Source of the DNA: a bacterium
GTDB lineage: Bacteria > Calditrichota > Calditrichia > RBG-13-44-9 > J042
Direction of reading: 5' to 3'
Assembly: GCA_015485355.1 (NCBI GenBank)
Contig: WFTQ01000077.1
Span: 1-39,850, forward strand
Length of the DNA: 39,850 bases
Positions within the stretch are counted from its first letter, which is position 1. Every line of letters starts with the position of its first letter. The translations under genes were made by a program, and so were the position numbers. This document shows, piece after piece, positions 1 through 39,850 of this stretch. The notes under the pieces were generated by a model that was given only the letters and a program-made list of their open reading frames with translations, was not told where the DNA came from and did no database searches.

Positions 1-319
1 GACTGGCCTGGTAGGTATAGCGGTGGTTGGGCAGCAAGCCGCCGTCGTAGGCAACCGTGTCGCTATCGGTCACGGCAGCCTGCCATACTACGCTGTCCCC
101 CCGCCACAGCTGCCACACCCCATCCTCCGGCACCGGCTCCACCTCCAAACGCAGCCACACCTCCGTCACCAGCACCGCCTCTGCAGTGATTTCCAGGCGC
201 AGCGCTTCCCCTTGCAACGGCAACCGCACCCGCTCGCAGCGTTGAAAGAAAAAGAGAACCCCAATCACACTGGTAAGGAGTAATAAAGATTTTAAGGGGA
301 ACGACTGAAATGGGTGCAT
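1..319 (-). CDS. Exported protein with FN3-like start, cut by the window edge
   Basis: An open minus-strand frame runs from an ATG at 319 to the left edge with no stop, giving about 106 residues of the N-terminus. It begins MHPFQSFPLKSLLLLTSVIG, a basic and hydrophobic signal peptide or signal anchor, then continues as an alternating beta-type sequence (LRLEITAEAVLVTEVWLRL, later GGLLPNHRYTYQAS). The 'TEVWLRL...LPNHRYTY' layout resembles fibronectin type III-like domains of secreted FCB-group proteins. A Cys follows the hydrophobic stretch (FFFQRC), but it lacks a proper lipobox, so lipidation is doubtful. No strong Shine-Dalgarno is seen. I do not recognise a family and the C-terminus is outside the window. 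Confidence 0.6.
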   Translation of the reverse strand, partial: MHPFQSFPLKSLLLLTSVIGVLFFFQRCERVRLPLQGEALRLEITAEAVLVTEVWLRLEVEPVPEDGVWQLWRGDSVVWQAAVTDSDTVAYDGGLLPNHRYTYQAS

Positions 320-680
320 GTTTCTCAAATGCAATGTAAAAGTAAGCGGTTTCATTGCCGTTCAAAACGATTACCAGATGTTTGATCTACAAACCTGGGC
401 GTTCTTTTATTTTTCACGATCAAGACAATGGGTGCCGTCACACGCCCGATCGGATGACCGTGAAAATCAGACGGTTTTGATGGACAGGAAACGTTACTCA
501 TCCGGGAGAAAAATGTCAACAAGTAAGTGGGGTAAGTTAGGAAAAGGAAAGGTCCGCAAAAGGACGGCATCCACCTTTTGTGGGTGTTAAGCTCCGGTCC
601 AACCCCGGGTGGTTCATGAAAGATTTCTGCATTGTGTTGGCCAAAGCAATGTAACATTCCAATGGGCATTTAATATCTGG
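320..680. other. Intergenic region between divergent genes, no convincing gene
   Basis: About 360 bases lie between the minus-strand partial gene and the amidase promoter. The only candidate gene is a 25-codon plus-strand frame at 512-589 (begins MSTSKWGKLGKGKVRKR, ends CGC) with a GGGAGA-like ribosome-binding site a few bases upstream. It has no family I recognise, and its 3' half coincides with a stem-loop. I see no RNA gene or mobile-element end here. Confidence 0.5.
552..586. other. Stem-loop with two alternative folds
   Basis: The arms 554-563 (CCGCAAAAGG) and 574-583 (CCTTTTGTGG) pair over 10 bp with one G-U, around a 10-base loop. The same bases can instead form two smaller hairpins: GTCC/GGAC (552-555 with 562-565) and a CATCCAC/GTGGGTG stem (568-574 with 580-586). 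No T-run follows, so it is not a typical intrinsic terminator. Its role is unknown. Confidence 0.4.
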
Positions 681-709
681 TTGAAATATCCGCGGATTTA
701 TGTTAGTTT
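681..709 (+). promoter_or_regulatory. Candidate promoter of the amidase operon with palindrome in the spacer
   Basis: TTGAAA at 681-686 matches the -35 consensus at five of six bases. Seventeen bases later lies TAGTTT (704-709), a weak -10. A perfect palindrome, ATCCGCGGAT, sits at 688-697 inside the spacer, where a repressor or DNA-distorting regulator could bind. Transcription would start near 716, downstream of the ATG at 700, which supports the later ATG at 739 as the amidase start. Inferred from sequence only. Confidence 0.3.
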
Positions 710-738
710 TCATTAATATAACGGGCAAAGTGAGAAGG

Positions 739-2343
739 ATGAAGCGGCGGAATTTTGTTCAGTCACTGCTGGGATGGGGCCTTATTGTCGGGGAATGGAT
801 GACCGTTCCCCGCAAGTTATTTTCCTGGATTCTACCGCAAACCGAAGCGTTTCGGGGGGAGGACACCGTTACCCTGATCAATCCTCAAAGTGGAACGAAG
901 AGCCGCCTTCGCATTCGCCGGCATTATGGGGTGACGTATATCAGTGTGCATCAATTTGCCCGGGTATTGGGTTATCATGTCTATTTTAATGAGCAGAAGC
1001 GCAAGTTGGTGGTGTATTTGCCCGGGAATAAGGTACTGGTGACGGCCCAAAATCCTTTCATTCTGATTGACAATAAGACCTTTCAACTCCCGTTACCCGC
1101 CATGTGGTGGGAAAACGAAATCTGGTTGCCCTTGGAGGCATTCCTTTCCCTTCTCAATCGTAACACCAATTTGACCGTTGCTTTGGAGGATGCCCGGAGG
1201 CAGGTGCGCGTTCGGGAAAAACATTACAATGTTACCGGGGTGGAAATATCGACCCGGGCCAATGGAACCGTGATCCGTATCCGCACTTCACGCAAGTATA
1301 AAAAGGAAGAGATGACCGCCAGCATGCGCTACGGCTGGCTGCATGTGGACCTATACGGTGCCCGGGCCGATGTGACCCTGTTAAGGCAAACCCCGTTGGC
1401 CGGACTGGTCCGGCAGGTGAAGGCGTTTCAATTTCAGGATCTGCTTTCGATTGCCTTTTTATTGCGGGAGGAACCGCTTTCTCGGCAACTTTATCAGGAT
1501 GAGTTTTCGGGCGATGTGGTTGTAGTGTTGCGCACTCGCGAAGAGATCCCCGAAACCCCTCAGGAGGCATCGAATGCCCCAGGGGATAGTCCTGCCGGCC
1601 GGGAAGACCCGATCATGGATCTGGAGAAGGAAAGGGAGAAATGGTTGATTGATCGTGTGGTGATCGATCCGGGTCATGGGGGAAAAGACCCGGGAGCCAT
1701 TGGGGTGGGTAATGTGAAAGAAAAAGACGTGGTATTGGCGATTGCCTTGCGTTTGGGTCGGCTGATTGAGAAAAAAATGCCCGGAGTGGAAGTCGTTTTC
1801 ACTCGAAAAGACGATCGTTTTATTAAGCTGAAAGAGCGTACTCGCATTGCCAACCGAATGAGGGCCAAGGTATTTATCAGTATTCATGCCAACTGGAGCC
1901 CCAATAAACGCACCAATGGTTTCGAGACCTATATTGTGGGTCCCGAAAAGGGTGAACGCGCCGCGGAGGTTGTATTGAAGGAAAATTCGGTGATCGAGTT
2001 CGAAGAAGAAGGAGATCGGAAAGAATACGAAGGGATCAATTTCATTCTGGCCCAGATGGCCCAGTCCGCCTTTATGCGACACTCCGAATACCTGGCGTCC
2101 CTGGTGCAAGAGGAAATGGAACGGCGTCTCCGGAGCCTGAAGATGAAGGGGCGGGGGGTGAAACAGGGCCCCTTCTGGGTGATGGTGGGCGCGACCATGC
2201 CCAGCATTTTAATTGAAACCGGCTTCCTTAGTAATCCCTACGAAGCCCGGGTGCTGCGTACCAAACGCTATCAACAGAAAATCGCCGAAGGTATATTTGC
2301 CGGTTTGCAACGTTTTAAAAAAGATTACGAAAGTTCGATTTAA
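739..2343 (+). CDS. N-acetylmuramoyl-L-alanine amidase (Amidase_3) with Tat-like leader
   Basis: This periplasmic zinc amidase cleaves the bond between MurNAc and L-Ala, splitting peptidoglycan during cell separation or remodelling. The 534-residue protein has an N-terminal leader, a beta-rich region (about 35-240) resembling copper-amine-oxidase-N/AMIN-type cell-wall domains, an acidic linker, and a C-terminal Amidase_3 domain (about 305-530). The zinc ligands are His313 (DPGHGG), Glu328 and His383 (SIHAN); catalytic Glu493 lies in IETGFLSN. I chose the ATG at 739 rather than 700 because MKRRNFVQSLLGWG then forms the leader. Its RRNFVQ resembles a twin-arginine motif, and E. coli AmiA and AmiC are known Tat substrates. 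AGAAGG directly abuts the ATG, so the ribosome-binding site is poorly spaced. murI follows after 3 bases, which suggests a cell-wall operon. Confidence 0.93.
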   Translation: MKRRNFVQSLLGWGLIVGEWMTVPRKLFSWILPQTEAFRGEDTVTLINPQSGTKSRLRIRRHYGVTYISVHQFARVLGYHVYFNEQKRKLVVYLPGNKVLVTAQNPFILIDNKTFQLPLPAMWWENEIWLPLEAFLSLLNRNTNLTVALEDARRQVRVREKHYNVTGVEISTRANGTVIRIRTSRKYKKEEMTASMRYGWLHVDLYGARADVTLLRQTPLAGLVRQVKAFQFQDLLSIAFLLREEPLSRQLYQDEFSGDVVVVLRTREEIPETPQEASNAPGDSPAGREDPIMDLEKEREKWLIDRVVIDPGHGGKDPGAIGVGNVKEKDVVLAIALRLGRLIEKKMPGVEVVFTRKDDRFIKLKERTRIANRMRAKVFISIHANWSPNKRTNGFETYIVGPEKGERAAEVVLKENSVIEFEEEGDRKEYEGINFILAQMAQSAFMRHSEYLASLVQEEMERRLRSLKMKGRGVKQGPFWVMVGATMPSILIETGFLSNPYEARVLRTKRYQQKIAEGIFAGLQRFKKDYESSI

Positions 2344-2346
2344 ACC

Positions 2347-3255
2347 ATGCCCGATTTCAGTCACACCTTGAAGGGAAATGAACGGCCGATCGGCGTTTTC
2401 GATTCCGGAGTGGGTGGGTTAACGGTGGTCAAACAGCTGATGGCCTTGTTGCCCCAGGAACGGCTGATTTATTTTGGCGATACGGCCCGTATCCCCTACG
2501 GCACCAAATCGGAGGAGACGGTCATCCGGTTTGCTCTGGAAGATTCGGTTTTTTTAGTGGAAAAGGGGGTAAAGATGATCGTGGTGGCCTGTCACACGGC
2601 CTCTGCCATCGCCCTGGCGCATGTTCAACGGGCCCTGGATGTCCCCGTGGTCGGCGTCATCGAACCCGGCGCCCTGACGGCCGTTGCCCGAACCGAAAAC
2701 GGAAAAATAGGAGTTATCGGTACCGCCTCAACGATTCGGAGCAACGCCTATACCCGGGCGCTCAGATCCTACGATAGCTGGGTGAAGGTGTTTGCCCGGG
2801 CCTGCCCCTTGTTTGTCCCTCTGGTCGAAGAAGGATGGATCGAGGATGAAGCCACTTATCTCATCGCCCGGCGGTATCTTCAGCCCTTGATCGACAACGG
2901 CATCGATACGCTCATCCTGGGCTGTACTCACTATCCATTGTTGAAGGCGGTCATCCGGGAGGTGATGGGAGAAGGGGTAGACTTGATCGATTCGGGTGTG
3001 GAAACCGCTCGATATGTCAAAGATATGCTTCAACAACGGGGGTTGTTAGCCCCCCAAGGCCAGGACCCGGAACATTATTTTTATGTGAGCGATTTACCTT
3101 ATAAGTTTCAGGAGATCGGCGAACGGTTTCTGGAACGGAGTTTGCCGCATGTGGAAACGGTGAATTTCGAGGCTTTTGTGTCTCGGAAGGGAAGCGGCTT
3201 CTGGGAAACACTGGAAAGAAAAGCCGTCGGGCGGCATTCCATGACCGATCCCTGA
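2347..3255 (+). CDS. murI: Glutamate racemase
   Basis: Cytoplasmic, cofactor-independent racemase that makes D-glutamate for the peptidoglycan stem peptide. The 302-residue protein has the family length and motifs: IGVFDSGVGGLTV with the N-terminal acidic residue, YFGDTARIPYG, first catalytic Cys82 (VVACHTASA), and the second catalytic Cys in LGCTHYPLL. The residue after Cys82 is His83, where most family members have Asn (ACNTASA); this Asn normally contacts substrate. All other landmarks are intact, so I expect an active enzyme. It starts 3 bases after the amidase stop, so the two are probably co-transcribed, and both act on the cell wall. Confidence 0.95.
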   Translation: MPDFSHTLKGNERPIGVFDSGVGGLTVVKQLMALLPQERLIYFGDTARIPYGTKSEETVIRFALEDSVFLVEKGVKMIVVACHTASAIALAHVQRALDVPVVGVIEPGALTAVARTENGKIGVIGTASTIRSNAYTRALRSYDSWVKVFARACPLFVPLVEEGWIEDEATYLIARRYLQPLIDNGIDTLILGCTHYPLLKAVIREVMGEGVDLIDSGVETARYVKDMLQQRGLLAPQGQDPEHYFYVSDLPYKFQEIGERFLERSLPHVETVNFEAFVSRKGSGFWETLERKAVGRHSMTDP

Positions 3256-3288
3256 GGGAGAAGGCGGCAGGAAAACGCTGGAGGTAGA

Positions 3289-4245
3289 ATGAACATCAAA
3301 TCCTTGTGGTTGATGGTGTATTTAGGACTGATTCCCGGGGGATTACTGGCTCAATCCGTGGGGACCACCGGTTTTAATTTCTTAAAGAATCAATACAGTG
3401 CTCGCGGCGCCGCCCTGGCGGGGAATCTGGTCGCCGTAAAGGGTGATCTGAATACCCTGCTTTATAATCCGGCGGGATTGTCTGGATTGAAACGGAGCCA
3501 GTGGATGGTTGGATATGTGGACCATTTGTTGGACTTTCAGGGAGGCCATTTGGCCTACGGTCGTTCTCTACCGGGCTGGGGAACGCTGGGGGTCTGGCTG
3601 GTTTATTTCAATTATGGACAGTTTCAGGAGACCGACATTTTCGGAGAATATACCGGCAAAGTGTTCGGGGCTTCGGAAATGGCCCTGGGGGTCAGCCTGT
3701 CCAATGTGCTGGGACCGAACTTCGATTACGGCGTCAGTGTCAAATGGATTTACTCGGCGCTGGACGTGTACACCGCCTCCGCTTTTGCTGTGGATGCCGG
3801 CTTCATTTATACCCACCCCGGTATCGAAGGATTACAGATAGGAATTTCCCTTACCAACGTGGGAATAATTCTGGATCGATATACCAATGCCAGGGAAAGC
3901 ATGCCCATTCTTATTCGGCTAGGATTCGCTAAGCGGTTGGCCCATCTGCCGCTCCTGTTTACCGCGTCGCTTCATGACCTGTCCCGCAACGATGGGGGTG
4001 CGTTGTGGGAACGGCTCAAACGCTTCTCTGTCGGTGGAGAGTTTGATGTGAGCCGGGTCATTCAATTACGATTGGGGTATCAGAATGATGTGAATCGGAA
4101 TGTAAAGCCGCTGGGGGGACGCAATTTTGCCGGATTCACCGCCGGATTGGGCATCGTGTGGCGGAAATTTCGCTTTGATTATGGGTATTCCTCCTGGGGA
4201 GACCTGGGTTCCCAAAATCGTCTGACGGTCACGGGCTCTTTTTAA
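3289..4245 (+). CDS. PorV/PorQ-like outer-membrane beta-barrel protein
   Basis: The 318-residue protein begins with a clear signal peptide (MNIKSLWLMVYLGLIPGGLLAQ, cleavage after LLA). The mature N-terminus, GTTGFNFLKNQYSARGAALAG, followed by a 'LYNPAGL' motif, is typical of the PorV/PorQ family of FadL-like barrels in the FCB group. Alternating hydrophobic strands fill the rest, and the chain ends in Phe (LTVTGSF), the usual barrel-insertion signature. In Bacteroidota, PorV and PorQ serve type IX secretion. Here no other secretion gene is present, so the function is open: T9SS part, or a general outer-membrane protein. GGAGG at 3280-3284 supports the ATG at 3289. It lies 33 bases after murI, probably in the same operon. 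Confidence 0.8.
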   Translation: MNIKSLWLMVYLGLIPGGLLAQSVGTTGFNFLKNQYSARGAALAGNLVAVKGDLNTLLYNPAGLSGLKRSQWMVGYVDHLLDFQGGHLAYGRSLPGWGTLGVWLVYFNYGQFQETDIFGEYTGKVFGASEMALGVSLSNVLGPNFDYGVSVKWIYSALDVYTASAFAVDAGFIYTHPGIEGLQIGISLTNVGIILDRYTNARESMPILIRLGFAKRLAHLPLLFTASLHDLSRNDGGALWERLKRFSVGGEFDVSRVIQLRLGYQNDVNRNVKPLGGRNFAGFTAGLGIVWRKFRFDYGYSSWGDLGSQNRLTVTGSF

Positions 4246-4449
4246 CCGTAGGCGGGATTGGATCATCGATGGTTTTTCGTCACCCGCCCCGAATGGGTAA
4301 GCTCATCCTTTTTATCGGTGCAATACTATCTTTCATCTCCGCCGGCGGGTTGAAACGTCCTGCTTTCCCGGCCCCGGACGGCGGTGTTAACCCGATCGAG
4401 GCTTCGCGATGGTCGGAAGGCCGGTGAATCCGCCTCCCCACCGCTCTGT

Positions 4450-4478
4450 GCCGGGTGGTGGAATCCACGCACCCCGGC
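4450..4478 (-). terminator. GC-rich stem-loop after the P1 peptidase gene
   Basis: Thirteen bases past the minus-strand stop at 4492, GCCGGGTG and GTGG (4450-4461) pair with CCAC and CACCCCGGC (4465-4478), with an AAT loop and two one-base bulges. There is no T-run on either side, so this is terminator-like in position and stability only. It also lies between two convergent genes. Confidence 0.4.
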
Positions 4479-4491
4479 GGGCAGTTTGCGG

Positions 4492-5427
4492 TCACCCGTT
4501 CGGATTGTGGGCATTGCTCAGGGTGACGGCTCTGAGGATGGCCTGACTCACCATTTGGGCCGCTGTTTCGCCCAGTAAATTAATATCCGCGGTGTGATCG
4601 CCGGTACTCAGAGCAAACACCACATCGCCGTCGTACATGGTGTGGGCGGGGCGGGTGACCCGGGCAATGCCGTTCTGGGCCATCTGGGCCAGTTTGTTCA
4701 CCTGTTCCTTGGTGAGGCGGGCGTTGGTGGCCACCACCGCCAGGGTGGTATGGGTGCTGGACAAGGGTGTTCCCAGGCGCCCTTCCATCATGCAGCGCAG
4801 TGTGTCGGCGAATCCCTCACCGTCGGGTTCCCGGGCACCGGCAACAATCCGGCCGCTGTTGGGGTCAATGATGTCGCCCAGGGAGTTCACCACACACAGG
4901 GCTCCCAGGCGGGTTCCATCCGGTAATTCGGTCGCCACACTGCCCAAGCCTCCGGCCATGGCATGTTCCAGTCCCAGGATTTTGCCCACCGTCGCCCCGC
5001 GTCCCGCTCCAACCAGACCCTCCTCCACCGCCGTCGAAGCCGCCTGACAGGCCCGGTATCCCATTGCAGCGTCCGGAATTAGTGGATTCCGCTCCCCGCG
5101 AAGATCAAAAATGACCGCCGCCGGAACGATGGGAACAATGATTCCCCGGGCATTGTAGCCGATGTGTTGTTCCCAAAGGTATTGCATGACCCCGTCTGCA
5201 GTCCGCAGACCAAAAGCACTGCCTCCGGTCAACACCACGGCGTGTACCCGCTGGATTAGAAATCCAGGACGTAACAGATCGGTCTCCCGGGTTCCTGGTG
5301 CCGAGCCGCGGACATCGACCCCCGCTACCGCCCCCTGACGACAAAGAATCACCGTACATCCGGTGGCTTCCCGGGAATGGGTGGCATGTCCCACTTCAAT
5401 ACCAGGAACATCGGTGATCTTCAACAT
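4492..5427 (-). CDS. P1-family (S58/DmpA-NylC superfamily) peptidase
   Basis: Members of this N-terminal-nucleophile family self-cleave and then act as aminopeptidases or amide hydrolases. The 311-residue protein shows the family pattern: ITDVPGIEVGHAT at the start, GCTVILC, VLTGGSAFGL, then the autocleavage region THTTLAVVATNARL and TMYDGDVVFALSTG. By analogy with the NylC branch, where cleavage occurs between Asn and Thr, the nucleophile should be Thr227. The preceding residue is His226 instead of Asn. There is no signal peptide, so it is probably cytoplasmic. The frame is open further upstream, but the ATG at 5427 matches the family start and has GAGGTG 6 bases before it. A distant exported paralogue lies at 24030. 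The substrate is unknown. Confidence 0.88.
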   Translation of the reverse strand: MLKITDVPGIEVGHATHSREATGCTVILCRQGAVAGVDVRGSAPGTRETDLLRPGFLIQRVHAVVLTGGSAFGLRTADGVMQYLWEQHIGYNARGIIVPIVPAAVIFDLRGERNPLIPDAAMGYRACQAASTAVEEGLVGAGRGATVGKILGLEHAMAGGLGSVATELPDGTRLGALCVVNSLGDIIDPNSGRIVAGAREPDGEGFADTLRCMMEGRLGTPLSSTHTTLAVVATNARLTKEQVNKLAQMAQNGIARVTRPAHTMYDGDVVFALSTGDHTADINLLGETAAQMVSQAILRAVTLSNAHNPNG

Positions 5428-5775
5428 GCAAACACCTCGATTTTGAATTTGTCTTGCAGAATTTACAAAAAGAACGGCCGATAAGGGAGGTGAATTCCCA
5501 AAACTATGGGACAAGAGACGTCTTTGTGGTTAACGGCCCCCGCCTTGTCCGGCTTTCCGAATGATGGAAAGTGGGAACACGGTCGGTTTGGTCAATATCG
5601 AGGAATGATACTTGTCGGTTGAAAATGGAGTGCTTTTTTTATAGTTTAGGCAGTTCTAATGGGAAGATCCGAAACGATCTCGGACAGCGGCGGCAAGAAT
5701 CGTTGACCGATGTGAGCGGTTTTCCCACGAGTGGTCTTTTTCGCGGGAAATGAAGAAAAAAACGGATGATCATCC
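5428..5775. other. Divergent intergenic region
   Basis: These 348 bases separate the minus-strand P1 peptidase from the plus-strand dehydrogenase. No gene is supported. A possible weak plus-strand promoter is TTGAAA (5619-5624) with TATAGT (5640-5645), but its 15-base spacer is short. It would leave an untranslated leader of about 125 bases. The peptidase ribosome-binding site GAGGTG is at its left end. Confidence 0.4.
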
Positions 5776-7776
5776 ATGGGGACTCCAATAGATTCCCGGC
5801 GTCGGGTCGATCTGGAGCCTTCCCGGCTGCTGGATCTGTATTTCTATCTCTTATTGCCCCGTCGGATCGAAGAGCGCATGCTGAAGTTGTTGCGGCAGGG
5901 CCGAATCGGCAAGTGGTTCTCCGGAATCGGGCAGGAGGCCATTGCCGTGGGGGCCACATTGGCCCTGCAGCCGGATGATGTGATTCTGCCCATGCATCGC
6001 AACCTGGGTGTATTCACCACCAGAGGCGTCGATCTGCAGCGGCTGTTTCGCCAGTTGCTGGGGCGGGAGGGCGGTTTTACCCGGGGACGGGATCGGACGT
6101 TCCATTTTGGGGTACCGGAGCATCACATCATCGGCATGATTTCTCATCTGGGGGCCATGTTACCGGTAGCCGACGGATTCGGGACAGCGTTCCAATTGCG
6201 GGGCCAATCGCGGGTGGCCCTGGCCTTTACAGGAGAGGGGGCAACCAGTGAGGGGGATTTCCATGAAGCCCTGAATCTGGCCGCTGTCTGGAAACTGCCC
6301 GTCATTTTTCTGATCGAAAATAACGGGTACGGCCTCTCTACGCCCACCCGCGAGCAGTATGCCTGTAAACGGTTGGCCGACCGGGCGGTGGGTTATGGCA
6401 TGAAGGGGGTTCAAATTGATGGCAATGATGTACTGGAGGTTTATGCCACCGTTCGCCGGGCGGCCGATCGTGCCCGAAAGGGTCAGGGACCCACTTTGGT
6501 GGAGGCCATGACCTTCCGGATGCGAGGGCACGAAGAAGCCTCCGGAACACAGTATGTCCCCCGGGAACTCTTCCAGAAGTGGGCACGCAAAGATCCGGTG
6601 GACCGATTTCGGCGCTTTTTACAGCGGAGGGGATTGCTGGACCCCACCCGGCAACGGGAAATAGAAGACCGTATTGCTGAGCAGATAGAAACCGCCCTGG
6701 GGGAAGCTCTTCAGGCTCCTGTACCCGGCAGCACCCCGGAGAGGGAACTGGCGGATGTGTACGCGCCTTCCCCGGTGCGCACCCGGATTCCCGGTTCTGC
6801 CCGGGAATCCCGCCGCTACATCGATGCCATCAGAGAGGCCCTGTGGCAGACACTGGAGACGGACGATTCGGTTGTGTTGATGGGACAGGATATCGCCGAA
6901 TATGGCGGGGTGTTTAAAGTGACCGAAGGGATGGCGTCGCGTTTCGGCAAGGCACGGATACGAAACACTCCGATCATTGAATCGGGCGCCGTTGGTGCAG
7001 CGCTGGGGCTGGCCCTGGAAGGGTTCAAGCCCGTGGTGGAAATGCAGTTTGCCGATTTTGTCAGCTGCGCCTTTAATCAGATTGTAAACAATCTGGCGAA
7101 AACCCATTACCGCTGGGGAGCCGCGGTGAATGTCACCATTCGTTTACCCTATGGTGGGGGCATGGGAGGCGGTCCCTTTCATTCCCAAAGTCCAGAAGCC
7201 TGGTTCTTTCACGTTCCCGGTCTTAAAATGGTGGCGCCCTCTACACCCTTCGATGCCAAAGGGTTGTTGATGGCCGCTATCGAGGATCCCAATCCGGTTC
7301 TTTACCTGGAACATAAGTTTTTATACCGCCGTTTGAGGGGCGAGGTGGTTTCGGAGCCGTATACGCTGGAGATCGGAAAGGGCAATATTATACGCCGCGG
7401 AACGGACCTGTCCATTATTGCTTATGGTCTGGCGGTGCACTGGGCCCTGGAAGTGGCCGACCGATTGGCCGACCAGGGCTATGCCATCGAAGTGGTGGAT
7501 CTGCGGTCTCTGTTGCCCTGGGATAAGGAACTGGTACTGGAATCGGTGCGCCGAACCAACAAGGTGTTGGTGTTGCACGAGGCCAATCTGACCGGGGGCA
7601 TTGGAGCCGAAATCGCCGCCACCATCGCCGAGAAGGCCTTCGAATATCTGGATGCCCCGGTGCGTCGGGTGGCCTCGCTGGATACCCCCATTCCCGTCAC
7701 CGAAGATCTGGAAAAACAGATTTACTGGCCAAAACAGCGGTTACCGGAAATGGTACGACAACTCCTGGAATATTAG
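5776..7776 (+). CDS. Fused 2-oxo acid dehydrogenase E1 (alpha and beta in one chain)
   Basis: Thiamine-diphosphate E1 enzyme that decarboxylates a 2-oxo acid and passes the acyl group to lipoyl-E2. In the 666-residue chain, residues 1 to about 330 are E1 alpha (FTGEGATSEGDFHEALNLAA and ENNGYGLS form the TPP/Mg site). Residues from about 345 are E1 beta (GQDIAEYGGVFKVTEG, then MQFADF, and the C-terminal transketolase domain near VVDLRSLLPWD). Separate subunits are usual elsewhere; the fused form is common in the FCB group, often annotated as branched-chain 2-oxoisovalerate dehydrogenase. Pyruvate cannot be excluded as substrate. E2 and E3 genes are not in the window. No clear Shine-Dalgarno precedes the ATG. 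An NTPase gene and nth follow on the same strand. Confidence 0.93.
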   Translation: MGTPIDSRRRVDLEPSRLLDLYFYLLLPRRIEERMLKLLRQGRIGKWFSGIGQEAIAVGATLALQPDDVILPMHRNLGVFTTRGVDLQRLFRQLLGREGGFTRGRDRTFHFGVPEHHIIGMISHLGAMLPVADGFGTAFQLRGQSRVALAFTGEGATSEGDFHEALNLAAVWKLPVIFLIENNGYGLSTPTREQYACKRLADRAVGYGMKGVQIDGNDVLEVYATVRRAADRARKGQGPTLVEAMTFRMRGHEEASGTQYVPRELFQKWARKDPVDRFRRFLQRRGLLDPTRQREIEDRIAEQIETALGEALQAPVPGSTPERELADVYAPSPVRTRIPGSARESRRYIDAIREALWQTLETDDSVVLMGQDIAEYGGVFKVTEGMASRFGKARIRNTPIIESGAVGAALGLALEGFKPVVEMQFADFVSCAFNQIVNNLAKTHYRWGAAVNVTIRLPYGGGMGGGPFHSQSPEAWFFHVPGLKMVAPSTPFDAKGLLMAAIEDPNPVLYLEHKFLYRRLRGEVVSEPYTLEIGKGNIIRRGTDLSIIAYGLAVHWALEVADRLADQGYAIEVVDLRSLLPWDKELVLESVRRTNKVLVLHEANLTGGIGAEIAATIAEKAFEYLDAPVRRVASLDTPIPVTEDLEKQIYWPKQRLPEMVRQLLEY

Positions 7777-7809
7777 GCAATTTGTGCAGCTATCCATCGG
7801 GGGATCGGG

Positions 7810-8337
7810 ATGAAACTATTGCTTACCGGCAAGCCCGGGGTGGGCAAAACCACCTGTGTGATCCGCATTGCCGAGCAGTTGCCGGACCGGCGGAAAATGG
7901 GATTTTTTACCCGGGAAATTCGAGAACGGGGTCGCCGCACGGGGTTCGAAGTGGCAACGTTTGATGGTGTCAAACGCACCCTAGCCCATGTGCAAATCCG
8001 CAGCTCCTATCGGGTGGGCAAGTATGGGGTCGACCTGGCCGCCCTGGAAGAGATTGTTACCCATCTGGAAAACCTTCCGATCACCCCGGAAACGGTGGTG
8101 TTGATCGATGAGATCGGAAAAATGGAAAGTTTCTCCCGGCGTTTTCGCCGCTGGGTGGAAGATGTGCTGAACCAGGCCGATCTACTTATCGCCACCATTG
8201 CACTAAAGGGAACCCCCTGGATGGAGACCCTCAAGAAACGCCCCGATGTGCAGCTACGAATGCTGACAGGGAGCAATCGTGATCGTGTTTGTGGGGAGGT
8301 GCTCCAACGGGTGCGGCAAGCGACGGCGGAAAAATAA
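7810..8337 (+). CDS. THEP1-type nucleoside-triphosphatase
   Basis: A 175-residue P-loop NTPase of the THEP1 family, named after Aquifex and Thermotoga enzymes that hydrolyse NTPs slowly. Visible are Walker A GKPGVGKTT (residues 7-15), the segment MGFFTREIRERGRRTGFEV that is highly typical of the family, and Walker B VVLIDEIGKME near residue 100. The length fits the family. The cellular role of THEP1 proteins is poorly known; nucleotide or RNA metabolism has been suggested. The ATG follows a G-rich GGGGATCGGG stretch. It lies 33 bases after the E1 gene and abuts nth, so a shared transcript is likely, though the functions do not obviously connect. Confidence 0.9.
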   Translation: MKLLLTGKPGVGKTTCVIRIAEQLPDRRKMGFFTREIRERGRRTGFEVATFDGVKRTLAHVQIRSSYRVGKYGVDLAALEEIVTHLENLPITPETVVLIDEIGKMESFSRRFRRWVEDVLNQADLLIATIALKGTPWMETLKKRPDVQLRMLTGSNRDRVCGEVLQRVRQATAEK

Positions 8338-8352
8338 GTGGTGGAGGATGAG

Positions 8353-9015
8353 GTGCTGAAAGCAAGGGAAATACGCAAGGTATTGAACATTCTGGCGTTG
8401 CATTACGGCAACACCGGTACCGCGTTACATTTCCAGACCCCGTTTCAACTGCTGGTGGCTACCATAATGGCTGCCCAAAGTACGGACAAACAAGTGAACA
8501 ACATTACCCGGCGGTTATTTGCCGAACACCCGGACCCGGCCTCCTTGTTGAAACTGTCTGTGCAGGAACTGGAGGGAAAGATCAAACAGGTGGGTTTATA
8601 CCGCAATAAAGCCCGCCACATTCTGGCCGCGGCCCGCATGATTATGGACGAATTTGGGGGAGAGGTTCCCCGCAGCCGCCGGGAATTGATGAAATTGCCT
8701 GGGGTGGGACGAAAAACCGCCAATGTGGTACTCAGCGTGGGTTTTCAACACGATGCCATTGCCGTGGATACCCATGTGTTCCGGGTGGCCAACCGCATTG
8801 GACTGGCCGATGCGGACGATCCGCTTTCCACCGAACAACAGCTGATGGCGAACATTCCCCGCAAGCAATGGTCGGCGGCGCACCACTGGCTCATCTGGCA
8901 TGGCCGAAAAATCTGCCGGGCCCAGAATCCCCGCTGCCAGAGTTGCCCCCTGACGGATTACTGTGAATTTTTCCGAAACCGTTCCCCGAAGTCCGCAACT
9001 CCCCCCGATGGATAA
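8353..9015 (+). CDS. nth: Endonuclease III (DNA glycosylase/AP lyase)
   Basis: Base-excision repair enzyme that removes oxidised pyrimidines and nicks the abasic site. The protein has 220 residues. It shows the helix-hairpin-helix LPGVGRKTANVV with the catalytic Lys, the catalytic Asp in IAVDTHVFRV, and a C-terminal [4Fe-4S] cluster motif C-x6-C-x2-C-x5-C (ICRAQNPRCQSCPLTDYC). The frame is open from GTG 8338, but I chose GTG 8353: GGAGG at 8343-8347 is 5 bases upstream and the product then starts MLKAREIRKVL, like known Nth proteins. The ribosome-binding site lies just past the NTPase stop, so translation is probably coupled. Confidence 0.93.
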   Translation: MLKAREIRKVLNILALHYGNTGTALHFQTPFQLLVATIMAAQSTDKQVNNITRRLFAEHPDPASLLKLSVQELEGKIKQVGLYRNKARHILAAARMIMDEFGGEVPRSRRELMKLPGVGRKTANVVLSVGFQHDAIAVDTHVFRVANRIGLADADDPLSTEQQLMANIPRKQWSAAHHWLIWHGRKICRAQNPRCQSCPLTDYCEFFRNRSPKSATPPDG

Positions 9016-9361
9016 AACCGGAAATGAATGCGGGGGGTGAACTCTTGTGGGGAAGACGCTTCCATGGTGGATCCCGGAACGTGTGCCTTCCCGTTCACCC
9101 CGCTCCTTTCTTCTCCTGGACGGGATGCGTTTCGCCGCCACTCAACAGCCGTGGTTCAAGATGGGCTTTCCGGTTAACCCCATCAATCCTCCCCACATGG
9201 ACGATCTTGTTCGTTTCATCCCCCCATGGGAGGACTGGAAGAGCGATGCAAGGGGCAACCCCTATGAACGTGCAGGCCTCCATGGACGGAAGTGAGGTAA
9301 CAACGGAGCGGCCCTGGCGAGAGCCACGGCCGCTTCATCGGGACAAAGCCGGCGGCGGTAT
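9016..9361. other. Convergent intergenic region
   Basis: The 346 bases between nth and the fadN-like gene hold no gene I can support. An 82-codon frame at 9047-9295, starting with GTG, has a G-rich stretch upstream but no recognisable domain. The one clear structure is the stem-loop at 9307-9334, listed separately. Confidence 0.45.
9307..9334 (-). terminator. Symmetric stem-loop downstream of the fadN-like gene
   Basis: AGCGGCC (9307-9313) pairs with GGCCGCT (9328-9334). After a C-C mismatch, TGGC pairs with GCCA around a GAGA tetraloop. It lies 28 bases past the stop of the minus-strand fadN-like gene and between two converging genes. No T-run follows on either strand, so the call rests on position and stability. 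Confidence 0.4.
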
Positions 9362-11707
9362 TTAATTCCGCAATGGTTTTCCTGTTTCGAGCATATGGGC
9401 GATACGTTCCTGGGTCTTGGGTTGCCGGCACAGGGTGACAAAGGCTTCTCGCTCCAGATCCAGCAGGTATTGCTCGTCCACCGGATCGGTAGGCGAGGCC
9501 TTCTCTCCCCCCGTGAGAACAAAGGCCAACTGTTGACCGATAAAGCGATCGTATTCGCTGATCAGACCGCGCTTGAGCATATCTTCCAGAGATGCTTCAA
9601 TGACCAGGCGGCCGCCTTCTCCCGGCAAAATGATGTCGCTCAGGGGCTCTGGGGGGGTATACGATTCGGCCAGTTGCAGTACCCGTTGTTTGGCTTCAAA
9701 GATGAGGTGATCGGGGTTGATCACAATCGGATCCTGGGGGTTCAGGTACCCCATGGCGATGGCTTCCGCGGCGGAACGGGAAACTTTGGCGTAGGCGATG
9801 GTTTCGAAAGCCTTCTGCACCGGCGGGAAGGGACCCATCCGCGCGGGTTGGAGCCTGGTGATGAAGTTCAACAGGATTCGCAGGGTGCCGCCGGCACCGG
9901 GAATCAGACCCACGCCCACTTCGACCGCGCCGGCATACAATTCCGCACAGGCGACCCTGCAATCCGCCGCCGCTGAAATCTCAAACCCGCCGCCCAGGGT
10001 CATGTTGTACGGGGCGCTGACGACGGGAAACGGTGCGTATTTCAACGCCTGACCCAGATCTTGAAAGGTCTTGCTCAGTTCAGCGATTTTATCCCAGGCC
10101 TGTTGCTTGATCAACTCCAGAATCATGGCCAGATTGGCACCCACCGAAAAATTCTGCGACTGACTCCCGATCACCAATCCCCGATAGCCTTGTTGAGGCA
10201 CGATCCGCAGGGCCTGGCCGATCAGAGCCAGCATCTCATCGTCGATGGGATTCAGGTTGGGCTGGTATTGGCTGTGCAATGCTACCATCAATACCCCATC
10301 GCCCAGTTCCAGCAGCGTGGCACTGCCGTTTTGGGCGATGATGGGTCGGCGGCTCTTTTCGACTTCCAGAAGAATGACCCGGGGATGCTCCGGCACCACC
10401 GTGGAGCCCTTGTTTAGGGGGTCGTAGAACCGGCGTTGACCGTCCCGAAGGGTGTAAAAGGAGCTCTGCCCCCGCCGCAGCATGTCCCGAACCCACTCGG
10501 GAACGGCCTTGCCCTCCCGCTCCATCCGTTGTACGGTGGGCTCGACGCCCAGAATGTCCCAGGTTTCGAAAGGTCCAAATTCCCAGCCGAACCCCCACTT
10601 CAGGGCGTTGTCGATGTTCACCACATCGTCGGCGATTTCGGGTATCCGATGGGCTGCATAAATCAGGGTGTGGGCCAGGACCTCCCAGATGAATTGCCCT
10701 GCCGGGTCCGTAGCGAATGCCAGCGCCTTCAAACGCTCTTCGGTGCGGGGCAACCGTTTGGCTTGCTGGAAGCTCTTGAACTGAACCGGCTTGCGGGGGC
10801 GATATTCCAGGCTGTCCAGGTCGAGAACCAGAATGGCTTTGCCCGCTTTCTTATAGAATCCCTGACCGGTCTTTTGCCCCAACCATTTGCGTTGGAGCAT
10901 GGTCTGTAACAAATCGGGAATCCGGAAAACTTGCCGGGATTCGTCGGCGGTGCATTTCTGGTAGGCGGTGTCGGCCACATGGGCCAGGGTATCCAATCCC
11001 ACCACGTCTGCCGTACGAAAGGTGGCGCTTTTCGGTCGCCCGATCAGGGTGCCGGTCAGTGCATCCACTTCGTCTACGGTCAACCCCATCTCCCGTGCTA
11101 TCCGAAGGGTTAGCATCATGCCATACACCCCGATACGATTGGCGATGAAATTGGGTGTATCCTTGGCATACACAATGCCTTTGCCCAGCACATTTTCCCC
11201 GAAGGTGACCAGGGTGTTTAACACTTCGGGCAGGGTGTCCGCCGCGGGCACGCATTCCAGCAGGTGCATGTAGCGCGGGGGATTGAAGAAATGGGTGACC
11301 ATGAAGTGCTGCCGAAACGGTTTCGGGAACCCCTCCAGCATTTCCCTGATGGAGATACCGGAAGTGTTGGAGGTGACGATGGTGCCCGGCTGAAGGTGAG
11401 GCAGCAGGCGCTCGAACAGGGAGCGTTTGATATCCAGCCGTTCCACCACGGCCTCGATCACCCAGTCCACCCCGGATAAGAGGTGGAGGTGTTCATCGTA
11501 ATGGCAAGGCTGGATGAGTTGAATCGATCGGGGATCATAAAAGGCGGGCGGTTTAATAGAGGCCGCCCTTTGGATGCCTTGTTCGGCTGCTTCCTGGGAG
11601 ACGTCGAATGCCAGGGAGGGGATACCGGCATTGGCCAAGTGGGCGGCGATCTGGCTGCCCATCACCCCGGTACCCATCACCGCAACTGTTTTGATTTCCT
11701 TTGCCAT
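9362..11707 (-). CDS. fadN: Bifunctional 3-hydroxyacyl-CoA dehydrogenase/enoyl-CoA hydratase
   Basis: Catalyses the two middle steps of fatty-acid beta-oxidation: hydration of enoyl-CoA and NAD-dependent oxidation of 3-hydroxyacyl-CoA. The 781-residue chain has the dehydrogenase first (Rossmann motif MGTGVMGSQIAAHLANAG, catalytic His in THFFNPPRYMHLLE) and the crotonase domain last (GGGFE and AVEVGVGLIPGAGG carry the two expected Glu). This order matches Bacillus FadN (YusL) and is the reverse of E. coli FadB/FadJ. The frame extends upstream, but the ATG at 11707 is preceded by AGGAGGAG and starts MAKEIKTVAVMG. It begins 14 bases after the fadA stop and is the last gene of the fadE-fadA-fadN operon. 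Confidence 0.92.
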   Translation of the reverse strand: MAKEIKTVAVMGTGVMGSQIAAHLANAGIPSLAFDVSQEAAEQGIQRAASIKPPAFYDPRSIQLIQPCHYDEHLHLLSGVDWVIEAVVERLDIKRSLFERLLPHLQPGTIVTSNTSGISIREMLEGFPKPFRQHFMVTHFFNPPRYMHLLECVPAADTLPEVLNTLVTFGENVLGKGIVYAKDTPNFIANRIGVYGMMLTLRIAREMGLTVDEVDALTGTLIGRPKSATFRTADVVGLDTLAHVADTAYQKCTADESRQVFRIPDLLQTMLQRKWLGQKTGQGFYKKAGKAILVLDLDSLEYRPRKPVQFKSFQQAKRLPRTEERLKALAFATDPAGQFIWEVLAHTLIYAAHRIPEIADDVVNIDNALKWGFGWEFGPFETWDILGVEPTVQRMEREGKAVPEWVRDMLRRGQSSFYTLRDGQRRFYDPLNKGSTVVPEHPRVILLEVEKSRRPIIAQNGSATLLELGDGVLMVALHSQYQPNLNPIDDEMLALIGQALRIVPQQGYRGLVIGSQSQNFSVGANLAMILELIKQQAWDKIAELSKTFQDLGQALKYAPFPVVSAPYNMTLGGGFEISAAADCRVACAELYAGAVEVGVGLIPGAGGTLRILLNFITRLQPARMGPFPPVQKAFETIAYAKVSRSAAEAIAMGYLNPQDPIVINPDHLIFEAKQRVLQLAESYTPPEPLSDIILPGEGGRLVIEASLEDMLKRGLISEYDRFIGQQLAFVLTGGEKASPTDPVDEQYLLDLEREAFVTLCRQPKTQERIAHMLETGKPLRN

Positions 11708-11721
11708 GGTTGCTCCTCCTC

Positions 11722-12861
11722 TTACAAACGTTCGATGATGGTGGCGATTCCCTGGCCGGTTCCGATGCACATGGTTGCCAGTCCGATTCGGGCGTTCCGT
11801 TGTTCCAGGATGTTGAGCAGGGTGGTCAGGATGCGGGCACCGGAGCAGCCCAGCGGGTGGCCTAAGGCAATGGCACCGCCGTTGAGGTTGATCTTATTGA
11901 TGTCCCAGCCCCCTTTCTGAATGACGTAAAGAGATTGCGCGGCAAAGGCTTCATTCAGTTCGATGACCTCGATGTCGTCCATGGTCAATCCGGCACGCCG
12001 AAGGGCTTTTTCGGTGGCCGGCAGGGGACCCATTCCCATCCGCGTCCAGTCCACGCCGGCAACGGCCCGAGCCAGGATGCGGGCCCGGGGTTTCAGCCCC
12101 AGCTCATCGGCCAGGCGTTGACTGACCAACAGTAATGCCGCCGCACCGATGGAAATGGGACTGCTGGTGGCCGCGGTGATGGTCCCGTCGGCCAGAAAGG
12201 CCGGTTTCAGGCTCTTGATCTTTTCGATGTCCGGTTGCCGGGGCCCTTCGTCGCGGGTGATCGTTCGGTCCTTATAACGAACGGCCACAACCTCGTTGTC
12301 GAAGCGTCCCTTTGCCCAGGCTTCCAGGGCCTTTTGATGTGACGCGATGGCGAATTCTTCCTGGGCCTCCCGACGGATCCGGCCCTCCCGGGCCAGGTTC
12401 TCGGCCGTCTCTCCCATGCCCATATAATACTGCTGCTTCATCAGCTCCCGATGGAAACTGGGATTGTACCCGCCCATGGGAACCGAAAACATGTCTTCCA
12501 CACCGCCGGCAATGACGGCCTCTGCATCGCCCATACGGATGGCCGATTCGGCCTGGTGTACCGCATCCATAGAAGAGCCGCAGAAACGATTCACCACTTT
12601 GCCCCCGGTGGTTTGGGGCAAACCGGCCAGAACGGCCGCCCCCCGGGCGATAAGCATGCCCTGGGGGCCTTCGGGAAAAGCGCACCCCCAGATGACGTCT
12701 TCTATTTTCTCCCCGGGGAGTTGGGGATGGCGATCCAACAGCGCTTTGATGACCTGAGCACTGAGGTCATCCGGACGCATCCCGACCATCTGACCCTTCT
12801 TAATGCCCATGGGACTGCGCACGGCATCGACGATGACGGCGTGCAGTTGGGTGGTATTCAT
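11722..12861 (-). CDS. fadA: 3-ketoacyl-CoA thiolase
   Basis: Performs the last beta-oxidation step, thiolytic cleavage of 3-ketoacyl-CoA to acetyl-CoA and a shortened acyl-CoA. The 379-residue protein has all thiolase landmarks: nucleophile Cys94 (NRFCGSSM), NEAFAAQ, His335 (GHPLGCSG) and Cys365 (MCIGTGQG). The frame is open upstream by 91 codons, but the ATG at 12861 has GGAGAAGG before it and gives a start typical of the family (MNTTQLHAVIVDAVRSPMG). It sits between fadE and the fadN-like gene in the same orientation. Thiolase sequences of degradative and biosynthetic types are similar; this context argues strongly for degradation. Confidence 0.94.
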   Translation of the reverse strand: MNTTQLHAVIVDAVRSPMGIKKGQMVGMRPDDLSAQVIKALLDRHPQLPGEKIEDVIWGCAFPEGPQGMLIARGAAVLAGLPQTTGGKVVNRFCGSSMDAVHQAESAIRMGDAEAVIAGGVEDMFSVPMGGYNPSFHRELMKQQYYMGMGETAENLAREGRIRREAQEEFAIASHQKALEAWAKGRFDNEVVAVRYKDRTITRDEGPRQPDIEKIKSLKPAFLADGTITAATSSPISIGAAALLLVSQRLADELGLKPRARILARAVAGVDWTRMGMGPLPATEKALRRAGLTMDDIEVIELNEAFAAQSLYVIQKGGWDINKINLNGGAIALGHPLGCSGARILTTLLNILEQRNARIGLATMCIGTGQGIATIIERL

Positions 12862-12954
12862 GGTGCCTTCTCCGTAGTTTTGAAGTATGCTTTTTTCTGG
12901 AGGCAAATGGATGAATTCGGCCTCCTGTTGTAAACGAAACCTGTTGCGGTGGTT

Positions 12955-12986
12955 GGGTGCGAATGGCGTGGCGGCCGTTCGCACCC
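12955..12986 (-). other. Strong intercistronic stem-loop between fadE and fadA
   Basis: GGGTGCGAATGGC (12955-12967) pairs over 13 bp, with one G-U wobble, with GCCGTTCGCACCC (12974-12986) around a 6-base loop. It begins 27 bases past the fadE stop. No T-run follows, and fadA continues on the same strand. It could be a partial terminator, an mRNA processing or stabilising element, or a protein-binding site. Confidence 0.5.
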
Positions 12987-13012
12987 CCGGTGGTTCTCGC
13001 CGTTCAACCAGC

Positions 13013-14911
13013 TTAGTGCGGATGGGCTTCCAGGGCTTCTCTTTGATCCGTGGATTTGGCTTTACGCGGCGGCCGGTCGTACATACCCACGATGCCCTCT
13101 TCCACCCAGGTGAATTGGTCATCCAGAATGGCACGGGCGATTTTGTATTTCAAGACGTCGTCGTTATCCCACAGGGCTTTGAACAGCTGATTCACCCGCC
13201 GGGTGGCGTTTCGGCAGAACAGGTCCGCCAGATCCACGGCGTTGCGGCGACCTTCGGCGGCTTCTTTTTTGGCCCGGCTGATGGATGCGGCCATGGCGAA
13301 CAGTTCTGCGCCGATGTCCACCAGGCGAAACAGAAAGGCTTGCTTGCGTTGCAACCCCGCCTGGTGGCGCAGCATGCCGTGGAACACCTGTCGGGCCAGT
13401 TTGCGGGTGGAGCGCTCAATAAAACGCAGGTGCTTGGCCAGCTTCCCGAATTCGGCATATTTGGGCCAGCGGCTCCAGCCCAGCCAGAGCCGGGGATACC
13501 AGATGGCATAGAAACCGATGATTTTGGGCAGAGCCGCCAGTTTGGCGCCCGCACTCAGTTGGGGGTTGAGCAAGGCGCCGGCCACCTGCAGGTGCTTGTC
13601 CACCGCTTCCCGGGCAATGAAAAGGTGCAGAATTTCACTGGAACCTTCAAAAATCCGATTGATGCGAAAATCCCGCATGGCCCGTTCCACCGGAATGGGA
13701 CGTTCCCCCCGTCCGGCCAGGGAATCGGCGGTTTCGTATCCCCGACCGCCCCGAATTTGCAGGGCGTCGTCGACAATGTCCCAGCCGACTTCGGTGTTGT
13801 ACATCTTCGCAATGGCCGCTTCTAAACGAATGTCGAATCCATGATCCAGCAAAGCGGTGCTGATGTCGGCCACCGCCTCTAAGGCGAACGTATTGGCCGC
13901 CATGTCCGCCAGTTTGTGGGCGATGGCTTCGTGTTTCCCCACGGGTTGACCCCATTGAATTCGGTCCTGCGACCAGCGCCGGGAAACTTCCAGCATGGCC
14001 TTGGCGCCGCCCACGGCCGTGGTAGGGATGGTTAACCGACCCGAATTCAGGGTGATCAACGCCAACTTTAAACCCTTGCCTTCTTTCCAGAGCAGGTTCT
14101 CCCTGGGCACCTTGACATTGTGAAAAGAAATGACCCCGTTCTCGATACCCTTGAGCCCCATAAAGGTACAGCGATGCTCAACGTGCACGCCTTCCCACTG
14201 GGTTTCCACGATAAAGGCGCTCAGCTTACCCGTCTCTTCGTGACGGGCGATGACAATCAGGTAATCGGCGATGGTTCCGTTGGTGCACCAGAGTTTGGTA
14301 CCGTTCATGATATAATGTTGACCATCGTCGGAAAGCCGCACCGATGTGGTCAGGTTGGCGGGATCGGAGCCCACTTCGAGTTCCGTCAGGGCAAAGCCGG
14401 ATACCGCCCCCTGGGCCAGGGGCGGCAGGTATTTTTTCTTTTGCTCTTCCGTGCCGAATAGTTGCAGCGGTTGGGGAACGCCGATGGACTGATGGGCCGA
14501 GAGCAGCGCCGTCAGGCTACCGTCCTGGCTGGTCACCAGTTTCATAATCTGATTGTACTCGGCCTGAGAAAATCCCAGCCCCCCATACTCCTTTTTGATT
14601 TTCATTCCAAAGGCACCCATCTCCGCCAGGCGTTTCCGGATGTGCTCGGGTACCCGGCCCTGCCGGTCAATGGCTTCGGAATCCACCTCATGGAGTAAAA
14701 AATCTTTCATTTGGCGGTAAAATTCCTGGAATTCCGGACGATCGACCCCTTTCGGTTTGGGGAAGGGATGGATCAGATCGAAGCGGAATTTGCCCAGAAA
14801 CAGCTCCCTCAGGAAACTGGGCTTATCCCATTTGGTTTCGCGGGCTTCTTCGGCCACCCGCAGGGCTTCTTCTTCAGAAGCATGTTTTCCGACCACGTTG
14901 TTTCCTGCCAT
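13013..14911 (-). CDS. fadE: Long acyl-CoA dehydrogenase
   Basis: FAD enzyme for the first step of beta-oxidation, making trans-2-enoyl-CoA. The 632-residue protein has an N-terminal helical region, the middle domain ([17 protein letters not shown], a flavin-contact region), the catalytic Glu region RIFEGSSEI, and a C-terminal extension of about 200 residues. The extension resembles that of very-long-chain enzymes and Bacillus FadE (about 590 residues). The ATG at 14911 is preceded by AGGAGAAG. It is the first structural gene after the TetR gene on the same strand, followed by fadA. The electron acceptor, presumably ETF, is not encoded in the window. Chain-length preference cannot be read from the sequence; long chains are likely. 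Confidence 0.92.
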
Positions 14912-15123
14912 GATGCTTCTCCTGAGTTAAGTCACAATTGATTTAATGTTGCTTTGTCGTTGTTGCCGGGTCATGAGAACGGATGACCGCCCACCGCTCG
15001 GCACCGATGACCACCCTCTGGTCGCCAAAGCCGAGTCTATCAATCATCTTCATAATCGTTACCCCCGGTGTAAACATGAATGCTGTGATACCCCTCGGCG
15101 ATTTCAGAAACCGTTTATCCGGA

Positions 15124-15744
15124 TCACCGTGCCTGGTGATTGGTGATGCCTTCCAGGATGATGGTTAAGAGGGTCTCTGCCGTGGCTTTGAGGTCAAATC
15201 GATGTTTATCCGCCATCCACTGGAGCAACAGGCCGTCCCCCGCGGCGATAATGGCAGAGGCCACAAATTCGGTGTTATGAGGTCTGAATATCCCTTTGTG
15301 AATCCCCTCTTCCAGAATAGGAATGGTCAGGTCTCGGAATTCCTGGTAACGATTGCGGATATCCAGGGTGATGTTATCGGCGTTGTCTTTATTGCGAATG
15401 GCGTAGGCCCAGAAATCCAGCAGAATTTCCGCAAAATCTTCGATTTGCATGGTGGTGACGTCCAGGTAGGCCAGAAAACCGGTTCGAATCTTTTGGGGTG
15501 GGTCCAGATGTTCATCGATTTGGGAAACCATCATGGCCTTGATCTTGCGCAGTAGATACTCGAAGGCGGATTGAAAGAGTTGTTCTCGGCTGTGGAAGTA
15601 TTCATAGATGGTGCCTTTTCCGATGCCGGCGGCGCGGGCCACGTCGGCCATTTTGGTCTCGGTGACGCCTTTTTCGGCGAACACCCGCATGGCGGCGCGC
15701 AGGATTTCTTTGCGCTTGGCGTCTTTGTCGACGATTTTGGGCAT
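15124..15744 (-). CDS. TetR-family regulator, probable FadR-like repressor of beta-oxidation
   Basis: The 206-residue protein has a classical TetR N-terminal helix-turn-helix (EILRAAMRVFAEKGVTETKM, then VARAAGIGKGTIYEYFHSRE) and a helical ligand-binding C-terminus. The frame is open upstream to 15891, but the ATG at 15744 gives the usual TetR start, MPKIVDKDAKRKEILRAA. The operator at 15774-15791 would otherwise lie inside the gene. It is transcribed towards fadE, whose start is 212 bases past its stop. Bacillus and Thermus control beta-oxidation with TetR-type repressors released by acyl-CoA, so the same role is inferred here, with autoregulation through the upstream inverted repeat. The ligand is not proven. 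Confidence 0.88.
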   Translation of the reverse strand: MPKIVDKDAKRKEILRAAMRVFAEKGVTETKMADVARAAGIGKGTIYEYFHSREQLFQSAFEYLLRKIKAMMVSQIDEHLDPPQKIRTGFLAYLDVTTMQIEDFAEILLDFWAYAIRNKDNADNITLDIRNRYQEFRDLTIPILEEGIHKGIFRPHNTEFVASAIIAAGDGLLLQWMADKHRFDLKATAETLLTIILEGITNHQAR

Positions 15745-15773
15745 GGGCGGTCCGGTTGTTTTGCGCTCGAATT

Positions 15774-15791
15774 TGACCGACCATTCGGTCA
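15774..15791. promoter_or_regulatory. Inverted-repeat operator for the TetR regulator
   Basis: TGACCGA-CCAT-TCGGTCA is a perfect 7-bp inverted repeat with a 4-base spacer, the size and symmetry expected of a TetR dimer site. It begins 30 bases upstream of the regulator ATG and lies just past the predicted -10 element, so a bound repressor would block transcription start. I found no second good copy upstream of fadE. Confidence 0.65.
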
Positions 15792-15796
15792 GAATC

Positions 15797-15825
15797 AATA
15801 TAATCGAAACATTCCCCCCGAACAA
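15797..15825 (-). promoter_or_regulatory. Candidate promoter of the TetR gene
   Basis: Read on the minus strand: TTGTTC (15825-15820), a 17-base spacer, then TATATT (15802-15797). The -10 matches consensus at five of six bases. The start site would fall near 15790, inside the operator at 15774-15791. The same TATATT -10 appears upstream of two other genes in the window. Confidence 0.5.
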
Positions 15826-15900
15826 TAGAAATCTGCGAAAATCGGTCGCCGATGAAGAAAACCAAACCGACACCCGCTGTCGCCGATGCAAGAAAGGTTC

Positions 15901-15914
15901 CCCCGGCTGCGGGG
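15901..15914 (-). terminator. Short GC hairpin immediately after nadE
   Basis: On the minus strand, directly after the nadE TAG (15917-15915), CCCCG-CAGC-CGGGG forms a 5-bp stem with a tetraloop. It is followed by GAACCTTTCTT, a weak T-rich tract. It separates nadE from the TetR promoter. Confidence 0.4.
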
Positions 15915-17690
15915 CTATCGGCGCGGGGAGCGTTTGCCGTTCTGGTATTCTTCGAAGGGATTGTATCGGTTGGTGATAGGAAAGCGCCGGTCTTTACCGA
16001 AGGCCCGGTGTGTGATCTTGATGCCCGGGGCCCCCTGACGCCGTTTATACTCGCTGCCGTCCACCAGGCGAATCACCTGTTGCACCGTCCGGGGATCAAA
16101 ACCTTGACTGATGATCTCTTCGTAGGAAAGGTCGCGCTCCACATACGCTTCCACGATGGGGTCCAGCAGTTCATAGGGGGGTAGGGCGTCGGTGTCCTTC
16201 TGCCCGGGGCGTAATTCCGCTGACGGCGGCTTGCTGAGGATCGATTCCGGAATAAGGGCCCTTCCGGCCAGCCGGTTCCGATAGCGGGCCAATTCGTACA
16301 CTAAGGTCTTGGGAACATCTTTGATGACCGAAAACCCTCCCACCATGTCTCCGTAAAGGGTGCAATACCCCACGCTGATTTCGCTCTTGTTCCCCGTGGA
16401 TAATACCAGCCACCCGAATTTATTGGAAAGGGCCATCAGCAGGTTTCCCCGGATGCGGGCTTGCAGATTTTCCTCGGTAATGTCCATGGGCAAATCTTTC
16501 AAATAAGGTTGCAACTGTTCCAGGAAGGCCCGATACAGGGGGGTGATGGGGATTTCGTAATGCTGAACACCCAGGTTTTGCACCAGTTGCCGGGCGTCTT
16601 TCAGGCTTTGTCGGCTGGTGAATTCGCTGGGCATCAGCACCCCTATCACGTTGTCTTTCCCCAGAGCATCGACGGCAATGGTGGCCACCAAGGCGGAATC
16701 GATTCCCCCGGAGATGCCCAGAAGCACCTTGTGGAAGCGATTTTTCTGGACGTAATCCCGTAGCCCCAGCTTCAGGGCTTCGTAGACTTCGGCGGTTTTT
16801 TCCGGGAATTCGGCCCGGAGGGTCTGGATGGCCGGTTTGCTTTTCCCGGAGGTGGGGCGATTGGGCAGGGGAATGTGCCGGATGATTTTATCTTCCGGGA
16901 TGAACAGCTTTTCTTTACGCCGCCTGGGATCATGCAGCCGCCGATTGAACACGTTGTCCGGATGCAGATCGGCCACGATCAGGCTTTCCTGAAACGGCGG
17001 GGCGTGGGCGATCAGATCGCCTTCTTCGGAGATGATGAAACTGTTGCCGTCGAACACCAGTTCGTCCTGGCCACCAACCAGATTCACGTAGGCCACAATA
17101 ACGTCGTTGTCTTCCGCCCGCACCGCCATCATGCGAAAACGATTTTCTCCTTTCCCCACCACGTAGGGAGAGGCCGAGATGTTAATCACAATCTCGGCAT
17201 TGCCATACAGGGCCTGGTCCCGCGTGGGACCCCCAGGGTACCAGATATCTTCACATATGTTGATTCCCAAACGAACGTCCTGAAAGAGAAATACCGGCAG
17301 TTCCGTTCCGGCCTGAAAATAACGGTCTTCGTCGAATACGCCGTAGTTGGGGAGAAAATGTTTGTGGTACACCCCGGCCAGCACGCCACGATGCAATACC
17401 CCGGCGGCATTGAATATGTCGTCCTGGCGATCCACAAATCCGACAATGATCGTAATGTCTTTGCTATAAGGCAGGAGTTTCTGGAGGTAATCCAGATTAT
17501 CGTCAATGAATTCCGGTTTGAGCAGCAAATCCTCTGGGGGATATCCTGGAATCACCATTTCCGGGAAGGCTACAATGTCGGCTCCCAGTTTGGCCGCTTT
17601 TTTCACGTAGGCCACAATTTTTTTGAAATTGCCCTCCAGGTCTCCCACGGTGGGATTGATCTGGGCCAGCGCCAGGCGTAGCCGTCTCAT
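15915..17690 (-). CDS. nadE: Glutamine-dependent NAD+ synthetase
   Basis: Last step of NAD synthesis: converts nicotinic acid adenine dinucleotide to NAD+ using ATP and glutamine-derived ammonia. In the 591-residue protein, residues 1 to about 260 form a nitrilase-type glutaminase with the Glu44/Lys110/Cys146 triad (AFPEM, YHKHFLPNYG, NICEDIW). The C-terminal half is the synthetase with the PP-loop LLGISGGIDSALVATIA and STGNKSEISVGYCTLYGDM. The ammonia source is therefore built in. TTG at 17696 is an alternative, but the ATG at 17690 gives MRRLRLALAQINP with AAGG seven bases upstream. It stands alone between the TetR promoter and a divergent lipoprotein gene. Confidence 0.95.
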   Translation of the reverse strand: MRRLRLALAQINPTVGDLEGNFKKIVAYVKKAAKLGADIVAFPEMVIPGYPPEDLLLKPEFIDDNLDYLQKLLPYSKDITIIVGFVDRQDDIFNAAGVLHRGVLAGVYHKHFLPNYGVFDEDRYFQAGTELPVFLFQDVRLGINICEDIWYPGGPTRDQALYGNAEIVINISASPYVVGKGENRFRMMAVRAEDNDVIVAYVNLVGGQDELVFDGNSFIISEEGDLIAHAPPFQESLIVADLHPDNVFNRRLHDPRRRKEKLFIPEDKIIRHIPLPNRPTSGKSKPAIQTLRAEFPEKTAEVYEALKLGLRDYVQKNRFHKVLLGISGGIDSALVATIAVDALGKDNVIGVLMPSEFTSRQSLKDARQLVQNLGVQHYEIPITPLYRAFLEQLQPYLKDLPMDITEENLQARIRGNLLMALSNKFGWLVLSTGNKSEISVGYCTLYGDMVGGFSVIKDVPKTLVYELARYRNRLAGRALIPESILSKPPSAELRPGQKDTDALPPYELLDPIVEAYVERDLSYEEIISQGFDPRTVQQVIRLVDGSEYKRRQGAPGIKITHRAFGKDRRFPITNRYNPFEEYQNGKRSPRR

Positions 17691-17842
17691 AAGCAATCCT
17701 TAAGTTTAATGGTCCGCTGGAAGTTACATTTTCCAATCCCCTTACGCAAGGCTTAAGCCAGAGAATGGGGGCGGCGGGGCTACGCCGTCGGCCGGTAGGG
17801 GAGCATTCCCGGGTGTCGTTCGCCCCACGTCCGGAAAACAGC

Positions 17843-17908
17843 GCCGAGGCAAAGTACATCTCGGCTTGTGTTTACCCGGCTTTGCCTCTAATTTTGCATT
17901 CGGCAAAA
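17843..17908 (+). promoter_or_regulatory. Leader with mutually exclusive stems before the Ig-like lipoprotein gene
   Basis: Four pairings compete: GCCGAG (17843-17848) with CTCGGC (17860-17865); GAGGCAAAG (17846-17854) with CTTTGCCTC (17880-17888), a perfect 9-bp match; TTTGCC (17881-17886) with GGCAAA (17902-17907); and TTTTGC (17892-17897) with GCAAAA (17903-17908). The last ends 7 bases before the GGGAGG ribosome-binding site. If transcribed, this could switch between folds; alternatively the 9-bp repeat is a DNA operator. A weak promoter, TTGTGT (17866) to TAATTT (17889) with 17 bases between, overlaps it. Confidence 0.4.
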
Positions 17909-17927
17909 AGTCCGCGGGAGGCCGTCG

Positions 17928-19631
17928 TTGCAAATTCCTGGAAAACACCTCCGGAGGCTGCTTTTTCTATGGGGATGGGTGCTCGGTCTAATGGGAATCG
18001 CCGGCTGCGCTTATAAAGTGGCCCCCGGGGGCGGGCCGGAAGACAAGTCCCCTCCGGAAGTGGTCTTCTCCTTTCCTCAACCGGATTCCACGGGGGTGCA
18101 GGATCTTTCCACCATCGAGCTCCGGTTCAACGAAGCCGTGAATCCGGCCTCCTTTCTGGATCAGGTATGGATCATCCCCCGCATCGAGGAGGGGTTTACG
18201 TTGCAGTGGAAGGGGGGCAAAAGGCTTCGGATCCATCTCCTGGAGCCCTTGAAGGAGGATCAGACGTATGTATTGATTCTGGGCACCGGGGTTCAAGACT
18301 TGCGCGGGAATGGCCTGAAGGAACCCTTCGTTCTGGCGTTTTCCACCGGTTCCCGGATCGATCGGGGAATCATTCGCGGCAGGGTATACGGCCGACGGGC
18401 GCGCAATGCCTTTATTTTTGCCTATCCGGATTGGTGGGGACCGGATTCGCTGCCTTTTTTTTCCCGGCAGGCCCCTTACTTTACCCAACCGGGGGAAAAG
18501 GGCAATTTCGAGCTTCGGTATTTAAAACATTCCAGCTACCTGGTCGTTGCCGTCGAAGATCAGGACGGCGATGGGAAGTATTCCCCCATGCGGGACCGCA
18601 TCGGTTTTCCGCCCTTTCGGGTGGTGGTGGACAGTGTCCGGCCGGCGGCCCCACCGATCTATTTTTATTTCATTCGGGAAGACACCCTGGCTCCGCGGAT
18701 GCTTCGGGTGGATACGCTCCATCGGCGCCTGCTGAAACTGATTTTCAGCAAGTCCATTGTTTTGGAAAAAAACGCCGGTGCCCGCATCATCGATTCGCTT
18801 TCCGGAAAACCCCTCTCCCTGCGGTATATGGACCGCAATCCCCAACAATCTCGGGAATTACTGCTCTATACCGATCCCCAGCAGGCCCGCATCTATCGGG
18901 CTGAAGTGTGGGGAGTCCAGGACAGTCTGGGGCGTCGGGTGGAGGGAGACACGGTGTTTTTTCGTTTCCGGGGCAGTGTCCAGGGGGATACCACCACACC
19001 CCGGATATTGAAGCGGGTGCCCCGGGACGGCGAACAGCAGGTTCCCTATCGGACAAGCATTCAGCTTTTGTTCAATCTCCCGGTCGATACCTTCAGCCTG
19101 CGCCAGGCTTTTCGGCTCCTGGATGAGGATAGTGTACCCGTGGCGGGGACCTGGGACTGCTCTTCCTGGTTGGTACCCCGGTTCCATCCGGAAAAGCAGC
19201 TGAAAAAAAATACCCGTTACACCATCAGGCTGGATCTCCACGCGCTTCGAACCATTTTCGGCCGGGCATTTGGCGATTCCCTGCAGGTTGGTTCCTTTCG
19301 GACCTGGGATTGGGCGGATCTGGGTGAGATCGAAGGAACCCTTGACATGCCGGATTCACTCATGCCGTATCCGGTATGGATCGAGGTGCATCCCTTAAAC
19401 CGGGAAAGCGTGCTGGACCAAGTGATGGCCCGGGAGGGACGCTTTTTTATTCCTTTTCTACCGGATGGCCGCTATCGGTTGCGGGTTTTTGTGGATCGCA
19501 ATCGCAACCGACGTCTGGATCTGGGCGGGAGCCGCCCCTTTCGATTTGCCGAACCCTTCTTCTGGGTTCCCGACACCATCCAAGTGAGAAAACGCTGGAC
19601 GACGCAGGGCATCGAGGTGCGCTGGCGTTAG
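17928..19631 (+). CDS. Lipoprotein with SbsA-type Ig-like domain
   Basis: A 567-residue exported lipoprotein: basic start, hydrophobic core, lipobox GIAGC with the lipidated Cys at residue 27. The mature start, CAYKVAPGGGPEDKSPPEVV, is the hallmark of an FCB-group family carrying a Big_5 (SbsA-type Ig-like) domain of about 100 residues (about 40-140). The rest is beta-rich with several LxxNxxR and 'VFVDRNRNRRLDLG' type segments, the latter like a Ca-binding or carboxypeptidase-regulatory-like repeat. The function is unknown; a surface or periplasmic structural role is usual. The start is TTG at 17928, supported by GGGAGG at 17916-17921 and by the signal peptide. dapF follows 60 bases later. 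Confidence 0.85.
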   Translation: MQIPGKHLRRLLFLWGWVLGLMGIAGCAYKVAPGGGPEDKSPPEVVFSFPQPDSTGVQDLSTIELRFNEAVNPASFLDQVWIIPRIEEGFTLQWKGGKRLRIHLLEPLKEDQTYVLILGTGVQDLRGNGLKEPFVLAFSTGSRIDRGIIRGRVYGRRARNAFIFAYPDWWGPDSLPFFSRQAPYFTQPGEKGNFELRYLKHSSYLVVAVEDQDGDGKYSPMRDRIGFPPFRVVVDSVRPAAPPIYFYFIREDTLAPRMLRVDTLHRRLLKLIFSKSIVLEKNAGARIIDSLSGKPLSLRYMDRNPQQSRELLLYTDPQQARIYRAEVWGVQDSLGRRVEGDTVFFRFRGSVQGDTTTPRILKRVPRDGEQQVPYRTSIQLLFNLPVDTFSLRQAFRLLDEDSVPVAGTWDCSSWLVPRFHPEKQLKKNTRYTIRLDLHALRTIFGRAFGDSLQVGSFRTWDWADLGEIEGTLDMPDSLMPYPVWIEVHPLNRESVLDQVMAREGRFFIPFLPDGRYRLRVFVDRNRNRRLDLGGSRPFRFAEPFFWVPDTIQVRKRWTTQGIEVRWR

Positions 19632-19691
19632 TCCGGCCTTTGCCACTCTGGCAGTGGTCTTTGGGTTAACAATTAGGAGGAGGAACGGGTC

Positions 19692-20534
19692 GTGTGGGTT
19701 CCTTTTGTCAAAATGCATGGTGCGGGAAATGATTTTATTATCATCGACAACCGCACCGGTTTGTTCCGGGGGGACGAATATCCGCTGTTTCGGCATCTTT
19801 GCCATCGGCGGTGCGGCATCGGCTCGGATGGCCTCATTCTCATCGAAACCGGCCGGGGTAGCCATTTTCGGATGAAATTTTTCAATCCCGATGGCTCTCC
19901 GGCGGACATGTGTGGAAATGGTTCACGCTGCGCCATCTATTTCGCCCACAGCCTGGGCCTGGTTCCCCGCAAGGGGATCACCTTCGAAATCGCGGGAAAG
20001 ATCTATCGAGGAGAATTTGTGAGTGATCGGGTCATCCGACTGACCATGCAACCCTATCGGCCGCTCACTCCGAAAACGGATTTAAAAGAGGTATTGAAGG
20101 GGGAGTTCCCCGACGCCATTTGGGTCGAAACCGGGGTGCCCCACCTGGTCGTGCTTACCCGGGCGGAGATGAGCCACCGGAAGCTGATGGCCACGGCGCC
20201 GGGCATGCGCTATCATCCGGCCTTCCAGCCCATGGGAACCAATGTGAATTTTGCTCGGGTTGAAGCGGAAGGGGTACTCCGGGTCCGCACCTATGAACGG
20301 GGTGTGGAAGACGAGACGCTTTCCTGCGGAACGGGCGCCGTGGCCTGTGGTATTTACGCCTGGGAACGTTTGGGTTGGAAGGGGCCGGTGGTAGTGAAAT
20401 ATCCGGGCGGCACACTGGAAGTGGACCGGGATGCCCGTGAGGGGGTGGTATTTCTCACCGGACCGGTGATGCCGGTTTTCCAGGGACGCTTCCAGGTGGA
20501 GGCTTTTCAGTCCGATGAAGCGCAATTGGCCTGA
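19692..20534 (+). CDS. dapF: Diaminopimelate epimerase
   Basis: Converts LL- to meso-diaminopimelate for lysine and peptidoglycan cross-links, using two Cys and no cofactor. The 280-residue protein carries both: Cys74 (DMCGNGSRC) and Cys212 (ETLSCGTGAVA). KMHGAGNDFIIID at the start and TNVNFARV are family motifs. The start codon is GTG at 19692, preceded by AGGAGGAGGAACG. It lies between the Ig-like lipoprotein gene and polX, and nothing else of the lysine pathway is in the window. The sequence is full-length and typical. Confidence 0.96.
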   Translation: MWVPFVKMHGAGNDFIIIDNRTGLFRGDEYPLFRHLCHRRCGIGSDGLILIETGRGSHFRMKFFNPDGSPADMCGNGSRCAIYFAHSLGLVPRKGITFEIAGKIYRGEFVSDRVIRLTMQPYRPLTPKTDLKEVLKGEFPDAIWVETGVPHLVVLTRAEMSHRKLMATAPGMRYHPAFQPMGTNVNFARVEAEGVLRVRTYERGVEDETLSCGTGAVACGIYAWERLGWKGPVVVKYPGGTLEVDRDAREGVVFLTGPVMPVFQGRFQVEAFQSDEAQLA

Positions 20535-20572
20535 TCGATGCCCCCCCGGTATCCGAAATTCAGGAGGGAACC

Positions 20573-22303
20573 ATGGCACTGGAAAAGAAACAGATCGCCG
20601 ACATTTTACGGGAAATGGCCGTGCTGATGGAATTGAAGGGTGACAATCCTTTCAAGGTGCGTGCTTACGAAAACGCTTCCCGAATTATTGAGGGACTTTC
20701 TGAGGACCTGGAGGTTTTGGTACAAAGTGGGGAGCTGGTAAAGATCAAGGGCATTGGTTCGGGTATTGCGGAAAAAATTCAGCTGTTGCTGGAAACCGGC
20801 CGATTGCCGGAATACGAGGCATTGAAAAAGGCCATTCCCCAGGGCTTGATTGAGATGCTGAAAATTCAGGGCATGGGGCCCAAAAAGATTAAGGCGGTGT
20901 GGGAACGTCTGGGCATTACCAGCGTGGGGGAACTGGAATATGCCTGCCGGGAAAACCGCTTGGTGGACCTTCCTGGATTTGGTCGGAAAACCCAGGAGAA
21001 AATTCTTCAGGGCATCGAGATGCGCAAAAAATTCAAAGCGCGGCATCTCATTTCCGAAGCGCTGGTGGAGGCGGAAAGGTTGTATGAGGCCGTTAAAGCT
21101 TTTCCCGGGGTTATTCGCGGCCAGATCGCCGGCAGCCTGCGTCGCTGGAAGGAGACCATTAAAGATATCGATATTCTGGTCAGTGCCCGGGACGAAGACC
21201 GCCTGCCGATTATGAACCGCTTTACTTCCCTGCCCGGGGTGGAAACGGTGACGGCCAAGGGAGAAACCAAATCCAGCGTGGTGTTGCAAAGCGGCATCAA
21301 CGCCGATTTACGCATTGTTTCCGATGCCCAATTTCCCTACGCCCTGCATCATTTTACCGGCTCCAAAGCACACAACATTGCCATGCGGGAATATGCCGGC
21401 TCCCTGGGGCTGAAGATGAATGAGTATGGATTGTTTCGGGGGCGGGAAAACATCCATTGTCGCGACGAAGCGGATATTTTTCAGGCCCTGGGGATGGATT
21501 TTATCCCGCCGGAACTGCGCGAACATTTTGGGGAGATTGAAGCCGCATTGAATCATCAAATTCCGCGCCTCGTCGAAATATCCGACCTGCGGGGCATGAT
21601 TCATGTCCATTCCCATTACAGCGATGGTGTGAACAGCATCGAAGACCTGGCCCGGGCCTGTCAGGCTTTGGGCTACGAATACCTGGTCCTGTGTGACCAC
21701 TCCAAAGCCACCTATTACGCCAATGGATTGGATGAGGAACGGGTCGCTCAACAGCACGCCGAAATCGATGCCCTCAATGCCCGGCTGGACGGCTTTCGCA
21801 TCCTGAAAGGCACGGAATGCGACATCTTGCCCGATGGATCGCTGGATTATTCCGATGATGTGCTCGCCCGTTTCGACGTGGTCATTGTCAGCATTCACAG
21901 CCGATTCAACATGACCGAGGAGGAGGCCACCCGACGCATCATCAGGGCCATGGAAAATCCCTATGTCACCATCCTGGGTCATCCCACGGGCCGGTTGCTG
22001 CTGGGCCGGGATGGGTATCCGGTGGACCTGGTGCGGGTCATTGATGCTGCGGCCGATCTGGGAGTGGCCATAGAGTTGAATGCCAATCCTCACCGGCTGG
22101 ATCTGGATTGGCGCTATTGCAAATACGCCCGGGAAAAAGGTGTGAAAATCGCTATCGGGCCGGATGCCCACCGTCTGGAAGGATTGGCCGATATGCGTTA
22201 TGGAGTGGGCATCGCCCGAAAAGGCTGGCTCCGCAAAGAAGACGTGTTGAATACCGTTTCGGCGGATGAACTGCTCGCTTTTGCCCGGCGCCGCCGGCCC
22301 TGA
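20573..22303 (+). CDS. polX: DNA polymerase/3'-5' exonuclease PolX
   Basis: Gap-filling DNA repair polymerase with a proofreading PHP nuclease. The 576-residue protein has an N-terminal helix-hairpin-helix region (IKGIGSGIAEKI, IQGMGPKKIKAV, LPGFGRKTQEKI) and the family-X palm with GSLRRWKETIKDIDILV and the third Asp in NADLRIV. A C-terminal PHP domain follows from about residue 340, with metal ligands in HVHSHYSDG, CDHS, GTECDI, SIHSR, GHPTGR and GPDAH. The length matches Bacillus PolX. The ATG has GGAGG six bases upstream. With nth it forms a small base-excision repair complement in this window, though the two genes are far apart. Confidence 0.94.
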   Translation: MALEKKQIADILREMAVLMELKGDNPFKVRAYENASRIIEGLSEDLEVLVQSGELVKIKGIGSGIAEKIQLLLETGRLPEYEALKKAIPQGLIEMLKIQGMGPKKIKAVWERLGITSVGELEYACRENRLVDLPGFGRKTQEKILQGIEMRKKFKARHLISEALVEAERLYEAVKAFPGVIRGQIAGSLRRWKETIKDIDILVSARDEDRLPIMNRFTSLPGVETVTAKGETKSSVVLQSGINADLRIVSDAQFPYALHHFTGSKAHNIAMREYAGSLGLKMNEYGLFRGRENIHCRDEADIFQALGMDFIPPELREHFGEIEAALNHQIPRLVEISDLRGMIHVHSHYSDGVNSIEDLARACQALGYEYLVLCDHSKATYYANGLDEERVAQQHAEIDALNARLDGFRILKGTECDILPDGSLDYSDDVLARFDVVIVSIHSRFNMTEEEATRRIIRAMENPYVTILGHPTGRLLLGRDGYPVDLVRVIDAAADLGVAIELNANPHRLDLDWRYCKYAREKGVKIAIGPDAHRLEGLADMRYGVGIARKGWLRKEDVLNTVSADELLAFARRRRP

Positions 22304-22495
22304 CGTGAGGGGCGAATCCCGAAAGGGTATGGTCCCCAACCCGCACCCGAACAACTCGCCGGGCCTCGGAACCATCCCTCAGGGCCTTCCCCATGGGGTT
22401 TATTGCTCGTTCCCCCGCACACCACGGCCACATCCGGGGCTGTTTGACCGCTCCATCGCCATCGTCGCCCCTCGTCCGAGACCGCCCCTGTACGA

Positions 22496-22530
22496 CCCAA
22501 TCCCCTGGATGCGGGGTTGTACCGATTGGG
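22496..22530 (-). terminator. Stem-loop just past the MBL gene stop
   Basis: CCCAATC (22496-22502) pairs over 7 bp with GATTGGG (22524-22530), and an inner CCC/GGG stem (22503-22505 with 22513-22516) stacks inside. It starts 3 bases past the minus-strand stop at 22534. No T-run follows. The rest of the 230-base convergent gap, 22304-22533, has only a short CCCCATGGGG palindrome (22389-22398). Confidence 0.4.
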
Positions 22531-22533
22531 ACA

Positions 22534-23373
22534 TCAGTTTGCCAGGGTCAGCCGATCCCCCACATTCAATAACAGCACCCGATCTCCCAATACCCGGTAC
22601 ATGTGCAACATGGCGTAAAAACCGGTGCAATGCAGGGGAACAACGTACCGGGGATTGAGCATGGCCAGTCCGCTGACAATCTTCTGAATTTTTTCCATGG
22701 GCGCGTGAGCCAGGTGCATACCGCCCATAATGGCATAGATACGATCGCTATCCATTTGTCGCAGTGCATGCTTAACCGTATTCACCACGCCTCGATGGGC
22801 ACATCCCAGGAGGATGATCAAACCCTGGCGGGTTTGGAGGAGCAAAGCCTGGTCATCGTTTAATTCGTCGTGGATGTAGCTTTCCAGTACCCGTTCCTGG
22901 TAGGACTCGTCCAGGGATTCATAGTCGGTGATCCGGTGAATTTCCCCGGTGGTCTGGATCGAGTCGCTGAATTTATGAGGATTGGTTTTGAAGACGAAAA
23001 TGGCGCCCAGGCGTTTAAGTTCATCTTCCTCGTGACTGATCCCGATGAACATGCGTTCCCCGTTGATCAGACGAAATTTTTTGTGAAACAAGTTGGGGTG
23101 ACAAAGAACTTCGGCCTTGCCAAATTTCTTCAGATAGTAGTATAATCCATTGGTGTGGTCGTAGTGACCGTGGCTCAGAATAATACTATTGAGGTTGGCC
23201 AGATTGATGCCTAAATGTTCGGCGTTGTGCAGAAAAGCATTGGTTTGTCCCGTGTCGAACAAAAAATTTCCTTCCGGAGTTTCGATATGGAAACACAGAC
23301 CCTGCTCGGCGATTAAAGAGGGATTGGTCACCCGATTCTCCGTCAAAATGGTGATGGTTACTTTCTCCAGCAT
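22534..23373 (-). CDS. MBL-fold hydrolase, dihydropterin-phosphate-synthase-like (MJ0301 type)
   Basis: A 279-residue metallo-beta-lactamase-fold protein. Metal-site motifs are present: LSHGHYDHTNG, LGCAHRGVVNT, FDTGQTN early in the chain and PLHCTG near the end. This arrangement fits the subfamily annotated as 7,8-dihydropterin-6-methyl-4-(beta-D-ribofuranosyl)-aminobenzene-phosphate synthase-like, which in bacteria has no settled function; the methanopterin role should not be transferred. There is no signal peptide. The ATG at 23373 is preceded by GGGGGC. It diverges from the DedA-like gene across a short AT-rich region. It is one of three MBL-fold genes in the window. Confidence 0.85.
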   Translation of the reverse strand: MLEKVTITILTENRVTNPSLIAEQGLCFHIETPEGNFLFDTGQTNAFLHNAEHLGINLANLNSIILSHGHYDHTNGLYYYLKKFGKAEVLCHPNLFHKKFRLINGERMFIGISHEEDELKRLGAIFVFKTNPHKFSDSIQTTGEIHRITDYESLDESYQERVLESYIHDELNDDQALLLQTRQGLIILLGCAHRGVVNTVKHALRQMDSDRIYAIMGGMHLAHAPMEKIQKIVSGLAMLNPRYVVPLHCTGFYAMLHMYRVLGDRVLLLNVGDRLTLAN

Positions 23374-23408
23374 GGCGGTTTGCCCCCTCAGAAATATTTG
23401 GCCATAGA

Positions 23409-23449
23409 TTTTACAAAAATTTTCTATTTATTTAAATCGTTTTGTAAAA
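23409..23449. promoter_or_regulatory. 10-bp inverted repeat in an AT-rich promoter region
   Basis: TTTTACAAAA (23409-23418) and TTTTGTAAAA (23440-23449) are perfect inverted copies with centres 31 bases apart, about three helical turns. Between them is very AT-rich sequence with a possible promoter: TTTACA (23410-23415), a 16-base spacer, TTAAAT (23432-23437). This lies between the divergent MBL and DedA-like genes, so it may be an operator for either; a 10-bp RNA hairpin is the alternative. Confidence 0.45.
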
Positions 23450-23463
23450 CTGGGGTTTCGGCG

Positions 23464-24033
23464 TTGGACAGTGACTTCTTGAAAAATTCCTGGATTTTTA
23501 TTATCGGGTTTGCCCTGCAGGGGGAACCCATGCTGATTCTCTGGCTGCTTTATTTTTATGGCCATCCGGTGTATTGGGGGGTGATATTCGGTATTGCCTT
23601 ATTCATGTCTTATTTCACGGGTGTGGTGTATTATGTGCTGGGTAGATGGGCGCCCCAATTGGGCCGGCTGGACAAATGGTTGAATAAGTATCAGGATAAA
23701 TTTTCTTCTCGTATTCCCCGGCGGATGCCCGGACTGTTTCTAATCGCCATGAAATTTTTGTACGGTTTACGAAATCCCCTGGCCATTTACCTCGGCTATG
23801 TCCGATTTCCGGCAGGGCTGTTCTTGTTCTGGACTTTCTGGGGAACCCTGTTGTGGCTGGCCCTTTACTTTGCCGGCGTATACCTGATGGGGCTCTATTT
23901 TCACAAAGTGATTCAAACATATCGGTATGCCCTGTGGTATGTTTATGGTACCCTGCTGGTGATATGGAGCGGTTTTCAATTTAAAAAAATGTGGAAGAAG
24001 CGATCGTCGAATGATTTGGGAGGAGCATCATGA
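23464..24033 (+). CDS. DedA/SNARE-associated-type membrane protein
   Basis: A small integral membrane protein, 189 residues from TTG 23464. It has hydrophobic segments around IFIIGFALQGEPMLILWLL, WGVIFGIALFMSYFTGVVYYVLGRW, a re-entrant region with GLRNPLAIYLGYVRF, and two C-terminal spans. 'ALQGEP' and the 'R-x(n)-GLRNP...G' pattern resemble the DedA superfamily of lipid or undecaprenyl-phosphate flippases, but the match is loose. The frame is open back to 23380. That start would put the AT-rich inverted repeat inside the gene and lie 6 bases from the divergent start, so I prefer 23464 (GGGG at 23452-23455). Its stop overlaps the next ATG by 4 bases. Confidence 0.65.
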   Translation: MDSDFLKNSWIFIIGFALQGEPMLILWLLYFYGHPVYWGVIFGIALFMSYFTGVVYYVLGRWAPQLGRLDKWLNKYQDKFSSRIPRRMPGLFLIAMKFLYGLRNPLAIYLGYVRFPAGLFLFWTFWGTLLWLALYFAGVYLMGLYFHKVIQTYRYALWYVYGTLLVIWSGFQFKKMWKKRSSNDLGGAS

Positions 24034-25157
24034 GGCAGACTCTTTTCGCCTGCATGGTTCTGGCAGTTACGCTTTCTGCCCAATCGCTGTTGAACCACTG
24101 GCGTGAGTTGCAGGTGGGAATTTTGCCCACCGGCACCTGGAATGCCATTACCGATGTTCCCGGCGTTCGGGTGGGGCAGGTGACCCTCTGGGAGGGGGAG
24201 GACTGCCGCACAGGGGTGACGGTCATTCTTCCCCATTCGGGCAATCTGTTTCGGGAGAAGGTACCGGCCGCCGTTTATGTCGCCAATGGATTCGGAAAAC
24301 TGATGGGCATCTCCCAGATAGAAGAACTGGGCGTGATAGAAACCCCCATTGTTTTGACCAATACTCTGAGTGTGCCCGACGCGGCTCGAGGGGTCATCGA
24401 TTTTGTGTTACAACAGCCGGGTAACGAAGAGGTACGTTCTGTGAATCCCGTCGTGGGAGAAACCAACGATGGTCGTCTGAACAATATTCGGGCCCGGTAT
24501 GTCAGGCCGGAACATGTGTGGCGGGCCATCCGTGAAGCGCGTTCGGGGCCCGTTGCGGAGGGCAATGTGGGAGCGGGCACCGGCACGGTTTGTTTTGGGT
24601 TTAAAGGGGGAATTGGAACGGCTTCCCGAAAGCTACCGTCCGCTTTGGGGGGCTACACCGTGGGGGTGTTGGTGCAAAGCAATTTCGGGGGTATCCTGCA
24701 GATCAATGGAGCGCCGGTGGGGTTGGAATTGGAACAGTACTACCTGAAAAACCGTATCCATCCCCAACACGATGGATCCTGCATGATGGTTGTGGCCACC
24801 GATGCCCCCTTAAATGCCCGACAGTTAAAACGGCTGGCCAAACGGGCCGTTTATGGGTTGGTGCGAACCGGTGGTATTTCTTCTCACGGCAGCGGAGATT
24901 ACGTTATCGCCTTTTCCACTCGGAATCGGTTGACCCACCCGGTACCCGGACTCGAAGTGGAGCGGACCCTTCTGGCCGATGAACACCTGACCCCATTGTT
25001 TCAGGCGGTAATCGAGGCTACGGAGGAAGCCATCTATCATTCCCTGTTTGCGGCAAAGACCCTCACCGGATATCGGGGGCGACGGGTGGAGGCCTTGCCG
25101 TTGGAGAGGGTGGAGGCCATCTTAAAACAGTATAATGCGTTGCGTTATCGAAAATAA
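24030..25157 (+). CDS. Exported P1/DmpA-type aminopeptidase
   Basis: A 375-residue self-processing N-terminal-nucleophile peptidase (S58). A signal peptide (MRQTLFACMVLAVTLSAQS) sends it to the periplasm or outside. Motifs include ITDVPGVRVGQVTLW, GTGTVCFGFKGGIGT, YTVGVLVQSNFGG, and the cleavage site DGSCMMVVATDAPL. As in DmpA and BapA, Gly-Ser cleavage should free the nucleophile Ser. GSGDYVIAFST follows, as expected. DmpA-like enzymes release N-terminal residues, often D-Ala or beta-Ala, from short peptides. The ATG overlaps the DedA-like stop (ATGA) and has GGGAGGAG upstream, so the two genes are coupled. It differs in nucleophile and location from the cytoplasmic paralogue at 4492-5427. 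Confidence 0.92.
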   Translation: MRQTLFACMVLAVTLSAQSLLNHWRELQVGILPTGTWNAITDVPGVRVGQVTLWEGEDCRTGVTVILPHSGNLFREKVPAAVYVANGFGKLMGISQIEELGVIETPIVLTNTLSVPDAARGVIDFVLQQPGNEEVRSVNPVVGETNDGRLNNIRARYVRPEHVWRAIREARSGPVAEGNVGAGTGTVCFGFKGGIGTASRKLPSALGGYTVGVLVQSNFGGILQINGAPVGLELEQYYLKNRIHPQHDGSCMMVVATDAPLNARQLKRLAKRAVYGLVRTGGISSHGSGDYVIAFSTRNRLTHPVPGLEVERTLLADEHLTPLFQAVIEATEEAIYHSLFAAKTLTGYRGRRVEALPLERVEAILKQYNALRYRK

Positions 25158-25233
25158 ATTCCGGAACCTGTTTTGACGTCGGGGGAGTATATTGAGGCAT
25201 TGTGAGAAGGGGTTACCGGAAAAACCAGAGCCA

Positions 25234-26586
25234 ATGAAACGATCATTTTCCTTAAGATATTGTCCCGTAGGGGCGGTGAGCGAGATCGGAGCGTCGGCCC
25301 ATTACGTACAGTTTGACCGCTGGGGGGTTTTGCTGGATGCAGGGCTGGATCCGCATCGCGCGACGCAGGATGGAGTGCCTGCATACGATGCATTAAGCAA
25401 CCATCCCGTCAACGCCATCCTGGTTACCCATGCGCATCTGGATCACATGGGGAGCCTGCCGGTGGCCCTGCAGCACTTTCCCAACGCCCGGGTGTACATG
25501 ACCCCGGCCACCGCCGAACTCACCGAAGTCATGCTTCGGCACTATCTGCAGGTTCAGCGCAAACAGGCCGCGGAACAATGGCAAGCTTACCGCCCCCTGT
25601 ACACGGAAGAGTATCTGGATATGATTCGCTACCTGTTTCAAAGCTTTCCTTACAAAACACCTTTCGGGTTGCATGGTTATGAAGAAAGTGGCCTGCGCTT
25701 TACTTTTTACGATGCCGGTCATATCCTGGGTTCGGCCGGGGTATTGATTGAATGGAAACGGCGGCGCCTGTTCTATACCGGCAATGTTCGGTTATCCTCC
25801 CAATTCATCTTAAAGGGAGCCCGGCTGCCGGATGCCGTGGATATTCTGATCACCGAGGCCACTTACGGAGCCGATGATCGGGCCGAGACCATAAAGCGCG
25901 GTGCCGAGATCAAGCGATTTGCCGGACGGCTGTCCGAACGGTTGAAATTGGGTGGGGTGGTATTGTTGCCGGTTTTTGCTTTGGGACGCACCCAGGAAAT
26001 GTTGATGTTGCTACACCGGTTGCGACAGAAAAATCGAATTCCCGCGGTACCGATATATGTGGCCGGGTTTGGATTGGCCATTAACCGCCTGTATGACCGC
26101 ATGCTTCATAAGATATATCCCCAATACCGTCACGGTCAGTTGCGGACCATTACCTTCGGCCGCTGGCGTGCAAGACGCCGGTTAAACGGTCCGGCCATTC
26201 TGATATCCACGTCTGGGATGTTATTGCCCGGTTCCGCATCCTTTGGTTTTGCCCGCCAGCTGGCGGAGGATGCCCGGAATGCCATCTTTTTTGTGGGATA
26301 TGCCGATCCCGAAACCCCCGGTGGACTGTTGCGCGACAAACGATTCGATACCCTGCAGCAACTGTTTGGGCTCCCCCGATTGAACTGTAGCGTCGAAGTG
26401 TTTCACTTTTCCGCCCATGCACATCGTGGAGAGTTGTTGAAACTGGTTCGCCGCATGAACCCGTCCTGTGTCGTCCTGACCCACGGGGAGAAACCCGCCT
26501 TGGAATGGATGGCCCGCCATATCCCGGAAGTGGCGCCGCAATCCCGCATCTTAATCCCCGAAAGCGGACAATGGTACGCTTTATAG
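25234..26586 (+). CDS. MBL/beta-CASP nuclease-like protein with altered motif 4
   Basis: A 450-residue protein of the RNase J/CPSF73-like beta-CASP class, a group of RNA or DNA nucleases. Seen: motif 1 LLDAG, motif 2 THAHLDHMG, motif 3 DAGHILGSA, motif A ITEATYG, motif B HFSAHAH, motif C VVLTHGE, and a 'PVFALGRTQEML' beta-CASP start. Motif 4 is YTGNVRLSSQ: the metal-bridging Asp is Asn184. ATG 25234 places the first domain strand at the N-terminus. TTG 25192 has a better ribosome-binding site (GGGGGAG) and would add 14 residues, so the start is uncertain. No signal peptide. Whether it is a catalyst or an RNA-binding relic is open. Confidence 0.85.
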   Translation: MKRSFSLRYCPVGAVSEIGASAHYVQFDRWGVLLDAGLDPHRATQDGVPAYDALSNHPVNAILVTHAHLDHMGSLPVALQHFPNARVYMTPATAELTEVMLRHYLQVQRKQAAEQWQAYRPLYTEEYLDMIRYLFQSFPYKTPFGLHGYEESGLRFTFYDAGHILGSAGVLIEWKRRRLFYTGNVRLSSQFILKGARLPDAVDILITEATYGADDRAETIKRGAEIKRFAGRLSERLKLGGVVLLPVFALGRTQEMLMLLHRLRQKNRIPAVPIYVAGFGLAINRLYDRMLHKIYPQYRHGQLRTITFGRWRARRRLNGPAILISTSGMLLPGSASFGFARQLAEDARNAIFFVGYADPETPGGLLRDKRFDTLQQLFGLPRLNCSVEVFHFSAHAHRGELLKLVRRMNPSCVVLTHGEKPALEWMARHIPEVAPQSRILIPESGQWYAL

Positions 26587-26710
26587 GGAACGCTTTCTTT
26601 CCCGGAAAGGGCTGAATCCCGGCCTTTGGGGCCCGGCCCTTTGGCAGACGGCTTCGGGGGCATTGGGGCGGGGAACGCTCCTTGCCGCACGGGGCCGATT
26701 TTTGCACACC

Positions 26711-26739
26711 TTGCATTATCGAGGGTGGGATTTTATATT
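26711..26739 (+). promoter_or_regulatory. Candidate promoter of the metal-carrier gene
   Basis: TTGCAT (26711-26716), a 17-base spacer and TATATT (26734-26739) precede the HMA gene, with a start near 26746. The -10 is the same hexamer as in front of the TetR gene and the Omp85 fusion. No obvious metal-regulator palindrome was seen next to it. Confidence 0.5.
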
Positions 26740-26777
26740 AGCCCACGGTTAAAGGCGATAAGTGAAAGGAGTACAAG

Positions 26778-26996
26778 ATGCGAACGGAAACGTTTGTGGT
26801 GGAGGGCATGACATGTAACCATTGCGCCCAGCACGTGCAGAAGGCCCTGGAAGGGGTGGCGGGGGTCCAGCAGGTTCAGGTGTCCCTGGAAAAGGCGAAT
26901 GCCGTGGTCACCTACGAGGAGAGTCAATTCGATTTTGCAGCGGCGCGCAAGGCGGTGGAAGAGGCCGGATATCGGCTTTCCCGCAGTGCCGGATGA
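26778..26996 (+). CDS. CopZ-like heavy-metal-associated (HMA) domain protein
   Basis: A single 72-residue HMA domain, the ferredoxin-like fold of Cu(I) chaperones and P-type ATPase N-termini. Metal-binding motif GMTCNHC (residues 11-17) with both Cys; the family pattern continues with 'VQKALEGVAGVQQVQV' and 'AVEEAGYRL'. It would carry Cu(I), or less likely Zn or Hg, in the cytoplasm. No P-type ATPase or metal-responsive regulator gene is in the window, so it stands alone with its own promoter. AAAGGAG lies 6 bases before the ATG. Confidence 0.92.
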   Translation: MRTETFVVEGMTCNHCAQHVQKALEGVAGVQQVQVSLEKANAVVTYEESQFDFAAARKAVEEAGYRLSRSAG

Positions 26997-27066
26997 CCGG
27001 CGCCAATGAACGAAATCGCCCCCGGAGGCGTTTGGGGAATAAGAACGAAATCAGGAATGAATCGTT

Positions 27067-27429
27067 ATGATCCGGGAATTTTTTAAAGCCAAAATTCATC
27101 GGGCGACCATTACCCAGGCGGACTTGAATTACGAGGGATCGTTAACCGTCGATGCGGACTTGCTGGATGCCGCCGGTATTGCCGTGCACGAGAAAGTCGA
27201 AATTTACAACATCAGCAATGGAGCCCGTTTTTCGACCTATGTAATCCCCGGAGAACGGGGTAGTGGGGTCATTGGTCTCAATGGTGCCGCGGCGCGCCTG
27301 GGCAGCGTGGGCGATAAAATCATTATTGTCAGCTATTGCCTGCTCCGAGAAGAAGAAATCCCCCGGCATCATCCGGTTGTGGTGTTGGTGGGAGAAAAGA
27401 ATTCAATCAAAGAAGTCCGCAAATATTAA
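27067..27429 (+). CDS. panD: Aspartate 1-decarboxylase
   Basis: Makes beta-alanine from L-aspartate for pantothenate and coenzyme A. The 120-residue proenzyme self-cleaves at Gly24-Ser25 (NYEGSLTVD) to give the pyruvoyl group. Lys9 and His11 (KAKIHRA) and NGAAARLG are family features, and the length is typical. An AGGA element lies about nine bases before the ATG. It follows the HMA gene after 70 bases on the same strand; a small CGCC/GGCG hairpin in that gap lacks a T-run. No other pantothenate gene is nearby. Confidence 0.96.
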
Positions 27430-27478
27430 CACCGGAGTGTTATCGACTTAAAAAACTTATCCTCCTTCAGGGAATAAG

Positions 27479-27507
27479 GGTGGCGGGGAATGGCCACCAA
27501 AATCCCC
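27479..27507 (+). other. Possible H-type pseudoknot between panD and the ClC gene
   Basis: GGTGGC (27479-27484) pairs with GCCACC (27493-27498). The loop bases GGGGA (27485-27489) are complementary to TCCCC (27503-27507), with AAAA between the second and last strands. Both stems could form together as a compact pseudoknot, or only one could form. The short loops make the full pseudoknot borderline. It lies 120 bases before the ClC start codon. Confidence 0.3.
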
Positions 27508-27626
27508 ATCCAGCAACCTATCAATTGGTTCCTTACCGGGAAGTTTTATCAATACCCGTTGATTTTTTCAGGCTTTTTGCTTTTCAGGGATAAGATTCTG
27601 GACGCCCTGCGGGATCCGCCTTAGCG

Positions 27627-29801
27627 ATGATTTTCAGGTTAATCATTGTTTCGGAACGGCTTTTTATTAAATTTCTGTATTGGCTGTCGGTCCTGAGAAT
27701 ATCGCGGTTTAAGGCAGAGGTGAGGGGCAAGTTGAAAGATTTTTGGAACCACATTGTGGTTTGCTGGAAACGGTTCGATGAATTTATCGATCATTTCTTT
27801 TTCCGCTTCCGGGCCACCGAGCACACCTTCATGGTGATCATGGCCGTTATTATCGGCCTGGTGGGTGGTTTTGGTGCCGTTGGTATTCAATTTTTAATCA
27901 AGGTGTTTCAAAAGATTTTCTGGGGGAACTGGGATTTTTCTCTGGAATACGTCAAGACTTTGCCCCTGTATATCAAACTATTGGCACCGGCCGTCGGGGG
28001 CGTTTTTGTCGGGGGGATTGTCTATTACTTTGCCCGCGAAGCGAAGGGCCACGGGGTGCCTGAGGTAATGGAAGCCATAGCCCTGCGTAACGGTGTCATT
28101 CGTCCCCGCGTGGTGATCGCAAAATTGTTGGCCTCTTCTATTTGCATTGGTTCCGGGGGATCGGTGGGACGAGAGGGTCCGGTCATCCAGATTGGGTCTT
28201 CGATTGGCTCCACGGTGGGGCAATTTTTGCGGGTGAATCCGAAACGGATGAAGATATTGGTGGCCTGTGGCGCCGCTGCCGGCATCGCCGCGGCCTTCAA
28301 TGCCCCCGTAGCCGGTGCCCTCTTCAGTGTAGAGGTCATTTTGGGCGATTTTGGTGTGCCGCAGTTCAGCCCCATTGTCATTTCCTCGGTCATGGCCACC
28401 GTCGTGTCCCGTCACTTCCTGGGCGATTTTCCCGCCTTCGAAGTACCCTCCTATGAGCTGGGAACGCCCACCGAACTGATTTTTTACGTGGCCCTGGGGC
28501 TCGTCGCCGGCCTGATTGCCCTGCTGTATATTCATACCCTGTATCGGTTCGAGGATTTCTTCGAGGAGTTGAACATTCATCCGGTGTTGAAAACCACGAT
28601 AGGAGGCTTGATTATCGGTGTTCTGGGAGTGTTCATCCCCAATATTTATGGGGTGGGTTACAATTCCATGAACATGGCCCTGCATGGAGAGATGGTAATT
28701 GGCACCATGTTGATGTTGATTTTTGTGAAGATTCTGGCCACGTCCATCAGTCTGGGCTCCGGGGGGTCGGGAGGCGTGTTTGCCCCCTCGCTGTTTATCG
28801 GAACCATGACCGGGGGCGCCTTTGGAATCCTGATTAACCACCTTTTCCCGTTCACCTCTTCTCCGGGGGCCTATGCCCTGGTGGGCATGGGGGCTTTGGT
28901 CGCCGGAGCCACCCACGCGCCCATTACGGCGATCCTGATCATCTTCGAAATGACCAACGATTACAAATTGATCCTTCCCCTGATGATCGCCAGCGTGATC
29001 GCCACCCTTCTTACCACCAAGTTGAAGAAGGAATCGATTTATACCTTAAAACTCTTGCGCCGGGGTATCGATCTGTTCCGGGGACGGGAAATCAATGTGT
29101 TGCGCTCCATCCCCGTGCGGGAAGTCATGCGTGGTGACCCGGTGATCATCCAGGCCAACATGAGTTTTAAAAAGTTAATGAACCTGCTGGTGAACAGTCC
29201 GCACACCCAATTTTTTGTGGTGGATTTCAACAACCGGTACGCGGGAGCGGTCTCCTTAAATGAGGTGCGGCACGCGCTTCAGGATGAAGAATATGTGGCC
29301 GATCTATTGATCGCTCACGACCTGGTGAATCCCAATGTGCCCACCCTGAAGCCTTCCGACACCCTCGACGCCGTAATGAAAATCTTTGGTCGGCTGGACG
29401 TGGAGGAATTGCCCGTGGTGGAGGAGAACGAACCGCATAAAATTATTGGAGCGGTCTTTTATAAGGATGTCATTGAAGCTTACAATCGGGAGATCTTGAA
29501 GCGGGACCTGGTGGAAGAGATGAGCTTCTCGATCAAATTGCTGGAAAAACATCGTCAGATTCCCTTTCTGGACGGGTATGCCATGGCCGAAATTCCTGTG
29601 CCCTTGAGTTTTGTGGGCCGAACCCTGCAAGAGCTGAACATTCGGGCCCGTTTCGGCGTTAATGTGATTATGATAAAACGGCGTCAGGACGGCCAGAAAG
29701 AGGTGGAGATCGTACCCCGTCCCGATGAAGTCATTCAAATGGGGGATGTGCTGATCGCCGTGGGACGGGAAAAAGACCTGGAAGTGATGCGGCATATATA
29801 A
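27627..29801 (+). CDS. ClC-family chloride channel/transporter with CBS pair and TrkA_C domain
   Basis: A 724-residue membrane protein for Cl- (or similar anion) passage. The ClC domain spans about residues 65-480; the anion-filter motifs are GSGGSVGREGP with gating Glu183, and GSGGSGGVFAPSLFIG. The position of the internal proton glutamate (E203 of E. coli ClC-ec1) is Val237 (ALFSVEVIL), as in animal Cl- channels. Two CBS domains follow (about 490-640), which often sense nucleotides, then a TrkA_C/RCK_C-like domain (about 650-724). Few-residue changes at the start are possible, as no strong ribosome-binding site precedes ATG 27627. The RluA-type gene starts at the next base after its stop. 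Confidence 0.92.
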   Translation: MIFRLIIVSERLFIKFLYWLSVLRISRFKAEVRGKLKDFWNHIVVCWKRFDEFIDHFFFRFRATEHTFMVIMAVIIGLVGGFGAVGIQFLIKVFQKIFWGNWDFSLEYVKTLPLYIKLLAPAVGGVFVGGIVYYFAREAKGHGVPEVMEAIALRNGVIRPRVVIAKLLASSICIGSGGSVGREGPVIQIGSSIGSTVGQFLRVNPKRMKILVACGAAAGIAAAFNAPVAGALFSVEVILGDFGVPQFSPIVISSVMATVVSRHFLGDFPAFEVPSYELGTPTELIFYVALGLVAGLIALLYIHTLYRFEDFFEELNIHPVLKTTIGGLIIGVLGVFIPNIYGVGYNSMNMALHGEMVIGTMLMLIFVKILATSISLGSGGSGGVFAPSLFIGTMTGGAFGILINHLFPFTSSPGAYALVGMGALVAGATHAPITAILIIFEMTNDYKLILPLMIASVIATLLTTKLKKESIYTLKLLRRGIDLFRGREINVLRSIPVREVMRGDPVIIQANMSFKKLMNLLVNSPHTQFFVVDFNNRYAGAVSLNEVRHALQDEEYVADLLIAHDLVNPNVPTLKPSDTLDAVMKIFGRLDVEELPVVEENEPHKIIGAVFYKDVIEAYNREILKRDLVEEMSFSIKLLEKHRQIPFLDGYAMAEIPVPLSFVGRTLQELNIRARFGVNVIMIKRRQDGQKEVEIVPRPDEVIQMGDVLIAVGREKDLEVMRHI

Positions 29802-30653
29802 ATGAAACGATTAAAGTCCTTTACCATTCGGAGCCCGGAGGGGCGCAAGCAGCGGATCGAAGTGATATACGAGGATGAGCACCTGGTGGTGATCAACAAA
29901 CCGCCTGGCCTGCGGGTGATTCCCGACCACTGGAACCCGGATTTACCCAATCTGTGGCGGTTGCTGCAGGACCGCTATCACAAACTGGATCCCCAACCCG
30001 GACGATCGGTATGGGTGGTGCATCGGATCGATGCGCCCACCAGCGGTGTGGTGGTCTTGGCCAAAACCGCGGAAATGCACCGCGGATTAAGCCTGCTTTT
30101 TGAAAAGAACCGGATGGAAAAAACATACCTGGCCATCGTTCGTGGGGAGCCCCCCGCCGATCTGGGGACCATCGACCTCCCTGTACAACAGCACCCCACA
30201 CGTAAATCGTACGTCATGGTTCACGAAAAAGGGAAACCTGCCGTTACCGATTACCGAATAAAAGAGAAGTTTCAGCACTTTTGTCTATTGGAGGTAAGGC
30301 CCCGCACCGGTCGCACGCATCAAATTCGGGTACACCTGCAGGCAGTGGGTTGTCCCCTGGCCGTGGACCCCCTTTACGGAGAAACCTCTCGCATTCATAT
30401 TGCCGATCTCAAACGGGTAAGCAGGAAACATGCGGGTGAAGGGGAAGAGCCCGCACCATCGCTGATGCAGCGGCTTTCCCTGCATGCCTATCGGTTGATC
30501 TTCACCGATCCTTTGTTCGGCACCGTTCGTGAGTTTGAGGCCCCGGTTCCCAAGGATTTTCTGGCTTTGCTGAAGGCCTTACGCAAGTGGGACGCCCGGC
30601 CTCCCCATGAAAAGGTGGCAGACCTGCTGCCCCATGGAGGAAAATCGACCTGA
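29802..30653 (+). CDS. RluA-family pseudouridine synthase
   Basis: Isomerises uridines in rRNA or tRNA. The 283-residue protein has the RluA catalytic motif HRIDAPTSGVVVLAKT (Asp nucleophile), the preceding EDEHLVVINKPPGL strand, and RPRTGRTHQIRVHLQAVG near residue 165. It has no N-terminal S4 domain, which is RluA-like rather than RluC/D-like. The target uridine cannot be read from the sequence. It starts directly after the ClC stop (TAA then ATG) and no ribosome-binding site is seen, so translation probably depends on the upstream gene. Confidence 0.9.
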   Translation: MKRLKSFTIRSPEGRKQRIEVIYEDEHLVVINKPPGLRVIPDHWNPDLPNLWRLLQDRYHKLDPQPGRSVWVVHRIDAPTSGVVVLAKTAEMHRGLSLLFEKNRMEKTYLAIVRGEPPADLGTIDLPVQQHPTRKSYVMVHEKGKPAVTDYRIKEKFQHFCLLEVRPRTGRTHQIRVHLQAVGCPLAVDPLYGETSRIHIADLKRVSRKHAGEGEEPAPSLMQRLSLHAYRLIFTDPLFGTVREFEAPVPKDFLALLKALRKWDARPPHEKVADLLPHGGKST

Positions 30654-30979
30654 ACACCGATCCGTTTCCTTCTGGCCGATGGTTCTGATCCATCCCGTCG
30701 AATAAGTTCTTCGCCATAGCCACGGTGGTAAAACGGCTGACCGAACGAGTGCTCCGACCGGGAACAACCGTTTCGAAACCCCGTACCGCAACGGCTGCCG
30801 GCAGCGTGGGAATCGCCGTCAGCCTGAGTGGGATGGCTGCTGAAAGGGTTAGCAAGATAGAACCTGGTTTTTCCTCTGGATACGGGCGGCGACCCGTTCC
30901 CTCCCGGAGGGATGAATGAGAAACCGCCCGGGGTTTGCTCTGGATTTTCGTAAAATGATATATTAAACTACAGGGCAAG
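30654..30979. other. Intergenic region before the Omp85 fusion gene
   Basis: These 326 bases hold no supported gene. A frame at 30725-30919 (64 codons, GTG start) has no recognisable domain or ribosome-binding site and is low-complexity Arg/Ser. A perfect 12-bp palindrome, GCTGCCGGCAGC, is at 30794-30805. A candidate promoter lies at 30935-30964. Confidence 0.4.
30935..30964 (+). promoter_or_regulatory. Candidate promoter of the Omp85 fusion gene
   Basis: TTGCTC (30935-30940), an 18-base spacer and TATATT (30959-30964). The start site would fall near 30971, leaving a leader of only about 10 bases before ATG 30980, which is short. So this may be a partial match, or the true promoter is further upstream. 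Confidence 0.3.
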
Positions 30980-33829
30980 ATGAACAGTTGGAACACGTTC
31001 AAACGCTGCTGGGGGATGCTCCTCTTGCTGCTTGTGGCCGGGGAATTTTCCCGCGTGCAGGGGCAGTGGTTTTATTTTGGGCGGAATAAGGTGCAGTATA
31101 CCGAATTCCGCTGGCATATCCTGAAAACGCGCCATTTCGATATTTATTATTATCCCGAAATGGAAGAGTTGGCCGAACAGGGGGCCTTTTTTGCAGAACA
31201 GAGCTACAAATATCTGGAAAATAAATTCAACTTCACCATTCGTCGGCGGATTCCCCTGATCTTTTACAGTTCTCATCTGCATTTTCAACAGACGAATGTG
31301 ACCCCGGGCTTTATTCCCGAGGGCGTGGGGGGCTTTTTTGAGTTCCTGAAGGGTCGAGTCGTGATTCCGGCGAACGGCAGCCTGAATCAGTTTCGTAAGG
31401 TCATCCAGCACGAACTCGTTCATGTGTTTATGCATAGTAAAGTCTATTTTGCCAATAAAGAGCATGGCCGTTACGATGCCACCTATCCGCCCCTCTGGTT
31501 TGTCGAAGGATTGGCCGAATACTGGTCATCGGAATGGGATGCTCAGGCGGAAATGGTTATCCGGGATGCGGTGTTGAATAATTATATCGTCCCTCTTTCG
31601 CAAATGTACCGCATTTCCGGTTCGTACCTGATGTACAAAGAAGGGCAGGCCATTTTGTCTTATATTGCAGAAAAGTTTGGAGAAGAAACGATCCTGTTGC
31701 TGCTGGAGGATATCTGGAAGTACAGCAAATTTTCTCAGGTGTTCGAACATGTACTGGGGATAAGCTATGAAGAATTCGATCGCCTGTGGCTCTACGATCT
31801 GCGGAAAAAATATTATCCGTTGCTGAAGGATCACGATTTTTCCAGCATGATTACCGAGACGATTGTGAAAGAAGGCTATAATTTTAAACCGGCCTTTTAT
31901 CCATCGCCGGAGGGGAAAAAATTGGTTTTTGTGGCCAATCGCACGGGGTACACGAACATTTATCTAACCGATTTACGGCCTCTGAAATTTGACGAAAAAG
32001 AGAAGGTCAAGGTGCTGATTAAAGGGGAACGTAGTTCGGAGTTTGAGGCTTTTCACCTCTTTTCCAGTAAGATTGATGTCTCCCGGAATGGGCGGCTGGC
32101 TTTTTCCACCAAAAGCGGAGAAAACGATGCCCTGTATATTTTTGACCTCGAACAGGAAGAGATCATCCGGAAATTTCAATGGCCCGATATCGTGGGAATT
32201 TCTTCGCCCGCTTTTTCTCCGGATGGTAAGAAAATTGTTTTCAGCGGACTGCAATTTGGGGGGCGGAAAGACCTTTTTCTGGTGGATTTGAAACGGGAGG
32301 AATTGATCCAGCTGACCAATGATCTTTACGAAGACAATGCCCCTTCCTTTTCCCCGGATGGAAAAAAGATTGTCTTTTCCTCGGATCGAACCCTTTGGGG
32401 GCCTCAATGGAGCTATAACATCTTCGTGTACGATCTGGAGAGCCATTTGATTTATTATGTGACCTCGGGAAAACACCAGGACTTTACGCCGGTCTGGTCA
32501 CCCGATGGGAAGTATATCGCCTTCACCTCGGACCGGGATTCGTCCTTAAACATCTGGCTGGCCGATTTGTCTCAAATAGGGGAATGGGATGGCGATGCTT
32601 ACCGCCGTATATCGGTCAAACAGGTCTCCTGGTTTGCCAATGCCGCCTTCGATCCCGAATGGGTGGGCACCGATCAGCTGGTCTTTTCGGTGTATGAGAA
32701 CAATCGTTTTCAGATTCGCCGGATGAAGCATATTCGGAAACGGTTTGAAGCATCGACTCGGTCCCGACCCAATGTCCCCATCCGCCATGCCCTCCACTGG
32801 CAACCGGGCAAAATAGCCGGAGACAAGGTGTTGGCCAAATTGCGCTATAAAAAGAAATATGATCTGGATATCGCCCAAACCCAGGTCAGTCAGGATCCTT
32901 TCTGGGGAACCAGCGGGGGGGCGTTGTTATCGTTTACCGATGTACTGGGCAACGATCAGTATTATATACTGCTGTACAACAACGCGCAATCCCGGAGCGA
33001 CTTTTTGCGCAGTTTCAATGTGGCCGTAACCAAACTTTCCCTGGAAAAACGGACCAATTACGGCTACGGCCTTTTTCGATTTGCCGGCCGATATTTCAAT
33101 TTCAAGGACGGCTTTTTTTATGAGGAACGGACCGGCGCCTTTTTTACCATCAGTTACCCTTTTTCTCAGTTTAAGCGGCTGGAATTCAACGCCAATTTCA
33201 GTTACTCCGATAAAGATTTCCTGGGTTTCCGGAGACGTTTTGCTTATCTTTCTTCCAACTGGTTGACCTTTATACACGACAATTCCATCTGGTCGTATAC
33301 GGGACCCATCGATGGGAGCCGGTTCAATATTACCATCGGCAATACTTTCGATGTGCGCTGGTCGAATGTGAATTATTACACCCTGCTACTGGATTATCGG
33401 TATTACTATCGGTTGCATCCCAAACTAACCTATGCCATCCGCTTATTGACCCTCTGGAACGACGGTAAAGAAACCCGCTGGTTTTACCTGGGTGGCAGCT
33501 GGGATTTGCGCGGGTATCCCCAATGGTCCATTCGGGGCGAAAAGATCGTCTTTATGTCCCACGAACTGCGATTTCCTTTTATCGATTATCTGGGAATCCG
33601 TTTTCCCTTCGGAGGGTTAGGGTTCCATGCCATACGGGGCGCTTTGTTTGTGGACGCCGGCAATGCCTGGAATGATCGCTGGAACGGCCTGTTGGGCAGC
33701 TTGGGAATGGGGCTGCGGGTCAACCTGGGCGGATTCCTGGTGCTGCGCCTGGATATTGGCCGACGAACCGATTTCCGGAAATTTACCTCCAGCTGGTTTA
33801 CCCAGTTTTTCTTTGGATGGGATTTTTAA
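30980..33829 (+). CDS. Zincin-TolB propeller-Omp85 barrel fusion protein
   Basis: A 949-residue exported protein with three modules in one chain. After a signal peptide (cleaved near VQGQ, residue 29) comes a zinc-protease-like region with H144ELVH and the likely third ligand Glu176 in FVEGLAEY, resembling the M1/peptidase_MA type. Then PD40/TolB-type propeller repeats, residues about 300-530 (FSPDGKKIVFS, WSPDGKYIAFTSDRD). From about 650 to the end is an Omp85-like barrel: GGSWDLRGYPQ, later ALFVDAGNAWN, and a final Phe (FFGWDF). Soluble domains should lie in the periplasm and the barrel in the outer membrane. I infer a self-contained export or membrane-assembly device, or a barrel-anchored protease. 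The BamB-like gene starts 13 bases after the stop. Confidence 0.82.
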   Translation: MNSWNTFKRCWGMLLLLLVAGEFSRVQGQWFYFGRNKVQYTEFRWHILKTRHFDIYYYPEMEELAEQGAFFAEQSYKYLENKFNFTIRRRIPLIFYSSHLHFQQTNVTPGFIPEGVGGFFEFLKGRVVIPANGSLNQFRKVIQHELVHVFMHSKVYFANKEHGRYDATYPPLWFVEGLAEYWSSEWDAQAEMVIRDAVLNNYIVPLSQMYRISGSYLMYKEGQAILSYIAEKFGEETILLLLEDIWKYSKFSQVFEHVLGISYEEFDRLWLYDLRKKYYPLLKDHDFSSMITETIVKEGYNFKPAFYPSPEGKKLVFVANRTGYTNIYLTDLRPLKFDEKEKVKVLIKGERSSEFEAFHLFSSKIDVSRNGRLAFSTKSGENDALYIFDLEQEEIIRKFQWPDIVGISSPAFSPDGKKIVFSGLQFGGRKDLFLVDLKREELIQLTNDLYEDNAPSFSPDGKKIVFSSDRTLWGPQWSYNIFVYDLESHLIYYVTSGKHQDFTPVWSPDGKYIAFTSDRDSSLNIWLADLSQIGEWDGDAYRRISVKQVSWFANAAFDPEWVGTDQLVFSVYENNRFQIRRMKHIRKRFEASTRSRPNVPIRHALHWQPGKIAGDKVLAKLRYKKKYDLDIAQTQVSQDPFWGTSGGALLSFTDVLGNDQYYILLYNNAQSRSDFLRSFNVAVTKLSLEKRTNYGYGLFRFAGRYFNFKDGFFYEERTGAFFTISYPFSQFKRLEFNANFSYSDKDFLGFRRRFAYLSSNWLTFIHDNSIWSYTGPIDGSRFNITIGNTFDVRWSNVNYYTLLLDYRYYYRLHPKLTYAIRLLTLWNDGKETRWFYLGGSWDLRGYPQWSIRGEKIVFMSHELRFPFIDYLGIRFPFGGLGFHAIRGALFVDAGNAWNDRWNGLLGSLGMGLRVNLGGFLVLRLDIGRRTDFRKFTSSWFTQFFFGWDF

Positions 33830-33842
33830 ATCACAATGTTGT

Positions 33843-35066
33843 ATGAGGATTTTTTCGAGAAATACAGCCCTGCATGCAGGCGGGGGCACCCCCTGGCCGT
33901 ATAGGCGGATCAGTGTTATCGGTCTGCTGGCCGGGATGGTTTTAGGGTTGGCGTGTGCTGGATTGATCCCGCTTCCCGTGCCGCCCGCCGGTCGTTTGAA
34001 TGACCCGGACGCCTGGTTAATGCTGGGCAAAAATGAGGCGCATCATCATTCGGTGCGGCGCAATGTCCCCCCACCCATTGCGCTCGTCTGGAAGCAACGG
34101 CTGAATTCCGTCATCCCGGATCATCCCCTGGCCTTCGAGGGAAATATCATCGCCCCTTTACGGAATGGGAATCTGACTATCCTTTCTCTGGAACGCCGGG
34201 AGATGCTGGCCATGGATCGGATTGGCCCGGCAATGGCCCACACTCCCAGTATTCATCTCCCTTTTCTGTATGCCGGCTTTAATCTGGGGAACCATACATT
34301 GATGGCGCTGAATTTACGGAATGCCGAACAGGAATATCGTCGCCGCTATGGAGAGGTGTTAACGGCGCCGATTTACTGGGAACGAAAATTGTATTTTGGC
34401 ACCCGGACCAAACGGATGTACTGCGTGAACGCCGGCAGTGGGGATTCGGTCTGGAGTTTTCCGGCCCGGGCAGCCATTCATGCTTCCCCGGCCGTCCGGA
34501 ATCCTCTGGTGGTGTTCGCGGATATCAAAGGCTATGTGTATGGCCTGGATGTCTCCTCGGGAATCCCGTTCTGGGAAAGGCGTCTGAACGGCGCCGTATT
34601 TTCTCACCCCGTTCTGGACGATTCCACCGTGTATGTGGGAACCGTAATGGGTACTCTGTATGCTCTGGATCAACGGACCGGAGCCGTACGCTGGGAAAGA
34701 CAATTGGGCGGTTCCCTATACAGCAGCCCTTCTCTTTTTCAAAAATATTTATATATCGGTTCCAATGGGAACGAGGTGGTGGCGCTTCGCAAGACGGAGG
34801 GCACGGTTGTATGGCGCTTTTCAACCCAAGGCATTGTCAATACGGTTCCCTTGAGCAGTCCCGACTACGTCTACGTGGGCAGCTGGGACGCCAATTTGTA
34901 TATTCTGAATCGTTATACCGGCAAACTGGTCTTCAAACAGACCCTGAACGGGGCGATTAAGAGTTCCCCGATCATTTATCGAAATTATTTGATTGTCCAT
35001 TCGGCCAATAAACATTTGTGGATATTTGTTACCGAAAAATTAGCTCGGGAGATGCAAGACCTATGA
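33843..35066 (+). CDS. BamB-like PQQ-repeat beta-propeller protein
   Basis: A 407-residue exported protein with repeated PQQ-type blades: 'SGIPFWERRLNGAVFSHPVL', 'VYVGTVMGTLYALDQRTGAV' and 'LYIGSNGNEVVALRKTEGTV' are the typical 'Y-G-x(n)-G-x-x-W' pattern. BamB in E. coli scaffolds the Omp85 protein BamA; this gene follows an Omp85-like fusion, so a similar partnership is inferred. A hydrophobic N-terminus (VIGLLAGMVLGLACAGL) carries a Cys with a weak lipobox. The start is uncertain: the frame is open upstream into the previous gene, ATG 33843 gives the signal peptide, but no ribosome-binding site is visible. The PEGA gene overlaps its stop by 4 bases. Confidence 0.8.
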   Translation: MRIFSRNTALHAGGGTPWPYRRISVIGLLAGMVLGLACAGLIPLPVPPAGRLNDPDAWLMLGKNEAHHHSVRRNVPPPIALVWKQRLNSVIPDHPLAFEGNIIAPLRNGNLTILSLERREMLAMDRIGPAMAHTPSIHLPFLYAGFNLGNHTLMALNLRNAEQEYRRRYGEVLTAPIYWERKLYFGTRTKRMYCVNAGSGDSVWSFPARAAIHASPAVRNPLVVFADIKGYVYGLDVSSGIPFWERRLNGAVFSHPVLDDSTVYVGTVMGTLYALDQRTGAVRWERQLGGSLYSSPSLFQKYLYIGSNGNEVVALRKTEGTVVWRFSTQGIVNTVPLSSPDYVYVGSWDANLYILNRYTGKLVFKQTLNGAIKSSPIIYRNYLIVHSANKHLWIFVTEKLAREMQDL

Positions 35067-35827
35067 AGCGTTACTGGGTCCTCGTTGGGTTGGGCCTGTC
35101 GATCGGTATCCTGGCGGCCCAAGAGGGTTCGAGGTTAACCGTTTTGAGCGAGCCGCCGCATGGGGCCGTTCAGATCGATTCCAACTGGATAGGCTATACG
35201 CCGGTACATCGGCTGGAACTGCTCCCCGGAGCGTACCGGATTCGGGTTTTTGCTCCCTCCGGCGGAATCTGGAATTTGCGCGATCGGGAATTTCGCATCG
35301 TTCTGCGTCCGGGACAGGATACCACCCTAACCGTTCGCTTCTCTCCCCTGATATTTGTGAATTCTATACCCGGAGGGGCGTTTTTGCGGAAAGATACAAC
35401 GACTATTGGACTTACTCCACTTTATCTTTCCTTTTACGCGTATCAAGGGAAACAACTGGTATTAGAAAAACCCGGTTACCAACCTTACCGTTTGGTGTTG
35501 CAACAGGCCGGACCGGTTACGGTTCGTCTGAAGCCGAAGGAAGGTTTTGTGGAGCAGAAACGGCCTCCACTTTTGCGCCTGTGGCCACGAACCCACAGGC
35601 GGGCCAAGTTTAGTTTGCTGGGGGCCACCGTATTGACGCACTGGTTGGCCTTCTATTTTAAAAATGTGGCCGACGACCGGTACAACCGCTACTTGCACAC
35701 CGCAGATCCCGATCTGATCGATCGCTACTGGCGGGAAACTCAAAAATACGATCGCCTGACGGATATCACCCTGGCCCTGTCGTATACCAGCCTCGCGGTT
35801 TTTATCTACCTGGTAATCTGGCGCTAA
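35063..35827 (+). CDS. PEGA-domain exported protein
   Basis: A 254-residue protein with a signal peptide (MKRYWVLVGLGLSIGILAAQ) and two PEGA-type repeats: LTVLSEPPHGAVQIDSNWIG with TPVHRLELLPGAYRIRV, then LIFVNSIPGGAFLRKDTTTIG with TPLYLSFYAYQGK. PEGA domains are short periplasmic or surface beta modules, often linked to cell-wall or S-layer contact. The C-terminus has a basic stretch, a hydrophobic helix (FSLLGATVLTHWLAFYF) and a final hydrophobic segment, so it is probably membrane-bound. ATG 35063 overlaps the previous stop as ATGA; GGGAG lies ten bases upstream. Translational coupling with the BamB-like gene suggests a shared complex. Confidence 0.82.
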   Translation: MKRYWVLVGLGLSIGILAAQEGSRLTVLSEPPHGAVQIDSNWIGYTPVHRLELLPGAYRIRVFAPSGGIWNLRDREFRIVLRPGQDTTLTVRFSPLIFVNSIPGGAFLRKDTTTIGLTPLYLSFYAYQGKQLVLEKPGYQPYRLVLQQAGPVTVRLKPKEGFVEQKRPPLLRLWPRTHRRAKFSLLGATVLTHWLAFYFKNVADDRYNRYLHTADPDLIDRYWRETQKYDRLTDITLALSYTSLAVFIYLVIWR

Positions 35828-35875
35828 CGCTTTTCGGGTGTCGATCGTTCTCTTGGGTCAAACTTTCCTTTCCGG

Positions 35876-35904
35876 TTGCCATTTCCAAAGGGCTTCTCTA
35901 AATT
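35876..35904 (+). promoter_or_regulatory. Candidate gdhA promoter
   Basis: TTGCCA (35876-35881) matches the -35 consensus at five of six bases; TAAATT (35899-35904) follows after exactly 17 bases and matches the -10 at four of six. The start near 35911 leaves an untranslated leader of about 177 bases before gdhA. Confidence 0.5.
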
Positions 35905-35958
35905 CGCTTTTTAGATTTGTGTGTCGGATTGTCTTGCGAAAAAGGCCGGTTTTACTGG

Positions 35959-36014
35959 AAACGGTTGTTGCCGTTTTGGAACCCTATCGAAGATCGAAAA
36001 AAATCGGCCATAGG
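35959..36014 (+). other. Structured part of the gdhA leader
   Basis: Two hairpins are visible in the leader: AAACGG/CCGTTT (35959-35964 with 35971-35976, loop TTGTTG), and CCTAT/ATAGG (35983-35987 with 36010-36014) enclosing a GAT/ATC stem (35992-35994 with 36003-36005). It does not match a riboswitch I know. It might regulate gdhA, or be incidental structure. Confidence 0.3.
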
Positions 36015-36087
36015 TCGGCTTTGTTGTGGGGATGTTTGGGAAGAAGAGAAGTGAATTCAATAGAAAACGATGCGGGAGGAACCGTCC

Positions 36088-37362
36088 ATGTCCTTTTTGA
36101 AGCAACGGAATCCGTTCGAGAATGCCCTGAAGCAGTTCGATAAGGCGGCCAGGATTTTGAATTTGAGCGAAAGCCAGATTGCCATGATTAAAGAGCCGCG
36201 TCGGGTAATCGAGGTGAATTTGCCCGTGCGAATGGATGATGGTTCCATACGCATTTTTAAAGGATTTCGAGTGCAGCACAGCATCGCCCGGGGTCCGGCC
36301 AAGGGAGGCATTCGTTTTCATCCAGAAGTGACCGTTGATGAAGTTAAAGCCCTGGCCTTTTGGATGACTTACAAATGTGCGCTGGTCAATATCCCCTTTG
36401 GGGGTGGTAAGGGGGGCATTGTGGTCGATCCCACCGAGCTCTCTTTGAATGAACTGGAAAATCTTTCCCGTCGCTATATCGCCGAAATGGCGGAGGTATT
36501 CGGACCGAATAAAGACGTGCCGGCGCCGGATATTAATACCAATCCGCAGATTATGGCCTGGATGATGGACACCTACTCCATGCATAAAAAAGAGTATTTA
36601 CCCGGGGTCATTACCGGGAAACCCCTGGAGATCGGCGGCTCCGAAGGGCGGAGTGAATCCACGGCCTTGGGAATGGTTTACTGTGTTCATGAGGCCGCCC
36701 AGCATTTGAATATGCAAATTGCAGGGGCGACGGTAGCCATCCAGGGATTCGGCAACGCCGGTTCCCACGCGGCTCGATTCCTATATGAGGATGGTGCCCG
36801 CATCGTGGCCATTTCCGATATCAGCGGTGCCTATTATAATCCGACCGGCATTGACATCCCTCGCGCGCTGGAGGTGTGTGCCGGCAATCGGCGCTGGGTG
36901 CTGGAGGGGTTGGAGAACCACGCCAATGTGCAAAAAATGCACGACCCCATGAAATTGCTGGAACTGGAGGTGGACATCTTGATCCCCGCCGCCCTGGAAA
37001 ACCAGATTACTGAAGAGAATGCCCCTAACGTGAAAGCCCGCATGATCGCCGAATGTGCTAACGGACCCATCACCGTGGAAGCCGATGAAATACTGGATTC
37101 TAAGGGAGTGTTCATTATCCCGGATATTTTATGCAATGCCGGCGGTGTCACCGTATCGTACCTGGAATGGGTGCAGAACCGAATGGGTTACTATTGGAGC
37201 AAAGAACAGGTGGATGAAGATCTGAAACGCATTATGGTGCGGGCGTTTAACGAAGTTCTGGAAACCAGCCGTAAATACGGTGTCAGCATGCGGATTGGAG
37301 CCTTCATTCTGGCCATTCAACGGGTCACCCGTGCCTCAGAGTTGCGAGGACTGTACGCCTGA
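36088..37362 (+). CDS. gdhA: Glutamate dehydrogenase
   Basis: Interconverts glutamate and 2-oxoglutarate plus ammonia with NAD(P)+. The 424-residue protein has the substrate-site Lys motifs GPAKGGIRFHP and IPFGGGKGGI, the catalytic region PNKDVPAPDINT, and a Rossmann loop GFGNAGSHAARF in the coenzyme domain. Cofactor preference was not decided. I use the ATG at 36088 rather than 36070 because GGGAGG sits at 36074-36079. It has its own promoter, a long structured leader and a terminator at 37381-37409, so it looks like an independent, regulated unit at the junction of carbon and nitrogen metabolism. Confidence 0.95.
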   Translation: MSFLKQRNPFENALKQFDKAARILNLSESQIAMIKEPRRVIEVNLPVRMDDGSIRIFKGFRVQHSIARGPAKGGIRFHPEVTVDEVKALAFWMTYKCALVNIPFGGGKGGIVVDPTELSLNELENLSRRYIAEMAEVFGPNKDVPAPDINTNPQIMAWMMDTYSMHKKEYLPGVITGKPLEIGGSEGRSESTALGMVYCVHEAAQHLNMQIAGATVAIQGFGNAGSHAARFLYEDGARIVAISDISGAYYNPTGIDIPRALEVCAGNRRWVLEGLENHANVQKMHDPMKLLELEVDILIPAALENQITEENAPNVKARMIAECANGPITVEADEILDSKGVFIIPDILCNAGGVTVSYLEWVQNRMGYYWSKEQVDEDLKRIMVRAFNEVLETSRKYGVSMRIGAFILAIQRVTRASELRGLYA

Positions 37363-37380
37363 GTGTTTTGGAGGATGGGC

Positions 37381-37409
37381 GAAAAGCCGGTCCCCACCGG
37401 TGCCTTTTC
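37381..37409 (+). terminator. Terminator-like hairpin after gdhA
   Basis: GAAAAG (37381-37386) pairs with CTTTTC (37404-37409), and inside it CCGGT (37387-37391) pairs with ACCGG (37396-37400) around a CCCC loop, with a TGC bulge. The T-run is part of the outer stem. It begins 18 bases past the gdhA stop, the best terminator candidate in the window. Confidence 0.6.
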
Positions 37410-37524
37410 TATCAATTCGTGACCAGGGAGCGCCGGCGATGGGGGCGGCAACAAACTTGCGTTGATAAATAAAATCGGTATTCTCGCTCTATCATGGGGG
37501 CTAAAAACGCGGGTGGATAGGGGA

Positions 37525-38343
37525 ATGGGGCTGCGGGAGCAATTCGAATGGGAAGGTGTGCAGGGCTGGCGGGTGGGGCGTTTTGCCCAATGGGTGAACA
37601 CCAATTGTTACCTGTACCGTTTCGATGGGATATTGATAGACACCGGTCCGCCTAACCAGTGGCCCCTGGTGCGCGGCCTGTTGAAAAGGTATCCCGTGGT
37701 AGCGGTGTATGTAACCCATCATCACGAAGATCATGGCGGAAACAGCGCCTGGATCGCCCGGGAATTTTCCCTGCCCATTTTTGCGCATCCCCTGGCCGTC
37801 CCGTTTTTTGAAAACGGTTTTCCCCTGCAATACTATCGCAAGATCATCTGGGGCAAGCCCCGGAAGAGCCGGGTAAAGCCGTTCCCCGACAGGATTATCA
37901 CGCCGGGCGGACGGGAACTGCTGCCCATTCACACTCCCGGGCATACCATAGATATGGTTTGTTTTTATCTACCGCAGAAGGGTTGGCTCTTTACCGGAGA
38001 TCTGTTTATAACCACCCGCCCCAGGATTGTCAGGAAAGTGGAGGATCCCCTGCAGGAAATGGAAAGCTTGCGTCGGGTATTGCGTTACGATTTTCAGGAG
38101 ATTTTCTGTTCTCACCGGGGGATTTTGAAGAACGGGCGGCGATTGTTGCAAGAAAAGCTGGATTTTCTGGAAACCATTTATGGGGAAACCGCGCGACTGT
38201 TGGCTCAGGGAAGATCCATTCCAACCATTACCCGTCAGTTGCTGGGGAACGAGGGACTGTTAAGCTGGATAACAGGTTTCCATTTTGCCCGGCAAAATCT
38301 GATCGAAGCATTTGCGCGGGATATTCAAAAAAGAAACCGTTAA
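37525..38343 (+). CDS. MBL-fold metallo-hydrolase
   Basis: A 272-residue MBL hydrolase with a full metal site: THHHEDHGGN, HTPGHTID, FTGDLF and a late CSHRG. This is the class of glyoxalase II-, thiolesterase- or lactonase-like enzymes; the substrate cannot be assigned. A C-terminal helical tail is like some HTH-containing or dimerising MBL proteins. No signal peptide. The frame is open to TTG 37462; ATG 37525 gives a start typical of the family, with AGGGGA almost touching the ATG, so 37513 GTG is an alternative. It follows the gdhA terminator and is 16 bases before the phosphodiesterase gene. Confidence 0.85.
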   Translation: MGLREQFEWEGVQGWRVGRFAQWVNTNCYLYRFDGILIDTGPPNQWPLVRGLLKRYPVVAVYVTHHHEDHGGNSAWIAREFSLPIFAHPLAVPFFENGFPLQYYRKIIWGKPRKSRVKPFPDRIITPGGRELLPIHTPGHTIDMVCFYLPQKGWLFTGDLFITTRPRIVRKVEDPLQEMESLRRVLRYDFQEIFCSHRGILKNGRRLLQEKLDFLETIYGETARLLAQGRSIPTITRQLLGNEGLLSWITGFHFARQNLIEAFARDIQKRNR

Positions 38344-38359
38344 AACAAGGAGCGCAATC

Positions 38360-39607
38360 ATGATGGCCGTTTCCCGACGTCGCGTATTCATCGCGGGTCT
38401 CATCGTTTTGATTTTAAATGGCGTTATAGGTCTTTCGTGCCGGAAATGGGCCGAACCGCAACCCCGACCCCTGTTGCTTATTTCTCTGGATGGATTTCGC
38501 TGGGATTATCTGGATAAATTCCGTCCCAAATACCTGACCCGATTGAGCCGGGAAGGTGTTCGGGCCGAGGCTCTGATTCCTGTTTTTCCTACAAAAACCT
38601 TCCCCAATCACTACTCCATTGTGACCGGTCTTTATGCCGAACATCACGGGGTGGTTTCCAATCGCATGTACGATCCCCTAATGGATGCCTATTTTAGTTT
38701 AAGCGATCGCGACGCCGTAGGGGATGGTCGCTGGTACGGAGGCGAACCCCTCTGGGTGACGGTGGAAAAAGCGGGGATGATCAGTGCAACCTTCTTCTGG
38801 CCCGGCTCCGAAGCCGAGATTAAAGGCATTCGTCCCACTTACTGGAAAGCCTACGATGGGTCCATCCCCAATGAAGAACGCGTTCAGCAGATCCTCCAAT
38901 GGTTACAGCTGCCCGAAGAAAAACGACCGGTATTTCTGACGCTGTACTTTTCGGATGTGGATCATTGGGGCCATCGCCGGGGACCCGATGCTCCGGAACT
39001 GGAACGCGCCGTACATGCGGTGGATAGTGCCGTTGGAACATTGGTCGAAGGCTTGAAAGCGATGGGCTGGTATGACAAGATCAATCTTATCATCCTTTCT
39101 GATCATGGGATGGCGCCCATTTCCCCGGATAGCGTTATTTTTATCGACGATTACCTTTCTCTGGAACACCTGGAGGTGATTGATTGGTCGCCCGTGCTGG
39201 CCATTCGGCCGAAACCCGGTTTCGAGGATTCCGTTTATCAGGCATTGAAATCAGCCCATCCCCATTTAAAGGTGTTTACAAAAGAAGACCTTCCCGAACG
39301 ATTCCACTACCGATCTCATCGGCGGATTCCTGAAATTATCGGCATTGCCGACGAAGGCTGGAGCATTACCACGCGGGACTATTTTGCCCGGCGGCGGGAT
39401 CGCTATCGCGGAGGGGCCCATGGGTACGATAATCGGTTACCCTCGATGCGGGGAATCTTCATTGCCCGGGGACCTGCTTTTAAAAAAGGGTTTCAAAGGG
39501 ATGATTTTTACAATATTCATCTATATGAGCTTATGACCCATTTATTGGGTGTGCCTGCGGCTCCCAACGATGGAAATTTGGATTCTGTTCGAATGATATT
39601 ACGATGA
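38360..39607 (+). CDS. NPP-type phosphodiesterase/nucleotide pyrophosphatase (alkaline phosphatase superfamily)
   Basis: A 415-residue exported enzyme for phosphodiester or pyrophosphate bonds in nucleotides or lipid headgroups. Metal ligands and nucleophile are visible: Asp44 (ISLDGFRWDY), nucleophile Thr80 (FPTKTFPNHYS), YFSDVDHWGH, LSDHGM, and the late GAHGYDN. An N-terminal membrane segment (residues 8-26) ends in a Cys (IGLSC) that might be lipidated, though the lipobox is imperfect; it should face the periplasm. The frame opens at TTG 38312; ATG 38360 with AGGAG about eight bases upstream is preferred. It is probably co-transcribed with the preceding MBL gene. The substrate is unknown. 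Confidence 0.92.
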   Translation: MMAVSRRRVFIAGLIVLILNGVIGLSCRKWAEPQPRPLLLISLDGFRWDYLDKFRPKYLTRLSREGVRAEALIPVFPTKTFPNHYSIVTGLYAEHHGVVSNRMYDPLMDAYFSLSDRDAVGDGRWYGGEPLWVTVEKAGMISATFFWPGSEAEIKGIRPTYWKAYDGSIPNEERVQQILQWLQLPEEKRPVFLTLYFSDVDHWGHRRGPDAPELERAVHAVDSAVGTLVEGLKAMGWYDKINLIILSDHGMAPISPDSVIFIDDYLSLEHLEVIDWSPVLAIRPKPGFEDSVYQALKSAHPHLKVFTKEDLPERFHYRSHRRIPEIIGIADEGWSITTRDYFARRRDRYRGGAHGYDNRLPSMRGIFIARGPAFKKGFQRDDFYNIHLYELMTHLLGVPAAPNDGNLDSVRMILR

Positions 39608-39790
39608 GAAGCTTGATAAACATCGATGAGTTGGGCAAGCCTTTTAATGGGACGTTGGGGAAACAATCCCTGGGAAGACGGAAAAAATTTTCCTCCGAAA
39701 CAGGAAAAATCGATCCGTATGGGCGGGGAACGGAGCGCATGGAAATGACGGTAACTAATAAAATAATAAAGGGTTGTGTGCAATAAAGGG

Positions 39791-39819
39791 TTAAGCTGGT
39801 ATTATTTTTGTAATATACT
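39791..39819 (+). promoter_or_regulatory. Candidate promoter at the right edge
   Basis: TTAAGC (39791-39796), a 17-base spacer and TATACT (39814-39819), five of six matches to TATAAT. The start would be near 39826. A very strong ribosome-binding site, GAGGAGG, follows at 39832-39838, so a gene starts at the window edge. Confidence 0.45.
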
Positions 39820-39839
39820 ATGTTTGCGTTAGAGGAGGC

Positions 39840-39850
39840 ATGTGTGGGAA
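39840..39850 (+). CDS. First codons of a gene running off the right edge
   Basis: After GAGGAGG (39832-39838), the possible starts are ATG 39840 (only one base away), GTG 39842 or GTG 39844 (best spacing of 5 bases). The ATG would read Met-Cys-Gly. Met-Cys-Gly is the start of class II glutamine amidotransferases, but three residues prove nothing. The product cannot be identified. Confidence 0.3.

Follow-up and report, generated by a model that had tools for sequence, protein, structure and literature searches.

A predicted outer-membrane protein uniting a gluzincin, a TolB-like propeller and an Omp85-type barrel: a candidate assembly component of the FCB group

Outer-membrane assembly outside the Proteobacteria is poorly understood, and the Bacteroidota BAM complex, solved only in 2025, proved to be very different (PMC12611786). 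A 39,850-nt stretch of DNA from a Calditrichota bacterium (GCA_015485355.1, contig WFTQ01000077.1, forward strand), here called the window, contains an open reading frame at 30980-33829 (+) for a protein of 949 residues that includes H144-E-L-V-H148, E176 and a terminal F949. A sequence-only reading had reported this length and these residues correctly, and had proposed that a zincin, a TolB propeller and an Omp85 barrel are fused in the one chain. This raises the question of what a barrel that carries its own protease and propeller does in the envelope. Here, we examine the architecture, the neighbouring genes and the relatives of the protein, and weigh the functions that they suggest.

Domain architecture of the 949-residue protein

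Pfam, AlphaFold2 and Foldseek all bear out the proposed fusion. In Pfam the domains follow one another as Peptidase_MA_2, PD40 and Omp85, and an AlphaFold2 model of the full chain, built with 35 homologues, has a mean pLDDT of 83.3 and a pTM of 0.80. Structure prediction had been set beforehand as the test of the fusion, and the model has 16 long strands over residues 627-947 that match BamA barrels. Searched against the PDB with Foldseek, the full model retrieves TolB (E 1e-10) and BamA barrels (E 7e-9); these matches were ranked by E-value and probability and not by TM-score, given that each spans one domain only and full-length TM-scores are therefore low for a query of this length. The coordinates of all features are collected in Table 1.

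The N-terminal domain scores 28.8 bits with Peptidase_MA_2 (PF13485) at residues 132-270, below the cut-off of 32.4, and a paralogue in the same genome (type B, see below) exceeds the cut-off with 36.0. Modelled alone (pLDDT 82.6), the domain matches collagenase peptidase domains, M1 aminopeptidases and M61 in the PDB with a probability of 1.0 and a best E-value of 2.6e-4; these are gluzincins, and HELVH is thus not far from a zincin fold. No M48 peptidase profile matches the protein in Pfam at E-values up to 1. All 59 distinct N-terminal domains collected keep HExxH intact, as do the paralogues of types B and C, which argues that selection has maintained catalysis and not just a relic fold. 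The zincin is therefore apparently catalytically intact as judged from its residues, and a pseudoenzyme is ruled out.

Two further stretches of the N-terminal part are highly conserved. The segment of residues 29-45 is kept in all 35 aligned homologues, Acidobacteria included, and this G[RK]NKVQY-type segment and the loop of residues 102-123 are invariant or nearly so in relatives. Both have low-confidence parts in the monomer model, with low pLDDT over residues 20-34 and values <50 over residues 105-123. Because this pattern is frequent among segments that bind a partner or substrate, residues 29-45 are a candidate partner-binding segment and the mobile loop is a candidate lid or substrate loop.

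The propeller is nearest to TolB in sequence and fold, although its score with TIGR02800 (TolB) is 122.6 bits, far from the equivalog cut-off of 343. It is the least conserved part of the chain, and the N-terminal zincin part is the most conserved. PF01103 (Omp85) matches the barrel with 38.6 bits at residues 677-930, over the cut-off of 24, whereas TIGR03303 (BamA) reaches 26.7 bits against a cut-off of 297. No NCBIfam equivalog cut-off is reached by the protein, and the Omp85/BamA matches there are weak. Pfam finds neither a POTRA nor a patatin domain in it, and in the model the part preceding the barrel consists of the zincin and the propeller. In the alignment, R844 of the LRGY motif is invariant, and G845 is replaced by Leu in several relatives. 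Across 35 homologues from several phyla the invariant residues are H144, E145, H148, E176, R844, G946, W947 and F949, which, together with the intact HExxH motifs, indicates that the architecture is not a chance occurrence.

Table 1 Features of the barrel gene, its protein and the two genes that follow, with positions in the window
Feature	Residues	Positions	Strand	Basis or remark
Signal peptide	1-28	30980..31063	+	Hydrophobic N-terminal helix, residues 2-20; conservation starts at Q29
N-terminal segment (Q..FGRNKVQY..F.W)	29-45	31064..31114	+	Invariant yet unstructured
Gluzincin (Peptidase MA-like) domain	46-283	31115..31828	+	Peptidase_MA_2 and PDB fold matches
Loop (starts FQQTNVTPGFIPEGVGGFFEF)	102-123	31283..31348	+	Near-invariant columns; directly before edge strand and active-site helix
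Zinc-binding motif H-E-L-V-H	144-148	31409..31423	+	HExxH intact in 59/59 relatives
Predicted third zinc ligand (W-F-V-E-G-L-A-E)	176	31505..31507	+	Invariant
TolB-like beta-propeller	about 293-583	31856..32728	+	PD40 E 3e-30; TolB structures E 1e-10
16-stranded Omp85-type barrel	627-949	32858..33826	+	PF01103, strand count and BamA-barrel matches
LRGY, counterpart of VRGF/Y motif in Omp85 loop 6	843-846	33506..33517	+	Alignment
C-terminal strand end F-F-G-W-D-F with terminal Phe		33809..33826	+	G946, W947 and F949 invariant
BamB-like PQQ-repeat propeller protein, 407 aa		33843..35066	+	PF13360, 130 bits; predicted lipoprotein (GLACAG)
PEGA-domain protein, 254 aa		35063..35827	+	PF08308, 41.9 bits; signal peptide and C-terminal hydrophobic hairpin

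Operon, distribution and paralogues

The barrel gene is the first of a three-gene module, followed by a gene for a BamB-like lipoprotein and a gene for a PEGA-domain protein; this operon and two paralogues of the barrel protein are additions to what the sequence-only reading had seen. The best NCBIfam match of the BamB-like partner is TIGR03300 (BamB) with 110.3 bits, below the equivalog cut-off of 285.2, and both the window copy and most relatives have a lipobox-like Cys behind a hydrophobic stretch. By BLAST, a BamB-like homologue follows the barrel gene in 23 relatives, and a neighbour profile detects it with 262-428 bits in 19 of 20 further Bacteroidota/Calditrichota loci that lay outside profile building (L059 and L061-L079, with L074 the sole exception). 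The adjacency is conserved across Calditrichota, Bacteroidota/Ignavibacteria/Chlorobi and Marinimicrobia; three loci of the Ignavibacteria type (L023, L024 and L034) and the Acidobacteria lack it. That gene order is kept across phyla at a protein identity of about 45% goes far beyond chance adjacency and indicates a functional link between the two genes. In most loci a start codon of the BamB-like gene overlaps the stop of the barrel gene; in the window the start of the PEGA gene overlaps the stop that precedes it (ATGA). The third-gene position and the C-terminal hairpin are conserved in relatives, the hairpin even where PEGA is undetectable. In many relatives, L021, L022, L025 and L029 among them, the codons for the terminal GWDF of the barrel contain a start codon of the BamB-like gene, such that the end signal of the barrel and the start of the next gene share sequence (window positions 33809-33870 and those four relatives).

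A scan of GTDB genomes recovered 39 loci, all full length except one partial match, with identities of 42-92% in Calditrichota, Ignavibacteria, Chlorobi and Marinimicrobia and of about 26% in Acidobacteria. Full-length relatives in many independent assemblies and a phylum-wise grouping in the tree rule out a recent lateral gene or an assembly chimera. Matches of type A or B are present in 36/36 Calditrichota genomes, in all 61 Marinimicrobia genomes (mostly through type B, and including genomes of 0.8-1.0 Mb), in 144 of 248 Bacteroidota genomes (about 60 of them by type A) and in 56 of 119 Acidobacteriota genomes. The earlier expectation of uncharacterised relatives in FCB genomes was therefore right and understated, given that every Calditrichota and Marinimicrobia genome surveyed carries the family. 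Four streamlined Marinimicrobia genomes of 0.8-1.0 Mb (G471, G417, G436 and G444) retain type B, a hint of essentiality. Two loci come from bins labelled Ectothiorhodospiraceae and Caldisericaceae (L015 and L018), with a sequence and operon of the Bacteroidota/Calditrichota type; because both sequences fall within the Bacteroidota and Calditrichota groups in the tree, these bin labels are suspect and probably wrong. Neither the barrel protein nor its BamB-like partner has a PADLOC match, and a role in anti-phage defence was set aside.

The genome of the window encodes three proteins of zincin-propeller-barrel architecture (types A, B and C), of which the 949-residue protein is type A. Type B (G000:C72) has 1041 residues and is 41% identical over residues 31-472; type C, encoded on the same contig as type B, has 1081 residues and is found in 33 of 33 Calditrichota genomes. 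In a tree of 81 sequences, made by a quick method without bootstrap and with a very long type C branch, type A (SH-aLRT 99) is separate from type B (100). Both clades hold Calditrichota, Marinimicrobia and Bacteroidota members that are largely grouped by phylum, and some Acidobacterial and divergent sequences that had been pre-labelled type B fall outside the B clade. This grouping fits an A/B duplication that preceded the split of these phyla and was followed by vertical descent, and both types appear to predate the divergence of the FCB phyla. The gene directly upstream of type C belongs to the family of T9SS-dependent M6-like inactivated metalloproteases (NF052323) in 11/11 Calditrichota loci, these being the loci with enough upstream sequence among L048:222-6460, the relatives L115-L127 and G000:C72. 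Type C may thus serve T9SS cargo.

A canonical BamA is encoded as a separate gene, over cut-off, in the genome of the window and in 12 of the 13 genomes tested, which rules out that the zincin-propeller-barrel protein replaces BamA. None of ten genomes has a BamB over the strict cut-off, and one of the genomes (G017) has no BamB-like match other than the operon partner.

Relation to known systems

The sequence-only reading knew of no characterised protein with this order of domains. This holds for function, given that our search of open-licence papers, in which a subscription paper could be missed, retrieved no experimental study of any family member. It does not hold for the combination of propeller and barrel, for which Heinz and Lithgow defined a 'WD40-Omp85' subfamily in 2014, likened to a BamA-BamB fusion and functionally uncharacterised there (PMC4104836). 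The likeness lies in a WD40/TolB-like propeller N-terminal to an Omp85 barrel and the lack of POTRA, a domain that is typical of Omp85 proteins but absent from several of the subfamilies of 2014. PF00149 is a metallophosphatase family. It is the family that defines the 'metalloprotease' subfamily in the 2014 paper, the main text of which mentions no zincin in WD40-Omp85 proteins (PMC4104836). That main text also describes the subfamilies apart from BamA, TamA and Lipo as conserved no further than the genus, whereas types A and B are phylum-wide and old. Measured against the main text of 2014, what is new is the protease domain, the operon, the phylum-wide core status and the three-way paralogy.

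With BamA the protein shares a 16-stranded Omp85 barrel and the LRGY motif, and a gene for a BamB-like propeller lipoprotein adjoins it as a counterpart of BamB in the BAM complex; it differs from BamA in having no POTRA, in carrying a zincin and a TolB-like propeller and in being encoded alongside a canonical BamA. The BAM complex of Flavobacterium johnsoniae (BamADGHMP) is likewise an FCB outer-membrane assembly machine with lineage-specific subunits, and its BamA also has LRGY, although the added subunits are different proteins and the paper mentions neither BamB nor a propeller (PMC12611786). BepA resembles the protein in pairing an HExxH zincin with an interaction domain and in its proposed action at an outer-membrane assembly barrel. 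However, the zincin here is of another peptidase family than M48, is covalently part of the barrel and is combined with a propeller instead of TPR. PlpD, a patatin-Omp85 protein, is also a single chain in which an enzyme domain precedes an Omp85 barrel, but it combines patatin with POTRA, whereas the chain described here combines a zincin with a propeller and is a phylum-wide core protein of FCB phyla. Unlike TolB, the propeller is not free in the periplasm.

Possible functions

The three-domain chain, its operon with BamB-like and PEGA genes and the BamA encoded alongside are computed observations; topology, complex formation, substrates and proteolysis we infer from them. The reading we favour, tentatively and with somewhat less than even confidence, is that the type A protein is the core subunit of an uncharacterised module for assembly or quality control at the outer membrane, ancestral in the FCB group. 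The barrel would span the outer membrane, its zincin and propeller facing the periplasm, and the periplasmic enzyme domain of PlpD is a precedent that makes such an arrangement on an Omp85 barrel possible (PMC11116518). The protein's own propeller and the BamB-like lipoprotein would capture clients near the barrel seam, these being outer-membrane proteins or lipoproteins that are unfolded or have stalled. The zincin would cleave failed clients or trim precursors, as BepA does for LptD on the E. coli BAM, where it acts on BAM-engaged LptD (PMC8423444, PMC7950410). The PEGA protein, if anchored in the inner membrane, would tether the module across the periplasm. The whole would amount to a BAM-type machine with a built-in BepA-type protease.

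Presence in all Calditrichota and Marinimicrobia genomes surveyed, even those of 0.8-1.0 Mb, is what is expected of envelope housekeeping. With this distribution, and with its protease, propeller and assembly-type barrel joined in a single chain beside a BamB-like operon partner, the family makes a strong candidate for a missing core component of outer-membrane assembly. The conserved partner also lends weight to the earlier suggestion that the protein could pull, trim or insert substrates, which is plausible. Against the favoured reading, the separate BamA already provides insertion as such, the modelled zincin resembles collagenases, M1 and M61 most closely and not the M48 family of BepA, POTRA domains are absent and the partner stays below the BamB equivalog cut-off. 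The family may cover more than one role, given that Acidobacteria have no adjoining partner gene and that type C comes with a T9SS-type exported protein.

A more far-reaching version, possible though on balance unlikely, makes the module an ancestral and probably essential second outer-membrane machine of the FCB group, apart from BAM. Its barrel, protease and propeller, BamB-like lipoprotein and PEGA tether would unite barrel assembly with proteolytic quality control and a link across the envelope, with types A, B and C for different substrate classes and type C for T9SS cargo.

Alternatively, the barrel could be an anchor only, from which a PlpD-like enzyme matures or sheds specific envelope proteins, be they lipoproteins, S-layer or T9SS cargo, within the periplasm. 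The propellers would then serve as exosites, and the protein would have no part in insertion or general quality control. PlpD is a precedent for a periplasmic enzyme on an Omp85 barrel (PMC11116518), three paralogues per genome suggest distinct substrates and the M6-like gene precedes type C in every locus with sufficient upstream sequence. We nevertheless consider anchored maturation rather unlikely, given that the BamB-like neighbour of type A points to barrel assembly and not to one substrate and that types A and B are very widely distributed.

It is improbable that the protein substitutes for TolB, its barrel-borne propeller linking outer membrane, peptidoglycan and inner membrane at division, with PEGA in place of the TolA/Pal partners and the zincin as an accessory. 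None of eight FCB genomes tested has a standalone TolB over cut-off, while an Acidobacteria genome (G045) has one, and both the resemblance of the propeller to TolB and the predicted inner-membrane anchor of the neighbour would suit such a role. However, the TIGR02800 score is far under the equivalog cut-off, Bacteroides in the control list likewise lacks TolB, Acidobacteria hold both proteins and conservation is concentrated in the zincin part instead of the propeller. The type V order of N-terminal passenger and C-terminal barrel and the likeness to secreted collagenase peptidase domains would point to a barrel that exports zincin and propeller to the surface, where they act as an extracellular protease. 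This is likewise improbable, given that PlpD, the model for it, keeps its enzyme domain in the periplasm (PMC11116518) and that retention in genomes of 0.8-1.0 Mb and a BamB-like neighbour are ill-suited to a secreted protease.

Being widespread, apparently catalytically intact and accompanied by a BAM-like partner, this uncharacterised envelope protein lends itself directly to experiment. The family also offers a way of finding out whether Omp85 barrels can have a quality-control protease of their own. Elsewhere in the window, the starts of two further open reading frames, at 4492-5514 (-) and 24030-25157 (+), resemble P1/DmpA-type aminopeptidases (DVPGIEVGHAT... and DVPGVRVGQVT...).
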